Part shown: positions 1 through 64,000 of the stretch, one piece after another
Position numbering within the stretch: the first letter of the stretch is position 1
Layout: each line of letters opens with the position of its first letter
Assembly (NCBI GenBank): GCA_020974905.1
Contig: CP087563.1
Location: 1,116,001-1,180,000 of the forward strand
DNA length: 64,000 nucleotides
Direction of reading: 5' to 3'
DNA from: Planctomycetes bacterium syqfu
GTDB lineage: Bacteria; Planctomycetota; Phycisphaerae; Phycisphaerales; Phycisphaeraceae
Notes under the pieces: model-generated
Databases searched by the model: none
The model's input: the letters and a program-made list of their open reading frames with translations, nothing else
What the model was told of the DNA's origin: nothing
Made by a program: the position numbers and the translations under genes

Positions 1-3000
1 GGTGGTGCTCGTAATGACGCCAATGCCGTGATCAATCGCGATTTGGACGACCATGTTCTTGATCTTTCCAACAACTGGTGGGATACGACGGACATCAACC
101 AAATCGTCGACCTAACCTATAACCTGACAAGCCAAGGCAGTGAAAACTATGCCGGCCTCGTCGACACCAGCCCGTTCCTCGAATCCGGTACCGACACCGA
201 TCTGATTACCCCCGGCTTCCAAGGTGATTTTTCTGCTCTGACCGCTCATGTGGACAGTGCCCAGACCACCGGCAATATCAATGAAGCCTTAAGCAACGTC
301 GAAGCAGGCGGCATCGTCCATGTCCTCGATGGTACCTACACCGAAGATGTCACCGTCGACAACGGCGTGACTGTCGCTGGCTCCTTCGATCTCGATGGCA
401 CCCTGTCTCTGACTGGCAGTGCTCAACTGCTGCCTGGCAACAGCCCCGGTATCGTCAGCACCGGTGACTTTTCGGCTGACAGCTCAAGCATCATCGGCAT
501 CGAACTCGACGGGGCAGATGCAGGTACCGGTTATGACCAGATTCAGGTCACAGGCACCGTCGATATCACCGATGCCACACTCGATCTGTCACTGAACTAC
601 TTGCCCAGTGGTGAGGAATTTGTGATTATCGATAATGATGGCAGTGATGCCGTTATCGGAGCATTTGACGGCTATGCCGAAGGCAGCACCTTCGTATTGA
701 CTGACTCTGTTTCCGGTGAAGAGGTCGAATTCACCATCACCTACACCGGCGGTGATGGCAATGATGTGGTCCTCACAACCAACGAACCACCGACAGCCAA
801 CAATGTTGCCATCAACGCTACCGAAGATGGCCCCGCAGTACTCGGCAACTTCGATGGTGCTGATCCCAATGCCAACGATTCTCTCACTTACCAACTCGTC
901 GACCTGCCAACCAACGGCACGGTCATCAACAACAACGACGGTACCTTCAGCTATACCGCAGGTGATTTGCCCAATCTCAATAACGGTGAAACCAAACAAG
1001 TCACCTTCACCTACAAGGCGGTTGACAATCATGGCGAAGAAAGCAGCTTGGCAACCGTGACAGTCACCGTCTCTGGCGTCAATGAAATCCCCGACGGTCC
1101 CGTTGCTTATCTCAACGGCTCAGTCGATAATGCTTTCACCACTTCGGATAGCGATGTCGACATTGATGTTATTGCCAATGACACCGGGGAAAATCTGCAT
1201 GTCACCCGCGTCGACCTCACAAGTGATCTCGGTGCGACCGTTTCAATCAATCCTGACGGGACCATTCACTATGAACCGGGCAGTGTGTTTGACAGCTACG
1301 CCCCAGGCCAGGAGATTCTCGACTACTTCCGTTACGATCTGCAGGATCCCTATGGCAATGGCGATACCACCCGTGTGAACGTTTGGGTCACCGTCGTGGA
1401 TGCCGTCAACGATGCACCTGTTGCTGAAAATGTCGCAGGTAATGCAGTCGAAGACGGTCCTGCTGTTACGCTGGCTTTCAATGCAGACGACCAGGATAGC
1501 GATGACACACCTTCCTCGTTGACCTACAGCATTGTTTCATCACCATCGTTTGGAAGTGTGATCAACAACGGCGATGGGACATTCAGCTACACCTCCGGTG
1601 ATTTGCCTGAACTGGACTTCGGTGAAAACCAACAGGTCACCTTCACGTACAAGGCCACGGACTCGCATGGCCTGGACTCCAATGTTGCAACAGTTACCAT
1701 CACCATTGCAGGACAGAATGAAGACTCACCTGAGAATGATGCGCCCATTGCCATGAATGTCGCAGGTAATGTCTCAGAGGATGGCCCTGCAGTCACGTTG
1801 GCATTTGATGCCGATGATACGGATGCGGATGACGACCCGACGACATTGACCTACACCATTCTCAGCACGCCAGCCAACGGCATTCTGATTAACAATGGTG
1901 ATGGGACATTCAGTTTTGATCCGGATGGAGACTTTGAAGCCTTGACGCTGGGACAGACGCAGGATGTCGTCTTCACCTACAAGGCAACGGATTCACATGG
2001 TGCAGATTCGAACACCTCAACCGTCACCATCACTGTCAACGGTGCCAACGAAGCCGCCCCGCAAGACAATCAAGGCCCCAGCGGTTCGGTCGATGCGTTC
2101 TATATCCAGGCAGATGTCGTTGCCAACCTTGATGTGGTTGCCAACGATACCGATCCCAACAATGATGTCCTTCATGTCCAATCGCTTGAAACCTTGACCT
2201 CCGAAGCGGGCGTTCCCCTTTCAATCAATCCTGACGGGACCGTTCGCTACAATCCCAATGGCTTCTTTGACCATCTTGCCCCGGGTGAAACATATCGTGA
2301 CACCTTCCGGTACACAGTCGCTGATCCATACGGCTTGCCGGATACAACACGTGTGTTTGTGTATGTCGTGGGTGTGGACAGCTCAATACCCAATGCCGCG
2401 CCTGTGGCAAACAATATCAACACAAGTACATCAGAGGACTTGAGTCTGTCACTGTTTTTCGATGCAACGGATGCTGATGATGCGCTGGCATCTCTGACAT
2501 TCAACATCCTCTCTTCACCTGCAGCCGGCAGTGTCATCAACAACGGCGATGGGACATTCACTTTCAACCCTGGTGCTGACTTCCAGTCATTAAATGATGG
2601 CCAAACGGATCAGGTCTCTTTTACCTATGAAGTTGTTGACCCACATGGGGCGACAAGCAATACTGCAACGGTAACCATCACCATCAACGGCGCAAACGAA
2701 AGCACCGGTGAAAACAATGCACCAATTGCTCAAAATGTCGCGGGAACGGCTCAAGAAGATGGGGCTCCCGTCAATTACAACTTCAATGCCAATGATATTG
2801 ACAGCGATGATGATCCTACCACATTGACCTACACGATTCTGTCCTCGCCTTCGGAAGGCAGTGTCATCAACAACGGTAACGGCAGCTTCACCTTCAACCC
2901 CGGTCCCGATTTCCAGGACCTGGGTATTGGCCAGACACGTGAGGTGAGTTTCACCTACAAGACCACCGATTCACATGGTGTGGACTCGAACGTTGCAACG

Positions 3001-3624
3001 GTCAGCATTACCGTCTCAGGTACGAATGATGGCACCACCGCTGTGCCAAACCTGACACAAACCACTGTTGACCAGCCCATTGACATTGACGTATTGAGCA
3101 ATGACTTTGATAAAGACGGCGACACCGTTTCAGTTGCAGTTGTGGATCCGGTCAGTGAATTGGGTATCAGCCTGACCATCAATGCTGACGGCACAATTCA
3201 CTACGATCCGTCAATCGTCCTGGCATCATTGCCCGAGGGGACCACGGTTCGTGACTCATTCCGATACAACGTGACAGACCCCTACGGCCTTCAGGACCGA
3301 ACACGTGTCTTTATTGATGTCACAGCCAACAGTGTCAGCATCGCTTCGTTCTCTACAGGATCCAGCTCATTGCAAAGTACGGCCCCAACGTCACTGGCCT
3401 ACTCGGCTGGTGGTCTGGAAAATCTGATCCTCAACAACGGTTCAACCGGCAGTGGGGTCAATCAGGCAGCACTTGCATGGGCCAGTCAACAGGCCAGTCT
3501 CAAACCTGCTGCACCAGCCATGCGGCTTGGCAGCAACATCTGCTTATCGCAAAGCGGTGACGACAACGATTCGGACAACAATCTCAAACTGATTCTCGTC
3601 AGTGAAGATGTCGAGACCGAATAA
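1..3624 (+). CDS. Cadherin-like / tandem-95 repeat surface protein, 5' truncated
   Basis: The reading frame is open from base 1, so the N-terminus lies outside the window; the GTG at position 28 is not a real start. About the first 250 visible residues look like the end of a beta-helix or autotransporter-like passenger region (GGIVHVLDGTYTEDVTVDN and similar). After that, two repeat types alternate. Type A (about 100 residues, signature GSVINNGDGTFS then FTYKATDSHG) occurs five times, starting near residues 253, 463, 571, 791 and 898. Type B (about 110 residues, signature SINPDGT then DPYG) occurs three times, near residues 357, 686 and 1007. The last roughly 90 residues are non-repetitive and show no sorting domain that I recognise. 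Asp-rich loops fit calcium-stabilised beta-sandwich folds. By family this is an extracellular adhesin or cell-surface protein; the ligand is unknown. A strong terminator follows. Confidence 0.85.
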   Translation, partial: GGARNDANAVINRDLDDHVLDLSNNWWDTTDINQIVDLTYNLTSQGSENYAGLVDTSPFLESGTDTDLITPGFQGDFSALTAHVDSAQTTGNINEALSNVEAGGIVHVLDGTYTEDVTVDNGVTVAGSFDLDGTLSLTGSAQLLPGNSPGIVSTGDFSADSSSIIGIELDGADAGTGYDQIQVTGTVDITDATLDLSLNYLPSGEEFVIIDNDGSDAVIGAFDGYAEGSTFVLTDSVSGEEVEFTITYTGGDGNDVVLTTNEPPTANNVAINATEDGPAVLGNFDGADPNANDSLTYQLVDLPTNGTVINNNDGTFSYTAGDLPNLNNGETKQVTFTYKAVDNHGEESSLATVTVTVSGVNEIPDGPVAYLNGSVDNAFTTSDSDVDIDVIANDTGENLHVTRVDLTSDLGATVSINPDGTIHYEPGSVFDSYAPGQEILDYFRYDLQDPYGNGDTTRVNVWVTVVDAVNDAPVAENVAGNAVEDGPAVTLAFNADDQDSDDTPSSLTYSIVSSPSFGSVINNGDGTFSYTSGDLPELDFGENQQVTFTYKATDSHGLDSNVATVTITIAGQNEDSPENDAPIAMNVAGNVSEDGPAVTLAFDADDTDADDDPTTLTYTILSTPANGILINNGDGTFSFDPDGDFEALTLGQTQDVVFTYKATDSHGADSNTSTVTITVNGANEAAPQDNQGPSGSVDAFYIQADVVANLDVVANDTDPNNDVLHVQSLETLTSEAGVPLSINPDGTVRYNPNGFFDHLAPGETYRDTFRYTVADPYGLPDTTRVFVYVVGVDSSIPNAAPVANNINTSTSEDLSLSLFFDATDADDALASLTFNILSSPAAGSVINNGDGTFTFNPGADFQSLNDGQTDQVSFTYEVVDPHGATSNTATVTITINGANESTGENNAPIAQNVAGTAQEDGAPVNYNFNANDIDSDDDPTTLTYTILSSPSEGSVINNGNGSFTFNPGPDFQDLGIGQTREVSFTYKTTDSHGVDSNVATVSITVSGTNDGTTAVPNLTQTTVDQPIDIDVLSNDFDKDGDTVSVAVVDPVSELGISLTINADGTIHYDPSIVLASLPEGTTVRDSFRYNVTDPYGLQDRTRVFIDVTANSVSIASFSTGSSSLQSTAPTSLAYSAGGLENLILNNGSTGSGVNQAALAWASQQASLKPAAPAMRLGSNICLSQSGDDNDSDNNLKLILVSEDVETE

Positions 3625-3651
3625 AACGTCAATCTGACAACCACAACCAAC

Positions 3652-3684
3652 AAGGACACCGGCGGCAAAACCGGTGTCCTTTTT
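3652..3684 (+). terminator. Intrinsic terminator of the repeat-protein gene
   Basis: A perfect 11-bp stem (arms 3652-3662 and 3671-3681, core GGACACCGG/CCGGTGTCC) encloses an 8-base loop and runs into a T-rich tract. It lies 28 bases after the stop codon. Confidence 0.9.
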
Positions 3685-3772
3685 CTTTGCCAATCAATTC
3701 GATGTGTTATTTCAATGACGTTCCGATTCATAGAGCGGTTCAAAAAATGAATCTCCATACGACATAAACTTC

Positions 3773-3857
3773 ATCATTCTCCCGCACAGGCCCGAATCCC
3801 GTGGCAATCTGTGTGTACTTGCAACTTCCACTGGACTCCCCCTGCACGAAGTGGACG
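3773..3857 (-). repeat. Degenerate copy of the 85-bp REPIN-like element
   Basis: In reverse orientation this segment aligns along its whole length with the elements at 14109-14193 and 26595-26679. It keeps the central CTGTGTG and TTGCAA stretches and both GC-rich end palindromes in decayed form. Together with the terminator it accounts for the gap between the adhesin gene and the AraC gene. Confidence 0.6.
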
Positions 3858-3946
3858 ACGATGTATTTGAACTGCTCTAGCCGTGTTGGTCCCGCAGCAT
3901 GGGTTGCAACAATTCATCACCAGTCTCGTTAAAATCCCAAACCGTC

Positions 3947-4723
3947 TCACGGTATTTTCCGATAAGTCACCGGGGTGATCCCAAAGCGTTCGACGAAGCG
4001 TTTACAGAAATGACTGCGATCAAAAAAACCTGTATTTTCAGCCACTTTTTCAATGGACGCCGTCGAGTCACGCCGCAAGTGTCCTGCCGCTTCATCCAGA
4101 CGCATCTCAACAAATAGTGATTGCGGACTCTTGCCAACCACCTGCGTAAACCGTCGGATCATCGCTGCTTCACTCAGATGAACGAGTACCGCCAATTCAC
4201 GATTGCTGATCAGACGATGTGTGTTCTCCTGCATGAAACATAACAATGTGGCGATCCGTTCATCACGTTGCAGACTCGTTTGTTCATCAAAGGGCACGGA
4301 CATCAGGGCATGGTTAATCAACTTCCCCATCGTGAATTGGCCATGCAAACTGGTGTCAGAATCCGTAATCACCTGCCAGACTTTTCGCATCTGAGGCAGG
4401 GCTTTGAGCAACACCACCGCCCCCCGATGTAAATCCAATGGCATACCCAGCGAGAAATGAACAAACCCATGCTCCAATGGCCTGAGTAATTTTCGCGTCA
4501 ATGGCACATTGGGCGGCGTCAGGATCATTTGCTGTTGATCCGGCTCAAAACACTGGCCTTCCGACTCCCAGATCGCCCCTTTGCGACTTGTCCAATACAG
4601 CCGCCAGAACGGTCTGATGGGATACGACATCGGCCACCTTTCATAGTGATCAAAACCGACATCCTCAATTCGGATACGTTCATAGAGTTGCTTCAGAATC
4701 ACTCTCATGCAAGGAATATACAT
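3947..4723 (-). CDS. AraC-family transcriptional regulator
   Basis: This 258-residue protein has the AraC/XylS layout. A variable N-terminal sensing domain (about residues 1-150) contains a cupin-like stretch (PPNVPLTRKLLRPLEHGFVHF). A C-terminal double helix-turn-helix (about 158-258) has the classic second-helix motif ENTGFFDRSHFCKRFVERFG followed by TPVTYRK. It is transcribed divergently from the sulfatase at 4805 across an 81-bp spacer, so control of that sulfatase gene is likely (inference). No good Shine-Dalgarno decides between ATG at 4723 and an in-frame ATG at 4708. The effector is unknown, perhaps a sulfated sugar. Confidence 0.88.
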   Translation of the reverse strand: MYIPCMRVILKQLYERIRIEDVGFDHYERWPMSYPIRPFWRLYWTSRKGAIWESEGQCFEPDQQQMILTPPNVPLTRKLLRPLEHGFVHFSLGMPLDLHRGAVVLLKALPQMRKVWQVITDSDTSLHGQFTMGKLINHALMSVPFDEQTSLQRDERIATLLCFMQENTHRLISNRELAVLVHLSEAAMIRRFTQVVGKSPQSLFVEMRLDEAAGHLRRDSTASIEKVAENTGFFDRSHFCKRFVERFGITPVTYRKIP

Positions 4724-4804
4724 AAATCAACCAATCCTATCCATAGTGTCCCATGAACCAATAAACGATAATTCGACTTTATCTCAAGACAGGAAAGATG
4801 CAGC

Positions 4805-6577
4805 ATGTCCCAGCGACCCAATATCGTTTTCATTCTCACCGATGACCAGGGGTATGGCGATCTATCCTGTCATGGCAACCCGGTCCTCAAAACGCCCAAC
4901 ATTGACAAGCTCTACCAGCAGTCGGTGCGTTTTACGGATTATCATGTCGGCCCGACTTGTGCCCCAACACGTAGTGGTCTTTATACAGGCCATTTTGCAA
5001 ACTCCACTGGTGTCTGGCATACCGTCGGTGGCCGGAGTTTACTGCGTGGGAATGAAACCACCATCGCGGATGTCTTAAAAAATCACGGCTACCGAACCAG
5101 CTTGTTCGGCAAATGGCACTTGGGCGACAACCACCCCTATCGCCCCCAGGACCGCGGTTTTGAAACCGTTGTCTGTCATGGTGGCGGCGGCATCTCACAA
5201 GTCCCCGACCACTGGGGCAATGATTACTTCGATGACACCTACATGGTCAATGGTGTACCTAAATCCTTCAAAGGCTACTGCACGGATGTCTTTTTCGATC
5301 TGGCTAACGGCTACATCCGTGAACACCAGGATGAACCCTTTGCCTGCTTTATCACCTGCAATGCACCCCATGATCCGTACAACGTTGAGAAGCAATATTC
5401 GGATCTCTACCGCGATCAGACCAATCTCGACCGTGCTAACTTCTATGGCATGATCACCAACATCGATGAAAACATCGGAAAGCTTGATGCGTTACTCGAC
5501 GAACTGAATCTCAAACAAAACACCATCGTCATCTTCATGACCGACAACGGTACCAGTTGTACAACCCCCGATATGCACACCTGCGGACTTCGAGGCACAA
5601 AAAACAGTCCCTATGACGGCGGACACCGCGTGCCCTTCTTCCTGCGTTGGCCCGATGGTTCATTCCAAACCGGTCGTGATATCGATCAACTCACATCACA
5701 TGTCGACTTCATGCCAACCTTGATGGACCTTTGCGGGATTGATCTTGATGCCTACCAACATCTGAATTTCCATGGAAAAAGTCTCAAGCCCCTGATCACA
5801 TCCCCCAATAATCCATGGCAGGAACGCATCATCGTCACCGACTCACAGCGTCTACCCAATCCTGTGAAATGGCGTCAAAGTGCAGTCATGTCACAACGAT
5901 GGCGACTGATCAATGGCAGCGAACTCTATGACATCAATCAAGACCGTAGCCAAACCAATGACATCGCTGCGCAACATCCCGATATCGTCAACCAACTCCG
6001 CGAAGCCTACGAGGATTGGTGGGAGATTGTCTCCAAACAGTTTGCTGAAGATATCCCCATCAGTATCGGCCATCCCGATGAGCCGGAAACACGATTAACT
6101 GCTCACGATTGGCGCGACCCGGCGAACCCATATAGTGATGATCCTTTCGTCAAGGAGGACAACAGCTATCTCGTCTACAACCAGGGGCATATCCGCCGAG
6201 GAGAGGGCAAGAACGGTTACTTCGAAATCCATGTTGAACGCGAAGGACGTTACCGTTTTGAACTCCGACGCTGGCCCCGTGAAGAGGACATTGCGTTAAC
6301 CGATGGCATTGCTGAAAGCACCAACGGATGGCGGGCTGATGTCATCCACCCGCGACATCATTTTAATTACAGCGGCGGTGTGGCGATCCTGTTTACGCAG
6401 GCTCAAATTGAAATTGATGGCCAGGTCCACAAGCAGACACTGAAAGAGAACTGCCAGTTCGCCGCCTTCGAGCTATCACTCCAAACGGGAGATACATACC
6501 TGACCACAACATTCACCACGGATGATGACATCACACGTGGTGCGTATTACGTGTATGTCCGTTATCTGGGTGCATAA
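4805..6577 (+). CDS. Type I sulfatase, Cys-type
   Basis: This 590-residue arylsulfatase-fold enzyme hydrolyses sulfate esters. Visible catalytic features are the metal ligands in TDDQ (D13, D14), the formylglycine consensus C52-A-P-T-R56, GKWH (K103, H105), an APHD histidine near 189 and TDNG (D247, N248). The Cys-type core must be converted to formylglycine by a maturase, and none is encoded in this window. The last roughly 100 residues after the sulfatase fold form a beta-rich extension. There is no clear signal peptide, so it is either cytoplasmic or exported by another route. A purine-rich AGGAAAG lies just before the ATG. The gene stands alone and is divergent from the AraC gene. The substrate cannot be named from the sequence. 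Confidence 0.93.
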   Translation: MSQRPNIVFILTDDQGYGDLSCHGNPVLKTPNIDKLYQQSVRFTDYHVGPTCAPTRSGLYTGHFANSTGVWHTVGGRSLLRGNETTIADVLKNHGYRTSLFGKWHLGDNHPYRPQDRGFETVVCHGGGGISQVPDHWGNDYFDDTYMVNGVPKSFKGYCTDVFFDLANGYIREHQDEPFACFITCNAPHDPYNVEKQYSDLYRDQTNLDRANFYGMITNIDENIGKLDALLDELNLKQNTIVIFMTDNGTSCTTPDMHTCGLRGTKNSPYDGGHRVPFFLRWPDGSFQTGRDIDQLTSHVDFMPTLMDLCGIDLDAYQHLNFHGKSLKPLITSPNNPWQERIIVTDSQRLPNPVKWRQSAVMSQRWRLINGSELYDINQDRSQTNDIAAQHPDIVNQLREAYEDWWEIVSKQFAEDIPISIGHPDEPETRLTAHDWRDPANPYSDDPFVKEDNSYLVYNQGHIRRGEGKNGYFEIHVEREGRYRFELRRWPREEDIALTDGIAESTNGWRADVIHPRHHFNYSGGVAILFTQAQIEIDGQVHKQTLKENCQFAAFELSLQTGDTYLTTTFTTDDDITRGAYYVYVRYLGA

Positions 6578-6614
6578 AAAACACACCATGCTCCATGAGA
6601 GAGTCACGGTGTGT
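6576..6614 (-). terminator. Hairpin with T-run on the minus strand
   Basis: ACACACC (6581-6587) pairs with GGTGTGT (6608-6614). Read on the minus strand the stem is followed by TTTTTT. It could end transcripts arriving from the large minus-strand glycosidase gene about 310 bp away. On the plus strand there is no T-run. Confidence 0.5.
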
Positions 6615-6683
6615 TGATAGCGGGCATGATGACCCATTGTTGATTGATACATTACGGATACATTATTCCTATATCATGAACTT

Positions 6684-6897
6684 TGTCTCTCCCGCGCAGG
6701 CGGGCGTCCAGTGGAACCTGCAAGTCTTTGCTGCATGCCACTCGTGGTTTATTGCAACTGTTATGAAGGGCATCATTCCAAGGAACCGAGCCAAGATGGC
6801 TCGGCTATTTGTACATAGCACGGCCATATTTGCCAGGTCTCAAACGCGACAATTCAACTGCAACGAATCACTAGATTCCCGCCTGCGCAGGAATGAC
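6684..6897 (+). repeat. REPIN-like element split by an inserted hairpin
   Basis: The left half of the 85-bp element (6684-6743, including CCCGCGCAGGCGGG) and its right half (6874-6897, GATTCCCGCCTGCGC) are separated by about 130 bp of unrelated sequence. That sequence contains the palindrome CCGAGCCAAGATGGCTCGG (6786-6804), a member of a second hairpin family. This fills most of the 348-bp gap between the sulfatase and glycosidase genes; I see no gene here. Confidence 0.6.
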
Positions 6898-6925
6898 TAC
6901 ATATCGAGATTGCTTCGAAAATGCG

Positions 6926-9900
6926 CTATGGTAGAAGAATCAGGTCGGCAACCCCATCGGTTTGTTTGGCGTGCACGTCAGCATACCAACTCAGGAATGA
7001 GACGCGCCCGTCACCATCGTCTTCATTCAATGCCAAAGCCATACCGAGGTTGGCCCCGACGGCGGGCTTGAACGGGCTGATCTGCCCCCATGGGATGGCG
7101 ATTTCGTAGCAAGTGAGTTTTGCAGCTTCATCACGTTTCACAGCCACCTTGATGTCCGGCACGGGACCGGTGGGGACGGCTGGATCAGCAGCGAGATGAC
7201 TCCACGCATAAGCTTTGCCCTCGATATTCTCACCCATGACAAGGTCATACTTACCACCCTGCTGCGATGAGCCACGTGCAGGGTCAACCATCAGCTGAAC
7301 GCCGTCCTGATTCCACAGGGCGCCACCCGTTTGGGGATGACTGTGGACATTGTCCCTGGCTTCGACTGCAAGGTAGAGGTTGTCATCATCCCACATGAAA
7401 CGAATCCTGGCTGACAAGTCATCAACACCTTCCCACTGACGTTCCTTCTTGAGCGTGTGATATTGCTCCTTGTGATTGGCCAACTGGACTTTGGCCTTGC
7501 CCCAATCCGCTTCGTCGAACCGAGCATCTATGGTGACGTGACTGTTGGTGCGGGGTACGCCACAGAACGCTGAGAGATAACGCTGGATTTGAATTTCACG
7601 ACCTTCAGCATCGCGGACACTGATTAACGCCCGGTCAATCTGCATGGGGTTAACATGCTTGACCGGGAGAATCAGTTCGTGTGTCTTGCGTGCTAAGATG
7701 GTGACATCCCCCGAAGTCTCGCCAATGAATTCGTTCATGGCAGGACCTGCCTTGGTTGCCCAACTGACGGTGCCTTGATGCATCATTAATGACGAATTGA
7801 TCAACGCACGCCACGTGATTTTCTGCGGTTCATAACCGTTGTTGGTGATCTGGACTTTCACAGCAGGCTTGTCATCAACCAGTGTCGGGCGGACCTGCAT
7901 GGCAATGCGGCCGACGATCGGGAGCACCTGGCGAATCTCACCACGCAAATGTCCCTGGCTGTCATGCTGCTGAACACTCAAGGGCATGTATCGGGCAGTT
8001 GAGTTGGCAGGGATACGCATCGCCAACGTGTCACCGGCTGCATCAACGGAACCGCCCCACTGCTTTGGCATCATGCTGATGACCTTGCTGCCTGGGATGG
8101 CGTTGGCAATTTTCAGGCTTGCCTGACCACCCATGACCAATGCGTTTGGCATCTGATCAATCGCAAGTTTGGCGTCAGGCAACTGCTTGGGCAGTGTTGT
8201 GATTTCAGACTTGTATTGCAGGAGAATCGGGTCCGGCGTGACACGTAACGTCAAACCTTCACCAGCTGCATTCATCTGACGAACAACGCCATCAACATAC
8301 GTCACCGTCACCTCATCCACATCACGCAACGGCACGTACACCGTCTGAGATTGCTTGTCCGTCCAAAGAATCTGAAGCTGGTTCTGTTCCTTGTCTGCAA
8401 AAAGATACGCTTCGACATCGTTGGCATATTTTTCTTCGGTGACGAATTTCTTGACGCAGATGCTGTTGATCATGTTGTAGTAAGCAATGGCATCAAGTCG
8501 CGGAGAGTACACACGGTAGCGGCAGTCAAAGACGTTGTGACTATCACCACTGCTGCCACTGGACTTGCCACTGGGGTCCGGATACAGCAAACCAAACCAC
8601 GAAATATTTTCACCACCACAGGCAAAGAAGATCGAGAACTTTTTGATCAGTGATGATGCCACATCCCGACGCGGCACGCCCTGTGAGTTGAGGCCAATCT
8701 CGGTTGACCAGATGGGCTTGCGGTGTCCGTACTGCTTGAAGAGTTCATCATAGCGTTCGAAGACTTTGCGGATGCGTTGATGCGATTCATAGACATGAAA
8801 GTCAACGACATCACAGTACTGATGCACACCGGCTTTGAAGTACGCTTCGCTTGCTCCCACGGACGTACCCACCATGGTGACATTGGGATTCAGACTCTTG
8901 GCGGTTTCGTACATCGCCTTGTATGCCCAGAGATTTTCCATGGCACGTTCGTAGTTGTTGGGCGGTTCATTGCCCATGGTGATGACGAGTTGATCATTGT
9001 TGATTTGATTAAAGATGTTGGTCAATCCCTGACGCATGGAAGTCTCATCGTAAGCCTGCCACTTGCCATGATGTTTTTCGATTCCACCCATCGGTGTTGC
9101 TGCCATGACAGCAACGTTGTGATCAAGAATCCGACGGACACCGGGCAGCGATGTTTTGTACGGAGGCTTTGCCTGCCAATTGGTCCAGGCACCGATGATC
9201 GGCAGACCAAGACGTGCAGACAGGTCAATGTACTCGTTGATGCGGTTGTCCCAGTTACGCGAGGAGAACGGGATATCCTTCCATGAATACTTGCGTGTCT
9301 GGGCTTCAGGGAGAATCGCAAAGGAGCGGTAGTCCTTGTAGGCTTGAGGCGCATCACGCAACGCGGTCAGTGAGAGTTCATAGTATTGGCCTTGAGTTGC
9401 ATTAAAGCTGGAAAGGTCGATCTTGCCAACATATTCAAAGAGTCCGCTTTTGTTGCGTCCGTCTTTTTGAAGTGTCAGCACGGAGGGCGCCGTCTGCTCA
9501 ATGCCCCAGTAGTCCACGACGTGCCAATCCAATTGACGATTGGTTTCGGACAAAGGACGTTTGGCCATGAGGGTGACATCGAAGGCCAGCTTGTCTTGAG
9601 GCATGAAAAGATTGCCAAGTGCGTCGGACTTGACGACGATGCGTTCGATGAGGTCTTCGGTGTTTTCAACGGGCTTAATGAAGGAGAAGGCCAATTGGTC
9701 CACGGTGTATGTGCCATGGGTTTTGACCATGTCGATGAGGAAACGCGCCTTGGCAGTTCCGTCGGGAAGTCGGATTTCTTTGAAAACGGATTGGAGTGAC
9801 GCTTCTTTGGTAGTGCAACGATTGAGTTCAAAACTTTGCAGCGGCTTACCGTTGATGTCCATACATTGCAGACGGGTGATGCCAGCAAAGGAATTGTCCG

Positions 9901-11839
9901 GGGAATAGAGTTTGCCTGCAAAGACACCGGCGATTTTCCACCAACCCTTGACTGCGGGGAAAGTCGGTGAGTAGGCGAAGGCTTTTTTGTCGAGAACTTC
10001 CTGTTCGGTAAGAACCAACTGTAGTGCCTTGGAGTTTTCAAAACCGACTGCGGGTTTGATGCCAACGGTTTGGTTACTCGTTTCCCAATCCTTGATCGCG
10101 TCCGTGGATTCAAAATCAATGGCCAAGGGATCAGGCGTATTGAGTGTCGGGTCCATGGAGACACCGAAGACCTTGATGGCTTTGATGTCCAGTGATGCGA
10201 TTTTATCTGCAAGTTGTGTCGCGGTGGTGATATTGAGCAATGTCAATGGATCATGCCACTGTCGGTCTTTTGCACCGCCCCACGATTCGGCGCCGACGAG
10301 CTTGGCAAGCGGGAAGGTGTAGGTATGCCATTTCCCGTCGGAGATCAGCGGGATGTTCTTGGCCTGGTGGGTCTGCCCGGTCCCGTCCTTTAGTTGTGTG
10401 CCGATCTTCTTGACGGTGTCGGTACGCAGAGTTAACTGGATGGCTTTGACTTGCGAGATGGGTGTGTCTGCAAAGCTGCGGACGACGCCTGAATAACCAT
10501 TGGAGGGGAACGCGTAATTCACACGGATAAACGAAGACTGGTCGTCATCCTGGGTAACGCTTGCCTTGGCTTTGAGACCTTTGCCAACGACGAACGTGGA
10601 GACATCAGCGAAGTCTTCAACAAACAACGGCAAAGACAACCATGCTGCATCACTGGCTTCTTGCCTGGGTGCGACACCTTTAAATGACAGACGTTTGATA
10701 TCCAGCGTTGCATCGGGATTGGATAGTGCATCCGAACCGATGGCAAAGCCGAAGGTCTTGACCGGATCATGCCACTTGCGATCGTTATCACCGCCCCATG
10801 TTTCCCCGCCGGAGATTTTGTTGATGGGGAAGGTGTAGGTATGCCACTGCCCATCGGGGTTGATCTTCAGCCACTTGGTTTGGTGGGTTTGGCCGGTGGA
10901 ATCTTTGAGACGCATGGAGAAATGTTTGAGCGTGGTGGAACGGAGTTCCAACGTCATCGCTTCGAGGGATTGGATGACGGGTTCAGCGGTATGGATGCTG
11001 GCACCGACATACGTGCCGGAGCTTTCAACGTGCATTTTGAGTTGGACGTATTCACTGTCGTCCGTGTCCTTGAGGACGAGGGCTTTGGCGGACGTGTTTT
11101 TGCCGACGGTGTAGGTTGAGAGATTGGAGACTTCGCCGATGTTGAGTGTAATGTCATGCCAATCGGGTTTGATGTTGGCTTGCTTGGCTTGAGACTCGTC
11201 AGCCTGTGACAGGGTTGCGTCCTGAGGCTCATACATCATGTACAGATCACGGATAGTGATGCTGAAGGTCTTGTCGGCGGTGGTAGGACTGCCCCCGAGA
11301 ATGGCGATGGTCTTGATCGGCCCATGCCACTTACCATCCTTGGCGCCGCCCCAACGTTCGTACTTGGCAACACTTTCCACGGCTGAGGCGCGGCCCATGT
11401 TCTGAAAAAACGCATGCACCGGCAAAGTGATCCGCTGCCAATCGTCGGTGTCCTTGATGCGAAGTGTGATCTGGTGACATTGCCCCGTGCCATCAATCAA
11501 TCGCAGCGTGACACGTTTACATCCCATGACCTTGGCTTCGAAGGAGAGGAAGGATGGATCAACCAACGGTGTCTTACGGAGAATCTGCACATAGGCACCA
11601 CCGCCGTAGAAGTCACCGGTGAGTTGTACTGCTTTGCCCTGGTCGGTGTCAATGAGTTTGGCATCACCCTTGGCACCTGGGAATTCCCGGCCGTTATCAA
11701 AAGTGAATCCGCCGGTGTCTTTGCCTGCTTCGATGAGTGTTGCTTTTTCCTGAGCATGCAAACTGGATGCTGCCGACAGAAGCAAAGTGCATAGCAAGAT
11801 TGTCAGCGGGTTACAGTGACGCCTGGGACTTTTAAACAT
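6926..11839 (-). CDS. Giant secreted glycoside hydrolase with multiple carbohydrate-binding modules
   Basis: With the start chosen here (ATG at 11839, preceded by ACAAGGAAT) the protein has 1,637 residues; an upstream in-frame start at 11872 lacks a ribosome site. A signal peptide ending SLHAQ leads into three related beta-sandwich modules of about 170 residues. These share the signatures DGTGQTHQ, WHTYTFP and ESWGGAKDRxWHDP, and a fourth binding-type region follows. The TIM barrel (about residues 850-1130) has a clan GH-A look: acid/base Glu958 in MGNEPPN and nucleophile Glu1047 in IWSTEIGLN. The C-terminus (about 1430-1637) resembles a family 9-type carbohydrate-binding domain (IRFMWDDDNLYLAVEARD). 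The gene lies 119 bp downstream of a pseudopilin gene on the same strand. It is extracellular; the substrate is unknown and the exact GH family is not recognisable by eye. Confidence 0.85.
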   Translation of the reverse strand: MFKSPRRHCNPLTILLCTLLLSAASSLHAQEKATLIEAGKDTGGFTFDNGREFPGAKGDAKLIDTDQGKAVQLTGDFYGGGAYVQILRKTPLVDPSFLSFEAKVMGCKRVTLRLIDGTGQCHQITLRIKDTDDWQRITLPVHAFFQNMGRASAVESVAKYERWGGAKDGKWHGPIKTIAILGGSPTTADKTFSITIRDLYMMYEPQDATLSQADESQAKQANIKPDWHDITLNIGEVSNLSTYTVGKNTSAKALVLKDTDDSEYVQLKMHVESSGTYVGASIHTAEPVIQSLEAMTLELRSTTLKHFSMRLKDSTGQTHQTKWLKINPDGQWHTYTFPINKISGGETWGGDNDRKWHDPVKTFGFAIGSDALSNPDATLDIKRLSFKGVAPRQEASDAAWLSLPLFVEDFADVSTFVVGKGLKAKASVTQDDDQSSFIRVNYAFPSNGYSGVVRSFADTPISQVKAIQLTLRTDTVKKIGTQLKDGTGQTHQAKNIPLISDGKWHTYTFPLAKLVGAESWGGAKDRQWHDPLTLLNITTATQLADKIASLDIKAIKVFGVSMDPTLNTPDPLAIDFESTDAIKDWETSNQTVGIKPAVGFENSKALQLVLTEQEVLDKKAFAYSPTFPAVKGWWKIAGVFAGKLYSPDNSFAGITRLQCMDINGKPLQSFELNRCTTKEASLQSVFKEIRLPDGTAKARFLIDMVKTHGTYTVDQLAFSFIKPVENTEDLIERIVVKSDALGNLFMPQDKLAFDVTLMAKRPLSETNRQLDWHVVDYWGIEQTAPSVLTLQKDGRNKSGLFEYVGKIDLSSFNATQGQYYELSLTALRDAPQAYKDYRSFAILPEAQTRKYSWKDIPFSSRNWDNRINEYIDLSARLGLPIIGAWTNWQAKPPYKTSLPGVRRILDHNVAVMAATPMGGIEKHHGKWQAYDETSMRQGLTNIFNQINNDQLVITMGNEPPNNYERAMENLWAYKAMYETAKSLNPNVTMVGTSVGASEAYFKAGVHQYCDVVDFHVYESHQRIRKVFERYDELFKQYGHRKPIWSTEIGLNSQGVPRRDVASSLIKKFSIFFACGGENISWFGLLYPDPSGKSSGSSGDSHNVFDCRYRVYSPRLDAIAYYNMINSICVKKFVTEEKYANDVEAYLFADKEQNQLQILWTDKQSQTVYVPLRDVDEVTVTYVDGVVRQMNAAGEGLTLRVTPDPILLQYKSEITTLPKQLPDAKLAIDQMPNALVMGGQASLKIANAIPGSKVISMMPKQWGGSVDAAGDTLAMRIPANSTARYMPLSVQQHDSQGHLRGEIRQVLPIVGRIAMQVRPTLVDDKPAVKVQITNNGYEPQKITWRALINSSLMMHQGTVSWATKAGPAMNEFIGETSGDVTILARKTHELILPVKHVNPMQIDRALISVRDAEGREIQIQRYLSAFCGVPRTNSHVTIDARFDEADWGKAKVQLANHKEQYHTLKKERQWEGVDDLSARIRFMWDDDNLYLAVEARDNVHSHPQTGGALWNQDGVQLMVDPARGSSQQGGKYDLVMGENIEGKAYAWSHLAADPAVPTGPVPDIKVAVKRDEAAKLTCYEIAIPWGQISPFKPAVGANLGMALALNEDDGDGRVSFLSWYADVHAKQTDGVADLILLP

Positions 11840-11958
11840 ACTGATATTCCTTGTATTCATCTGCAGGTACAACGATGAGGCAGATCTACTTTTTTGCTCG
11901 AAGATTCTGACTGATCAAACACCGGTCGTTCGGTGGGTGTGGATTTGAGTTGAGGAAA

Positions 11959-12783
11959 TTACGGAACCAGTGTGCCATTGCCGTCACTGTCATACTGGTA
12001 GAGTTCGCCCTTGTAATCGTAGACGTATTGGGGTTGGACATTTGTTTCGGTTCTGAGGTATCCGGGTAACGCACTTAAGGCATGGCCGTCAGCAAAGATC
12101 ACATTGCAGTTGGCCTGATGTTCAGCACGCAGACGCCCGCCCCAGTTGCTTGCACCATTGCGCTTGAAGTTACCAATCATGTGTCCGCCACCGTTGGGTG
12201 TTGAGGGGTGCTTGGAAAGACTGTCGCCAAAGAGAATCTCCCTGGAGGGTTCGCGCATTTCGTTATGGACATTCACGCCGATGACCAGTTTGTTGCCGGC
12301 ACTGGGGATACCGGGGTTGAGCGTGAAGCCCTGGAAGTACGTGCCGAAGCCATACTGTTTGTCATAGCTGTTGGACAGATACGCAGCATAGGAGATGTTA
12401 AATGCGGCTGAAGACGTGCTGTTTGAATCCGTTGCGTAGTACTCACTTTCCGGGCAGACGCGGACATCGGGCGTGATGTATCGGGTCCCGCTGGGGGTAT
12501 CGGTGATGCTGTAACCATAAGCCAGGAAGTAGGCCCAGAGCTTAATGTTGCCGCCCTTGGTGCGGTAGAGAATCTGATGTTCATTAAAGTCCGTGGCATA
12601 GGTGATCGCCCCGACTGTACACTGCCTGAGATTGCTCAGACACATGCTGGTGCGTGCAGCCTGGCGAGCTTTACCCAATGCGGGCAGGAGTATGGCAATG
12701 AGCAGCGCCACAATCGAAATCACAACCAACAACTCGATTAAGGTAAATCCTTGCTTACTCACCGTTCTTGCGTCTCGGATCAT
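11959..12783 (-). CDS. Pseudopilin-like protein, H-X9-DG type
   Basis: This 274-residue protein has a prepilin peptidase signature: a short basic leader ending KQG (Gly12), then [18 protein letters not shown] with the conserved Glu at +5 and a hydrophobic helix. A globular Cys-containing domain follows, with the H-X9-DG motif ([12 protein letters not shown]). Such proteins (DUF1559 or GspG-like) are abundant in Planctomycetes and Verrucomicrobia. They are expected to be processed and assembled, or retained in the envelope, by a type II/IV pilus-like machine. A good ribosome site (AAGGAA) precedes the ATG. It is the first gene of the transcript that continues into the giant glycosidase. Confidence 0.9.
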
Positions 12784-12814
12784 GATGTGATTCCTTCAAG
12801 AAGTCGGCTTGCGT

Positions 12815-12828
12815 ATTTGTACAATTAT
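12815..12828. promoter_or_regulatory. Candidate GntR/AraR-type operator in the divergent promoter region
   Basis: TATTTGTACAATTA contains the palindrome TTGTACAA (12817-12824). It resembles a half of the Bacillus AraR operator (ATTTGTAC), and AraR has the same GntR-HTH plus LacI-like architecture as the neighbouring regulator. A second GTAC site (ATGTACAATG, 12949-12958) lies in the same 235-bp divergent region. That both control the genes at 12783 and 13019 is inference. Confidence 0.4.
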
Positions 12829-13018
12829 TGTATTCTTTAAACAAAGCGATTGTCAACCATTTCCTGCGCTATTTTTTGGACAAGTTGACTGCTGGCAGAA
12901 AACCCAATCCCCCTGCCAATCCAGATGTTTTTGCCGATACCACATTCATGTACAATGTTTTATCCTGGGCATCACATCGATCCGACGCTGGGTTTGAGAG
13001 AGAAAAAGAAAAGTTCAC

Positions 13019-14074
13019 ATGGCCAATCGCAAACGCTATACACAAATCGCTGAATTGTTGCAGCGACGCATTCACCAGGGTGATTACACCGGCAAGCCGT
13101 TACCGTCTGAAGAGTTCCTTGCCATGGAAACTGGTGTCTCGCGCATGACAGCAAGGCGCGCGATTCTTCACCTGATGGACCAGGGCATCATCACCCGCCA
13201 ACCCGGTAGTCGCGCGGTGCCCAATGACAAGAACAAGTCCATCCTCCCCTCCCTTGCCATGCTCACACCCGCCTGTTCCAGCGAATCAATCACGCGTTGG
13301 CGGTACGACATTGAACGGACAGCCAGCGAAATGAACCTGCGTGTTCGCCCGGTGGAATATGTCCATGAAGACGACCCGAGCATTCGCGAAACACTCGATG
13401 AGTATCAGGGCGTGTTTTTTGTTCCAACTGCAAAACTTCCCAAACTCATTGAATCCTGGCAGGATTACCGCGCAAAACTTATGTGTATCTCCGCAGACCT
13501 GACGCATCTGCATATCCCATCCATCTGGGACTTTCCTCCCCAGGGTGCGGACATGGTCCTTGAACACATGTATGAAATCGGCTGTCGCAATGTCATGTGC
13601 CTCAATGTCCAGCCGATGGACACAGTGATCAATGCATGGATTAACAGCTATAAAAAATGGGTCAAACGACATGACCTGGTTGAACACATGCACGATACAC
13701 CCCGCGCCCTGCTCAGCACGGGAGCATACGAAGAAGCAACCAACGAATTTATGAATCACCCCGGGAAATATGACGGCGTCTTTGCCACAACGTTACCGGC
13801 GGCATTAGGCTCGATTCGCGCTGCTCATAATTGTGGTCTGAAAATCGGCAAGGAAATGGCAGTGGCAACCATTGATGGCGGTGTCTTCTTCCGAGAATAC
13901 CTGCCTGATATCACCTGTGTGGATGCGCCGGATCTCGTGCCAGTGATCAAGCGCGCGATCGAATGGATGCTCGGTAAATCACGCACAAAGCAAAATCCCG
14001 GCATGCTCGTGCCGGATGTGATTAAACTCTACAAGGGTGAATCGACGCTGGGTTTTGCATCGAGGCCACGCTGA
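13019..14074 (+). CDS. GntR-HTH / LacI-like sensor transcriptional regulator (AraR-like architecture)
   Basis: This 351-residue protein has an N-terminal winged helix of the GntR type (about residues 1-65: PLPSEEFLAMETGVSRMTAR, then a wing near ITRQPGSRAV). A periplasmic-binding-protein-like effector domain (about 75-340) follows, with typical stretches such as YDGVFATTLPAALGSIRAAH and MAVATIDGG. This architecture is known from AraR and related sugar-responsive repressors. It is transcribed divergently from the pseudopilin and giant-glycosidase genes, so a sugar released by that enzyme is a reasonable inducer (inference). The upstream ribosome site is weak but purine-rich. Confidence 0.9.
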   Translation: MANRKRYTQIAELLQRRIHQGDYTGKPLPSEEFLAMETGVSRMTARRAILHLMDQGIITRQPGSRAVPNDKNKSILPSLAMLTPACSSESITRWRYDIERTASEMNLRVRPVEYVHEDDPSIRETLDEYQGVFFVPTAKLPKLIESWQDYRAKLMCISADLTHLHIPSIWDFPPQGADMVLEHMYEIGCRNVMCLNVQPMDTVINAWINSYKKWVKRHDLVEHMHDTPRALLSTGAYEEATNEFMNHPGKYDGVFATTLPAALGSIRAAHNCGLKIGKEMAVATIDGGVFFREYLPDITCVDAPDLVPVIKRAIEWMLGKSRTKQNPGMLVPDVIKLYKGESTLGFASRPR

Positions 14075-14108
14075 AGCAAAACAATTCAATTCATTGTTCT
14101 CCACACTT

Positions 14109-14193
14109 CGTCACTCCCGCGCAGGCGGGAGTCCAGTGGAACTTGCAAGTTCACACAGAATGCCACTTGATTCCCGCCTGCGCGAGAATGACG
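14109..14193 (+). repeat. 85-bp REPIN-like element, intact copy
   Basis: The two ends, each about 30 bp, are imperfect inverted repeats, and each contains its own small palindrome (CCCGCGCAGGCGGG or its variant). A short spacer contains ACTTGCAAGT. It lies between the convergent ends of the GntR and oxidoreductase genes. It is collinear with 26595-26679 and, reversed, with 3773-3857. Confidence 0.75.
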
Positions 14194-14240
14194 ATATGAG
14201 AGACGGCACAAAGATTGATAGTTTGCGTTTTTTACAAAAC

Positions 14241-15152
14241 TCAAAGGACCTGAGGCAATAACGGTCTGGCGTGATAGGTCTGCATGAATTGTGATGTCGT
14301 AACGATACGGCTTTGTTCCAGTTCATCTGCCATCACGCGACGCCCCAGCTCGCAAGCCTGCTCTGCCAGAATCCCACAACGCACCGGCAGGAGTTGGGAT
14401 GCAATCGGTGCAGGCATCTTCCCGGTCTTGATCATGTCCACAAACGTCTGACAAAAACCAAGCTGAATCGACGGGATATCCAGTTCCAGTTCATGTTCGT
14501 CCTGATCATCCGTCCACTGGATCACACGCGCGCGATCCGACCCGACATACACATCGCCTTGAACACCACTGACATGTCGACAGGCAAAATGCGCGGACTT
14601 CTCGGTGATCTGCACCGGTTCAATCCACTGTACACCTGCCCCTAACAGTCCAGCAAGAAACTCCCAGCCATGAACACCGTAGTAAAACCGAGGCATCGGC
14701 GCGTGGACTGCAAAATGGGTCACCTTGCTGATGTCGATCGTTGATGCTGCGTTCTGTGTCGGCATGCACCATCGCCACCCCGACCCCGTCATCACCAGTG
14801 AACCGGTCTGCTCTTGAAGCGCAATCAATGACTCAACATCAGCAACACTGCCCACCGTTGGCTTACACATAAAGACCGGAACATTACGTTTGATCAATTG
14901 GGCAGCGCGTTCAAACCGCTTATTCCAATCCACGCCCAACACCATCACACCATCAACCAGTTCTGACAACTGCTCAATCGACTCAGCCACCTGGCAATCG
15001 AACATCTCAGCAAAGGCAGCAATCTCCGACGCATCGCGCACATCGCCATGATCAAACACCGCGGACACCTGCACATCTGCCATGTCGTTTAATCGCCTGG
15101 TAAATGCCAGCGCATGACCGGTATCCAGATCCATCAAACCAATACGGATCAT
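14241..15152 (-). CDS. Gfo/Idh/MocA-family oxidoreductase
   Basis: This 303-residue putative NAD(P)-dependent sugar oxidoreductase opens with a Rossmann-type beta strand (IRIGLMDLDTGHA), although the glycine-rich loop is degenerate. It has the VFMCKPTVG segment in the place of the family's EKP motif, then a C-terminal alpha/beta domain. Typical members act on the C-atoms of sugars, inositols or sugar acids in the cytoplasm. Its ATG overlaps the stop of the upstream sulfatase gene by 4 bp, so the two are probably translationally coupled. It is the last gene of the eight-gene minus-strand cluster. The exact substrate is unknown, and the loop degeneracy leaves open a non-catalytic role. Confidence 0.8.
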   Translation of the reverse strand: MIRIGLMDLDTGHALAFTRRLNDMADVQVSAVFDHGDVRDASEIAAFAEMFDCQVAESIEQLSELVDGVMVLGVDWNKRFERAAQLIKRNVPVFMCKPTVGSVADVESLIALQEQTGSLVMTGSGWRWCMPTQNAASTIDISKVTHFAVHAPMPRFYYGVHGWEFLAGLLGAGVQWIEPVQITEKSAHFACRHVSGVQGDVYVGSDRARVIQWTDDQDEHELELDIPSIQLGFCQTFVDMIKTGKMPAPIASQLLPVRCGILAEQACELGRRVMADELEQSRIVTTSQFMQTYHARPLLPQVL

Positions 15153-16531
15153 GGGAGCACCTCGACTTCTCGTTTTTCCTGTGATTGGGGATGACGCCCC
15201 GCAGCCTGCATCAGACAGTTGACCGCCTGACGATGGGCTGGACTCACCGGCATGCCATAGAGCACCGGGTCCTCTGTCTGTCGCATCTGATCCAGTAACC
15301 GCCCCGCCAAATCCTGACAGACGTCTGCATACACCGGGTCGTTGGCCAGGTTATTCACTTCAGCCGGATCGTTGTGCAAATCATAAAGTCGCAATGGTGG
15401 ATGACGCAGCCCGGCCTTCTCCATTGAGCCATGCACCTGACTGCGATGCAGCCACTGTTGCGTTGGGTCCATCCATGCGCGTGTGGCCTCGAAGCTGGCA
15501 ATGAGCTTGTAACGATCCGTTCGGATGCATCGCAACGGATCGTAATAATCGTGATACGTCATCTCGCCATAGAGTTCCTCGCGTGCCGGTTCATGATTGA
15601 ATATCGCACCTGCATGACTCACGCCCTGCACCGCTTGCGGGACCGTCAGGCCCAGCAATTCGCAGATCGTCGGGTACAAGTCGATCATGCTCATCAAGCC
15701 GTGGTAGTCTTGGCCAGCCTGCGAATCGAGCATCGGGCCTGAGATTACCACGGGGACTTCCAAGCCCGGATCGTAAAGCGTGCACTTGGCGCGGGGGAAC
15801 GGCATGCCATGGTCCGCGGTGAAGATCACCAGCGTGTTACCAGCCATCCCGTGATCGGTTAACGATTGGAGCATCTGCCCCACGGCTTTGTCCGCCAACT
15901 GCACTGCTGCCTGGAAGTCCGCCAATTCCTTGCGCACTTCAGGCGTGTCGCTGAGAAAATCGGGGACGGTGACATCCTGATCCGCGTCACCAAACCCTTG
16001 CGTAAAACCGGTCGGGCTTGCTGGATCACGATGCGGCTCAAAGAGTCCGACCTGCAGGTAAAACGGCTTGTCACTGCCCTTGTGATCAGCGAGAAAACCA
16101 TCAACACTGTGTGCAATATCCATGCAGCTCACGCCTGCAAAATCATGGCCCGGGCAACTGGCAATACGGTCATCAAAACCGAGTCTTGCAGTGCGATTGG
16201 CTTCATGCTGCAAACCTGCAAGCACCGTGTGATACCCCTGCGATGACAGGTACTGCGGTAAGGTCAACTGATCATCCGTCAGGTCCCAGGCAAAGCGACC
16301 ATGCGTTAACCCCAGGACACCTGTGCAATGCGGATGTCGCCCGGTGGTGATGGCTGCTCTGGCTGGAGAACACTGCGGTGCTGCTGCAAAACTCCGAGTA
16401 AATCGGACCCCCTGCTGAGCAATCGAATCGATGTGCGGCGTTTGGACCGTGTCAATGCCATAGCAACCCAGGTACCGCCCCAGGTCATGGCATGTGATCA
16501 AAACAACATTCACGGATTGGCGCTGTATCAC
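15149..16531 (-). CDS. Type I sulfatase, Cys-type (heparan N-sulfatase-like)
   Basis: This 460-residue sulfatase has the formylglycine signature C54-S-P-A-R58 and the metal-site opening NVVLITCHDLGRY. A TADHG motif lies in the middle, and the C-terminal segment has LYDLHNDPAEVNNLA. The usual GKWH motif is replaced by GLQHE. The overall pattern (CHDLGRYLGCYG, AAPQCSPARAAITTGRHPH) recalls N-sulfoglucosamine sulfohydrolase-like and arylsulfatase A-like enzymes. No signal peptide is visible. The start is GTG at 16531 with AAAGGACG upstream. It is 16 bp from the esterase gene and overlaps the oxidoreductase gene. In context it would desulfate oligosaccharides made by the upstream lyases (inference). 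Confidence 0.9.
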   Translation of the reverse strand: MIQRQSVNVVLITCHDLGRYLGCYGIDTVQTPHIDSIAQQGVRFTRSFAAAPQCSPARAAITTGRHPHCTGVLGLTHGRFAWDLTDDQLTLPQYLSSQGYHTVLAGLQHEANRTARLGFDDRIASCPGHDFAGVSCMDIAHSVDGFLADHKGSDKPFYLQVGLFEPHRDPASPTGFTQGFGDADQDVTVPDFLSDTPEVRKELADFQAAVQLADKAVGQMLQSLTDHGMAGNTLVIFTADHGMPFPRAKCTLYDPGLEVPVVISGPMLDSQAGQDYHGLMSMIDLYPTICELLGLTVPQAVQGVSHAGAIFNHEPAREELYGEMTYHDYYDPLRCIRTDRYKLIASFEATRAWMDPTQQWLHRSQVHGSMEKAGLRHPPLRLYDLHNDPAEVNNLANDPVYADVCQDLAGRLLDQMRQTEDPVLYGMPVSPAHRQAVNCLMQAAGRHPQSQEKREVEVLP

Positions 16532-16547
16532 TTCAAACGTCCTTTAC

Positions 16548-17411
16548 TTACTTGGCTCTCAGCAAGCCCAGGCCCGTCAGAAACGCATCGGCATCCGTAA
16601 TGGATTTTTGATGATCTTCCATCTGACCTTTTTTGGCATTGAAAAAACCGTGCTTGCGACCTTCATAAGCCATGAGTAATGCATTGACGCCCAGGGCTTT
16701 GAGTCCGTCGACAAATTTCTGTGCGGTGGCAAACGGGACAACCGGGTCATCCGTGCCATGCAAAACCAACGTCGAGGGCGCGATCTCGCTTAACTGATGC
16801 ATGGGGCTTGGAACGGTGATATCGGCAATGCCTCTGGTGGCATAGTCCTTGTTTGAACCGCAAAACTCAGGCACGTCCAACACCGGGTTGTAAAGCACCA
16901 TCGCATACGGCTGTACGGGAAGCGACTTGCTGCCTGTCTCAGGGTTGGCACACAATGCCGTCGCTGCAGCGAGATGACCGCCAGCCGAACCCCCCATCAA
17001 TACAATCTTGCTCGGATCAATCCCAAGGTCCGCCGCGTTGTCAATAGCCCACTGGTAAGCGGCCTTGGTGTCACTCAGACAGTCGTTGACGTTGGCTGCC
17101 GGTTTGACTTTGTTTTTTAAAAGTCGGTATTCAAAACTCATGGTCACCATGCCATGTTCGCGCGTGAAGTACTTGCACTGTCTGCCGAAGTGTCCGGGGG
17201 TACCATTGACCCAACCACCCCCGTGATAGCAGACCAGCGCAGCACGCTGATCGCCGGTTTTCCAATCTTTGGGATAGTAAATGTGAACTTTAAGTTCAAT
17301 GCCATCGACGGTGCGATAGACATGTTTGAACTTGATCTTCTGTTCGTCAGCCATCACCGTGACGGTCATCAAACTGACCAGCACGAAAAACCATTTGAAT
17401 CCAAACTTCAT
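16548..17411 (-). CDS. Secreted alpha/beta-hydrolase (esterase/acetylhydrolase-like)
   Basis: This 287-residue protein has an N-terminal signal peptide (KWFFVLVSLMTVTVMA). The HSL/BD-FAE-type esterase motifs are HGGGW (63-67, oxyanion hole), GGSAGG with nucleophile Ser142, Asp222 in GTDDPVVP and His254 in GRKHGFF. The full catalytic triad is therefore present. Related enzymes in polysaccharide loci remove acetyl or other ester groups from glycans. The ATG overlaps the TGA of the preceding dehydrogenase gene, with a good AAAGGAA site in front. It sits between a 2-hydroxyacid dehydrogenase and a sulfatase in a degradation operon. Confidence 0.9.
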   Translation of the reverse strand: MKFGFKWFFVLVSLMTVTVMADEQKIKFKHVYRTVDGIELKVHIYYPKDWKTGDQRAALVCYHGGGWVNGTPGHFGRQCKYFTREHGMVTMSFEYRLLKNKVKPAANVNDCLSDTKAAYQWAIDNAADLGIDPSKIVLMGGSAGGHLAAATALCANPETGSKSLPVQPYAMVLYNPVLDVPEFCGSNKDYATRGIADITVPSPMHQLSEIAPSTLVLHGTDDPVVPFATAQKFVDGLKALGVNALLMAYEGRKHGFFNAKKGQMEDHQKSITDADAFLTGLGLLRAK

Positions 17412-18448
17412 TTGCTTTCCTTTGCTTGACTGACCAGTTTGTTACTGGTCATCGTCCCTGCGCGTTGGGCAGAGATTTCATATTCCGATGTCTGCCCGCT
17501 GAGTATCCGATGGACCTCGGTGAGCATGATGCTGGTGTATCGCCCGCGGCCGGATGAGCCTGCAAAATGCGGGGTAATCACCACGTTATCCAATTGTCTA
17601 AACGCACTGTCCTCAGGCAGCGGTTCGGTGAAATGGACATCAAAAATGCCGATAATCCGACCCTTTTTCAGTTCCGCAAGCAAGTCTGCTTCATGCGCCA
17701 GACGCGCCCTGCCGGAGTTAATGATCACCGCGTTGTCCTGCATCGCAGCTAGCTGCTCAGCGCGGACTTTCTCGACGGTGTCCTCACGTAACGACTCACA
17801 GAGATGCACCACGTCACTGCGTTCAAACATCTCATCAAAGCCAACCTTCTCCACGCCCAACTCCACAGCCACTTGAGGTAACAGGTAATCGTTGTGGACG
17901 ATGATGGTTTCGGTCCCCAGGGCTTTGAGTTTGCGGATCAGATGTTTAGCAACATCACCAAAACCCCAGATACCCACGGTCGCCTGATCCAATCCCTTGA
18001 TCCCGCCGCCAGTGAAGGTTTTAAATTGCTTGACGGTGGAACCAAACTGCGCGTTATCCGTTAACCGGCGAAGTCCGACCATGGTCATCATCAACGCATA
18101 CTCAGCGACGGAGTCGGCCATGTAGCGATTACATGAAAGCAGCTTGATACCGCGATCAAAAATGGCTTGTGAGACGATGGGTTCGACACTGCCTGCTGCA
18201 TGTGCGATAACCTTGAGTCGATCATTGCTTGGCAGCAAGTCCTGTGTAAAACGTGGTGCGCCCCAACTGGTGATCACCGCATCGACATCTTCCAGTAGCT
18301 TGGGCCAATCTCCGACGGGGACCTTGTTGCCCTGTGCTGTTAGGAAAAATTCGATTCCCAGATCGGTTGCCAGTTTTTCAGACTTGGCATGCCAGAGTTG
18401 TTGACGACGATCACCATCAGGCAGAACCAGACAAACGCGCGTAGACAT
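17408..18448 (-). CDS. D-isomer-specific 2-hydroxyacid dehydrogenase
   Basis: This 346-residue NAD-dependent dehydrogenase has its cofactor loop at GIWGFGDVAKHL (159-170). The catalytic residues can be assigned to Arg247 (INSGRARL), Glu275 (DVHFTEP) and His294 (ITPHFAGSSGRGRY). The enzyme class reduces 2-keto acids or oxidises D-2-hydroxyacids in the cytoplasm. In a locus with uronate-polysaccharide lyases it may process a keto-acid derived from unsaturated uronates (inference). AAAGGGGC precedes the ATG. The gene overlaps the esterase gene by 4 bp and follows the heparinase-like gene after 63 bp. Confidence 0.9.
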   Translation of the reverse strand: MSTRVCLVLPDGDRRQQLWHAKSEKLATDLGIEFFLTAQGNKVPVGDWPKLLEDVDAVITSWGAPRFTQDLLPSNDRLKVIAHAAGSVEPIVSQAIFDRGIKLLSCNRYMADSVAEYALMMTMVGLRRLTDNAQFGSTVKQFKTFTGGGIKGLDQATVGIWGFGDVAKHLIRKLKALGTETIIVHNDYLLPQVAVELGVEKVGFDEMFERSDVVHLCESLREDTVEKVRAEQLAAMQDNAVIINSGRARLAHEADLLAELKKGRIIGIFDVHFTEPLPEDSAFRQLDNVVITPHFAGSSGRGRYTSIMLTEVHRILSGQTSEYEISAQRAGTMTSNKLVSQAKESK

Positions 18449-18511
18449 CAGTTGCCCCTTTCAAAGCATGTTTCAAACAAACACATTGTACTTTTCAAGG
18501 GTAACATTGAA

Positions 18512-21500
18512 TCAATCTCCGAGCACGACCATGGCTTCACAAATGGAGTTCCAGTTATTCTGCGTGTTGCCGTTGCTGGTGATGCGGACATAACGTACAT
18601 CGACTTGATCAAAGCCAAAGAACTCCGGCTTGTCCTGCGGGGTGTCGCCGGAACTCTTGCCATCAAAGACCTGTTTCCAATTTTTGCCATCCAAGGAAAC
18701 GTCGATTTTGAAAATGGCTTGACGTCCGTTTGAACGATACCAGACGATGTCCATGCCCTTGACCGGCATGACGCGCCCCAGGTCCATGGCAAGTTCAATG
18801 CCCGTTCCCTGAGAAGCAAAGTACGTGCTGATATCACCATCTGCTGCATCCTCTGCCGGGTGTCCGATGTTGGGATGACTGGTGCGAATCCGACGGTAAA
18901 ACGGATAGCCTTTACGCCCCTCGGGGTAAGCATCCAAATAGACGGCATTACCCACGGATAACGCTTTGGGTTTCATTTGCAGGAAACCCGCGAGAATCTC
19001 CAGGGGGAGATTGACGTGATCGCCCTGCCATTTCAACGGTTCATCCAGTTCCATTTTCTGACCATCAATCCCGCAGTATGGTTTACCATTAAGGCAACGC
19101 AGTTCTGTGTTGTTGTGGTGAACCAAAAGCAGCTTGTCATTGAAGGTAACTTTGGCCCCCATGGCTTCAAACACCGGCAAAGCATCGACGAACGTTTGCT
19201 TCTCGCTAAAGATCAGCTCATTGACGGTGACGCGATTGCCATTGATGATCACACGCGGTGCCTGGAGCTTGCCGGTGTTCACCGGTTTGATATCGCTGTA
19301 ATCAGGCTTGTCGACATATGTGAATTTCTGGGGCTTGGCATGCAGCGTGTATTGGCCGAGTTGCAGTTGCAGGTATAGTGCGTTGTTCTCATTGGTGACC
19401 TTGCATTGATAGCCCTTCTTGTTGTCGGCCTTGGGTTTGAGATACCAGAGACCATGCTTTAAGCCGGTGAATAAAACCTTGCTGTTATCCGCGAGAACTT
19501 CAAATTCGATGGCATCATCAAGCATCACATCGGACTTGGGGAAGTAAACCTGCCAACCGTCGATGGCGACGCCGTCCACGTTTGCAGTCTTGATCGATTC
19601 CACCGCCTTGGTCTTGCCAAGTTCGCGGTCCATGATCTGCATGACATTGAAGAAGGTCGAAACGGACTGACCGCTACGGTCTTCCAGTTCGGTACGGTAG
19701 CCTTCGTTGAAGGGTGTGAGTGTGCCAGTACCGTGTTTGTTGATCTTGATGGGGAAGGTCTGATCGAAGACCGGGTTTTGCCCATCGGGTCCGCCGACAC
19801 AGCGTTTTTCGAGTTTGTCTACTTCTGGCAGTAACGTCTGGAGCACCATGCGCCCCGTGTCGTTTTCCAATGCAGCATCCACAATGAGTTGGCCTGCTTC
19901 GTCGGTGGGTTTACCCACGGTTTGGAGCAACCAGATTTTTCGCGTGTCCGGCTTGGAGGTGTGCATGCGATCGTAAACCAGCAGCGTTGCAGGACGGTTC
20001 GGATCATCCATATTCAGCGTCACAAAATGTCGCTGATAGGATTGCATCTTGGCACGATAGGCTGGGGTTAAATCCGTTCGCAGATAGCTGTACAGTGGCT
20101 TGACGGGATTGGGACCAAAATCGTGGCTGAGAATCGAGCCGGACTTGGCGTGTTCGAGCAACTGATCCAGTGTGCGGAATTCTTTGGCGTTGGCAGGGAA
20201 ATGCTGACCGCCGTCGTTCACACCCCTGTCGTAGGTTTCCGTCGGATCATAGGCGAGCATGGTGTTATGCGAGATGCTGCGTTTGTTGAAGTTCCAGTCG
20301 AACGGCGTGCCGTACTTGGGGTAGGCACCGGTGTCGATGGCTAAATGTCCGCGGTAGAAAATCTGAAACGCGCCTGCATCCAGATGTTGATGATTGTTAA
20401 AGTGATACCCAGCGCCTTTCATTTCGATGACCGCGACATCACTGTCCCGTCCCATCGTCCAACCGGTACGCGCGATCATGCCCCCCAGAGGTTCAGCAAA
20501 GAACTTGGTGGTGGGCAGTTCGTTCAAGTCCGCCGCTTTGATCGACGGATCATAAAACAGCAGAAACTCGATTGGATTGCTGCGGGCAAAACGGGTCACG
20601 CCACGACGTTGTGACTCAGCACGGAGATACGGGTCTTTGTAATAGTTGGAGACCTGCAGCAGCGCATCGAAAATGTTGTACGGCTTGCCCCCCATGTTAG
20701 TATCACCATCAATCAACGCTGAACCATCGGGGCAGGTGGCATAGATCCAGTGATAAGGCACCTTGCCCTGGTCAGCAGAATAAATGTCCTTGCCGACCAT
20801 GCGTTTGAAGATCCACGCGGAGTAGATTTCCCAATGGAATCGGTACGGGCCGTAGCCGATACCCTGGTGATGTCGGTGCGATGGGTAGAAGAAGTTTCGC
20901 GCTTCGATGAACTCAGCAAAGAGACGCCCTGCCACGTGGTGATACACGCTGGGATCTTCATCGTAAAACGCAATGGCTGCTGAGAGTTGATCACGTAAGA
21001 GTTGTGCTTCACCACCATGTCCGGTGATCGCACCCTGGCGGTATGGCGGGTAACGCATCTCCATGCGACCGGCCAGTTTTTTGGTCCTCGCGATGATGTC
21101 GCGTTTCTGCTCAGCCGTGAGTAACGGGTAGCACCAGTCATAGATCAAGCCGGTGGTGAAAATCACTGCACCATAATCACGCGTCACGTCATGACGTTTG
21201 CTAAACGTGGTGCGATGGAGCATTTCGATGTGTTGATCGACTGCGCTTTGGCCCATGAAGGTATCACCGTCAATGACATAGCGCATCGCCTGAGCGATTT
21301 GTGCGTTGAGTGTTGCGTTACTGAACTGATTGTCCTTGGGTAACGCAGCTTTATTGATGTCCGCTGCAGCATCGCAAATGGTCTTCCATGCCTGACGCAT
21401 AAATTCGTCCGAAGCAATCCGCTGCTTGAGGACCGGGATAAACTCCGGGGTGATCAACACACGCGGGTGATGATCCGGGGGCGTGATGTCCGGCATCGGG

Positions 21501-21595
21501 TATTGGAAGTTTTCTTCCGTGTCCTTTGCTGCGGCATTGGCAACGGGCAGAACCGTCAGTAGCAACGCAAAGGCTACGACGATGCCGGTGATCAT
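18512..21595 (-). CDS. Secreted heparinase II/III-like polysaccharide lyase with stalk and discoidin-like domains
   Basis: The reading frame extends up to 21733, but the segment before ATG 21595 is unlike a signal peptide. MITGIVVAFALLLTVLPVANAA is a good one, giving a protein of 1,027 residues. An N-terminal alpha/alpha toroid (about 40-330) is followed by a heparinase II/III-type beta domain (about 370-600) with NNHQHLDAGAF and SHNTMLAYDP. Then come a copper amine oxidase N-terminal-like stalk domain (about 760-880: NGNRVTVNELI to YLDAYP) and an F5/8 discoidin-like C-terminus (GIELAMDLGRVMPVKGMDIV to VDVRYVRITS). Members of the lyase fold cleave uronate-containing glycans (heparin, alginate and others) by beta-elimination. 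The gene lies 52 bp after the lyase-like lipoprotein gene. The substrate is not decidable by eye. Confidence 0.85.
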   Translation of the reverse strand: MITGIVVAFALLLTVLPVANAAAKDTEENFQYPMPDITPPDHHPRVLITPEFIPVLKQRIASDEFMRQAWKTICDAAADINKAALPKDNQFSNATLNAQIAQAMRYVIDGDTFMGQSAVDQHIEMLHRTTFSKRHDVTRDYGAVIFTTGLIYDWCYPLLTAEQKRDIIARTKKLAGRMEMRYPPYRQGAITGHGGEAQLLRDQLSAAIAFYDEDPSVYHHVAGRLFAEFIEARNFFYPSHRHHQGIGYGPYRFHWEIYSAWIFKRMVGKDIYSADQGKVPYHWIYATCPDGSALIDGDTNMGGKPYNIFDALLQVSNYYKDPYLRAESQRRGVTRFARSNPIEFLLFYDPSIKAADLNELPTTKFFAEPLGGMIARTGWTMGRDSDVAVIEMKGAGYHFNNHQHLDAGAFQIFYRGHLAIDTGAYPKYGTPFDWNFNKRSISHNTMLAYDPTETYDRGVNDGGQHFPANAKEFRTLDQLLEHAKSGSILSHDFGPNPVKPLYSYLRTDLTPAYRAKMQSYQRHFVTLNMDDPNRPATLLVYDRMHTSKPDTRKIWLLQTVGKPTDEAGQLIVDAALENDTGRMVLQTLLPEVDKLEKRCVGGPDGQNPVFDQTFPIKINKHGTGTLTPFNEGYRTELEDRSGQSVSTFFNVMQIMDRELGKTKAVESIKTANVDGVAIDGWQVYFPKSDVMLDDAIEFEVLADNSKVLFTGLKHGLWYLKPKADNKKGYQCKVTNENNALYLQLQLGQYTLHAKPQKFTYVDKPDYSDIKPVNTGKLQAPRVIINGNRVTVNELIFSEKQTFVDALPVFEAMGAKVTFNDKLLLVHHNNTELRCLNGKPYCGIDGQKMELDEPLKWQGDHVNLPLEILAGFLQMKPKALSVGNAVYLDAYPEGRKGYPFYRRIRTSHPNIGHPAEDAADGDISTYFASQGTGIELAMDLGRVMPVKGMDIVWYRSNGRQAIFKIDVSLDGKNWKQVFDGKSSGDTPQDKPEFFGFDQVDVRYVRITSNGNTQNNWNSICEAMVVLGD

Positions 21596-21647
21596 TCGGA
21601 TTGTTTTAGGTGTGCCAAACAAGGGCGGACTCCCATGACAGGTTGGA

Positions 21648-22631
21648 TTACTGAAGCGGGCGTTGGGTTTGGTCAGTATGCCCCGGCGCGACATCGGTAT
21701 AGCTGGCATTTTCATTGCCAATGGTGATTTCATCGAAGTAGATCACACGTTTTTCTGGTCCCTTGTAGGAGTAAAGTCCCCATGAAGGATACGGGCCGAC
21801 CACGTCGTTGTAACCAAGATCAATGTCTTTGATGTCGAGGACTTTCCTGCCGTCCTGCCAGAGTTCGACAACGCCTTTCTTCTCCAGGCTGAACTTCACA
21901 TGCAAGACGAAGTCGGTCCAACGATCAAAAAGGTCCGTCTGTTTACAGACTTCGTAGGACTTGCCATTGGGACGGATGTTATCGTTCTTGGGTGAGACCT
22001 GATCGTGATCGAAAGTATGCCAGAAGCGCAGTTGCCCATCACGAAGGCTCATGCTCACCGGCGGGACGCGCCAGGGTTCTTTGAGATTGAAGTCCGGGGT
22101 GGCATGCAATTGGAAGATGAGACAATGATATTTTTCTTCCAATGCAAACTCATCGGATGACATGTAGACGCTAAAGCCATACCAGCGATCGGTGGTTGTG
22201 GACTGCGGCGATTTACCGTAGTGAATCATGGCTTTTTTGGACGTGTTGGATTTAGCCAATCCGCTGGTTCGCCATTCAAATCGGATGGCCTTGGTTCCAA
22301 CACGGGGTTTGGGTTGGGTGACAAACTGAGCAGCATAGTCAGGATTCTGAAACTGTGCCTGCGCCCACATCGGGCCGCTGTTATCCGTGGGACGACCGCC
22401 ACCGAGGAATTGGAACGCACCTTTTTCAAAGCTGTTGTAGAAGATAACGTTTTTGCCAAAGTCCTGCGGGTTAAGCTTGGCCATGTTCGACTCAAGCGTT
22501 TTGAGATCGGGAATTTTGACTTTGGCATCTTCGGACTTCTGCTCTGCGGTGCAGGCGACGGTGAGACTGCAGAGCAACAGGAGGATCAGTGAAAATCGTG
22601 CTGGAAGATGGGGGTTCAAACCACGGGGCAT
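21648..22631 (-). CDS. Lipoprotein polysaccharide lyase-like protein (heparin lyase I / PL-type jelly roll)
   Basis: The protein has 327 residues from ATG 22631, which is preceded by GGAGAACCCC; the upstream TTG is not used. A lipoprotein signal ends in the lipobox LTVAC. The rest is a beta-jelly-roll pattern with RVGTKAIRFEWR near the start, RWYGFSVYMSSDEF, then a long beta-rich stretch ending YFDEITIGNENASYTDV. This pattern is typical of the polysaccharide lyase family PF14099 (heparin lyase I-like) and of related glycan-binding proteins. It is probably anchored in the outer or cytoplasmic membrane with its active face outside. It sits between the pseudopilin gene and the heparinase-like gene in one operon. 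Confidence 0.75.
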   Translation of the reverse strand: MPRGLNPHLPARFSLILLLLCSLTVACTAEQKSEDAKVKIPDLKTLESNMAKLNPQDFGKNVIFYNSFEKGAFQFLGGGRPTDNSGPMWAQAQFQNPDYAAQFVTQPKPRVGTKAIRFEWRTSGLAKSNTSKKAMIHYGKSPQSTTTDRWYGFSVYMSSDEFALEEKYHCLIFQLHATPDFNLKEPWRVPPVSMSLRDGQLRFWHTFDHDQVSPKNDNIRPNGKSYEVCKQTDLFDRWTDFVLHVKFSLEKKGVVELWQDGRKVLDIKDIDLGYNDVVGPYPSWGLYSYKGPEKRVIYFDEITIGNENASYTDVAPGHTDQTQRPLQ

Positions 22632-22677
22632 GGGGTTCTCCAAAAAGCGTTGGATTGGGAATTGGGTCGGATCACAA

Positions 22678-23391
22678 TCAAGGTTGACGCCACATCAGCT
22701 TTGAGTCATTTTCGTACAACTGCGGGTCGTCAATGGGCAGGGTCTTGGCGTGGCCATCCATGTGAGAGAAGGTGATCATGGTGTCATGCTTGGGCCAACG
22801 GTTGGCCCAGCCTGCCACGGTCCAGGCTTCGGTGACATCACGGTGCGATGATTGGCTATGTCCCTTGACACAAATGCGATCACGTGACGGGAAACAGGCG
22901 ACGTGCAAAAGCTCACTGGGCGAGATGATGCCTTTGGTATCCATGTAACGATAGGTGTCGCCGGAATCTGAAATGTTTTGATAGACATCATTGCCATAGA
23001 AACCGACGTTTGACTCGCATTGCGTGGCGTATTCGACGGGTGCTTTGACGGTGACACCGGAGGAGGTGCCGAGGTTGATCTCAACACGTTCTTTGGCACC
23101 GGGACATTCGTAGTATTCGGTGATTTTGGAATAGGCATAGAGTGGTGCCCACCAACCACTGTTGTTGCCATCGAACTTGTTCCACCCCACGGGTAGGATG
23201 CCGGAAAAGTCGTTGCCATAGGTTGCAAACGAGATCGACTGCTGCCGGAGATTACTGGTGCATGCCATGGTCCGTGCTGCGACACGTGCCTTGGAGAGTG
23301 CCGGCAGGAGGATGGAGATGAGCAGTGAGATAATGCTGATCACCACCAATAACTCAATGAGGGTGAAGGCGTTTTTACCAGAGGTGGACAT
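22678..23391 (-). CDS. Pseudopilin-like protein, H-X9-DG type
   Basis: The start is ATG 23391, with AGAAAGGAATCACC directly upstream; this trims 32 unlikely residues from the longer open frame. The 237-residue product begins [14 protein letters not shown], a type IV prepilin-like leader with Glu at +5 and a hydrophobic helix ([17 protein letters not shown]). A globular domain follows, with cysteines and the H-X9-DG motif (HDTMITFSHMDG). It is the second gene of the eight-gene cluster, before two secreted lyase-like proteins. Its C-terminal domain is unlike those of the other three pseudopilins in the window, which fits a substrate- or partner-specific head on a common stalk (inference). Confidence 0.9.
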   Translation of the reverse strand: MSTSGKNAFTLIELLVVISIISLLISILLPALSKARVAARTMACTSNLRQQSISFATYGNDFSGILPVGWNKFDGNNSGWWAPLYAYSKITEYYECPGAKERVEINLGTSSGVTVKAPVEYATQCESNVGFYGNDVYQNISDSGDTYRYMDTKGIISPSELLHVACFPSRDRICVKGHSQSSHRDVTEAWTVAGWANRWPKHDTMITFSHMDGHAKTLPIDDPQLYENDSKLMWRQP

Positions 23392-23452
23392 GGTGATTCC
23401 TTTCTCTTGAGCCCGAAGTGCGATGCATGATGTCTGAAGTGTGTTCAATGGT

Positions 23453-24247
23453 TTACTCATTTTCAGTTTTGATACACAGCTGATCAATTAATAAGTCAAC
23501 GGATGCCGTTTTACTGAGTTCCCCGAGGAAAGTTTGGACTTCCGTGGTGACAACCGCAGCATGATCATCGGCTTTCCAGTTGGACTTGATGGTTTGCGTG
23601 TCGAGTTCACCAATCACGCCATGGAAGTCGGACTGTTGATCGTCCTGCATGACGGTGAGTTTCCAGGCGATGGTTTTGCCGGTGCCGTCCACGGTGAAGC
23701 TGACGCCGGTGACCGGGCCATGTGCGGTGTTAAGCTTGGTGGTCAGGAGTTTGTTGCCAGCTTCGGGATCGAGCTTTTTTTGACCGACTTTCCAGGCCAC
23801 GACAAGATTTTCGTGGTTCCTGATATTGACGATCAACGCATCGACGGTGTTGCGGAACGTCCAGCGGTTGGCATTGCGGAATCCAAAACGCAGTTGGACT
23901 TTGGTGATATCCGCACCGTCGTTGGCTTTGAAGGCGATGTTGTCGATGGATGCGGAGACGGGTTGGTGAAAGAAGCTGATGCGCTTCTCAGCAGGTGTGC
24001 TCAGCGCGGTCTTGGAATAGGGTCGACCACTGGCACGAAGCACGGCTTTACCCTCGGCTTCGGTGACCTGGCCAGACGGACGCCAGTAGCTGGTGTACCC
24101 GTTGCCGGCATCCTGAATCTTGCCGTTGTCAAAGCTGTCACAGAGTATCGTCTTGTCCTGGGCAGAGACAGCTTGCTGGGCCAACAGACCACAGATAACC
24201 ACCATCAACACCCCGCAACGCATAGGACACAAACCCGAGATCACCAC
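23453..24247 (-). CDS. Secreted protein of unknown function, probable first gene of the lyase operon
   Basis: The open frame reaches back to 24451, but that part is AT-rich and improbable. I chose GTG at 24247 because AAAGGA lies 5 bases before it; ATG at 24223 is also possible. A hydrophobic signal region (MRCGVLMVVICGLLAQQAVSAQ) precedes about 230 residues of beta-strand-rich sequence (LCDSFDNGKIQDAGNGYTSYW, VQLRFGFRNANRWTF, VTGVSFTVDGTGKTIAWKL). This could be a concanavalin-like or carbohydrate-binding fold. I do not recognise the family. It lies 61 bp before the pseudopilin gene, and an AT-rich promoter region lies upstream. Confidence 0.7.
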   Translation of the reverse strand: MVISGLCPMRCGVLMVVICGLLAQQAVSAQDKTILCDSFDNGKIQDAGNGYTSYWRPSGQVTEAEGKAVLRASGRPYSKTALSTPAEKRISFFHQPVSASIDNIAFKANDGADITKVQLRFGFRNANRWTFRNTVDALIVNIRNHENLVVAWKVGQKKLDPEAGNKLLTTKLNTAHGPVTGVSFTVDGTGKTIAWKLTVMQDDQQSDFHGVIGELDTQTIKSNWKADDHAAVVTTEVQTFLGELSKTASVDLLIDQLCIKTENE

Positions 24248-24497
24248 GACAATCCTTTCATAAACACGCGCGCTTGCTGCGCTCAAATGATCCACATGAT
24301 GATAGACAGGCAGAATCGCAATATCAATCACAATTTCAATATTTTTAATCTCAATATTTTTATTGACACTATTTAACCGCCATTTTTTGCTTAGAACACC
24401 CTGCAGACATGATAGTATGCTTAATTGCGTATACTCACTCAATCCCACCATGTGCGATTGAGTGCAATGTTGTGGTTCTGTTGAAACGCTTCATTAA

Positions 24498-24600
24498 AAA
24501 CCATCCTCACACCCGCTTCGCTCAAGACGCCAAGCCGCGAAGCTGTCAACGAGAGATTTTCTTTGCGACTTTGCGGACTTGGCGTGAGACATTGTCTTGT
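24498..24600 (+). repeat. Left copy of a roughly 103-bp inverted repeat
   Basis: This segment matches the reverse complement of 26333-26437 along almost its full length, including CTTTGCGACTTTGCGG and CTTGGCGTGAGA, with scattered substitutions. The two copies face each other around the pair of membrane-protein genes. The 24248-24913 interval otherwise holds hairpins and no convincing gene. Confidence 0.75.
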
Positions 24601-24656
24601 TGCATTGCGTCATACAAAGGGTTTCAACAGAACCAGTTGATGTGTCATGAATGAAT

Positions 24657-24708
24657 CCCGGTCAAGATGACCGGGCGATGTGCATATAGCCGAGTCATCT
24701 TGACTCGG
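24657..24708. repeat. Two tandem 19-bp palindromes
   Basis: CCCGGTCAAGATGACCGGG (24657-24675) is followed after 14 bp by CCGAGTCATCTTGACTCGG (24690-24708). The second recurs at 6786-6804 (variant, with the same AT-rich flank read on the other strand) and at 47387-47405. No T-run makes them obvious terminators. Confidence 0.7.
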
Positions 24709-24913
24709 TTGGATTGGAACAACGCCAGACACTCAACAGTAAGAAACAACCACCCCTGGAACATGTGCTTGATCGCATGACGGTCCCTGTTGCCATCCCG
24801 TCTGTAACGATTATGACGGCAGGTGGTGAATTTCTCTGCGGTGTTCAATGCGTTTTATTTGGACGTCCTCATTGTGGTGATACGTTCAATTCCGGAGGAA
24901 AGCTGCGGGATTT

Positions 24914-25531
24914 TTGTCGCAGCCTACTGGAGAGATGCCCATACACCCCACACACCATGTGTCGGGCGGACGCTGTGATATGGCCCTGGAGCACGCAGCC
25001 GACTGTCAGACACACCCCCATCATCTGGATCACCATCACCATTCGCTGGCATGGCTTGATCGTCACTGCCCTGCTGCTGCCAACGACCTGCAACAACAGT
25101 TGGCCAAGCTGGACATGATTCGCCAGGCTGCGATGCAACACAAGCCCATCGATATCTGGCTTCAGAGTTCGCCGATGGATGAACTGGAAGTCTGCTCGAC
25201 CGATGAAGACGCATATCACCGTCGCCCGCTGCTTAGCCAAAGTGTCGAGCAGGAAAACGATGCATCGCGTGAAGACGAACAGACCCTAGCCGTTTTGCCC
25301 CCTGTCGACCTGCATCACCGGCAACCCAAACTTGATGACCGACTGGTTCCTGCGGGGATCCTTGGGATCGATCCGCCAATCCAGCGACCGACACGCGAGC
25401 CACTGCTCCCGCGTCACACATCGCCCGATCAGGCGTCGAGCATGAAACAGGGTTGGTTGATGCGCGTGTCAATGCTGGTGTTGTTATGTCTGGCGGTGGA
25501 AGGCCTTATCGCCAAGTGGCTGTTTTCGTGA
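24914..25531 (+). CDS. Hypothetical protein with C-terminal membrane anchor
   Basis: The frame encodes about 205 residues starting at a TTG 13 bases after a GGAGGA site; an ATG at residue 8 is an alternative. The N-terminus is rich in His (THPHHLDHHHH) and could bind metal. The middle is polar and probably disordered. The last 21 residues (VSMLVLLCLAVEGLIAKWLFS) form a single membrane helix ending at the C-terminus. The following gene has the same layout, a soluble part with a C-terminal helix. I do not recognise a family. An overlapping frame at 24714-25118 was judged a shadow. Confidence 0.6.
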   Translation: MSQPTGEMPIHPTHHVSGGRCDMALEHAADCQTHPHHLDHHHHSLAWLDRHCPAAANDLQQQLAKLDMIRQAAMQHKPIDIWLQSSPMDELEVCSTDEDAYHRRPLLSQSVEQENDASREDEQTLAVLPPVDLHHRQPKLDDRLVPAGILGIDPPIQRPTREPLLPRHTSPDQASSMKQGWLMRVSMLVLLCLAVEGLIAKWLFS

Positions 25532-25656
25532 TCAAAATTAATACCTTGATGCATTGAGCTTAATGCAGTCCAAGGTTATGCTAAAGGTTGCCACGGACGG
25601 CGACCACAAAAAGGAGACGTGATGACAGCCAGGGATGGTTGTTATCTGGAGTGATC

Positions 25657-26241
25657 ATGTGGTTTGACCGTGCCCGTTTCGGACATCTCGACGACGATGC
25701 CTTTGAGGCATTGCACTTTTACGCCAAGCAGCAGGACGAGCAGAAGCCCCAAGCCTCTGAGTCGGACGAAGCGCAGATGACACCTGTCAAACGCGAGAAG
25801 TCCGAAAAACACGGCACGGATTCCGTCCTCAAACTCACCGATTTTGCGCACCTGAAAAAGTCCGGCAAGGCTGCCCGTCAAACCCCTTCCATCAAACCCA
25901 TCAAAGATCCCCACGACGGCCGTTGGGTGCTCGCGGTCCGTACCGCCGAGTCCATCCGACATGGGAAACTGGCGTCCGACAAACGTGCCCGACTACTCAA
26001 GCTCGGTAAACTCCTGGGCCTCAGTCCCATGGACAGTAACCGCATCATTTCCGTGATCGTCGCCCATGCGGACCGTGGCATTGCCCCCGCACAACTCACC
26101 CGTGAATCCTTCGCGGAACTACAGCAAACCACCCCGCCCCCGATGCGCTCCGTGGGCAAGGTCAACTGGATGATGGTCGCCATGTCCACGATCCTGCTGA
26201 TGCTCGTTGAATTCGCAGTGCTCTTTGCGTGGTTCAAATAA
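25657..26241 (+). CDS. Hypothetical protein with C-terminal membrane anchor
   Basis: The start is ATG 25657, preceded by TGGAGTG at good spacing; the longer frame from 25588 is not needed. The 194-residue product begins MWFDRARFGHLDDDAFEALHFY and has a charged, probably flexible middle. A small helical domain lies at about residues 85-150 (ESIRHGKLASDKRARLLKL, then LGLSPMDSNRIISVIVAHADRG). The C-terminal membrane helix is VAMSTILLMLVEFAVLFAWFK. It follows the preceding tail-anchored gene by 125 bp. The function is unknown. Confidence 0.75.
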   Translation: MWFDRARFGHLDDDAFEALHFYAKQQDEQKPQASESDEAQMTPVKREKSEKHGTDSVLKLTDFAHLKKSGKAARQTPSIKPIKDPHDGRWVLAVRTAESIRHGKLASDKRARLLKLGKLLGLSPMDSNRIISVIVAHADRGIAPAQLTRESFAELQQTTPPPMRSVGKVNWMMVAMSTILLMLVEFAVLFAWFK

Positions 26242-26332
26242 GTCTGTTTGAAGCCAAGACATTTTTTAGCCACAGATGCACACAGATCAACGCAGATAAA
26301 GACACTGTTAAAATTCTTTGTATCCCTCATTT

Positions 26333-26437
26333 GAGCAAGACAATTTCTCACGCCAAGCCCGCAAAGTCGCAAAGAAAAACTCTCAATTTATCACTTGACG
26401 GCTCTGCGTCTTGAGCAAAGCTGGCGTGAGAATGGTT
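26333..26437 (-). repeat. Right copy of the roughly 103-bp inverted repeat
   Basis: This is the reverse-complement partner of 24498-24600. It ends exactly where the 140-bp hairpin element begins. Confidence 0.75.
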
Positions 26438-26576
26438 TATTGCATTTTTCACTCAAGTGTCGCGTCGACGTGTGACGCGAGAGCTGTCAGCTCACGGCTA
26501 TTGAATTGGTTTTTCATTGAAGACGCACGCAGACATGAGCGCGCCAGACGCTACATTTGAGTGAAAAATGCAATAA
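26437..26576. repeat. 140-bp MITE-like element with 30-bp terminal inverted repeats
   Basis: The arms 26437-26466 and 26547-26576 are complementary at 28 of 30 positions (outer sequence TTATTGCATTTTTCACTCAA). They enclose about 80 bp that contain further small palindromes (GACGTGTGACGCG, AGCTGTCAGCT). No coding frame is apparent. Confidence 0.7.
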
Positions 26577-26594
26577 CACAAGGATCTCACTTTC

Positions 26595-26679
26595 CGTCAC
26601 TCCCGCGCAGGCGGTAGTCCAGTGATATTTGCAAGCGTCAACAGAATGCCACTGGATTCCCGCCTGCAGGGGAATGACG
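26595..26679 (+). repeat. 85-bp REPIN-like element
   Basis: It has the same length and order of motifs as the copy at 14109-14193: CCCGCGCAGGCGG, TTGCAAG, ACAGAATGCCACT, GATTCCCGCCTGC. The outer ends CGTCA/TGACG are complementary. Confidence 0.75.
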
Positions 26680-26770
26680 AAACTAAAACATCTGCCTTGA
26701 ATATCTGTGTTGATCTGTGGCAAAAATTGCCTTGAACACAGTTACTTTCGATATGAAACAAGCGTGACAC

Positions 26771-29700
26771 TCAATGCAGCCAAATCTTGCCAAACTGCTT
26801 GGCATCTTTGGTCTGGGCAATGCCACGAAATAGTCGCAGACCGTGACGCCCGGCTTTGCGTTGCGGGTCCACATCATTGACCGCGACAGCAAAGCCCAAC
26901 ACATCATTCTGCTGCATCGGCTCATCCAATCCAAGCTGATCCCATGGCATGAGAATATCGTAATGCGTCACATCTCCGGCGCGCGTCACCGTTGCTTTAA
27001 ATCCCGGGCATAACGCGTTGGCTGGGATACTCGGATCATAAGAGCGATTGCAGAACACCGGCGTCTGGCCATCCTCTTCAGCAGTTCCGCCAATAGTGAA
27101 CTCAAACACGCGATGTCCTGCAAGGCCGCTACCGACGACGCCTGCCTGCCAGGGTTTGAGGACATCCAAATCCAACGCCAGTTGAACCGAGTCCTGTGCC
27201 CACATGTGGCCGGGCGTGCCCTTGGCATGGGTTTGATGATGTTCATCATCCGTCACCTTCACCTGCATGCGAAGTCCGTTGGCATCATGGCTGACATTGA
27301 TTGTTGCGCGACAGTCATTAACTGGTGCATCATTGCCGGCTTTCCCAAACGGCGCCCATGCGGTGAAGTCCGACCAGGTTCCCGTTTGTGAAGTCGGACC
27401 TGCTGCCAAGGCAGTGAGATGCATGACCTGAGATTGCAGTTGACCATCAGGGCGTTTGAACATCACCGTAACCTGCTGCTGCTTTGCCTGAACCATGTCG
27501 GGCAAGTTGAAAATCACCTGACGCATACTGTTGGCAGGAATCGTTAAAGTCACTGTTTTTTCAGGGGTTTTCTCAAGCCACAAAGAAGCCTCCTGCGTCA
27601 CATCACCGAGATTGGATTGGAGTGTTGCAACCAACTGCGGGGTTGGTGATGATGCAGGCCAACGCATGGCAAGGTCCGCCAAGTGCAACGGTGAAACCAA
27701 ATCCACCGGCTGAACCTGCCAATTGCCATCGACCTTAGCAAAGCCGATGTACTGCCCTGCTGACAGACGCGAGGCATTGTCTTTGAAATTCGGGATCGGC
27801 CAGGACAACTCACAGGCAACCTGATCCATCGCCGTCACCGTCAATATCGAGCGTCGTGTCAACGCTGCGACATCTGCATCCATAGCTTCGACATACACCG
27901 GGGACGGGCCGATGTTCAGCGTGTTATCCGTCAATTCAATGGGAGCGCCGAACATGTCCGCTGCTTTGGTCAACGTGAACGGCAGGGTCACCTTGTTGGC
28001 TCCAACCGTGTCCCACAAACCGATCTGCAATTTGCCATCCCTTCGCCCCAAGACCATGTGCACCGTCGGGGTCAACTGGTAATGTCCAATGGGAGTTGAA
28101 CCTGCAAACCACTTGGATACCCCTGCAAAAGCAGCATATCCGGGTTGCGGGCGATCCAACTCATCGACCAGTGAGAATGCCTGTTCGCCGAGGTTTCGCG
28201 TTTTGTATTGCAGACAGAAAAACATCATCCCATCCACACCTTCACTCCAAGCCAATGCCATGGATCGTGCGGTGTACTGCGGCTGTGTCCAGCGATCGAC
28301 CGAGGGTTGCCAGGTACCGTCCATCGCGGTCCAGCCAAACTCGGTGAAGTAGACGGGCTTGTGCGATTGGCCGTAGCGTTTGAGTAGATCGTTGAGTTCG
28401 ACGATGCGCTGCAGGTATGATTCTTCGGGCGCGGTCCCGTCGACATAGGTATGCATGGAGATGCCATCGAGATGTTCAAACAGTCCGGCCTCTGCCAGCT
28501 TCTGCACATCCCCGATTCGGACGGAGTACAGGCAAGGGCCGGTCAGCTTGAACCGATCATCGACGGACTTAAGACCTTCACGCACGGCTTTGGCGTAGGT
28601 GACGAGTTGCTCTGCTGAACCATGCCAATGCGCTAAAGGTTCGTTGTACATTTCCATGAGCCATGGCAGGGAGCGACTCATGGCATAGACCGCGACGGCC
28701 TTGCTGACCATGCTCCAATCTTTAGCAGGATAAAACGGGTTGCCGAAGCTGGGCTTGGAATAGTGCTCGGGCAGGTCCATTGACCAAAGCGGCATGCCAA
28801 AGGAAAAACAGCCCGACACCTGCATGTCATGTCGGATGCTGTAATGCTTGACATCCTGCGAGGGTTGGACTTTGCCTTGTGCTTGTTCAAGTGTGACATC
28901 ACGGAACGATGTGAGTTGCCGATCCCAGCGCCCCCCTGCTAGCGTGATGAGCTTGCGATCACCGTGAATCGCGGACATCCCGAAGACTGACTTCTCACGC
29001 CAGGCTTCGTTGACCGGCTCCCCCAGCACTGCCACCATCGCCTTTCGCTCGAATGTCCGGCCGTCGTTGACAGTCGCCTTGATGGCAACGTCATACCAAC
29101 CTGGTTGCGCGAGTTTGATCTGCCATGTGCCATCGCTGTCCGCGTTGATCGTCTCCCATTGCAACGGACTGTGGGGCGTGCGTTTGACTGCTGCTTCAAA
29201 AGACGTGAACTGCTCCGGGGCAGAACTCTGGTAAGCAAGCACAGCATGATCACGGTTAAACACAAAACCATCACCACGATGCCAATCCGGTTTGATGACA
29301 TCCACTCGTTTGAGATCCGCCTTGGCCTGCGTCGGTTGGACTTTGACGAGTAACACCGTATCCACACGCACTGCGGACTTTTTCGTGCGGATGTGCAGGG
29401 TGACTTTTTCCGTTGCTTCGGTCATCTGCGTTGAACCGATGCGAACCCAGAGAATGTTGGGCTTTTCGTTGGTGACTGGATTTTCGAGTTTGGCGTTATC
29501 CAGTGTGAGTCCCAATTCACAGCTGCCCCCTGCCATGAGCATCACGCGGGCAAAGACATCGTAAACACCGGGTTCAAGAATCTGTTTATCGACATCCCAA
29601 CTCAGTCGATGCCAGGGCAAGTCCTTGTCGGCACCCCGCATTGCAAAGCGTGCTTTGTCATAGCCAGTGAACGAGCCCCACCACTTGTCATCCGGTTGCT

Positions 29701-29935
29701 GCGATATGCGGAAAAGCGTGCGCTCTTTGTGCTCAGGCTTGGCAAACACATCGTCTGCCACTTTCTCGGATTGGTTTTCACCTTCAAGAAACAGGTAGTC
29801 CGACGCCTGTTTGGGAGGCGTGACATCCTTGGGCCATGACGATGTGTGGACATGCACTTTGGATGCTGCCAAAGCAGGTTGCATGAGAAGTCCGAGGATC
29901 AGAACTGCGACGAAATATTTCACGTTGAAACTCAC
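26771..29935 (-). CDS. Giant secreted glycoside hydrolase, clan GH-A-like, with C-terminal CBM9-like domain
   Basis: This 1,054-residue protein has a signal peptide (YFVAVLILGLLMQPALA). The N-terminal roughly 330 residues are beta-rich binding-type modules. A TIM-barrel region (about 340-640) carries putative acid/base Glu432 in MYNEPLAHW and nucleophile Glu532 in YFTEFGWTA, the spacing expected of clan GH-A. A beta-sandwich region follows. The C-terminus (about 860-1054) has LRMQVKVTDDEHH, DSVQLALDLD and HYDILMPWDQLG, as in family 9-type binding domains. The start codon is GTG at 29935; a second GTG four codons in has better spacing to a GTGAG site. It follows the pseudopilin gene on the same strand and is probably controlled by the AraC regulator upstream. 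The substrate is unknown. Confidence 0.85.
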   Translation of the reverse strand: MSFNVKYFVAVLILGLLMQPALAASKVHVHTSSWPKDVTPPKQASDYLFLEGENQSEKVADDVFAKPEHKERTLFRISQQPDDKWWGSFTGYDKARFAMRGADKDLPWHRLSWDVDKQILEPGVYDVFARVMLMAGGSCELGLTLDNAKLENPVTNEKPNILWVRIGSTQMTEATEKVTLHIRTKKSAVRVDTVLLVKVQPTQAKADLKRVDVIKPDWHRGDGFVFNRDHAVLAYQSSAPEQFTSFEAAVKRTPHSPLQWETINADSDGTWQIKLAQPGWYDVAIKATVNDGRTFERKAMVAVLGEPVNEAWREKSVFGMSAIHGDRKLITLAGGRWDRQLTSFRDVTLEQAQGKVQPSQDVKHYSIRHDMQVSGCFSFGMPLWSMDLPEHYSKPSFGNPFYPAKDWSMVSKAVAVYAMSRSLPWLMEMYNEPLAHWHGSAEQLVTYAKAVREGLKSVDDRFKLTGPCLYSVRIGDVQKLAEAGLFEHLDGISMHTYVDGTAPEESYLQRIVELNDLLKRYGQSHKPVYFTEFGWTAMDGTWQPSVDRWTQPQYTARSMALAWSEGVDGMMFFCLQYKTRNLGEQAFSLVDELDRPQPGYAAFAGVSKWFAGSTPIGHYQLTPTVHMVLGRRDGKLQIGLWDTVGANKVTLPFTLTKAADMFGAPIELTDNTLNIGPSPVYVEAMDADVAALTRRSILTVTAMDQVACELSWPIPNFKDNASRLSAGQYIGFAKVDGNWQVQPVDLVSPLHLADLAMRWPASSPTPQLVATLQSNLGDVTQEASLWLEKTPEKTVTLTIPANSMRQVIFNLPDMVQAKQQQVTVMFKRPDGQLQSQVMHLTALAAGPTSQTGTWSDFTAWAPFGKAGNDAPVNDCRATINVSHDANGLRMQVKVTDDEHHQTHAKGTPGHMWAQDSVQLALDLDVLKPWQAGVVGSGLAGHRVFEFTIGGTAEEDGQTPVFCNRSYDPSIPANALCPGFKATVTRAGDVTHYDILMPWDQLGLDEPMQQNDVLGFAVAVNDVDPQRKAGRHGLRLFRGIAQTKDAKQFGKIWLH

Positions 29936-29997
29936 TTTAAAAAATGTGCGTTGATGGTTGGATGTCGTTGATGGCTTGGTGTTTTGTCATTGTCTTT

Positions 29998-30080
29998 GAC
30001 ACAGCGTCACAGAGGCTCAGAGATCGGAGAGAGAAAGTAAAATTATTTTTTCTCTGTGACTCTATGTCTCAGTGGTGAAA
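29998..30080. repeat. CACAGAG-type inverted repeat in the spacer between pseudopilin and glycosidase genes
   Basis: The left arm (GTCACAGAGGCTCAGAGATC) faces a right arm reading TCTCTGTGACTCTATGTCTC, with an A/T-rich tip. A similar motif occurs at 32220-32249. The 353-bp gap 29936-30288 also holds a CTTGGCG-rich tract near 30115 and a CGCGGTGnCACACCGCG hairpin near 30170. No gene is visible in it. Confidence 0.55.
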
Positions 30081-30288
30081 ATTACCTTGCTGTCGTTCTC
30101 TGCCTTAAACTTGGCGTTCTTGGCGTCTTGGCGGTTCAAACAAAATAGCATTTTGAGCTGCGCTCAATCGCGCGGTGACACACCGCGGCTCGCCTGAGAT
30201 GAATATCAAAAAATCTTCTCTCTGTTAACTCGTTACCTCTGTGGTGAAAGCCATGTGCAAGCTGGACTCGGGGGATAGCTTCCGGGGG

Positions 30289-31128
30289 TCATTTCCACGA
30301 ATCCCACATCGTGCCGGTCATGTTGCTGTTGGCACCGCCCCATGCCAGGTTCTGTGCATCCAGTGAAAAAGTCGAGCCTTCGAGCGTGGCTTCGAACGGC
30401 AGCGTCGAAACATGGCTGTCAACAAACAGGTAATTCATGCGTCCCATGCCATGGTTCCAGAAGCCGGGTGTCTGGTTGCGCAGACGGGTGCTCACATCGA
30501 CGTGGGCAATGGAGTCGATCGAACGGTAGCCCATGAGATTGGTGCTGTGTGGATACTCGGTCATGGCAATGGTCTTGGAGCCCTTGGTGATATTGCGAAG
30601 GTTCTGCGACCAGCCGGCATTGGCGTTGTAGTACGGGCCGACAATGCCACGGATGGCGGTGTTGCCACTGGTGCGGTTGCCGATCGGCATGCCATAGGTT
30701 CGGCGGACACCACCGGGGAGCGTGGCATCGGTGGCCATGAGGTCCGACGGACACTTGTACAGGCGGTTGGCGTTGGGCGTTGCCGTGGTGACGTAGAGTG
30801 CTGCCCGAACAGAATCAGCGAGATTACGCCCATCGTAAATACTCAGGCGGTCATCCCAGGAACGTTTGTGACCGTACGACCCATCGTCGTTGTTGGGAAA
30901 GTAATGCCTGTTGGCATCCTGATACATGGCGATAGCGATGCCGACCTGATGCAGATTGGCAGAGCACTGAATCGAACGAGCCGACTCACGTGCCTTGGCC
31001 AACGCCGGCAGGAGAATGGCAATGAGAATGCTGATGATGGAAATCACCACGAGTAACTCAATGAGCGTAAAGCCACACTTGGCAGCGTTACCGTTGGGCT
31101 GAGTTGGGCGGTTGGTCATGTTTTTCAT
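30289..31128 (-). CDS. Pseudopilin-like protein
   Basis: ATG 31128 is preceded by AAGGTGAG; the GTG two codons earlier is unlikely. The leader ends AAKCG before [29 protein letters not shown], a standard class III-like prepilin signal. The 279-residue protein has cysteines in [10 protein letters not shown] and [10 protein letters not shown]. The C-terminal [16 protein letters not shown] is a drifted form of the H-X9-DG motif. It precedes the giant glycosidase gene and follows an AraC gene on the same strand. Confidence 0.9.
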
Positions 31129-31157
31129 GGGCACTCACCTTCATTGGAAGATATAAC

Positions 31158-31227
31158 TTGATCGGGCACAAATGCAGTCATGTGCTTTCTTACACGTAAG
31201 TTTTAGCCCGTTAACGCGCCCGATCAA
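31158..31227. promoter_or_regulatory. 10-bp inverted repeat upstream of the pseudopilin gene
   Basis: TTGATCGGGC (31158-31167) and its exact complement GCCCGATCAA (31218-31227) are separated by 50 bp in the promoter region of the gene at 31128. They may be regulator sites, for example for the neighbouring AraC protein. The function is inferred only from position and symmetry. Confidence 0.35.
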
Positions 31228-31298
31228 ACGTAGAATTATGCGCCTATTTGGATTATCTTACGCGCGGCTTGACTTGTCTTACAATCTGCGGGGGCCAA

Positions 31299-32189
31299 TC
31301 AGTGGATCAGGCGTCGGTTGGACTGAATGGAACTGCGGTAGGCTGTCGGGGATTGACCGGTCTGCCTGGTGAACACACGGGTGAAATAGGCCGCGTCCTG
31401 ATAGCCGACCTGGGTTGCGATCTCGGCGATGTGCATCTGCGTGCCCCCGAGCATGGTCCGGGCGTGACGCAGACGCAGGGACTCTAAAAACCGCATGGGT
31501 GGTAAGCCGATGACACGTCGGAAGAGCGTGTTAAAATAGTTGGGTGATAGCTCCACGTGGGCTGCAAACTCGGCGAGTGTCCAGGGCGCCATGTAATGCT
31601 CTGCCATGAGATTCAGTACATCGCGGATGGCTTTGTAGTGTTCATCTGCTGGCGAGGGGATGGGGCTGCTGCTCTTGGCAACGAGTTCGTCGGGCTTGAC
31701 GATGTCTTGCTCCGGCGCGCGATAAGCGGTGACGATGACCTGCATGATCAGTGATTTGATGGCAAGATGGTGACCGGATTTTGCAACGTTCCATTCTTCG
31801 AGCATCTGCTTCATGAGCTTGCCGATCTGCTTGCCGGTGTCGCCTGCAAGGCAGCGTGGTGGCGGGTGGAGCATGAGCAAATACAGTGACTGCATGGCCA
31901 CGACGGAGAAGTGCGTCCAGATTTTTTGTAGACCATGTTGCTGATCAATCTCGCCGCGTTGGTCCAGCGAGGTTGGGATGATGAAGGCCTGGACGGGGTA
32001 CAGCGTGTAGAGTTCGTTTTCGAGAATCAGATGCCCGCCACCGTCTTCGATGTAGTAAATCTTGTCCGCAATCCCGATGTGCGTGGCAGGCATCCACTCA
32101 TGCGTCAACGTCACGCGCTCGACGATCTGACAATTGACCATGGCCTCAGCAAGCCAGGCTTCAGGATCGAGTTGGGCGGTTTTGGACAT
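31299..32189 (-). CDS. AraC-family transcriptional regulator
   Basis: This 296-residue protein has an N-terminal cupin-type sensing domain (EDGGGHLILENELYTLYPVQAFIIP). The C-terminal AraC DNA-binding domain runs from about residue 190 to 296: WTLAEFAAHVELSPNYFNTLFRR as the first HTH and IATQVGYQDAAYFTRVFTRQTGQSP as the second, ending PTAYRSS. It lies 170 bp upstream of the pseudopilin/glycosidase pair on the same strand, so control of that pair is likely (inference). No clear ribosome site is seen before the ATG. Confidence 0.9.
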   Translation of the reverse strand: MSKTAQLDPEAWLAEAMVNCQIVERVTLTHEWMPATHIGIADKIYYIEDGGGHLILENELYTLYPVQAFIIPTSLDQRGEIDQQHGLQKIWTHFSVVAMQSLYLLMLHPPPRCLAGDTGKQIGKLMKQMLEEWNVAKSGHHLAIKSLIMQVIVTAYRAPEQDIVKPDELVAKSSSPIPSPADEHYKAIRDVLNLMAEHYMAPWTLAEFAAHVELSPNYFNTLFRRVIGLPPMRFLESLRLRHARTMLGGTQMHIAEIATQVGYQDAAYFTRVFTRQTGQSPTAYRSSIQSNRRLIH

Positions 32190-32219
32190 GCGTGTAGTGT
32201 AGCAGCTTGGTTGGCTTTA

Positions 32220-32249
32220 CCACAGAGTCACAGAGGCACAGAGGTCGAG
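32220..32249 (+). repeat. CACAGAG-type repeat unit
   Basis: CACAGAGTCACAGAGGCACA is the same motif class as the element at 29998-30080. It lies just upstream of the AraC gene. Confidence 0.4.
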
Positions 32250-32325
32250 GCTGAGAAAATATCTCTATCGATAACATTCAAAGTATGAAGTTCAATAGAG
32301 AGTGAAAATAAAAACGGCTGCGCCG

Positions 32326-32354
32326 TTTCAGCGTCACGCAGTGACGCAGCTATT
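32326..32354. repeat. Short hairpin repeat, copy 1
   Basis: TTTCAGCGTCACGCAGTGAC and the following CGCAGCTATT form a GCGTCAC/GTGACGC hairpin. A near-identical unit with compensating changes (GCATCAC/GTGATGC) occurs at 49814-49842. Confidence 0.45.
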
Positions 32355-32360
32355 GATTAA

Positions 32361-32657
32361 TCATTTTTCAACGTCACGACAAACTTCGTCATGGCGAATA
32401 TCACAAAACCATGGTATTCGTCCTATCGCCTCTGAGAGTGCGATTTCCAGTGTTTCACAAATAGGCAATGATCTGTTGTTTGCCCTGGGAATCCAGCACA
32501 TTTCGTGCGGATCATCACTGAAATATTCTTCCACAAAAGAATAGAAACCATCATCGCGTTCAATGATCAGGACACGTTTGTTTCTAGAACGATCTTCGTG
32601 TTTCTGTATTAACTTCAACTTGCTTAGTAATCCATGACACGAGTCAAATCCAACCAA
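32361..32657 (-). CDS. Small conserved-looking hypothetical protein
   Basis: The 98-codon frame begins with a TTG one base after the stop codon of the gene at 32659-33258, so start-stop coupling is possible. The core VLIIERDDGFYSFVEEYFSDDPHEMCWIP, then SLPICETLEIALSEAIGRIPWFCDI, has the composition and rhythm of a real globular alpha/beta protein. It resembles small hypotheticals that I have seen in many bacteria. The function is unknown. Confidence 0.6.
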   Translation of the reverse strand: MVGFDSCHGLLSKLKLIQKHEDRSRNKRVLIIERDDGFYSFVEEYFSDDPHEMCWIPRANNRSLPICETLEIALSEAIGRIPWFCDIRHDEVCRDVEK

Positions 32658-32658
32658 T

Positions 32659-33258
32659 TCAGTTCCCCAGGTTCCCCATGTCGATTGATGGCTTCATCAT
32701 GGTGGGGAGGATGTAGTTGGTGCCGTGGTAGCTGAGGATTTGGCCTGTGATGGAGAAGGTGATCTGGTCGCCGCGTTCGAGCATCATTTCTTCCATGTTC
32801 TGCAAGAGCTGACAGGGCACGACGATCATCGGGGGTTCGGGTTGGAGTTTGCTGTCGGACTTGTAGGCAAAAACCATGTGTTGGCCGTCATTGGATCGCA
32901 GCAGGCGTCCCTGACGATTGACGACGAATTCACCTTCACGACGGAGTTTGGGCTTGGGCATGCCGGGGGCAACGCCAAGGACTTTGGGGTCCAAGTCGAT
33001 CTTGGGGGAGGGTGAAAGTGCAGGACGTTTTTCGGTTGCTGTCTTGGCGGGACGTTCGGTGGGTTCGACGACCGGCTGCTGCTGCTTCATGCGTTTGATC
33101 ATTTGATCCACGACGTCAGCAGCTTCGTTATCCGCCTTAACCGGTTCGGAGACGGAGGGCTTTTCGGTGTCACCGTTGGGATCGTCCTGCGCGATGAGAA
33201 GACTGCCTGCGAAAAAGGTCAGCAAGAGTGCGATGGTCAGTAGTGATTTAAGTTGCAT
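32659..33258 (-). CDS. Secreted hypothetical protein
   Basis: This 199-residue protein has a signal peptide (LLTIALLLTFFAGSLLIAQ). A proline- and charge-rich linker (residues 25-95) leads to a C-terminal beta-rich domain with EFVVNRQGRLLRS, MIVVPCQLLQNMEEMM, ITFSITGQILSYHGTNYILP and MKPSIDMGNLGN. The HGTNYILP segment near the end suggests a conserved envelope domain. The gene lies 73 bp downstream of the lipoprotein gene at 33332-33922, and they may share a transcript. I do not recognise a named family. Confidence 0.8.
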   Translation of the reverse strand: MQLKSLLTIALLLTFFAGSLLIAQDDPNGDTEKPSVSEPVKADNEAADVVDQMIKRMKQQQPVVEPTERPAKTATEKRPALSPSPKIDLDPKVLGVAPGMPKPKLRREGEFVVNRQGRLLRSNDGQHMVFAYKSDSKLQPEPPMIVVPCQLLQNMEEMMLERGDQITFSITGQILSYHGTNYILPTMMKPSIDMGNLGN

Positions 33259-33331
33259 CAGGACGCCTCCATGTGTCGTGTTACAGGACGAGTTGATTTT
33301 ACGGGATCAAGGTCAATGGATAAAGGATTGT

Positions 33332-33922
33332 TTACTGGGGGTTGGGCATCGGCGTACCGAGTTCCTGGGGGTAAACGGATTGGCTTTCGCCTTCGTGGAT
33401 GGTGGTCTGAGCGGACGGGGCAGCATTGATGCGCATGGCATCTTCCACGGGGGCTTTCCAGACACGAAGACGGGTGTGACTCCAGCCGCCGGTGATGTAG
33501 TACTTGAGGTCCACGGTGACGAGTTGCTCGGTGCGACCATTGGGTAAGCCGACTGCGGGACGGACGATGTCGATTTCACCTTCATACCCACGGATGCGAA
33601 TGCCTTTGACTTCGTAGACGGGCATGTTCTGGCGGACACCATCGGAGGACCACATGGCCTGATCTCCAAGTTGGGGCAGGAGTTTGGCGTAGGTTGCAGG
33701 GTCTGTGCCCTGGGGCAGGATCACCTGGTAGGGACCTTCCACAGGTCGGTAGCTGATGACCGCCTGGAGTCCGGCAACGACGGCTTCCTGGATGGTTTTA
33801 CTGTTGGGGTTATGCGTTGCGAGTGTATCGCCCTTCTGTCCGGGAATATTGACATAAGGCGTACAGGCCGAAAGTCCGACGGTGATAAGAAGCAATGCGG
33901 CCAAAGCGCGAAGCGTGTTCAT
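33332..33922 (-). CDS. Predicted lipoprotein of unknown function
   Basis: The 196-residue product begins MNTLRALAALLLITVGLSAC, a lipoprotein signal with lipobox LSAC. AGGGGAC lies before the ATG. The mature part is mixed alpha/beta (IQEAVVAGLQAVISYRPVEGPYQ, YAKLLPQLGDQAMW, VKGIRIRGYEGEIDIVRPAVG, WSHTRLRVWKAP). This would fit a periplasmic, membrane-anchored protein. It is probably the first gene of the transcript with the next two minus-strand genes. The family is not recognised. Confidence 0.82.
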   Translation of the reverse strand: MNTLRALAALLLITVGLSACTPYVNIPGQKGDTLATHNPNSKTIQEAVVAGLQAVISYRPVEGPYQVILPQGTDPATYAKLLPQLGDQAMWSSDGVRQNMPVYEVKGIRIRGYEGEIDIVRPAVGLPNGRTEQLVTVDLKYYITGGWSHTRLRVWKAPVEDAMRINAAPSAQTTIHEGESQSVYPQELGTPMPNPQ

Positions 33923-34231
33923 GATGTCCCCTGTGTTGCAAAAAATGTGAGAGCTTTAGGATACACAGGATTCTAACAGGTTTTGGATGGGTGAGAAATG
34001 TGCATGTTGTGAAATGAGAAAGATTACGCGGATTGTACGGCCGAATGGGTGAGAATGCCGCATCGGTACGAAGCGATGTGTATGATGGTGCACGTTGCGA
34101 ATTTGAAATTCGCATTCACTTCTATTTGAGAATGAATTTCATGTAGAAAAAAGTTATCCACGGGGTCGCTCAAAAGATCAAAAGTCTTTATACTCTGCAA
34201 CTACTCCGAATTTGTGAATTGGAACACCGCC
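33923..34231. other. Divergent intergenic region, AT-rich, no gene
   Basis: This 309-bp region holds the promoters of the lipoprotein gene (minus) and the DUF1844 gene (plus). A TATACT hexamer at 34189-34194 is a plausible -10 for the latter. A palindrome GCGAATTTGAAATTCGC lies near 34096-34112. One TTATCCACG (34154-34162) looks like a DnaA box but stands alone. Confidence 0.5.
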
Positions 34232-34693
34232 ATGTCAAACGAAGAAAAACCGTCGCTTCAGGTCGACTCCGACTGGAAAGCCCAGGCCCAAGCCGAGAAA
34301 GAACGGCTGGCCAAAGCTGCCGCGGAGAAGAAGGCCTCTGCCAGTGCATCCGCCGGTGCTGCTGGCGCCAAAGCCGCTGGTGCAGCCGGGGCCGCCGCAG
34401 GTGCAGCTTCCGGGGGTGCTGGGGGTCAGCAGATTCCTGAAGCTTCCTTTGAAGTGCTCATTTCCACCATGGCCACACAGGCCCTCTTTGCCCTGGGCGG
34501 TATCCCCGACCCACGTACCGGGCAGAGGATGGCACACCTGGGGCTGGCGCGCCATCACATCGATTTGCTGAGTGTTCTGCAGGAAAAAACCGAGGGCAAT
34601 CTCTCGGACGAAGAGAAGAATATGCTCAACCAAACACTCTACGAACTGCGTCAACGCTACATTCAATTGTCCACACAGGAACGAAACGGTTAA
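34232..34693 (+). CDS. DUF1844 family protein
   Basis: The start is ATG 34232 (MSNEEKPSLQVDSDWK); upstream in-frame codons are unlikely. The 153-residue protein has a charged N-terminus and an Ala/Gly-rich low-complexity linker (about 30-72). The DUF1844 domain follows: FEVLISTMATQALFALGGIPDPRTGQ, then LARHHIDLLSVLQEKTEGNLSDEEKNML, then LYELRQRYIQL. The family is widespread in Planctomycetes and Acidobacteria and has no known function. Its stop codon lies inside a terminator stem, and the sdh operon starts about 110 bp downstream. Confidence 0.9.
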   Translation: MSNEEKPSLQVDSDWKAQAQAEKERLAKAAAEKKASASASAGAAGAKAAGAAGAAAGAASGGAGGQQIPEASFEVLISTMATQALFALGGIPDPRTGQRMAHLGLARHHIDLLSVLQEKTEGNLSDEEKNMLNQTLYELRQRYIQLSTQERNG

Positions 34694-34710
34694 TCGCTAA
34701 CCGTTTTTTT
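34684..34710 (+). terminator. Intrinsic terminator overlapping the DUF1844 stop codon
   Basis: AAACGGTTA (34684-34692), a 5-base loop and TAACCGTTT (34698-34706) are followed by T residues to 34710. The stop TAA (34691-34693) is part of the stem and loop. Confidence 0.88.
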
Positions 34711-34722
34711 CTTGTACCGCAG

Positions 34723-34750
34723 TTGAAAGATTAAAAGACTCCATTATCCT
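34723..34750 (+). promoter_or_regulatory. Possible sigma70-type promoter of the sdh operon
   Basis: TTGAAA (34723-34728), 16 bp and TATCCT (34745-34750) lie between the terminator and the sdhC start. This is only a consensus-level match. Confidence 0.35.
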
Positions 34751-34800
34751 GTTCTTTCTGTACCCTCCTTTTGACAGGACCTTCGCAAAGGAATTGCACC

Positions 34801-35742
34801 GTGTCACAAACTGACTCCAAATGCTGCTGCGGCTCAAAGAGCTGCTCGTCAGAACCATGCTTCATGGCCAAGAACTATTTCCTGTTCCGCCGCCTGCACT
34901 CGCTTTCGGGCATCATCCCCGTGGGCGTGTTCTGCATTGTTCACTTGTTCACCAACTTCCAGATCATGATCCAGCAGATCCCCTTCGTGAAGGACCTGTT
35001 CAATGAAGCGGACATCTTCCAGCATGAAGTGGATTTCATTCACTCCCTGCCGGCGTTGCTCTTCATCGAAATCGGTCTGTGGTCGGCCATTGGCTTCCAC
35101 GCCCTGCTGGGGATCGCCTACACCATGCAGTGGAAGAACAACACTGCTCATTATCAGTACACCAACAACAAACGCTACGCCCTTCAGCGTATCACTGGCA
35201 TCATCGCGTTGATCTTCATCTTCGTGCACGTTGCCACCCTGCGTTGGCGTTGGAACCTGGGCTTCCTCAACACCCCGTTCTATGCACACGGTCCCGATGG
35301 CACCCCGTTGGTCACCGCTTCCACAGCTTACGCTTTGCAGGCTTCCTGGTTCATGAGTTTCTTCTATCTGATCGGTGCTTTGAGCGTGGTTTACCACTGG
35401 AGCAATGGTCTGTGGACCGCTGCGATCACCTGGGGCGTGACCATCACCCCGGCTGCCCAGAAGCGTTGGAACATGGTGTGCACTGCGATGGGTGTCGCGC
35501 TTGCGATCTTCACCGTCGGTGCCGTGATTGGTGCCAACACCTATCAGATCAAGCCCCACGAAGAGCAGGCCATCCAAGCCATGATCGCCGGTGCGGATCA
35601 CTACAGTGAACACGCCATGCCGATGCACGGCGAAGACTGCCCCATGCTCAAGGACGGCCAAGTCCCCGCGGACTGCTGCCCAATGGACAAAGCCCCGGCT
35701 ACTGAAGAAGTCGAAGCCGCTGCCACCCAGCCGGCTCACTAA
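34801..35742 (+). CDS. sdhC: Succinate dehydrogenase cytochrome b subunit (type B SQR/QFR membrane anchor)
   Basis: The start is GTG 34801, with GCAAAGGAA eight bases upstream; the open frame from 34771 is longer than needed. The 313-residue protein anchors the complex, carries heme b and exchanges electrons with quinone. Five hydrophobic segments are visible (LSGIIPVGVFCIVHLF, ALLFIEIGLWSAIGFHALLG, ITGIIALIFIFVHVATL, SWFMSFFYLIGALSVVYHW, MVCTAMGVALAIFTVGAVI) with candidate heme His residues, matching the single-subunit diheme type. Oddities are a Cys-rich N-terminus (CCCGSKSCSSEPC) and a long His/Cys C-terminal tail (MPMHGEDCPMLKDGQ, then CCPMDK). It is followed 80 bp later by sdhA. Confidence 0.93.
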   Translation: MSQTDSKCCCGSKSCSSEPCFMAKNYFLFRRLHSLSGIIPVGVFCIVHLFTNFQIMIQQIPFVKDLFNEADIFQHEVDFIHSLPALLFIEIGLWSAIGFHALLGIAYTMQWKNNTAHYQYTNNKRYALQRITGIIALIFIFVHVATLRWRWNLGFLNTPFYAHGPDGTPLVTASTAYALQASWFMSFFYLIGALSVVYHWSNGLWTAAITWGVTITPAAQKRWNMVCTAMGVALAIFTVGAVIGANTYQIKPHEEQAIQAMIAGADHYSEHAMPMHGEDCPMLKDGQVPADCCPMDKAPATEEVEAAATQPAH

Positions 35743-35822
35743 GTCGTATCAACGAATCATTAACCCAAACATCCGGTATCCCTCGACTCCAAAATGGATA
35801 CTGAAAAGAAGGTAAAAATAAC

Positions 35823-37682
35823 ATGTCACAGCAACAACCCAGAGTGATTGTCGTCGGCGGTGGCCTGGCGGGTCTGGCAGCGACGATTAAAGTCGCCGAA
35901 GCCGGTGTGCCCGTGGATCTGTTCTCCATGGTCCCCGTCAAGCGCTCACACAGTGTGTGTGCACAGGGCGGCATCAACGCCTGTAACGAAGTCGCACGCC
36001 AGCAGGGCTACTCCGAGTGGATCCACATGGATGAAACCCTCTACGGTGGTGACTTCCTCCAGCATCAAGCCCCGGTCTATGAAATGACCCACTGGGCACC
36101 CAAGATCATCGACCTGCTCGACCGCATGGGTGTCCCATTCAACCGTACCGCCGAAGGTCAACGCGACCTGCGCCTCTTCGGTGGTTCACTTTTCAAGCGT
36201 ACCCACTTCACCGGTGCTTCAACCGGTCAGCAGCTTCTCTACGGTCTTGATGAACAGGTCCGTCGTCACGAAGCCGAAGGCAAAGTCAATAAATATGAAT
36301 TCTGGGAATTCCTCTGGCCCATCATTGATGACAATGGTGAGTGCAAAGGCATCATCGCCCAGGACATGCGAACCATGGAAATCAAGCCGTTTTTGGCTGA
36401 TGCCGTGGTCATGTGTACCGGCGGTAACGGGATGGTCTTCGGCAAGTCCACCATGTCCGTCATCTGCACCGGTGGTGCTGCCGCCCGCTGCTATCAGGCT
36501 GGCGCCTGGTTTGGCAATCCCGAGTTCATTCAGGTGCACCCCACCGCCATCCCCGGCGAAGACAAGTGCCGCCTGATGTCCGAATCGGCGCGTGGTGAAG
36601 GTGGTCGCGTGTGGGTCCCCCGCAAGAAGGGTGACACCCGTCCGCCGCTGGAAATTCCCGAAGAAGAACGCATGTACTTCCTCGAAGAAAAGTACCCGGC
36701 ATACGGCAACCTGGTCCCGCGTGACATTGCCACCCGCGAAATTTTCTTCATCTGTGAAGAAGGCTACGGCGTCGGCGGCGGACGTATGGTTTACCTCGAC
36801 GTCTCCCACCTGCCCCAGGGTACCAAGGACAAGCTTAAAGCCATCCTTGAAATCTACGAAAAATTCACCGGCGACGATCCGACCGAAGTCCCTATGAAGA
36901 TTTTCCCCGCGGTTCACTACTCCATGGGTGGTCTCTACACCATCTTCAGTGAAGAAGAAAAAGAACCGGTTCCCGGCGATGGCGAAAAGGCCATCGGCAT
37001 GAAGTACGGCGATCCAAGCAACATGATGACCAACATCCCCGGCTTGTTCGCCTTCGGTGAAGTCAACTACCAATACCACGGCGGTACCCGTCTTGGTGCC
37101 AACGCCCTGCTTAACTGTATCTTCGACGGTCTGTTCTGCGGTCCCTCGCTTGTCAACTATGCCAAGACTGCCCGCAAGACGCCTGCTTCCGAAGTGCCCC
37201 AGGCTGTCATCGACAAGTACGTTGCCCAGGAAAAAGCCAAGTGCGATGCACTGATCAACTCCAAGGGCTCTGCCAACCCGTATGACATCTGGCGTCGCCT
37301 AGGTGATGAAATGACCGCAGCGGCAACCGTGGTGCGTACCGAAGAACGCATGGTTCAGGCTTTGGAAACCGTCAAGAAGCTCCGCGAAGAGTACAAGGAC
37401 GTCTGCCTGTCTGACACCGGCATGTGGACCAACCAGAACCTCAGCTTCACCCGTGCACTCAACGACATGTTGATCTACGCCGAAGCCATTCTCGTTCCCG
37501 CCATTGCCCGTAAGGAATCGCGTGGTTCGCACTACCGTCCTGACTTCCCCGAACGTGTTGACGATCCGTTCCAGAAAACGTCAATCGTCAAGTTCGTTGA
37601 TGGTCAGCCGGAACTGAGCTACGAAGACGTGGCCACCCCCATGGTGCCGCCCCGTGCTCGTACCTATGGCAAGACCAGCTAA
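35823..37682 (+). CDS. sdhA: Succinate dehydrogenase flavoprotein subunit
   Basis: This 619-residue protein oxidises succinate to fumarate in the TCA cycle, or the reverse. The FAD-binding motif VIVVGGGLAGLAA lies at residues 8-20. The covalent-flavin and substrate region shows SVCAQGGINA and the HTGAST-like FTGASTGQQLLYG. Catalytic-site segments are QVHPTAIPG, LMSESARGEGG, VHYSMGGLYT and FGEVNYQYHGGTRLGANALL. Its length and insert pattern suit the type B enzymes of Bacillus, Bacteroidetes and Planctomycetes. It is the middle gene of sdhCAB. The stop is followed by a 15-bp sequence that recurs after sdhB. Confidence 0.97.
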   Translation: MSQQQPRVIVVGGGLAGLAATIKVAEAGVPVDLFSMVPVKRSHSVCAQGGINACNEVARQQGYSEWIHMDETLYGGDFLQHQAPVYEMTHWAPKIIDLLDRMGVPFNRTAEGQRDLRLFGGSLFKRTHFTGASTGQQLLYGLDEQVRRHEAEGKVNKYEFWEFLWPIIDDNGECKGIIAQDMRTMEIKPFLADAVVMCTGGNGMVFGKSTMSVICTGGAAARCYQAGAWFGNPEFIQVHPTAIPGEDKCRLMSESARGEGGRVWVPRKKGDTRPPLEIPEEERMYFLEEKYPAYGNLVPRDIATREIFFICEEGYGVGGGRMVYLDVSHLPQGTKDKLKAILEIYEKFTGDDPTEVPMKIFPAVHYSMGGLYTIFSEEEKEPVPGDGEKAIGMKYGDPSNMMTNIPGLFAFGEVNYQYHGGTRLGANALLNCIFDGLFCGPSLVNYAKTARKTPASEVPQAVIDKYVAQEKAKCDALINSKGSANPYDIWRRLGDEMTAAATVVRTEERMVQALETVKKLREEYKDVCLSDTGMWTNQNLSFTRALNDMLIYAEAILVPAIARKESRGSHYRPDFPERVDDPFQKTSIVKFVDGQPELSYEDVATPMVPPRARTYGKTS

Positions 37683-37809
37683 CCCCCGGAAGTTACCCCC
37701 GAGAATTCGACTGGATTTTTGGGGTAAAGATAAACTGTAATCTGACTGATTTTTTAACCCTGGGATCCGACGCTTCGCCGCTTCCCGCTACGCGATGAGA
37801 GTATGCAAA

Positions 37810-38604
37810 ATGACTGCATCCGACGCGAAAAAGAATTTCTATATCAAGGTCAAACGCCAGGATGGTCCGGGCAAAAATCCGTATTACCAGACGTTTGAAT
37901 TGCCCTACAAGCCTAACCTTAACATCATCAGCTGCCTGCAAGCCATCGCATCCAACCCGGTGACCATCGATGGCAAGCATGTCGCCCCGGTGGTCTGGGA
38001 CTGTAACTGCCTCGAAGAAGTCTGTGGTGCATGCACCATGGTCATGGGCGGTAAGGTCGGCCAAAGCTGTTCGACACTTGTTGACGAACTGATGGAACGT
38101 GATGGCACCGGCTCCAAAGCCAACCCCATCACCCTTGAGCCCATGAGCAAGTTCCCCGTGATCCGCGACCTGTTCGTCGATCGTGCGAGCATGTTCAACA
38201 ACCTCAAGGACATCAAAGGCTGGGTTCCCATCGACGGCACGCATCACCTGGGCGGTGGTCCCAAGGAAACACAGGAAGAACAGGATCTGCGTTACGCGCT
38301 GTCACGCTGCATGACCTGTGGTTGCTGCCTGGAAGCCTGCCCGCAATTCTCCCTCGAAGGCAACTTCGTCGGTGCCCAGGTCTTCGGTCAGACCCTGTAC
38401 TTCAACATGCACGAAACCGGTGCAACACTCAAGGACGATCGTCTGAACGTGATGCAGGAAGCCGGCGGCATCTCCGACTGCGGTAATGCCCAGAACTGTG
38501 TCGAAGTCTGTCCCAAGGAACTGCCACTCGTCGAAGCCATCGCCAAGATCGGCCGCCAGACCACGGTGCACTCCGTCAAGCAGTTCTTCACCGGCAAGAA
38601 ATAA
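37810..38604 (+). CDS. sdhB: Succinate dehydrogenase iron-sulfur subunit
   Basis: The start ATG 37810 (MTASDAKKNFYIKVKRQ) is preferred over an upstream ATG at 37795. The 264-residue protein carries electrons from FAD to quinone through three clusters. A plant-type 2Fe-2S site lies in the N-terminal domain (CNCLEEVCGACTMV with a later C). Ferredoxin-type ligands lie in the C-terminal domain (CMTCGCCLEACPQ, then NCVEVCPKELP). It lies 127 bp after sdhA, in a spacer containing a possible ACCCC/GGGGT hairpin near 37696-37727. It completes the three-gene type B complex. Confidence 0.96.
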   Translation: MTASDAKKNFYIKVKRQDGPGKNPYYQTFELPYKPNLNIISCLQAIASNPVTIDGKHVAPVVWDCNCLEEVCGACTMVMGGKVGQSCSTLVDELMERDGTGSKANPITLEPMSKFPVIRDLFVDRASMFNNLKDIKGWVPIDGTHHLGGGPKETQEEQDLRYALSRCMTCGCCLEACPQFSLEGNFVGAQVFGQTLYFNMHETGATLKDDRLNVMQEAGGISDCGNAQNCVEVCPKELPLVEAIAKIGRQTTVHSVKQFFTGKK

Positions 38605-38734
38605 CCCCCGGAAGTTTCCAACGACATGTCGGGAATTTTCTGGCTGGTTAGACACTGCCTTTTAAACCGCTTGCGGTTTAGCGCTGCTACACTCGTTTAG
38701 ATCAACCTTGATCGACGCGAAAGATTGATAAACA

Positions 38735-38837
38735 CAACGGACGCGAAAAATATTTCACAACGTCCGTTTGTAATAACTGCAACGATGCTATCAACAAGCA
38801 CGGTTATCGTGGACCATCCGATAACCGTGCTTTTTTT
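38735..38837 (+). terminator. Tandem hairpins ending the sdh operon
   Basis: A first hairpin, ACGGACG/CGTCCGT (about 38737-38767), precedes a strong one: a 13-bp stem (38797-38809 with 38819-38831, core GCACGGTTATCG), 9-base loop, then seven T residues. The upstream part of the 339-bp gap 38605-38943 also contains the palindrome AAACCGCTTGCGGTTT (about 38664-38679). No gene is seen in this gap. Confidence 0.85.
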
Positions 38838-38943
38838 CTGTTGATTTATTTGATCTGACCCGATATACATTAATGTGTCTCACGCACGGGTAGGAAAGCG
38901 GTGGAAACAATACACCATGGCCTTGGGGTTGTAGGAGAGACGT

Positions 38944-39720
38944 ATGCAGCCAAACCCTACCGTAGACGCGCCCGCACTGGCGCAGATCAAACCTGTCGTT
39001 CGGTATGTCGATGATCAACAAGCTGTCATCGACACCCATTTCCGTCTCAAGCCACATTTGCCCGAATCGGGAATTGAAAATCCCAAACGCGTGCGCGTGT
39101 TGCTTGAAGTCGAAAATGACGACGGCTTCCATGATGAAACCTTTGCCCATGTCGAACTCGACCACCTTTGTGGCATGGTTCGCATGCAGATGGTCCTGCC
39201 CGAAATGTGGTGGCCGGCAGGCATGGGGTCACAGGCGTTGTACAACGTCAATCTCACCCTGCTCAAGGGTCGCCGGATACTCGACAAGGTCAACACCACC
39301 GTCGGCCTGACTTCCGTGCGCGTCACCGATTCACATTTCGACACACGCACCTTCATGGTCAACGGCAAGCCCTGTGAGATTCACACCATCGTCCCCGTCG
39401 ACCATGTTCACGAAGACGCCCTGCTGCCTGCAAGCGGTGATTCGCTGATTGTCGTGCGTGATCACTATGGCTCGGACAGTCTCTTTGCAGCAGCGGACCT
39501 CGCAGGCATCTTGATGGTCCAGTGTGTCCCCATCGCAGCCGACGGTAAACCCGAACGCGAACTGGCGGATCAAATCTCCCGCCTTTCATCTCACCCGTCT
39601 CTTGCAGGCTGGTGCGTGAGTCCGCAAGGCAGGCTCTCACAACGGATGGCTAAGCAACTTAAGGAACTTGATCCCATTCACCCGATCATCGAACACAGCC
39701 CCGGCAACTGGGCTGCATAA
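38944..39720 (+). CDS. GH2-like protein lacking a complete catalytic barrel
   Basis: This 258-residue protein starts at an ATG preceded by GTAGGAGAG. Its central part follows the order of a family 2 glycoside hydrolase: the Ig-like sandwich ending (LPEMWWPAGMGSQALYNVNL, VGLTSVRV), then FMVNGKPCEIH, then VVRDHYGSDSLFAAADLAGILM in place of the barrel strand that normally reads HYP...D..G. Next is SSHPSLAGWCVSPQG, where active enzymes have a GNE acid/base, and then LKELDPIHPIIEH. The rest of the barrel, including the nucleophile, is missing. No signal peptide is seen. It is probably non-catalytic and perhaps binds a sugar. It stands as a single gene between two terminators. Confidence 0.7.
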   Translation: MQPNPTVDAPALAQIKPVVRYVDDQQAVIDTHFRLKPHLPESGIENPKRVRVLLEVENDDGFHDETFAHVELDHLCGMVRMQMVLPEMWWPAGMGSQALYNVNLTLLKGRRILDKVNTTVGLTSVRVTDSHFDTRTFMVNGKPCEIHTIVPVDHVHEDALLPASGDSLIVVRDHYGSDSLFAAADLAGILMVQCVPIAADGKPERELADQISRLSSHPSLAGWCVSPQGRLSQRMAKQLKELDPIHPIIEHSPGNWAA

Positions 39721-39775
39721 CATCACGTTTAACGACCGTGTCAGATGCGTCGTCTGACACCTGTCTACCCTATTC

Positions 39776-39811
39776 AAAAAGCACCGGCACGCGGAACCCG
39801 GTGCTTTTTTC
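39776..39811 (+). terminator. Intrinsic terminator after the GH2-like gene
   Basis: AAAAAGCACCGG (39776-39787) pairs with CCGGTGCTTTTTT (39798-39810). A weaker TGTCAGA/TCTGACA hairpin lies upstream (about 39739-39759). Confidence 0.9.
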
Positions 39812-39830
39812 TACTCTCATTTTTTCAATA

Positions 39831-39873
39831 AAAAACCTGACGAACGGAATGGGGGACAACCGTGTCCGTCAGG
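39831..39873 (-). terminator. Intrinsic terminator of the EF-hand gene
   Basis: On the minus strand, CCTGACG (39873-39867) pairs with CGTCAGG (39842-39836), followed by TTTTTT. It lies about 150 bp past the EF-hand stop codon. Between them is another TTGAATC/GATTCAA hairpin (about 39921-39941). This accounts for the convergent gap 39721-40025. Confidence 0.7.
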
Positions 39874-40025
39874 CTTCGATCGGTGCCCATGGGGAGCCTC
39901 CGAATCAATGTTGACATCGTCTTGAATCCATCCACGATTCAAGGCGAATCCTGGCAGTATCTGAAGCTACTTATTCCATTTTCGCTCTCTTTTCCATAGG
40001 GTTACTGCCTGCGGGAAAGTCTGTC

Positions 40026-40787
40026 TCAGGCATACATCGTTTGCGATTCGACGACGTCCGATTCACTTGTCATGTCGGATATGGCCTGATAAATGCCGGT
40101 TTTGGAGAGTTTGTCAGGATCCGCCACTTGGGCCGTCTGCGTATTGCCGCTGCTCTGTGATTCTTGATTTTCTTCAGCGTATTCGGCTGATTCAGAAGAA
40201 CTCACTTCACCATCGCCATCAAGATCCCGCGCATCAGCCAACTTGTTGGCCAGAATTTCCATTGCGGTGAGTTCTTCATCCTCATCCGAGGAATCTTCCG
40301 GGGCAGCCTGTGTCGATGATGAAGCTGATCCTGTACCCGACGAGGAAGCATTGCCAACCAGTGACAGAACCTGGCTCAGGTTTGCCGTCAAAGTGGCGTC
40401 TGTTTCATCGGTGGAATTAACACCAGGCATTCCGCCAGAAGGCATCTGGCCATTCATTGGCGGTGGTGTTGCCTGTTCGGCCATTTTTTCCATCTGGGTG
40501 TTAAATTCGTTTTCATTGAGTTGGCCGTCGCCATCAATATCGGCTTCGGCATACATCGCGAGACCTTCTTCGCTGAGTTCATCAGACTGCCCCATGCTCA
40601 ACATGGAAGCCATCTCTGATGAAGAGATATACTCATCACCATCTGCGTTTGCCCGACTGAATGCTTCCTCCAGTGCTGGAGGCTGGCCCGATGGTTTTTG
40701 CATTTGAGTCGACTGCGATTGCTGGGCTGTGTTCATGACGACGTAGGGGTTGTACCCCATTGTGCCGTCGATTCCGTTGACACTCAT
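40026..40787 (-). CDS. EF-hand calcium-binding protein
   Basis: This 253-residue acidic, Ser/Gln-rich protein has three EF-hand-type loops: NADGDEYISSSE (near 47-58), DIDGDGQLNENE (near 83-94) and DLDGDGEVSSSE (near 190-201). The first has Asn in place of the first Asp. The segments between are low-complexity and probably disordered. GGAAGGAAA stands upstream of the ATG. There is no signal peptide. The role is unknown beyond likely calcium binding, and it has no obvious functional partner nearby. Confidence 0.9.
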   Translation of the reverse strand: MSVNGIDGTMGYNPYVVMNTAQQSQSTQMQKPSGQPPALEEAFSRANADGDEYISSSEMASMLSMGQSDELSEEGLAMYAEADIDGDGQLNENEFNTQMEKMAEQATPPPMNGQMPSGGMPGVNSTDETDATLTANLSQVLSLVGNASSSGTGSASSSTQAAPEDSSDEDEELTAMEILANKLADARDLDGDGEVSSSESAEYAEENQESQSSGNTQTAQVADPDKLSKTGIYQAISDMTSESDVVESQTMYA

Positions 40788-41032
40788 GACATTTTCCTTC
40801 CATTGAATACCTGCGATCTCATGGCAGGCAACGTGCTTGCCACTCCTCCCCCCTGGCTGTCTATCGATTCCAACGTACTGACTGCTCAGGTCAGAGCCCC
40901 TCCGGCTCCCGCAATTGCCCCTGAAAATCTATCGGGCATGGCGATGACCCCAACCTTGCCTTTGAATTACCTTTTGGCAATGTTGCGGTTTTGCCGTGGT
41001 GCAGACTTCTCTGGAAGCATAAAATTGCCAGC

Positions 41033-41707
41033 ATGAATATTTTGGTTGTAGAAGATGATCAGGTGACAGCGAACTTTATTCTCAAGGGATTGAAGCAGGA
41101 AGGTTATTCGGCCATTCATGCCAGCAACGGGCAACAGGGATTCATCCATCTCAGCGAATCGTTTTACGATGTGGCCGTGGTGGACATCATGATGCCGGTG
41201 ATGGATGGTCTCACACTCATTGAGATGTTACGTCGCCGGCACATCATGACACCTGTGCTCCTGCTCTCGGCTCGTAACACCGTGGGCGATCGCGTGCGTG
41301 GCTTGCAGGCCGGCGGTGATGACTACATGGTCAAACCCTTTGCGTTCTCCGAGTTAATCGCGCGTTTGCAATCACTGGTGCGTCGCGCTCAAACCGTCAC
41401 CGAGCCGGATCAACTTCGTGTTGGTGATCTGTCGATGGACCTGATCTGTCGCAAGGTCTTTCGCAATGGACAGGAGATCGTTCTGCAACCACGCGAACTG
41501 GCATTGCTAGAATATTTCCTGCGTCACAAAGGCCGTATCATTTCCAAGACATTGATCATGGAACACGTCTGGGATTACAACTTCGACCCACAAACCAACG
41601 TCGTCGAATCACGTGTCTGTAAACTCCGTGGCAAAATCAAACAGGCTGGCGGAAAAGAACTGATTCACACCGTCAAAGGCTTGGGATACATCTGTGAGGT
41701 TCGCTAA
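41033..41707 (+). CDS. OmpR/PhoB-family response regulator
   Basis: From ATG 41033 the protein has 224 residues. The receiver domain (1-115) has the acidic pair VVEDDQ, phospho-acceptor Asp in VVDIMMPVMDG and Lys in MVKPF. A winged-helix DNA-binding domain (about 130-222) has RELALLEYFLRHKGRIISK and VVESRVCKLRGKI. The pattern is close to heavy-metal-type two-component regulators of the CusR/QseB group. The gene is followed directly by its kinase, whose frame is interrupted by a stop codon, so the pathway may be non-functional. Confidence 0.93.
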   Translation: MNILVVEDDQVTANFILKGLKQEGYSAIHASNGQQGFIHLSESFYDVAVVDIMMPVMDGLTLIEMLRRRHIMTPVLLLSARNTVGDRVRGLQAGGDDYMVKPFAFSELIARLQSLVRRAQTVTEPDQLRVGDLSMDLICRKVFRNGQEIVLQPRELALLEYFLRHKGRIISKTLIMEHVWDYNFDPQTNVVESRVCKLRGKIKQAGGKELIHTVKGLGYICEVR

Positions 41708-41711
41708 CCCC

Positions 41712-43148
41712 ATGTTCCGATCCGTCACATCACGGCTGACCTTCACCTGTATTTTTCTCTTTGGTACGCTGTTTGTCTGTCAACTCGTCATGCTCTACGG
41801 CTTCATGCGATTTGACATGAAGCAACACGAAAACCGCATGCTCTTCGAGGTTTTCTATCGTATACAGGATCTGGTCACCGAAGAAGGTATCAAAGCACTT
41901 GAACCTTTGATCAACCGTGAAAATCAACGTGAAGATGAACACGACCAAGGTCCCGGGCCGATGATGATGTTCATTCGCCTGATGGATACACAAGGTCAGA
42001 TTATCCTGCAAACACAGCATAATAATCACTGGTCTGAAATCCCCCTGCCTGAGAATCTCGCACAGTACACCATCGACAAAGCACCGCAACTGGGCAAGCT
42101 CGAATCGCATAACCTCATGGGCACCGTGCGCTACTGCATTGGTCGAATCAATGACGATTACATCCTGCAGGTCGGCTAGGCTCAAAACAACTTCGACCCA
42201 TTCTTTGAACACTTCATCAAGATTGCGATGATCCTCCTACCGATCACATTGATCCTTGTCGGATTGGCAGGTTGGTTTGTTTCTCATAAGGCAATGGACG
42301 GCGTCAAACGTGTCACACGCACTGCATTATCCATCAACAAAGGCAATCTCGATCTGCGCGTTGAAGTGGGCAACAGTGGTCAGGAAATCAAAGAGCTGGC
42401 ATCAAACTTCAACACCATGCTTGCCAAGATCCAAGCATTGATCCGAGAGCTTGAAGATGTCACCAATAACATCGCACACGACCTGCGAAGCCCTCTGACA
42501 CGTATGCGTGGCATTATCGAAACCACGCTGCGTGACAACCCATCTATGGACACCTACAACAACATGTCAGCCCAACTCATTGAAGAAATTGAACGCCTTG
42601 AGGAGATGATCAAAACGATGTTGCAGATCGCCTCCGCTGAAGCAGGTATCGACAGTAATGAGATGGAGCCGGTGGATATGAATGAGGTGTTGACTGACGC
42701 TGCTGAATTGTTCTCTACAATGGCAGAAGAGAAGCAGCAACAGTTGATTTTGCAGTTGCCCGAAAAACCTGTCGTCATCCGAGGCAGTCGCCCGCGCCTG
42801 CAACGTGTCGTAGCCAACCTTTTGGATAATGCCACCAAGTTCACGCCAGATGGTGGGACGATCACCCTCCACGCCTATGAGCCCGAAGGCATGACTGTGC
42901 GTCTGCAGGTTCAGGACACTGGTCCGGGCATTGATCCTGCGATTCGCAAGCATATTTTCGACCGCTTTTACCGCGCTGATCAAAGCCGGACCTTCCGCGG
43001 TAACGGCCTGGGACTCAGCTATGTTCGATCCATTGTCCAGGCACATCAGGGGACGATTGAGGTGACCTGTTTTGAACAATCCTCACCAGAACAGGCCACA
43101 CAAACCGGCAGTGTTTTCACCATCACCCTCCCCGCTGCCAACACTTAA
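41712..43148 (+). pseudogene. Sensor histidine kinase interrupted by one in-frame TAG
   Basis: Two open segments in the same frame (to 42179 and from 42180 to 43148) together make one complete kinase, about 478 residues counting the stop position. The order is membrane helix 1 (LTFTCIFLFGTLFVCQLVMLY), periplasmic sensor, stop codon at 42177-42179 in ILQVG-stop-AQNNFDPFFEHF, membrane helix 2 (IAMILLPITLILVGLAGWFV), HAMP, HisKA with phospho-acceptor His in NNIAHDLRSPLTRMRG, and HATPase (NLLDNATKF, DTGPGID, GNGLGLSYV). The codon is one transition from CAG (Gln), a residue often found after QVG in heavy-metal sensor kinases. The rest is undamaged. It could be a recent nonsense mutation, a sequencing error or readthrough. 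ATG 42228 might allow restart of the cytoplasmic half. Confidence 0.8.
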
Positions 43149-43232
43149 CAAATCAAGTACAATCATGTCATTGCAACCCACCGAACCGTCGGGTTGTATC
43201 CTCATGTAGAAACCAATGCTGGGAAGCTATTG

Positions 43233-44027
43233 ATGCTCAACCGATTCGCCATATTACTCGTAACCTGTGTCGCCCTGCTGAGTCTAGGACGTGTGTCCGC
43301 ACAGCCAACAGTACCTGTGACAGCAGACTCAATTTTGGATCAGATTGAACTCAAAGCCGGGGAAATCAAATCCTACGAAGCCTTCATGCGCCTCGATCAA
43401 ATCGAAGGTCTGCTCGGTGATCAGCAAATCTGGTTCGGCAAGCTCTATTACGTCACCGACCCGCAAATCAAATTCGCAGTCGACTTCCAAAAGCACGTGG
43501 TCAACAACCAACTGCAAGTCAAAAAACGCCAGTGGGTCTACGACGGTGTCTGGCTCGTCGAGCGCCTTGATGACAAAAAGCAATTCTTCAAACGACAGAT
43601 CCATTCCCCTGAAGATTTGAAAAAAGCAGCACACGATAACGTCGATCCCATGGCCATGGAGAATAACCCGTTCCCCATCCCCTTGCGTGCAAAAAAGGCT
43701 GAAGTCCTCAAGCGTTTCACCGTTGAGTTGGTCACCACCAAGTCCGAACTGGACCCGAAGGATGCTGCATTTTACCACCTCAAACTCATCCCCAAGCCGT
43801 CATCTCAGATCGACTTCACCGAAGTAAACCTGTGGTATGACAAGGATACGCTGCTGCCTTTGAAGTGTCAGACGAACAACGATGACAGTGGCAACGAAAG
43901 CATTTTCACACTCTCCAAAGCCGTGCTCAACCAACCCATCGCCCCGGAGATACTCAGCACGCAGGCCCCAACCGACCGCGGCTGGCACGTGGAAATCACC
44001 CCCCTGCAAGTACCCACTACTCCTTAA
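43233..44027 (+). CDS. Secreted LolA-like outer-membrane lipoprotein carrier-type protein
   Basis: Translation from ATG 43233 gives 264 residues with a signal peptide (MLNRFAILLVTCVALLSLGRVSAQ). The mature part fits the LolA/LolB-like half-barrel seen in Planctomycetes: SILDQIELKAGEIKSYEAFMRLDQIEGLL, FGKLYYVTDPQIKFAVDF, QWVYDGVWLVERLDDKKQFFKRQI, HLKLIPKPSSQIDFTEVNLWYDKDTLLPLK. This domain binds lipid-like molecules in the periplasm. The gene follows the broken kinase by about 85 bp. Whether it is a lipoprotein chaperone or a general outer-membrane factor cannot be told. Confidence 0.75.
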   Translation: MLNRFAILLVTCVALLSLGRVSAQPTVPVTADSILDQIELKAGEIKSYEAFMRLDQIEGLLGDQQIWFGKLYYVTDPQIKFAVDFQKHVVNNQLQVKKRQWVYDGVWLVERLDDKKQFFKRQIHSPEDLKKAAHDNVDPMAMENNPFPIPLRAKKAEVLKRFTVELVTTKSELDPKDAAFYHLKLIPKPSSQIDFTEVNLWYDKDTLLPLKCQTNNDDSGNESIFTLSKAVLNQPIAPEILSTQAPTDRGWHVEITPLQVPTTP

Positions 44028-44075
44028 TCGATTGATTAATTATCTTGAAAAAGACTTTTTCCCATCTTCTTAAGC

Positions 44076-44087
44076 GAATGTTCATTT
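44076..44087. promoter_or_regulatory. TetR operator candidate, copy 1
   Basis: GAATGTTCATTT lies 11 bp upstream of the tetR start. It is the exact reverse complement of 44740-44751 and contains the inverted repeat AATG-TT-CATT. It follows a weak -35/-10 pair (TTGAAA at 44045, TCTTAA at 44068). Confidence 0.65.
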
Positions 44088-44098
44088 ACCATTAAATC

Positions 44099-44674
44099 AT
44101 GCGTATAAAAGACAAAGAGAAAGAAAAGCGGATTCTCATCGCGACGCGGGATCTGGTCAACGACATTGGATTCAAGGCCGCGAGCATGTCTAAAATAGCC
44201 AAGGCAGCCTCCGTTTCGCCTGCCACAATTTATCTTTATTTCCCCAATCAGGAATCGCTTTTTATCCAGACCTATCTTCAAGCCAAGTTTGTAATGGCGG
44301 ATGGGATTTTCAAAAAAGTCGATTTTTCCGAGATGACCGTACGTGATGCCACGGAACATATCTGGAAAAACTATGTGTCCTTCATGCAGAAACACACCGC
44401 GTTTTACTGCTATTTTTCGCAATTCGCAGCCTCTCACTTCGCTCTCCAGGTTGACTGTCGCAATATCGATCCACGTTTTGAACAACTCTTTTCCCTGGTT
44501 GATCGTGGGATCAGAGAAGGACTTTTTCGAGATATGAATTGGGCGATGTTCTGGGCCAGCCTGATCGGCCCCATTGAAAAGCTTCACCGTGAAGCCAATG
44601 CCTATCAATTCAAGATCACCCGACCCATGCTCAAAACGGCCTTTACCATGGCATGGAAATCTTTGACGTTGTAA
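44099..44674 (+). CDS. TetR-family transcriptional regulator
   Basis: This 191-residue protein has an N-terminal TetR helix-turn-helix (about 10-56: RILIATRDLVNDIGFKAASM, then SVSPATIYLYFPNQESLF). An all-helical ligand-binding domain follows, with FYCYFSQFAASHF in the middle. It lies 96 bp before an SDR gene, and both genes have the same 12-bp palindromic sequence in their promoters. Autoregulation and repression of the SDR gene are therefore likely. The ligand is unknown. Confidence 0.92.
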   Translation: MRIKDKEKEKRILIATRDLVNDIGFKAASMSKIAKAASVSPATIYLYFPNQESLFIQTYLQAKFVMADGIFKKVDFSEMTVRDATEHIWKNYVSFMQKHTAFYCYFSQFAASHFALQVDCRNIDPRFEQLFSLVDRGIREGLFRDMNWAMFWASLIGPIEKLHREANAYQFKITRPMLKTAFTMAWKSLTL

Positions 44675-44733
44675 TTATTTATACAATTCAATGAATTCAC
44701 CGAAATAATCTGTCTTTGATATGTATTCACCTT

Positions 44734-44751
44734 TATAATAAATGAACATTC
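44734..44751 (+). promoter_or_regulatory. SDR promoter -10 with overlapping TetR operator, copy 2
   Basis: A perfect TATAAT (44734-44739) is immediately followed by AAATGAACATTC (44740-44751), the exact complement of the tetR-proximal site. A repressor bound here would cover the transcription start. Confidence 0.65.
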
Positions 44752-44770
44752 TTTTATAAAGGACCTGCAT

Positions 44771-45499
44771 ATGGCTTCTCTTGAGAACAAAATAATCGTG
44801 ATCACCGGCGCATCCAGTGGTATTGGACAGGCGACCGCCAGAGCCCTGCATACTGCAGGCGCTTCAGTGATGCTTGCTGCCCGTCGTGGTGATCGGTTAA
44901 CCGAACTTGCAACAGAACTGGGTGAAAAGGCTGCCAGTCATGTCACTGATGTCTCCAACAGACAGCAGGTTCAGGATCTGGCACAAGCTACGATCGCTAA
45001 ATTTGGCAGGATTGATGGCTGGGTAAACAACGCAGGTTACATGCCCCTGTCCATGATTGAAGAAGGCAAAGTGGATGAGTGGGACAAAATGGTGGACGTG
45101 AACATCAAAGGCGTCCTGTATGGTATCAATGCAGCTGTTCCAGCCATGCTCAAGCAAGGGTTCGGGGATGTGGTGAATATCTCATCTGTTGCTGGCCACC
45201 TTGTTTTCCCGTCGGGCGCAGTGTACTGCGGGACAAAATTTGCTGTGCGAGCCATTTCTGAGGGACTGCGAAATGAATTTGCAGGCAGGATTCGTGTGAC
45301 CACCATCTCCCCCGGTGCCGTGGCAACAGAATTGGCAAACCACATCACATCCGATCAGGTTTTGGAAAATCTCAAACCTTTGCTGGACCTGGCGATCAAC
45401 CCCAATGCCATTGCTGATGCCATCGTGTATGCGTTGAGTCAGCCGCGTGATGTATCCATCAACGAAATGATCATTCGCCCAACTGCTCAGGAACTCTGA
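44771..45499 (+). CDS. Short-chain dehydrogenase/reductase
   Basis: This 242-residue classical SDR has the cofactor motif TGASSGIG (12-19), NNAG (86-89), Asn111 and Ser139, and the catalytic Tyr152-X3-Lys156. The overall pattern (VITGASSGIGQATARALHTAG, ISPGAVATELANHI) is close to the YdfG-like NADP-dependent 3-hydroxy acid dehydrogenase group. AAAGGACC precedes the ATG. It is probably induced when the TetR protein upstream binds a small molecule. The natural substrate is unknown. Confidence 0.93.
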   Translation: MASLENKIIVITGASSGIGQATARALHTAGASVMLAARRGDRLTELATELGEKAASHVTDVSNRQQVQDLAQATIAKFGRIDGWVNNAGYMPLSMIEEGKVDEWDKMVDVNIKGVLYGINAAVPAMLKQGFGDVVNISSVAGHLVFPSGAVYCGTKFAVRAISEGLRNEFAGRIRVTTISPGAVATELANHITSDQVLENLKPLLDLAINPNAIADAIVYALSQPRDVSINEMIIRPTAQEL

Positions 45500-45514
45500 T
45501 AAACAGCGCAATGA

Positions 45515-46540
45515 TTACCAGATCACATCCGTCGAATTGAACACCGGCCCGTCGGTACAGGTGAGTTTGTACCGCCAATTGCGGCCACTCTCCAGCGTGC
45601 CATGCGGATTGTTATTGTCTTCGATCTTGACGATACAGGATTGACACGTCCCCATCCCGCAAGCCATGGTCTGTTCCAGACACGCCTGACAGGGGATGCC
45701 GAATTGCTCAGCGAGTTTGGCGACCGCGTGCATCATCACATGCGGGCCACAGGTGTATATCACCGCCTGCTGCTTCTGCTCATCCGACAGGGATTCAATG
45801 TAGCGAACCAGCCCGTCGGTGATGCGCCCCTGCAAACCGATCGAACCATCGTCAGTCGTCACCACAGCAGGAAACGCATGCTTGGCAAACTCGTGGACAC
45901 TCTTAACCGGCTTGCCATCGGCTTGAGGCTTGTCGTCCGCCCATGTCACTGCTAGCAAATCCGATGTCATCGCTCCAACAAATCCGACTGCATCCCAACC
46001 GGCCTTGGCCATGGCGTTAGCAAGGTAAAACATCGGGGGCAGCCCAACACCACCGCCCACCATTAACCCCAACTTGCGATCCGCAGGCAGCGTAAAGGTG
46101 TTCCCCAACGGGCCGATCAAATCAACTTTGTCACCCTCGACGAGTTCGCTAAGCCACTGTGTCCCCGTCCCGACCACGCGCTGGACAATCTGGATACACG
46201 TGCCCTGCTCATCGTCCCATCGCCCTGAGAGCGAAAACGGGCGACGCAGCAAAGCCAATCGCTGGGTCATCTCAGGCTGCTTGAGGTTCGGCCAACTACC
46301 TTCGGTAATCTCAAATTCGTCACCTGATAAGGCATCGATATCCAGCACCTTGGCAGGTGGACGACAACCGATCTGAATAAACTGCCCCGGCGCGGTCGGC
46401 CCAAAGCCACCTTTATCACCAGGTAAAACACGAACCGTCAACTCAAAATGCTCACGGCAAATGTTGCGATTAGACACCACCACACCGTCATGTCGCTGAC
46501 GGCAGGAGACCGATTCATTGGACGTTGAAACTGCACTCAT
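45515..46540 (-). CDS. pyrK: Dihydroorotate dehydrogenase electron transfer subunit-like FAD/2Fe-2S reductase
   Basis: From ATG 46540 (MSAVSTSNESVSC) the protein has 341 residues; the longer frame from 46663 would overlap the divergent comF gene. An FAD-binding domain (about 20-160, RPFSLSGRW) is followed by an NAD-binding domain (LMVGGGVGLPPMFYLANAM). The C-terminal 2Fe-2S site has the PyrK pattern C-x4-C-G-x-G-x-C-x2-C (CLEQTMACGMGTCQSC) with a later Cys in YKLTCTDGPVF. PyrK passes electrons from dihydroorotate dehydrogenase (PyrD type B) to NAD in pyrimidine synthesis. No pyrD is next to it here, and the protein is longer than typical PyrK (about 250-280), so another ferredoxin-reductase role is possible. 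Confidence 0.82.
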   Translation of the reverse strand: MSAVSTSNESVSCRQRHDGVVVSNRNICREHFELTVRVLPGDKGGFGPTAPGQFIQIGCRPPAKVLDIDALSGDEFEITEGSWPNLKQPEMTQRLALLRRPFSLSGRWDDEQGTCIQIVQRVVGTGTQWLSELVEGDKVDLIGPLGNTFTLPADRKLGLMVGGGVGLPPMFYLANAMAKAGWDAVGFVGAMTSDLLAVTWADDKPQADGKPVKSVHEFAKHAFPAVVTTDDGSIGLQGRITDGLVRYIESLSDEQKQQAVIYTCGPHVMMHAVAKLAEQFGIPCQACLEQTMACGMGTCQSCIVKIEDNNNPHGTLESGRNWRYKLTCTDGPVFNSTDVIW

Positions 46541-46627
46541 AACCAAGAGTATACCTGCCTCCGACACATGATTCATCTCTGAGTACACCACATCGGTGGC
46601 TGACAGCTTTGCTGCTACAATATCCCC

Positions 46628-47374
46628 ATGCTCGGCTATCCGATTAAACGCATCTGCACCCAACTCCTAGGCGACATGCACGTCCGGGACTGGTATGCCG
46701 CAGAAGATGACGGACGCTACATGCCCGACACCAGCCGCCCGTATTGCACGCGTTGTGGTGCGAGTATCGGCACTGAAGCCGTCACGAAAAAAGGCTGCGC
46801 ATTCTGCCTCAACCAACCGATCCACTGGCAACGGATCATCCGCGTCGGTGCCTACGAACCGCCGCTAAGTCACTGGGTGTTGAACCTCAAATTCCACCAC
46901 GGTTGGCGTTGGGGGCAAATGCTCGGGGAGTTACTTTCACCGCATATTACCAGGCTTGATATTGATGTTGACCGCACCGTGCTTTGCCCGGTCCCCATGC
47001 ATTGGTATCGTCGCTGGGAGCGTGGCTACAACCAAGCGCAACTCATCGCAGACCAGGTCAGCAAGCAAGTGCATCTGCCTGTCATGTCCCTGCTTAAACG
47101 CAGCCGCTACACACCATCACAAACACGCGTCGTGCCATCTCAGCGAACGGTGAATGTCAGCCAATCCGTCACCAGCCGGAACATGGATTTGACCGGTTGG
47201 ACGGTGATTTTGATTGATGATGTGAAGACCAGCGGTGCGACACTCAATAACTGCTGTCGCCAACTCAAGAAAATGGGATGCAGGCAGATCATCGCCACCG
47301 TGCTTGCAGTTGCCGATCCGAAGCATGACGATTTCATGTCGATTGATGCACCAACTACAACTCCGCCAAAATAA
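46628..47374 (+). CDS. comF: ComF-family phosphoribosyltransferase-like protein
   Basis: This 248-residue protein has an N-terminal zinc-ribbon-type cluster (C40-x2-C43 and C57-x2-C60). A phosphoribosyltransferase-fold domain follows, with the hallmark CPVPMHWYRRWERGYNQAQLIA and the PRPP-type loop VILIDDVKTSGATLNNC. ComF proteins take part in natural transformation in some bacteria; in others the role is unclear. It is divergent from pyrK across an 87-bp spacer. No other competence gene is in the window. Confidence 0.92.
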   Translation: MLGYPIKRICTQLLGDMHVRDWYAAEDDGRYMPDTSRPYCTRCGASIGTEAVTKKGCAFCLNQPIHWQRIIRVGAYEPPLSHWVLNLKFHHGWRWGQMLGELLSPHITRLDIDVDRTVLCPVPMHWYRRWERGYNQAQLIADQVSKQVHLPVMSLLKRSRYTPSQTRVVPSQRTVNVSQSVTSRNMDLTGWTVILIDDVKTSGATLNNCCRQLKKMGCRQIIATVLAVADPKHDDFMSIDAPTTTPPK

Positions 47375-47386
47375 CCAAGCATATAT

Positions 47387-47405
47387 CCGAGTCATCTTGA
47401 CTCGC
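47387..47405. repeat. 19-bp palindromic repeat unit
   Basis: CCGAGTCATCTTGACTCGC differs by one base from the palindrome at 24690-24708 and shares the ATAT flank. It lies in the convergent gap after comF. Confidence 0.6.
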
Positions 47406-47436
47406 TGTCTTAGATATCAAAACAAAGTTGAAAAAC

Positions 47437-48045
47437 TTACTGAGATGCTGCGTTTTTCTGATTCAACTTCTCGATAACAATGTCGTAGACATCATCCCAA
47501 TTCATCGCACGCTTGCCATTGCAATCCTTGTTGGTGGAGTTGTTGAAGATGATATAGTCCTTGTTTTCCTGCTCAAAACGCTCGATGTTGGTCGGCGAAT
47601 CATCAATGTACAAGTCCGCATTCACCGACGTCTTGTCCTTGAGGAAACACAAATCCATATAAGGCACGGCATGGGTCTCAAGCCAATTGACCGTGTGACT
47701 GACCACCAGTTCATGTGTCCCGCCGACATACAGGCGATGCGTGGCAATGCGGATATGCACCCCCGCCGAACTCAGGCGACGCAGCGTGTAGGCCGCGCCG
47801 GGAATCGGCGGCGCGGTGCGGAAAATCTCGCGTTGCTTCACCGCATACCGATGCAGATAGCTGTAGCGTAACTCCCCTTCGGTCGGCATGCCCCACTCGG
47901 CAAAACCATACGAAAAATCATCCGTCAATTCATGAATCGGTTTGTTAAGCCACTCAGCAGCAATGGGACGAATGGCCTTGTAAAAGTCCACGACACAACC
48001 ATCAAGATCAACAGCAAAGATAAAATTCCGAACAGGTTTGGGCAT
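47437..48045 (-). CDS. HAD-fold 5'(3')-deoxyribonucleotidase-like protein
   Basis: This 202-residue protein has the HAD nucleophile motif DLDGCVVDFY near the N-terminus (Asp-x-Asp), a C-terminal acidic motif LYIDDSPTNIERF and the segment RIATHRLYVGG between them. The pattern matches cytosolic NT5C-type 5'-nucleotidases, which dephosphorylate (deoxy)nucleoside monophosphates. ATG at 48045 or one codon earlier starts the frame. It is convergent with comF and stands alone. The substrate range is not certain. Confidence 0.82.
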   Translation of the reverse strand: MPKPVRNFIFAVDLDGCVVDFYKAIRPIAAEWLNKPIHELTDDFSYGFAEWGMPTEGELRYSYLHRYAVKQREIFRTAPPIPGAAYTLRRLSSAGVHIRIATHRLYVGGTHELVVSHTVNWLETHAVPYMDLCFLKDKTSVNADLYIDDSPTNIERFEQENKDYIIFNNSTNKDCNGKRAMNWDDVYDIVIEKLNQKNAASQ

Positions 48046-48171
48046 CACACAGTTCCACGTAAGTTAACGGTTTTCAATCAGTCATCACAACCGTCAACAT
48101 CATCGCCGATCTGCTGAGCATGTCAAAACTTAATCGTCGTTTTGCAAATTGAAAAATAGTCCACAACTTCT

Positions 48172-48197
48172 GTCATTCCCGCGCAAGCGGGAGTGAC
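48172..48197. repeat. Solo REP palindrome
   Basis: The 26-bp unit pairs GTCATTCCCGC with GCGGGAGTGAC around GCAA. These are the outer ends of the 85-bp REPIN-like element without its middle part. Confidence 0.65.
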
Positions 48198-48357
48198 GGA
48201 AGTCGAAAAGGAATTGACAGGACAATTCTGGGCAAAACCAAACTTGAAAAGAATCTCAAAATCGCAAGCCGGTTTTAGACACATTTTATCACTTTCACGC
48301 CATTGACGTGGACGCGCTCTAGGGTAGGATGAAGCCAACTTTTTTGGAGTAGCGATT

Positions 48358-49752
48358 ATGTCCACCAAACGCCCGAACGTTCTGCTTCTGATGGCAGATG
48401 ATCACCGATTTGACGCCATTGCCGCCCACGGTGATCCGATTGTTCAATCACCTGTCATGGATGAACTGATCCGTAATGGCGTGACTTTTACCCGTAATTG
48501 GCACTTCGGCGCCTACTCCCCAGCCGTCTGTATCCCAACGCGTGCTGCCATGCACACCGGCTGTAACTCGCATCAGGCTTCGCTGCAAAAGGACATGCGT
48601 GATGACTTGCAGGATCGCGACCTTCCTAATGTCCATACCATCAATCCCAACCGAGTCACACTCGGTGAAGCACTTCGCAACAACGGGTATTACACCTACA
48701 TGACCGGGAAATGGCACAACGACGGCATGTCATTTAACCGCTCATTCTGCGATGGCTCGAAGATCTTTCTCTACGGCATGGGATCGCATTACGATATCCC
48801 GACCTTCGAGTATGACCCGACAGGCGAATACGACCGCAGCAATGAAATCCTCAATCAAGGCACACACTCGTCAGAACTCTTCGCCAACACGGCTATCGAC
48901 TTTATCAAGGGCTATGACCGCGATGAGCCGTTCTATCTGAATGTCGGCTTCACCTCGCCGCATGATCCGCGTGATGCGCCTGAAGCGTACGATGCGATGT
49001 ACAACAAAGATGAGATTCCGCTTCCTGCCAACTTCAAGGAACCGGACTTTGACCAGGGACATAGCCGCATCCGTGATGAAATGCTCGCATCCTTTCCCCG
49101 TGAGGAAGATGAAGTCAAACAACACATCGCTGATTACTACGCGATGATCACGCATCAGAACAAATGCATGGGTGACATCATCCAGGCGCTCAAAGACAAG
49201 GGCATGCTCGAAAACACCATCATCATTTACACCGCTGACCACGGCCTTGCTGTCGGTCAACATGGTTTGATGGGTAAGCAGAACATGTACGAACACTCGC
49301 TGCGTGTCCCGCTGATCATGTCCGGCCCGGGCATCCCCAAGGGCCTTCGCTGCTGTGAACTCACGCAGACACCTGACCTGTATCCGACGCTCATGCACTT
49401 GACCGACACGCCATGTCCCGACACCGTAACCTGCAATGACCTTGTCCCTGTAATGGAAGGTGCTGACTCCAAGCGAAAACATCTGTTCTCACGGTATTTC
49501 GACATGCAACGTGGCGTGCGTGACCACCGATACAAACTCATCCGCTACTACCGACAGAAATTCAAGAACATGCCTCAATCTACAGGCTGCGACAAGGTTC
49601 AATTCTTTGATCTGCAACGCGATCCATGGGAAACCCAGGACCGCTATGGCAGTGCAGAATATCAAGCCGTGATTGAAAACATGGCTGATGCTCTCAAAGC
49701 CGACATGGATGCAAATGATGATCCGCTTAAGGATGTGCCGATTCTGATTTGA
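48358..49752 (+). CDS. Type I sulfatase, Cys-type
   Basis: This 464-residue sulfatase has metal ligands in LMADDHR (D14, D15), formylglycine motif C58-I-P-T-R62, TGKWHND (K118, H120), TSPHDPRD and TADHGLAVGQHGLMGK. The C-terminal subdomain has VQFFDLQRDPWETQDRYG. No signal peptide is obvious. TTTTTGGAGT stands at good spacing before the ATG. It is a lone gene on the plus strand. The pattern around CIPTRAAMHTG and the QHGLMGK loop is that of the arylsulfatase A/choline-sulfatase-like group. The substrate is not assignable. Confidence 0.94.
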   Translation: MSTKRPNVLLLMADDHRFDAIAAHGDPIVQSPVMDELIRNGVTFTRNWHFGAYSPAVCIPTRAAMHTGCNSHQASLQKDMRDDLQDRDLPNVHTINPNRVTLGEALRNNGYYTYMTGKWHNDGMSFNRSFCDGSKIFLYGMGSHYDIPTFEYDPTGEYDRSNEILNQGTHSSELFANTAIDFIKGYDRDEPFYLNVGFTSPHDPRDAPEAYDAMYNKDEIPLPANFKEPDFDQGHSRIRDEMLASFPREEDEVKQHIADYYAMITHQNKCMGDIIQALKDKGMLENTIIIYTADHGLAVGQHGLMGKQNMYEHSLRVPLIMSGPGIPKGLRCCELTQTPDLYPTLMHLTDTPCPDTVTCNDLVPVMEGADSKRKHLFSRYFDMQRGVRDHRYKLIRYYRQKFKNMPQSTGCDKVQFFDLQRDPWETQDRYGSAEYQAVIENMADALKADMDANDDPLKDVPILI

Positions 49753-49813
49753 TCCATGGTGCTTGTGATTCAAACTTCTTAATTGATGTAACAGGTCATT
49801 AACTGCAGCGCAG

Positions 49814-49842
49814 CTTCAGCATCACGTTGTGATGCAGCTATT
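49814..49842. repeat. Short hairpin repeat, copy 2
   Basis: CTTCAGCATCACGTTGTGAT and the following GCAGCTATT form GCATCAC/GTGATGC, the partner of the unit at 32326-32354. Confidence 0.45.
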
Positions 49843-49906
49843 TTCACATCTGTACACGATTTGAAATACAAGTCATTCACGCGATCACAAATTGATATTG
49901 TGAAAA

Positions 49907-51586
49907 TTAACGGCGTGCAAAAAGGAATGTGCGATCGTCGGATTGCAGACGGTTGCCGGTGTAGGCATCGAGAATGTGATTCAGATGATCGGCTGCAACG
50001 TCTAGGGGTTGACCTTCACTGGACATGGCGATTTGTGCAAGATGATCGCCGAGCCGGATGGAGGTGAGCATCTTGCCGGACTGATCTTTGAGTTCGGTTA
50101 AGCCATCGGTGAACATGGCCAGGGTTTGACCACGTGCAAGGATGTCATCCGAGAGTTTGTATTCGACATCACGAATACCTAGCGGCTCATAGTCACCCAT
50201 TTCCAAAGGCCGTTTATTGCCTACGCTATCGAGCACCAATGGCGCAGGATGCCCCGCATTGATGAATTGCATCTGCCCTGTTTTAGGATCAAGTTCAACC
50301 AGTATCGCAGTCACAAAACGGTTGGCAGGCAGATACGCGATGAGGTGTCGGTTGAGCAGGTACGTGAGATTCAGCAGGTCCGCACCGGCTGCGGTGACAG
50401 CGTGGACCATCGTGTGCAGCGAGGAAGAGACCAGTGATGCGGGTAATCCCTTGCCACAGACATCCGCGACCACGAGCAGGACATGACCGTTGGGCAAATT
50501 GAGCACATCGACATAATCACCAGCGACCCAGCGACAGGGTTTAAAGCCGATGGCCACTTCCATGTCAGGCACCTTGATGCCATTGGGGACCAGGCGCATT
50601 TGAATATCACGCGCACGCTCAAGATCGATTTCGACCAGAGCATTCACCTTGGCCAACTTGCGATTCACCCACGCGGCTTCGGCTTGTTTGAAGTGTTCTG
50701 CTGCTAGTGAAGCCAGCGTCAACCATTCCTCGTTGGCAAAAGGTTGTTTGACCATCAGGTACATCAGCACCAATGCTTCTTCATCATTGCGGATCGGGCA
50801 TGCCATAGCTGCAAGGCGTTGATCACTACCATCGGTCTCTGACGGGCGCACCAGGGTGGGTTCCATACTGTTTTTACAGGCTTCGACCAACGCCTGCGTG
50901 ATGTAGAGTGATTGGGCATTACAACCGGCATGGACCTGAGGCACGCAAAGTGTCTGTGGTGGGCCGGGCTCTTTCTTGGAGATCATTAACACCACGCCGA
51001 CGTCTGCAGCAAAGTGTTCACTAACCATTAACTCACAGAGCAAACGCAGACGTTCACGTTGTTGCTCAGTGCGTTGCAGCGATTGGCTCATTTCCATGAG
51101 TTGGCTCAGGTGCAAGGCACTGATGCGCGAGGAACCGGTCTGACTTTGACGAAGCATGCTCAGGCCGGCAGCAGCATCTTCGGAACTATGCACCGCGACA
51201 ACCTGGCCTGCGATACTGGTCCCGCCGGAGGACTCCATGTTCTGGCTTGGCATGGTGAGGGTGAGTTTGCATTTGCCCAGTTCGACACAGTCGGCCAATT
51301 CGAGCATGCGTTCGGAAGTGCGAAAGCCGTTGACACGGGTCCCGTTGCTCGAACCCAGATCACGAATCCACCACCGTCCCCAACGATCGCAGTACAACTC
51401 CGCATGCTTGCGTGAGACGCTGGCATTGTTGATCTGCACATCGACTTCAGCCACGCGGCCGATGACGATGTTTTCACCAATCATGGGAAAGTGTCTAATT
51501 TGCCCGGACCCATCGTCAATTTCCAAAACACGATCGTAGGGTTCGATCGCGTTAAGCTGCGCAGGGACCGCAAATGCCTTAGCCAA
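49907..51586 (-). CDS. FHA-domain SpoIIE/RsbU-type protein phosphatase
   Basis: This 559-residue cytoplasmic signalling protein begins with an FHA phosphothreonine-binding domain (about 20-110: IVIGRVAEVDVQINNASVSRKHAEL, LGSSNGTRVNG). A GAF-like middle (about 160-335) follows. The C-terminal PP2C/SpoIIE phosphatase (about 345-559) has metal-site motifs VAGDYVDV, VADVCGKGLPASLV, INAGHPAPL, MFTDGLTEL and SDDRTFL. Such enzymes dephosphorylate anti-anti-sigma factors or similar partners. It is divergent from the receiver and sigma54-activator genes, which suggests a signalling block. No RsbV/RsbW partner lies nearby. Confidence 0.93.
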   Translation of the reverse strand: MAKAFAVPAQLNAIEPYDRVLEIDDGSGQIRHFPMIGENIVIGRVAEVDVQINNASVSRKHAELYCDRWGRWWIRDLGSSNGTRVNGFRTSERMLELADCVELGKCKLTLTMPSQNMESSGGTSIAGQVVAVHSSEDAAAGLSMLRQSQTGSSRISALHLSQLMEMSQSLQRTEQQRERLRLLCELMVSEHFAADVGVVLMISKKEPGPPQTLCVPQVHAGCNAQSLYITQALVEACKNSMEPTLVRPSETDGSDQRLAAMACPIRNDEEALVLMYLMVKQPFANEEWLTLASLAAEHFKQAEAAWVNRKLAKVNALVEIDLERARDIQMRLVPNGIKVPDMEVAIGFKPCRWVAGDYVDVLNLPNGHVLLVVADVCGKGLPASLVSSSLHTMVHAVTAAGADLLNLTYLLNRHLIAYLPANRFVTAILVELDPKTGQMQFINAGHPAPLVLDSVGNKRPLEMGDYEPLGIRDVEYKLSDDILARGQTLAMFTDGLTELKDQSGKMLTSIRLGDHLAQIAMSSEGQPLDVAADHLNHILDAYTGNRLQSDDRTFLFARR

Positions 51587-51916
51587 TTCGGATACCTCTT
51601 CCCGTACTTCGGAAACTCTCTCTAAGTCTAGTATCGGTATCGTACATCATCCTTCTTCATCCGAAAACGGAGAATATGATAAACCCGTGTTCGAGATGGA
51701 TTTTTCTTGACATCAAAAGACCCTGCGTTTACGTTTAACGAATCCAAAGGACTGGCTGAAACCTACCAAGCTGGTCGCCCACCTGCCCTGTGTTTGATAC
51801 ATTCTGGAGGATCCGGAAACCATCAAACATCCAACCGGGCGAATCGTCCAAGACGACGTTGTGACAGCTTTGACATTTAGATGACATCCGGGGGAACGAG
51901 GATAACCTTGTCAATT

Positions 51917-52095
51917 GCCTGTTTATTGGTCTTTGCAAGGAATATCCAACCCAGGATGCAGGACGGTCACGTGTCGGCCACCTTCCACGTGCCATCCTAG
52001 TTCACTACCATCCATCCGGTCGACACGTGACCGACCTGCATCCTGGGAGACCAACAGGCCAGATCAACCTGCCAAGCACTGGCCTGTGATTTTTT
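51917..52095 (+). ncRNA. Candidate structured RNA with 27-bp hairpin and terminator
   Basis: The arms 51950-51976 and 52021-52047 are complementary at 26 of 27 positions (outer CCCAGGATGCAGG) around a 44-nt loop. Weaker outer pairing (GCCTGTTTATTGGTCT at 51917 with AGACCAACAGGC at 52048) extends the stem. An 8-bp hairpin, CAGGCCAG (52055-52062) with CTGGCCTG (52079-52086), then a T6 run, acts as a typical intrinsic terminator. No coding frame fits. It lies in the 655-bp gap between the FHA phosphatase and receiver genes. It could be a small RNA or a leader-attenuator; a transposon relic is the main alternative. Confidence 0.5.
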
Positions 52096-52241
52096 GTGTG
52101 CAAACGCTAATTGCGGTTATCAGACATTTACGTCAAAGCGCTTTGACCTTAAACTGGTTAGATGATGCGAGCACGGTCCACATTGCATCTTGCTTTGAGA
52201 ATCAAATCAGTACCCTGGGATTGACCGGGTGAGAGTAAAGC

Positions 52242-52649
52242 ATGAGCCTTAAAAAAATCCTGATTGCAGATGATGAACCGAATATCCGCCTGCTGGTGCA
52301 AACGACACTGGAAGATGCTGATCGTCAAATGATCGAAGCCTGCAATGGCAACGAGGTCTTGGAACTGGCGCGCAAGCACGTGCCGGACCTGATTATTCTC
52401 GACTGGCTGATGCCCGGACTCCATGGGATTGATGTGGCTGCCCGACTTCGCTCGGAGCGCAAGACCGCACACATCCCCATCATCATGCTCACCTGCAAAA
52501 GTCAACCCGCTGACATGCAACAAGGACGCGAAGCAGGCGTGAGCACCTACCTGGTCAAACCGTTTAGTCCGATGGAACTCCTCGAACGTGTACAGGAAGC
52601 ACTTTCGTCATCCATGGACAACAACCTGCTTAACCAACCCAGCACATGA
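52242..52649 (+). CDS. Single-domain response regulator (receiver only)
   Basis: This 135-residue CheY-like protein has the acidic pocket IADDEP (D10, D11), phospho-acceptor Asp54 in IILDWLMPG, a Thr/Lys pair in IIMLTCK and YLVKPFSPMELLE. There is no output domain. GGGTGAGAG precedes the ATG. Its last 4 bases overlap the start of the NtrC-type activator gene, which itself lacks a receiver. The two may act as a split NtrC system, or this protein may be an intermediate receiver (inference). Confidence 0.93.
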   Translation: MSLKKILIADDEPNIRLLVQTTLEDADRQMIEACNGNEVLELARKHVPDLIILDWLMPGLHGIDVAARLRSERKTAHIPIIMLTCKSQPADMQQGREAGVSTYLVKPFSPMELLERVQEALSSSMDNNLLNQPST

Positions 52650-53929
52650 GTGAAGCCCACAAACCGTTGAAATTTGTCCAACCCCCGAACGAGGGTGGCG
52701 GTGATGCTTCGCATAATGAAGCTGCTATCAACGAGCAAATGGCTCAGCATCTCCAACTGCTTAACTCTCAGTTGGTCCTCTATGCAAGAGACTTTCGCAG
52801 ACTTGTCGATGACCAACAACGCAAAGATGACGAGCTTCGTGCCGTCAAACATCAACTCGACCAAGCCAATGAGCAGCTTAAGGACATGGAGCGTCAGTCC
52901 GCCAAGTTGCAGCGGAAGCGTGACCAATCCAAGCCCGATATCAGCGTCATCGGTCAATCCAAATCATTGACGCATATTCTCAAACTCTGTCAGCGTGTTG
53001 CCGTCTCCCAAACCACCGTACTCATCACCGGCGAAACAGGGACCGGCAAGGAACTGACCGCGCGCTTCATCCATCAACACTCCAACCGACATGACAAACC
53101 GTTTATCGCGATCAACTGCGGCGCATTACCTGAATCGCTGATGGAGTCCGAACTCTTCGGTCATGCCAAGGGCGCCTTCACCGGGGCCGATTCGGATAAG
53201 ACGGGGCTCGTGGAGCTTGCTGCTGGCGGCACGTTGATGCTTGATGAAATTGGTGAGTTGCCGTTGACGTTGCAGGTCAAACTCCTGCGTGTGCTTGAGG
53301 AGCGGACCTTCCGCAAAGTCGGTAGCGGCGTGGAAGTCGATGCGGATGTCCGTGTGATTGCAGCCACCAACCGTGATTTGAAACAGGAAGTCGCTGAAGG
53401 CCGGTTCCGGGCGGACTTGATGTATCGCTTGAATGTCTTCCCGATAGAACTCCCGCCCCTGCGCCAACGTCGCGATGACATCCCCCTGCTGGTGGAACAT
53501 TTCCTCTCCGAACGCCCGATGCAGTACAACGGGGAAGTGACCGTGAGCATGCCGGCCTTACTGGCACTCAAGCAGCATGATTGGCCGGGGAATATTCGAG
53601 AATTGCGCAATGTCCTGGAGCGTGCCGCATTGCTTTGTGATGCCGGTGTAATTGAAATGGACATGCTTGGCCCGGATTTTGCACCTGATTCTAATAATCC
53701 GACATCCGATCCATTGGCCCCGCCGGCAACCAACCATGATCCGGAGGCCCGAATGTCGACGACTGGGACCAAATCGGTCCTGGCGCAACAGGAAAGGAGC
53801 ATGATTGAAGCTGCATTAGAGCAGTCAAACTGGAACAAAGCCGCTGCAGCGCGTTTGCTGGGCATCAGTTGGGACAATTTGAGATACCGCATCAAGAAAT
53901 ACAAAATCAAGAAACCGACCGGGCAGTAA
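52646..53929 (+). CDS. Sigma54-dependent transcriptional activator without receiver domain
   Basis: This 427-residue protein has a coiled-coil N-terminus (about 28-95). The AAA+ ATPase core (about 98-330) has Walker A GETGTGKE (129-136), the sigma54-contacting GAFTGA (176-181), Walker B LMLDEIGELP and the arginine-finger segment RFRADLMYRLNVFPI. A linker and Fis-type helix-turn-helix (NWNKAAAARLLGISWDNLRYRIKKYKI) form the C-terminus. The protein remodels sigma54-RNA polymerase at -24/-12 promoters. It lacks a built-in receiver and is translationally coupled to a lone receiver gene. A sigma54 promoter lies at 63420, before a fliA-type gene, and is a candidate target. Confidence 0.96.
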   Translation: MSEAHKPLKFVQPPNEGGGDASHNEAAINEQMAQHLQLLNSQLVLYARDFRRLVDDQQRKDDELRAVKHQLDQANEQLKDMERQSAKLQRKRDQSKPDISVIGQSKSLTHILKLCQRVAVSQTTVLITGETGTGKELTARFIHQHSNRHDKPFIAINCGALPESLMESELFGHAKGAFTGADSDKTGLVELAAGGTLMLDEIGELPLTLQVKLLRVLEERTFRKVGSGVEVDADVRVIAATNRDLKQEVAEGRFRADLMYRLNVFPIELPPLRQRRDDIPLLVEHFLSERPMQYNGEVTVSMPALLALKQHDWPGNIRELRNVLERAALLCDAGVIEMDMLGPDFAPDSNNPTSDPLAPPATNHDPEARMSTTGTKSVLAQQERSMIEAALEQSNWNKAAAARLLGISWDNLRYRIKKYKIKKPTGQ

Positions 53930-54278
53930 TCCTGCGATTTTCCCGATCCGGTTTCAGCAATTCGGCAATTTTCCCGACTTTTTCCATATCTCCATCGGCT
54001 TTAAACCTGACTCAAGCAGCCAAACAGGAAATTTTCCGCCCCATCTTGCGGGCAGACCCACCAGGAGCGTCAGGCCAATCATTACACGGCCCAAATGCGT
54101 CCACAGAAGATACATACGCTGAAACAGTCACCCCACGACCAGCTATCATTCTCCTGGCGCTCCTGGCAGTTCTGACCGCAGTATTCAGACATATCGCAAC
54201 GGTAACAACGTAATGAAGAGGTGTTGATCTTCCAGTTGAATCAAACAAGCCTTCCCCGCCTGACCTGATTCAATTGCA
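53930..54278. other. 349-bp spacer with no convincing gene
   Basis: One open frame (53869-54213) overlaps the activator gene and ends in a hydrophobic stretch, but it lacks a ribosome site and has no recognisable domain. A pair of similar AATTTTCCCGA-type strings occurs near 53938-53975. The promoter of the downstream kinase is probably here, but I cannot place it. Confidence 0.4.
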
Positions 54279-56843
54279 ATGGTGTCCAGCGTTGAAGTCC
54301 GTTTTACTGAGAGAAGCAACTTGGCAACATTAAGTATCCAACAAACCCTGGCTAAAGCCTCGCGCATGGTCCAGCCTGATCACCAGAAAGCCCTCATCGA
54401 GCTCTCAGAAGTGGTCATCAAGGCCCAATCCATCGCTGAGTTACTCAACCAGACGGCTGCCTTGGCAGCAAGGACACTCTCTTGCCAACGTGCGGGGATT
54501 TTTGAACTGCGATCCGACGAAAAACTCGTCACCCTCCGCGCCGGCTTCGGTTGGGACAATGACCTGGTCGGTCAGGCAACGATGTGGGTTGCGCCCGAGA
54601 CACAGGTACTCAGTTCATTGCAGGCTTCTGAGCCGTCATTCGTCGCTAACTATACCAACGAAAACTATTTCGCCGCCCCACAGTTGCTCGTCGAACATGA
54701 TCTGGCAGCCAGTGGCATGGTGCCGATCCCGATGCCCGACCGCGCCTTTGGTGTGTTGATGGTTAACCATGCGACCGAGCATCCATTCTCCGTTGCTGAC
54801 CGCAGCTTCCTCACCGCCGTTGCTGACCTGCTTCAACCGGGCATTATCCGCCTGCGCCAAATGCAACTCGCTGAGTTCCAGGTCGATGGGTATCGCCTTG
54901 TGGGTCCCAACCAGGCTTTGCGTCCGTCACTGGAGCAAATCTGCCTGCGCGTCGAAAAACTCATCAACTCCGGCCAATGTGCGATCATGCTCTTTGAGCC
55001 ACAAAACCATCGCATTCGTTTGGCTGCGGGTCCGTCACTGGTGCCCACCCTCGCCCAGTCGCTTAACATCCTGCAGGTCGGTAAGGCCATGGATGTCGAA
55101 GCGATCGCTCAGCGTCATGGCACCCGTGCCTGCTGGTCGACCCCCATCTCCACCGAGCCCGGCTGCATGGTGGGGACGTTTGCGATCCTGCATCAGATCA
55201 ACGCACAACCAACATCTCATGAACTGCAAATCCTCGAAGCCGCATCGGAACTCACCGCTGCGGTTGTCCGACATGACATCCAACTCCGCCGCATCAAGCA
55301 TCATGAACAGATGCAAAAACAACTCGAACGTCAGATCGATGCAAGGTCCATCGAATTGCAAAGCACCATCGATCAACTTGAACGCGAAATCAGTCAACGG
55401 CGACAAGCTGAAGACCTGGCAAGGGGCGGAGAGGAGAGATACCGCGACCTGTTTGAGCGTTCCAATGACCTGATCCAGATCATCTCCCGTGAAGGCGATA
55501 TCCGTTTCGTCAATCGGGCCTGGCGTCAGGCGATGGGCTATGTCCCCAGTGAAGTCCAGCGGCTCAGCGTCTTTGACGTTGTGCCCCCCGCCTGCCGGAC
55601 CCGCTGGACGGAACTGCTTCGCCGCGTGTTCACCGGCGAGAATCTGGTGCGCGTCGAAACCGAGTTCTTCACCCGTGAAGGTAAAACGCTTGCTGTCGAA
55701 GGCTCACTGAGTCAAATCAACGAACCGGGACGCCCCCCTGCTGTCCGTGCGATTTTCCGTGATGTGACCGAAAGTAAACTCGCGGAAGAACAGCAGCAGA
55801 AATTCGTCTCACTGGTTCAAACCTCCAGCGACCTGATCATCATGGCAACCCACGATGGCAAAGTGCAATTCATCAACCATGCCGGCCGTGAACTATTGGG
55901 TATGACCCGCAGCCAACCGCTGGGCAACCTGCACATGTCCGACATTTACTCCGCGGGTACGTGGTCCAACTTCAAGTCCATCGTCTTGCCTGCCATCAAC
56001 GAGATCGGGAGATGGGAAGGCGAAGGCGCTGTCCGTCATCGCAGCACGCATAACCGCATCGACGTGCACATCAACGCCTTCACCGTCAAGCATCCGCGAT
56101 CCGGCGAATCGCTGTGTATTGCCACCGTCCAACGTGATATCACACAACGCAAAGAAGTCGACCGCATGAAGGACGAGTTGGTTGCCACCGTCAGTCACGA
56201 ATTGCGTACGCCGTTAACCAGTCTGCGTGGCTATGCAGAGTTATTGCTTTCGCGTGAGTTCCCCAAAGACAAACAGAACAAGTTCGTCAAGATCATTCAC
56301 GATGAAACGCATCGCTTAAACAAACTCATCAACGACTTTCTGGACATCCGTCGCATGGAGTCGGGCAATCAGTCCTACGACTTTACGCACCTGCAACTCG
56401 TGCCCCTGATTGAAGAAGTCCTGATGCATTTCAAGCAGACTGCTGGCAATTTCGATTGGCATGTGCAATTGCCCGATAGCTTACCACCTGTTTATGCCGA
56501 CCGCGATCGTATCCATCAAGTGATGACCAACCTGCTGTCCAATGCCGTCAAGTTCACCGAGCAAGGCAAAGGCATTGCCATCGGCGCCCGTCAGCAAGGC
56601 TCCAGCGTGGTCGTCTGGGTCAAAGACGAAGGACCGGGTATTCCCAAGTACGATCAAGCGAACCTGTTCGACAAGTTCTACCGTGCCACCGTCAGCGATC
56701 AGCACAAACTCCAGGGCAGCGGTCTTGGCTTATCCATCGTCAAGGAAATCGTCAACGCCCACGAAGGCCGCGTCTGGCTCGAATCCGAATCCGGTAAGGG
56801 CAGTACCTTCAGCTTCTCCCTGCCGACGGCAAGTATCGTCTGA
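54279..56843 (+). CDS. Sensor histidine kinase with GAF and PAS domains
   Basis: This 854-residue protein is probably cytoplasmic, as no membrane helix is seen. Two GAF-like domains (about 40-190 and 205-335) come first, then a coiled coil (about 340-390). Two PAS domains follow (about 392-510: RYRDLFERSNDLIQIISREGD; about 515-625: FVSLVQTSSDLIIMATHDGK), with a PAC-like IATVQRDITQRKEVDRMKDE. HisKA carries His640 in TVSHELRTPLTSLRGYAELL, and HATPase motifs are NLLSNAVKF, DEGPGIP and GSGLGLSIV. It follows the lone receiver and the sigma54 activator, which are its likely partners. The start at 54279 has no clear ribosome site. Confidence 0.95.
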   Translation: MVSSVEVRFTERSNLATLSIQQTLAKASRMVQPDHQKALIELSEVVIKAQSIAELLNQTAALAARTLSCQRAGIFELRSDEKLVTLRAGFGWDNDLVGQATMWVAPETQVLSSLQASEPSFVANYTNENYFAAPQLLVEHDLAASGMVPIPMPDRAFGVLMVNHATEHPFSVADRSFLTAVADLLQPGIIRLRQMQLAEFQVDGYRLVGPNQALRPSLEQICLRVEKLINSGQCAIMLFEPQNHRIRLAAGPSLVPTLAQSLNILQVGKAMDVEAIAQRHGTRACWSTPISTEPGCMVGTFAILHQINAQPTSHELQILEAASELTAAVVRHDIQLRRIKHHEQMQKQLERQIDARSIELQSTIDQLEREISQRRQAEDLARGGEERYRDLFERSNDLIQIISREGDIRFVNRAWRQAMGYVPSEVQRLSVFDVVPPACRTRWTELLRRVFTGENLVRVETEFFTREGKTLAVEGSLSQINEPGRPPAVRAIFRDVTESKLAEEQQQKFVSLVQTSSDLIIMATHDGKVQFINHAGRELLGMTRSQPLGNLHMSDIYSAGTWSNFKSIVLPAINEIGRWEGEGAVRHRSTHNRIDVHINAFTVKHPRSGESLCIATVQRDITQRKEVDRMKDELVATVSHELRTPLTSLRGYAELLLSREFPKDKQNKFVKIIHDETHRLNKLINDFLDIRRMESGNQSYDFTHLQLVPLIEEVLMHFKQTAGNFDWHVQLPDSLPPVYADRDRIHQVMTNLLSNAVKFTEQGKGIAIGARQQGSSVVVWVKDEGPGIPKYDQANLFDKFYRATVSDQHKLQGSGLGLSIVKEIVNAHEGRVWLESESGKGSTFSFSLPTASIV

Positions 56844-57055
56844 TCTTAAAGAGCCGCGCACGAAGTAAGCGGGCAACGATACCTCCCAAAATCAACAGAT
56901 CGCCGTATATTCAAGAAACCGCTACTGCGTGCGCGTCTCATCACTGATTGGCCGTTTGATGATCTTGACATCACAACACACGCTTCTGACACTACAAAAC
57001 ATGTCGGGGGATGGTCTCCCGACTTTACGTGAAACATTCATGAGTCAATGAGCAA

Positions 57056-57331
57056 GTGGCAATCCCTCCCCTTTACGTCAAAGATATCGGCATTACCTTC
57101 ATCATCATGAGCGATGGTTCACGCTTGGATTTTTTGAATGATCACGAGTTCTTTGCTCTGATTAACCAACTCGTGGCAAAACAAGTGCCCTTTGCTGATG
57201 CTCCATACGGCTGGCCTCCTGCTGCAATTTTGCTAGACAAATGCAAAAAAGCTTGCCAGTCAGTTTCTTTTACTTCAATATGTTTGCGTGGGCCTGGGGA
57301 TTGGTTCCTAAAAAATCATCAAGTTCGCTAA
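57056..57331 (+). CDS. Small hypothetical protein
   Basis: The 91-codon frame starts with GTG; an internal ATG at 57107 gives 74 residues (MSDGSRLDFLNDHEFFALINQL). The C-terminal FTSICLRGPGDWFLKNH is preceded by PYGWPPAAILLDKCKKA, a helix-rich, plausible small domain. There is no ribosome site of note. I do not recognise it, and it may be a remnant or not expressed. Confidence 0.4.
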   Translation: MAIPPLYVKDIGITFIIMSDGSRLDFLNDHEFFALINQLVAKQVPFADAPYGWPPAAILLDKCKKACQSVSFTSICLRGPGDWFLKNHQVR

Positions 57332-57402
57332 CCAACCATGGGGAACAAGAATGGGGCAGACCCCATCAATTTTCTACCAACAACTTCCGGAGGGAATCAC
57401 AA

Positions 57403-57798
57403 TTGATCGTCTTTTTCATCTTTCTGGCGTTTGTCGTATTTGCAATCATGATCAGACTACTGGCAGGCGGGGTCGATCATGATCGCGTCAGACAATACAT
57501 CGAAGAATGTGGTGGCAAAGTATTGAACTTAAACTGGGAACCATTCGGCCCAGGCTGGTTCGGCGAAAAAAGCGATCGAATCTACTGCGTCAACTACATC
57601 GACAAAGATGGCAACGAACACGAAACACATTGCAAAACAAGTATGTGGACAGGTGTCTACTTCACCAAAGATCAAATCGTCAAACATGCGGAGAAATCTG
57701 CTTCAGATTCAACATCCAAGCAAAGCTTACTCGAAGCTGAAAACCAGCAACTCAAAGAAGAGTTGGAACGATTCAAACGCCAGCAAAGCCAGGGATGA
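57403..57798 (+). CDS. Small single-helix membrane protein of unknown function
   Basis: A strong ribosome site GGAGGG (57389-57394) lies 8 bases before TTG 57403, so the longer frame from 57241 is not used. The 131-residue product has one N-terminal membrane helix (IVFFIFLAFVVFAIMIRLLAGG). A compact domain follows: DRVRQYIEECGGKVLNLNWEPFGPGWFGEKSDRIY and CKTSMWTGVYFTKDQIV. A short C-terminal coiled coil (LLEAENQQLKEELERFKRQQ) ends it. The WxPFGPGWFGEKxDRIY core looks strongly conserved. The function is unknown. Confidence 0.8.
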   Translation: MIVFFIFLAFVVFAIMIRLLAGGVDHDRVRQYIEECGGKVLNLNWEPFGPGWFGEKSDRIYCVNYIDKDGNEHETHCKTSMWTGVYFTKDQIVKHAEKSASDSTSKQSLLEAENQQLKEELERFKRQQSQG

Positions 57799-57869
57799 AT
57801 TCTCCGTCATGACTTCACAATATCCAATAAATTATTCAAACATCAGGAACCATTTATTGGCCATCAATT

Positions 57870-58325
57870 TCATGGCAGATTTTCCAGATCATCCAAATCC
57901 TTATGACGACCACTTGAACGTTTGTTTTGCTTCAAGTCTTCAAGATTGATGATGGGAATGCTGATCTGATCAATCTTAACAACGCATGCGTTTCGATGGC
58001 ATGTGGCAAATTCTACACCATCAATGTCCGTGAGAATTTCAATTCGAAATGGTGGCACGCCCATACGCACCAGGCATTCCCGGCGTAAAAACAAATCCTT
58101 GTTCAAATCGGGAGTCTGAAATCCAAACTCGGTCAGAACGTTGGTCATTTTCTGTGCGTTCTCTGGACTGATACCAATCCAGATATCCATATCTGACGTC
58201 GCGCGGGGATAACCGTGATACCCCACGGCATAGCCCCCAACCAACAAATATTCAACTTGCCTGACGGTCAACAATTTCAAGAACTCTTTGAAGTCGTCCG
58301 GCAGCTTCCTGATCACCGTATCCAT
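57870..58325 (-). CDS. Nucleotidyltransferase-fold protein (DUF6036/AbiEii-like)
   Basis: This 151-residue protein has the minimal nucleotidyltransferase motifs: GGYAVGYHGYPRATSDMDIWI with the Gly pair (30-31) and catalytic-type Asp45-x-Asp47, followed by FRIEILTDIDGVEF. It ends with a short basic tail KRSSGRHKDLDDLENL. Proteins of this kind, preceded by a small helical protein, occur widely in bacterial genomes in a toxin-antitoxin-like layout. Here the upstream partner at 58252-58500 overlaps it by 74 bp in another frame. The biochemical role is unproven. Confidence 0.85.
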   Translation of the reverse strand: MDTVIRKLPDDFKEFLKLLTVRQVEYLLVGGYAVGYHGYPRATSDMDIWIGISPENAQKMTNVLTEFGFQTPDLNKDLFLRRECLVRMGVPPFRIEILTDIDGVEFATCHRNACVVKIDQISIPIINLEDLKQNKRSSGRHKDLDDLENLP

Positions 58326-58500
58326 AAACCGTTCGCCTGTTCAGTTCGATGGCTTCCAAACGTTTTTCGGGAGTTTGATTATGCCAATATGCTTTTTCGT
58401 CTGTTTCGTCGTGTAACCCGGAAACGCTAAATGCAGACCGATCCACTTGCCGCAGGTCATCATTGGTTCGGTGAGATTGGGGAGTTTGCTCCTGTTGCAT
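58252..58500 (-). CDS. Small helical partner of the nucleotidyltransferase
   Basis: The 82-residue protein ends with a block typical of such partners: DEKAYWHNQTPEKRLEAIEL, then RRTVYGYGDQEAAGRLQRVLEIV. The N-terminus is polar. Its last 74 bases overlap the start of the nucleotidyltransferase gene, so the two are translated from one message. The family resemblance is from memory of similar pairs, not from a search. Confidence 0.8.
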   Translation of the reverse strand: MQQEQTPQSHRTNDDLRQVDRSAFSVSGLHDETDEKAYWHNQTPEKRLEAIELNRRTVYGYGDQEAAGRLQRVLEIVDRQAS

Positions 58501-58689
58501 AAGTGCATTTTATGATCAAGCATGTCAGGATACAATGCACACTCCGATGTTTTTACCGAGTAACGACCATTGCCCCTTCAACATCACAAGCCTGTTTGAT
58601 AAGGAATACCCATGTTCGGATAATGAAACAGGGCCTGCTCCCATAAAATACTCGGGAAATAGGACAACTCCGGTATCAACTTCACAACC

Positions 58690-59541
58690 ATGAATAACAA
58701 AACTTACACCATCAGAACCATGACGCGCCCGGAACTTGATCTTGCAGTCCAGTGGGCAGCACAGGAAGGCTGGAACCCCGGGCTTGATGATGCGGATTGT
58801 TATTACGCTACGGATCCGGATGGTTTTCTGGTTGGTATGCTTGGTGATGAACCGATTGCCAGCATCTCCGTTGTCAAGTACGGCCAATCGTTCGGCTTCC
58901 TTGGGTTCTATATCGTCAAGCCGGAATACCGCGGGAGGGAATATGGGATTCAAATCTGGGATGCGGGTCTGAAATACCTTGAAGGTCGGAACGTCGGCCT
59001 GGATGGTGTGGTTGCTCAACAGGAAAACTACAAGAAGTCCGGCTTCAAACTCGCCTACAGCAATGTCCGTTACGAGGGGATCGCAAACGGGCAAACTTGT
59101 GAGAACGCTGACATCGTCTATCTGTCCACTTTACCCTTTAAAACCATCGCTGCATACGACGCCCCGTTTTTTCCTGAAGTCCGTGCTGACTTTACCAAGC
59201 GATGGATCAATCAAGAACAATGCAAAGCCTACGGCATTATCCAACATGGCAAACTTGCAGGTTATGGTGTGATTCGACAATGTCGAACCGGCTACAAAGT
59301 CGGCCCACTCTATGCTGACACCCCAGACTTGGCGGAAAGCCTTTTAGTCTCACTTGTTTCGGCGATTCAAACCGGAGAGACATTCTATCTCGATGTCCCG
59401 CAGGTCAATCCTGATGCGGTCGCACTTGCTGAGCGTCACAAAATGAAAGTTGTATTCGAAACAGCACGCATGTACACCGGTGACAAGCCGGACCTGCCAC
59501 TGGGCAAGATTTTTGGCGTGACATCATTTGAAGTTGGATAA
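58690..59541 (+). CDS. GNAT-family N-acetyltransferase
   Basis: This 283-residue protein has an N-terminal GNAT domain (about 5-130). FGFLGFYIVKPEYRGREYGIQIWDAGLKYL carries the acetyl-CoA pyrophosphate-binding segment YRGREYG. A second domain (about 150-283: CKAYGIIQHGKLAGYGVIRQCRTGYKVGPLYAD) is as in YitH-like or DUF1248 proteins. A substrate is not indicated. It is a single gene with a poor ribosome site, convergent with the pseudopilin gene downstream. Confidence 0.9.
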   Translation: MNNKTYTIRTMTRPELDLAVQWAAQEGWNPGLDDADCYYATDPDGFLVGMLGDEPIASISVVKYGQSFGFLGFYIVKPEYRGREYGIQIWDAGLKYLEGRNVGLDGVVAQQENYKKSGFKLAYSNVRYEGIANGQTCENADIVYLSTLPFKTIAAYDAPFFPEVRADFTKRWINQEQCKAYGIIQHGKLAGYGVIRQCRTGYKVGPLYADTPDLAESLLVSLVSAIQTGETFYLDVPQVNPDAVALAERHKMKVVFETARMYTGDKPDLPLGKIFGVTSFEVG

Positions 59542-59617
59542 CCTGTAAGCCGTCATAATCAACTGATGTTTTCCGGGGGATTGCAATAAGCACTTGTCTT
59601 CAGTGATTATGGCAATA

Positions 59618-60397
59618 TCACTCCGTCTCAAACACACGCAGGAACAGTTGATTTGCGTCATAAGCAACTTCCTGCGTCACCGTGCTGGCATGGATATCCA
59701 TAAACAGAATATTGTTGGAACCCAGGTGACGGGCGAAGGTGTTGTCGTTGTAGAGCACGGAACTCACTGCATCAGGATAGTTGGTGCTGTACTTTGAAAC
59801 GGTAATACGTTTGAGGCCGGAGGGGGCATTGCGGTTAAAGCCGATGTAAGTGGAATCTGCTTGCAAGATCGTTTGACTTTGCTTGTGATAAGCATCAATG
59901 CGGGGATTATTGATACGAGGCATATTGTCACCGGATTGTGAAACGTGAGCATTAAAGCCGTAACTGACACGTTGCTTGCTAATCGTGCTGACGTTGTACA
60001 TTGTGCCGATGCCCAGTGAATTGACATTCGTTTCAATGCCGGTTTGGTAGAGCCTGGCATCCTGAGCATCCTCGGGACATTCGAGCACTTTGAGTGTTGG
60101 TCGGGTATGCCGAAGCACTTCGCGTTGCGCGGTAAAGACCGTATTGATCTTGGCAGCAACCGTCATATCACGTGCTGCAAATGTCTCATTAAAGTCCGCC
60201 AGATACGAGGTATTAAGCACCCCCAATTGACGGAGACTGGTCAAACAAACGACATTGCGAGCAGACTTTCGTGCTGAAGCCAATGCGGGTAAAAGAATAC
60301 TGATGAGCAGACTGATGATGGAGATGACCACCAGCAATTCGATCAATGTGAAAGCATTCAAACGGCTTGATGCTTGGGTTGGTTGGAATTCATTCAT
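59618..60397 (-). CDS. Pseudopilin-like protein
   Basis: This 259-residue protein has a prepilin-type leader [15 protein letters not shown] followed by [29 protein letters not shown]. The globular domain has Cys residues in [11 protein letters not shown] and [12 protein letters not shown]. Near the C-terminus [11 protein letters not shown] is the H-X9-D part of the family motif. GAGGTGA lies before the ATG. It is 12 bp downstream of the glycosidase gene at 60410, the tightest pseudopilin-enzyme link in the window. Confidence 0.9.
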
Positions 60398-60409
60398 ATT
60401 TCACCTCGT

Positions 60410-61978
60410 TCAGTCTTGAGCAGGATTGGCAATCAACAAACAGGGATAATCCTCAACGGTCACCTGAACATAACGACCAGTTGAATCTCTCTTGATGGAT
60501 AATGTTTTAGACTCACCTGTGAGCAGGTTCAGTAGCAAAGGCGCATTGCCAAACGACGAGTCAATTTTCAATGTCGCAAGAATGGCTTTGTAGTTGTCAC
60601 TGGTATCCGATGCTGATGTGATCGGGGCCGAGAAGCTGAGCATTTTCAGGTCATCAGCACGTTTAAACCCAATGACATGGACATCACCAATTGTCGGGAC
60701 AAGTGCGTCTTTTCCAGTATTTTCAGTGGTATTGGCAATACTGACAACATCTGCCTTACAGGTAGCATCAGGCCATACCACACCACGCGTGACAGCATTG
60801 ATTCGGCCGAACACGGCAAAGGAAGGCTTGATGTCATACGTCGCGGTCAACAATCCAAAGCCGGGCTTGGTGGGTTTGGTGTAGTCATCTGCGAGAATAA
60901 AGACAAAGGCTTTTTGAATGTCCGATGCCAGTGCTGTCATCATCAACCTTGCAATGGTCTTGGCTTGTGTCTTGCGGTCTACTGGCGGATGATGCAGGTG
61001 ATCGCCTTGAATACCGTCATCGGGTCGATAGACACTTGAGCCGTATTCGGTGACCCACAATCCAAGCTGATTGTTGCCAGTGGCCTTGCGAATGTTATTC
61101 ATCCAATGATCAATCTGCTGTGAAAACAACAGGGTCTCGTCAAACATGTTTCGAGTACCATCGGCATCTCCGATTTTCATGGGCATGTATTCGGGAATAT
61201 CTCGCCGTGGGTAGGGATGGATATAGGTTGCATCAAGGTATTGAGCAGCCGGGGTGATGGCCTGGACGGTAGTCGCTTCGATGCCTGTCCCGCTGATGAT
61301 TTTCACATCTGGATAACGTTCTCTGAGTTGTTTGGCAGAGCTTGCCAGGAATTGGGCGAAAGGATCAACCCAGGGCCCGCCGTACCATTTTCCGCCGTAA
61401 CGTTGTCTCCAGCCGCCGAAGTTGTTGGGTTCGTTCCAGATTTGAATCGCGCCGATGGCATTGGGATAGCGATCCAGCATAAACGAGACGTAATGCACAT
61501 AACGATCCGCCAACGCATCCGGTGAGAGTTTCCCTGCTGGGCCATAGAGCATGGGCGCAAGGAGTTTAAAGCCGTTTTGATCGAGTACCTGCATCCATTT
61601 GTCATGGGCATCGGGTGTTTCGTACACATTGTCATAATTCGCATCGAGGTCATGCCAGTTCAAGCCGTCGCGAATCCATTTCACACCCAGTGCCTGCATG
61701 TATGGTAAAAGCTGATCCGGATCAAACCACGGACGGGACTTGGCTTGATTAAAATGAGTCTGCAAACCAATACGTGATGCCTCGGACATCTGGTTAGGCA
61801 TAACAGGCATTAAATCCGCGCGGCCAGTAATCGGACCGGTAAAAAAATCCGACTGCAACTGTCGAACCTTATGATCGGCATCCTGCTCACCAGCCCCAAT
61901 CGCGCGACTGGTCTGCGGACCACCCCATAGTGATGCCACAATCATGAATGTTCCAATGGTCCCAATATGCTTTAACAT
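60410..61978 (-). CDS. Secreted glycoside hydrolase, clan GH-A-like
   Basis: From ATG 61978 (TTGGAGATTG upstream) the protein has 522 residues. A signal-like N-terminus (IGTIGTFMIVASLWGG) leads into a TIM barrel (about 45-400) with acid/base Glu183 in IQIWNEPNNFGG and nucleophile Glu311 in LWVTEYGSSVYR. Typical barrel strands are VKWIRDGLNWHDLD, YLDATYIHPYPR and KAFVFILADDYT. A short beta domain closes the protein. The pattern is near GH39/GH5-type families, but I cannot pick one. It is the second gene of a three-gene minus-strand set: GntR regulator, glycosidase, pseudopilin. Confidence 0.87.
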   Translation of the reverse strand: MLKHIGTIGTFMIVASLWGGPQTSRAIGAGEQDADHKVRQLQSDFFTGPITGRADLMPVMPNQMSEASRIGLQTHFNQAKSRPWFDPDQLLPYMQALGVKWIRDGLNWHDLDANYDNVYETPDAHDKWMQVLDQNGFKLLAPMLYGPAGKLSPDALADRYVHYVSFMLDRYPNAIGAIQIWNEPNNFGGWRQRYGGKWYGGPWVDPFAQFLASSAKQLRERYPDVKIISGTGIEATTVQAITPAAQYLDATYIHPYPRRDIPEYMPMKIGDADGTRNMFDETLLFSQQIDHWMNNIRKATGNNQLGLWVTEYGSSVYRPDDGIQGDHLHHPPVDRKTQAKTIARLMMTALASDIQKAFVFILADDYTKPTKPGFGLLTATYDIKPSFAVFGRINAVTRGVVWPDATCKADVVSIANTTENTGKDALVPTIGDVHVIGFKRADDLKMLSFSAPITSASDTSDNYKAILATLKIDSSFGNAPLLLNLLTGESKTLSIKRDSTGRYVQVTVEDYPCLLIANPAQD

Positions 61979-62013
61979 CAACAATCTCCAATATTGCTAT
62001 GAGAACCTTCAAG

Positions 62014-63096
62014 TCAGGTATTGGCCGGTCCGGTTGATTCGCCAACGACCAGCTTGAGTTCTTCAGGCGCAACCACCATCGGCCCACGCCAGCCATCCTG
62101 ATCATCAAGAACCCAACGCATGCATTGGCGGATCAACTCGACATAATCAGGCTGCGCCAGACTCGTCAAAGAGGGACGCATGAATGGGCCAAGACCTTCA
62201 TCGCTGACGACAGCAATGCTCAGGTCTTTACCGACTTCGATACCCATGTCATGACAGGCGCGACAGGCACCGACCGCTGCCGGTGCCGTGGTGCAATACA
62301 GGGCTTTGTTCTTGATCTTGTTATCAGAGATAAGTTGCTTGACCTGCTTGTAACTCCAGGGCATGACTGATTCATAAGCTTGAACCGGCAGATTAAACAG
62401 CTGGCCATCAAGCTCATTGGTTTTGAGATAGTCCTCCCAGACACCAATACGTGTGCCGATCACCGCGTCATGTGGCTGGCAATTCAGACAGTCGATCTGC
62501 TGATGGCCCAAGCCGTGTAAGTGTTCAACCACCTTGGACATGGCGGATGTCGGATAGGAGAAAACCGAAGGCAGCCAATTAGCCGTCTGATCAAACTCAA
62601 GCACGGCCACAGAACAATCGCATTGACGCAAACGCTCGATCACCATCTTGGGCATATCCTGCGTCACGGGCATAATCACAATGCCATCGACTTGATCCAT
62701 GTCACGGAACAAAGCGGGATCTTCCCAGTCGACATATTGAACCAGTCGCACGGAGAACCCCACCTCGCGCGAAACCCGCATCATGGCCGTGGACCAGAAA
62801 TCAAATTCACGGCCCGGCCAGGCAGGCATCGCCAACATCACCTTGGACTTGGCGTGCTGCTCAACAACATGTGAACGCACTGCCAGGCGACCATTGTTCT
62901 GGCGTTCGAGTTGATCGCTGGCAAGTAACTCATCAAGCACCTTGCGCATCGTCCCCCGACTCACACCCAACTCAGTTGCAAGTACACGCTCAGAAGGAAA
63001 GAAACCCGCCCTGTATTCTCCATCAGAAATTCGCTTGCGGATGAGGTTGGCAAGATAGTCTGATTTGCTGCGATTGGTAAAAGGTGTCGTAGTCAT
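62014..63096 (-). CDS. GntR-HTH / LacI-like sensor transcriptional regulator
   Basis: From ATG 63096 (MTTTPFTNRSKSDYLANL) the protein has 360 residues. The GntR winged helix (about 8-75: FPSERVLATELGVSRGTMRKVLDELL) is followed by a LacI-type sugar-binding domain (about 85-350: VDGIVIMPVTQDMP, KNKALYCTTAPAAVGACRACHD, SIAVVSDEG). It has the same architecture as the regulator at 13019. A perfect inverted repeat TGTACC-N6-GGTACA lies 31 bp upstream of the start, so it probably represses its own operon including the glycosidase and pseudopilin genes. Confidence 0.9.
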   Translation of the reverse strand: MTTTPFTNRSKSDYLANLIRKRISDGEYRAGFFPSERVLATELGVSRGTMRKVLDELLASDQLERQNNGRLAVRSHVVEQHAKSKVMLAMPAWPGREFDFWSTAMMRVSREVGFSVRLVQYVDWEDPALFRDMDQVDGIVIMPVTQDMPKMVIERLRQCDCSVAVLEFDQTANWLPSVFSYPTSAMSKVVEHLHGLGHQQIDCLNCQPHDAVIGTRIGVWEDYLKTNELDGQLFNLPVQAYESVMPWSYKQVKQLISDNKIKNKALYCTTAPAAVGACRACHDMGIEVGKDLSIAVVSDEGLGPFMRPSLTSLAQPDYVELIRQCMRWVLDDQDGWRGPMVVAPEELKLVVGESTGPANT

Positions 63097-63126
63097 GCGT
63101 CGCCAATAAACCATTTTTTATTTTAA

Positions 63127-63144
63127 TGTACCATTTTTGGTACA
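63127..63144. promoter_or_regulatory. GntR operator candidate
   Basis: TGTACCATTTTTGGTACA is a perfect 6-bp inverted repeat around a 6-bp A/T spacer. It sits in the promoter region of the GntR-glycosidase-pseudopilin operon. The TGTAC half-site also occurs twice in front of the other GntR/LacI-type regulator. Confidence 0.65.
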
Positions 63145-63419
63145 ACATAAAATTCTACGCACATTAGTCTGAAAGGCAATGTTTGAATTGATATTTTTTG
63201 TGCCACCCAGATTGGGACTATTGCATCGGGGAATAACCTGATTGCCAGTCTCGTTATTCCGCACAATCCTCACAACCTGCGCAACAGCAACCTGTTGCCA
63301 GCAGACAACTGACTCCTTAATCGGCACAAATTTCGGTAAAGTCACCGAGTCGGCACAACCGGACCCGGTAATATTCCCGACTCCCCCTCATTTTCAGGGC
63401 CAATAAGCCATTTTTCTGT

Positions 63420-63436
63420 TTGGCACGCGTCTTGCA
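63420..63436 (+). promoter_or_regulatory. Sigma54 (-24/-12) promoter
   Basis: TTGGCACGCGTCTTGCA matches the sigma54 consensus TGGCAC-N5-TTGCA at every key position, with GG and GC at exact spacing. It points toward the fliA-type gene. A sigma54 activator is encoded at 52646-53929. Confidence 0.8.
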
Positions 63437-63623
63437 GTTATCGAACGTTGGAAGAGGGACAACCGCAAAGGTTGGCCTGAGGAAGAACTGAAAACCAAAG
63501 ACGGACATTCCTGCCTAAATGGTGTCTGATCCTTTCAGTCATGCCTCAAAGTCGACAGTTGGTTGAGAATCGCAGCTTTTGGGCGAACCACACTGACTGA
63601 CTGGGATCAAACAAGAAAAGAAC

Positions 63624-63725
63624 ATGGTGGTGTTCAAGTCGTTTGGTCGTAACCATCGCAGGACAAACGTGGACCGGGAAAAGGCTGCCAAGGCTGATCG
63701 TGGTTGGGGAACCACGGACCGCTAA
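63624..63725 (+). CDS. Possible 33-residue leader peptide
   Basis: ATG 63624 opens a basic peptide (MVVFKSFGRNHRRTN and so on) ending at TAA 63723-63725, inside the long leader. AAGAAAAGAAC before it is only a weak ribosome site. It may be a chance frame or a regulatory upstream ORF. Confidence 0.2.
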   Translation: MVVFKSFGRNHRRTNVDREKAAKADRGWGTTDR

Positions 63726-63819
63726 CAGCGCGTAACGCCTTGCAGATTTCGTAGGGGAGATCTGCAAGTAAGTATTGGGGCGGATACGGGAGAAGCAGCC
63801 TTTTTTCAGGGAGAAAGCG

Positions 63820-64000
63820 ATGGAGTATCAATCAGGGGAAGCCCAGTATCGGCGGGGCCAAAAGTCGCCGAAATCGATTCAAGCCACCTGGATTCAGTAC
63901 AAGTTGCATCCGGATGACACGGCGTTGAGAAACAGATTGGTCGAACACTACATGCCACTGGTTTCCTATCACGCCAAACGCGTCGCGCTGAAGACCAACA
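63820..64000 (+). CDS. fliA: FliA/WhiG-type RNA polymerase sigma factor, 3' truncated by window end
   Basis: The first 60 codons are visible, beginning MEYQSGEAQYRRGQKS after AGGGAG. The part ATWIQYKLHPDDTALRNRLVEHYMPLVSYHAKRVALK is the region 1.2-2.1 opening of sigma28-family factors (typically W..YK....D..LRN.L...YLPLV.Y.A.R...K). This family directs late flagellar or motility genes. The gene lies downstream of a sigma54 promoter with a long leader, which suggests a sigma54 to sigma28 cascade. The rest of the gene is outside the window, so group assignment (FliA versus another group 3 sigma) is not final. Confidence 0.85.
   Translation, partial: MEYQSGEAQYRRGQKSPKSIQATWIQYKLHPDDTALRNRLVEHYMPLVSYHAKRVALKTN

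Follow-up and report, generated by a model that had tools for sequence, protein, structure and literature searches.

The window, the whole stretch of 64,000 nucleotides analysed here, comprises bases 1116001–1180000 of a one-contig genome of 7.38 Mb (G000). It contains a gap of 655 bp (51587–52241), provided that the upstream FHA gene starts with the TTG at 51586; with this start and the Pfam matches of the neighbouring proteins, the location of the gap between signalling genes, as originally described, was confirmed. The upstream gene (49907–51586, minus strand) encodes a protein with FHA and SpoIIE phosphatase domains (Pfam FHA, SpoIIE) and is divergent from the RNA described below. Downstream of the RNA, on the plus strand, follow the genes for a single-domain response regulator (52242–52649; Pfam Response_reg), an NtrC-type sigma-54 activator without a receiver domain (52646–53929; Pfam Sigma54_activat and HTH_8, no match to Response_reg) and a GAF/PAS histidine kinase (54279–56843; Pfam GAF, PAS, HisKA, HATPase_c).

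The gap holds a long hairpin, P4 (51950–52047, plus strand), whose 30-nt arms (51950–51979 and 52018–52047) enclose a loop of 38 nt (51980–52017). The arms are 93% complementary and form 28 Watson-Crick pairs, one G·U pair and one A·A mismatch (51963/52034). Leaving out the G·U pair gives 27-nt arms (51950–51976 and 52021–52047) that contain one mismatch and lie 44 nt apart, exactly the stem and loop that the original prediction had specified. The outer extension of the stem that it also proposed, TTGGTCT (51926–51932) with AGACCAA (52048–52054), is present in the window and carries one mismatch in the sister species G001. Directly behind P4, sequence and fold predict an intrinsic terminator (52054–52095, plus strand) with a run of six T residues (52090–52095), as proposed, although the stem has 9 bp (52054–52062/52079–52087) and not 8. 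A generic terminator scan, with a loop limit of 8, reported no terminator here; the loop of this one is 16 nt long. The predicted fold of 51880–52120 has an energy of −102.85 kcal/mol, compared with a mean of −70.1 kcal/mol (s.d. 5.28) for shuffled sequences (z = −6.2), and none of 200 shuffles was as stable.

The locus was compared with the other three genomes of the genus (G001, G002 and G003) and with a more distant member of the family (G019); the contigs taken to carry it are PAIY01000087.1 (G001), JAESSU010000167.1 (G002) and JAJRRC010000070.1 (G019). The FHA–SpoIIE protein has orthologues in G001 (97% identity), G002 (78%) and G019 (62%). In two of the three other genomes of the genus, G001 and G002, the hairpin occupies the same place between the divergent FHA–SpoIIE and response-regulator genes. 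In G003, close orthologues are lacking both for the FHA gene (best match 33% identity) and for the activator, and neither of our two RNA models (P4 and P1–P3, see below) matches. Across the four genomes of the genus, RNA and gene module are thus present or absent together.

The arms and loop of P4 are conserved to different degrees in the two sister species. Window and G001 are identical over the 93 bases 51951–52043, the longest identical run in 6.9 kb of alignment, while the flanks are 78% (5′) and 83% (3′) identical, the neighbouring genes 89–96%, and the FHA gene 71% at its third codon positions. The same alignment contains other identical runs, of 79–89 bases, within neighbouring genes or at their starts, so part of this identity could stem from local exchange between the two lineages. 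G002 is more distant from the window: the proteins of the locus are 72–86% identical and large parts of the intergenic DNA can barely be aligned. The arms of P4 remain there; of the loop, only ATCCATCC is unchanged.

Beyond these species, the arm pattern was found in three of 301 genomes of the order and in no stretch of the viral collection. The P4 model (E ≤ 0.01) matched four of the 301 genomes, namely G000, G001, G002 and, weakly, G012. The G012 hairpin (E = 0.006) lies right behind a gene that we read as aconitase-like and was taken as a chance match. A model of the upstream helices P1–P3 matched the same three genomes, all of one genus, among 51 genomes of the family and among 400 of the order. 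Because filtering was stricter in the model searches and only some of the initial candidates were scored, weak relatives may have gone unnoticed. Within the genomes searched, the RNA is thus a candidate for a new family of a familiar kind that is restricted to one genus.

G019 shares the divergent gene arrangement, and its gap holds AAGGAACGGTCAGGG...CCCCTGACCTTCTTTTTTT, a terminator hairpin with a T7 run about 60 nt before the response-regulator gene (L047, ~465–560 of the reverse complement of 3001–5060). The model searches found neither P1–P3 nor P4 in this genome. The GGTCA/TGACC hairpin of the terminator might be what is left of the P4 arms, and the gap may hold a different or strongly diverged RNA; homology being uncertain, G019 was left out of the models.

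Long inverted repeats are also a hallmark of mobile elements, and the original prediction had asked for a search of the arms against the genome. Both P4 and the whole RNA returned only self and arm-to-arm matches in the entire genome (E ≤ 0.001), and P4 is present once, at the same place, in each of the two sister species; the worry about a mobile element was not borne out. A sample of 464 kb, made up of the window and twenty 20-kb samples of the 7.38 Mb genome, contained 12 long hairpins including P4. At least four of the other 11 belong to repeat families: of the six that were compared for copies, BLAST placed four in two repeat families with further copies in the 464 kb, and the remaining two resemble one another by eye in their arms. 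Long hairpins as such are thus not unusual in this genome; what stands out is one that is single-copy and conserved. The existence of such families is what speaks for regarding P4 as a decayed MITE- or REP-type hairpin without function, and like P4 their members are long, near-perfect inverted repeats. The two families tested, however, have several to many copies and P4 does not; it is, moreover, better conserved than its flanks, with compensatory changes in its arms (see below). We therefore consider an origin as a decayed mobile hairpin very improbable, and P4 is not one more copy of the repeat hairpins of this genome.

Two of the repeats in the sample can be described here. An element of 140 bp at 26437–26576 of the window, with terminal inverted repeats of 30 nt (TTATTGCATTTTTCACTCAAGTGTCGCGTC), represents a MITE-like family and is found at five places in the 464 kb, in both orientations (near full-length relatives L104, L112 and L111, 92–94%; L097, 77%). 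A REP-like hairpin (CTCCCGCGCAGGCGGGAGTCCAGTG ...) occurs in the window at 3771–3848, 6685–6725, 6869–6897, 14108–14194 and 26595–26680; it has many copies in the 464 kb, including a cluster in L096 (~19109–19313).

Conservation in the sister species extends beyond the hairpin. The original prediction had confined the unit to 51917–52095, which is probably too short, as the conserved unit starts about 200 bases further upstream. At its upstream end lies a promoter-like site on the plus strand (51707–51735), in which TTGACA (51707–51712) and TACGTT (51730–51735) are separated by a 17-nt spacer. TTGAC, the 17-nt spacer and TACGTT are common to the window, G001 and G002, and between window and G001 the site is part of a block of 43 identical bases; at the corresponding place, the G019 gap has TTGACA and TAGCCT, again 17 nt apart. 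The −10 hexamer matches the consensus weakly, at three of six bases, and an automated promoter scan did not list the site at 51707–51735.

Between the promoter-like site and P4, three further helices are predicted on the plus strand. P1 (51750–51776) pairs GACTGGC with GCTGGTC; its six counted pairs are kept in all three sequences, across which two positions changed on one side. P2 and P3 together span 51784–51841: P2, formed by TGCCC (51784–51788) and GGGCG (51837–51841), encloses P3 (51790–51798/51822–51830). All five P2 pairs and the three basal pairs of P3 are kept in the three species. The tip of P3 carries AGGA in every one of them, with the GGA (51809–51811 in the window) unpaired each time, and the joints are rich in C (CCCACC, or ACACACC in G001, and CCAACC). 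In the lowest-energy fold of the window sequence, GGGC takes a shifted partner that displaces P2; the G001 and G002 sequences form P2. From the promoter-like site, the conserved helices P1–P4 and the terminator, we infer an RNA that probably starts about 7 nt after the −10-like hexamer and ends at the T-run. As these two elements are taken as its ends, the RNA would span ~51742–52096 on the plus strand.

A check for covariation in relatives, as originally suggested, was run on G001 and G002. With the identical P4 rows of window and G001 counted once, the 24-pair core of P4 is represented by two distinct sequences, in which 47 of 48 cells are standard pairs. In G002, four pairs have changed on both sides and still pair, two have changed on one side and one is broken; the A·A mismatch is kept. 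Sliding the partner strand lowers the pairing to 22–39%. Owing to the small number of sequences, 37 of 500 shuffles also attain the observed pairing, and the covariation in P4 is therefore suggestive, not overwhelming. In P1, P2 and basal P3, all 42 cells are paired, four one-sided changes included, compared with 29–43% in the slid controls. The shuffle control has no power for these helices (500 of 500 reach the observed value), and they were picked from folds of these same sequences, a selection that favours their pairing. Secondary structure is thus conserved through sequence change in both parts of the RNA, within the limits of two to three distinct sequences.

The changes also distinguish the strands. 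Seven varying positions form a G·U pair on the plus strand and an A·C mismatch on the minus strand, and the reverse case does not occur. Three of them are in P4, two in P1 and one each in P2 and P3. Choosing the plus-strand fold biases the count for P1–P3; P4 forms the same helix on either strand, and there the plus strand is preferred by three to none.

These observations bear on the possibility that the inverted repeat acts as DNA, either as a pair of operators, each arm having CACGTG at its centre, through which a local regulator would control the divergent genes, or as a cruciform. The location between divergent genes would suit such an element, CACGTG occurs three times within 62 bases, and the 13 bases of the upper arm, GGTCACGTGTCGG, are identical in all three species. 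Separate operators would, however, not need the compensatory changes seen in the lower arm; in addition, the loop is identical to G001 as well, and the wobble pairs favour one strand. Sites resembling the arm (up to one mismatch) were counted in five genomes and compared with a reversed control, giving 13 and 10 in G000, 10 and 4 in G001, 4 and 1 in G002, 9 and 13 in G003, and 6 and 3 in G019; the first three counts include the hairpin's own two sites. An operator regulon was rejected for want of a clear excess in these five genomes, although such a comparison would overlook a regulator that binds nowhere else. Taken together, we regard a DNA element as improbable.

The lack of coding potential that had been claimed was upheld, as the reading frames differ between the species: apart from a few codons of the 5′ arm, no frame of similar length and sequence occurs in all three. 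One frame could be read as a conserved short peptide, starting with ATG at 51956 and running for 14 codons through the 5′ arm and loop, and the same 14-codon frame exists in G001. In G002, by contrast, the frame starts with GTG, has 25 codons and encodes residues that are unrelated beyond the arm; inspection by eye showed no suitably spaced ribosome-binding site, and the changes in the arm are better explained by pairing. That the conserved product is a peptide is accordingly hardly credible. The original argument for an RNA product over DNA symmetry alone is strengthened by the compensatory changes, the G·U pairs on the plus strand, the promoter-like site, the single copy and the lack of a kept reading frame, and the gap very probably encodes a conserved structured RNA on the plus strand.

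The claim that this RNA has its own terminator fared less uniformly. The terminator is intact in the window and not conserved in either sister species: its region is 74% identical to G001, where the stem is broken and TTTTG replaces the T-run, and G002 has no T-run. Among the three congeners it is thus intact in the window only, and G019 has a different hairpin. This bears on whether the same RNA could instead be a 5′ leader: transcription would run from the site at 51707 on into the response-regulator/NtrC operon, whose first gene begins at 52242, with the hairpin and terminator as an attenuator or an RNase III processing site. The RNA is on the same strand and directly upstream of the gene, the broken terminators in G001 and G002 make read-through plausible, and the terminator of G019, about 60 nt before the gene, leaves little room for a separate promoter. 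The terminators of these three genomes are the main reason why a leader stays a serious rival.

Other features of the gap speak against a leader. In the window, 146 nt separate the T-run from the response-regulator gene, and this interval contains a perfect 16-bp palindrome, GTCAAAGCGCTTTGAC (52132–52147), that is identical in G001 and was not seen in the G002 gap. The palindrome is a possible operator of a separate promoter for the response-regulator gene; its identity in G001 and its position between terminator and gene suggest such a promoter in the window species and G001. A leader might also be expected wherever the gene pair occurs. In G005 the regulator and activator genes are paired, with no FHA gene directly upstream, and neither the arm pattern nor the P1–P3 model matches; this genome did not extend the alignment, and stretches of G034 and G027 contributed nothing to the comparison. 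Attenuator leaders combine an intrinsic terminator with an alternative, anti-terminator pairing. The locus resembles them in that its terminator lies behind a promoter-like site and ahead of a gene, but differs in that no clear anti-terminator partner is visible by eye and that the terminator is not conserved in G001 and G002. On balance, we consider it slightly more likely than not that the gap encodes an independent plus-strand regulatory RNA, about 350 nt long; to the operon leader we assign a real but clearly smaller chance.

As an independent RNA, it would be transcribed from the TTGACA-17-TACGTT site, starting near 51742, and would fold into P1, then the P2/P3 unit with its GGA-tipped hairpin and C-rich joints, and then P4. 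In the window species, transcription would stop at the terminator at 52054–52095, and the RNA would be independent of the response-regulator mRNA. P4 might protect the 3′ end or serve as an RNase III site. The RNA could act in trans, through base-pairing of its unpaired C-rich stretches with mRNAs, through a protein partner, for example CsrA, or in both ways. It is probably one of the outputs of the adjacent signalling genes. A more specific proposal is that of a new, lineage-specific signalling RNA, its expression coupled to the module of FHA phosphatase, response regulator and sigma-54 activator, and acting both through one CsrA-type hairpin of high affinity, at the P3 tip, and through the C-rich strands and the P4 loop. 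We put this forward as an unlikely reading; if true, such an RNA would link phospho-signalling to CsrA control in planctomycetes.

Several classes of known RNA resemble parts of this picture. Qrr RNAs, encoded beside luxO, are bacterial trans-acting small RNAs located next to a regulator gene. Like them, the RNA described here is intergenic, contains stem-loops and an intrinsic terminator, and lies next to a sigma-54 activator gene. It differs from the Qrr type in its sigma-70-like promoter-like site, its greater length with a 30-bp hairpin and its lack of an Rfam match; a script found no sigma-54-type site in 51501–52300. CsrB/RsmY-type RNAs bind CsrA through several unpaired GGA motifs in hairpin tips. 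In each of the three species the RNA likewise displays a GGA at the end of a hairpin, but has one unpaired GGA per RNA.

Rfam gave no match in the window at the gathering score; for 51600–52260 it gave five sub-threshold hits, all on the minus strand, four of them to families of microRNA precursors. Among the papers listed by a literature search, no title or opening of an abstract described this locus. Rhodopirellula-1, like the RNA here a candidate structured RNA of the phylum, is listed as a motif for Planctomycetes (PMC2864571). As the available text of that source gives the motif no Rfam number, the Rfam searches may not cover it. Few non-coding RNAs have been catalogued in planctomycetes: a table in a 2022 review has 8 distinct small RNAs in the PVC group as a whole, compared with 345 in Proteobacteria (PMC9029176). 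A conserved, single-copy structured RNA that is fixed to a signalling module offers a concrete starting point for testing RNA-based control in planctomycetes.

The exposed C-rich strands, which include CATCCATCC in the P4 loop in addition to CCCACC and CCAACC, suggest a model in which they pair with purine-rich start regions of mRNAs. Five RNA segments were compared with 299 start regions, a small sample from the 464 kb (genome size 7.38 Mb) in which starts had been assigned by a simple ribosome-site rule, and showed no enrichment over shuffled segments (28, 24, 3, 26 and 21 of 40 shuffles were at least as extreme). The third segment, with three of 40, does not stand out after five tests. In this limited comparison, the loop that had been predicted to be free for base-pairing thus showed no enrichment for translation start regions. 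The best single duplex was with the gene at 25657.

GGA motifs are not enriched in the RNA, as 16, 68 and 75 of 100 shuffles reach the observed count in G000, G001 and G002, respectively. With one well-exposed GGA per RNA, at the tip of P3, a CsrB-like sponge was not supported; a single CsrA site at this tip is possible. CsrA genes are present in all four genomes of the genus. The window's own genome has three CsrA-family matches (G000:C1, at ~6241613, 326865 and 5209691), one of which lies inside an open frame of 213 aa.
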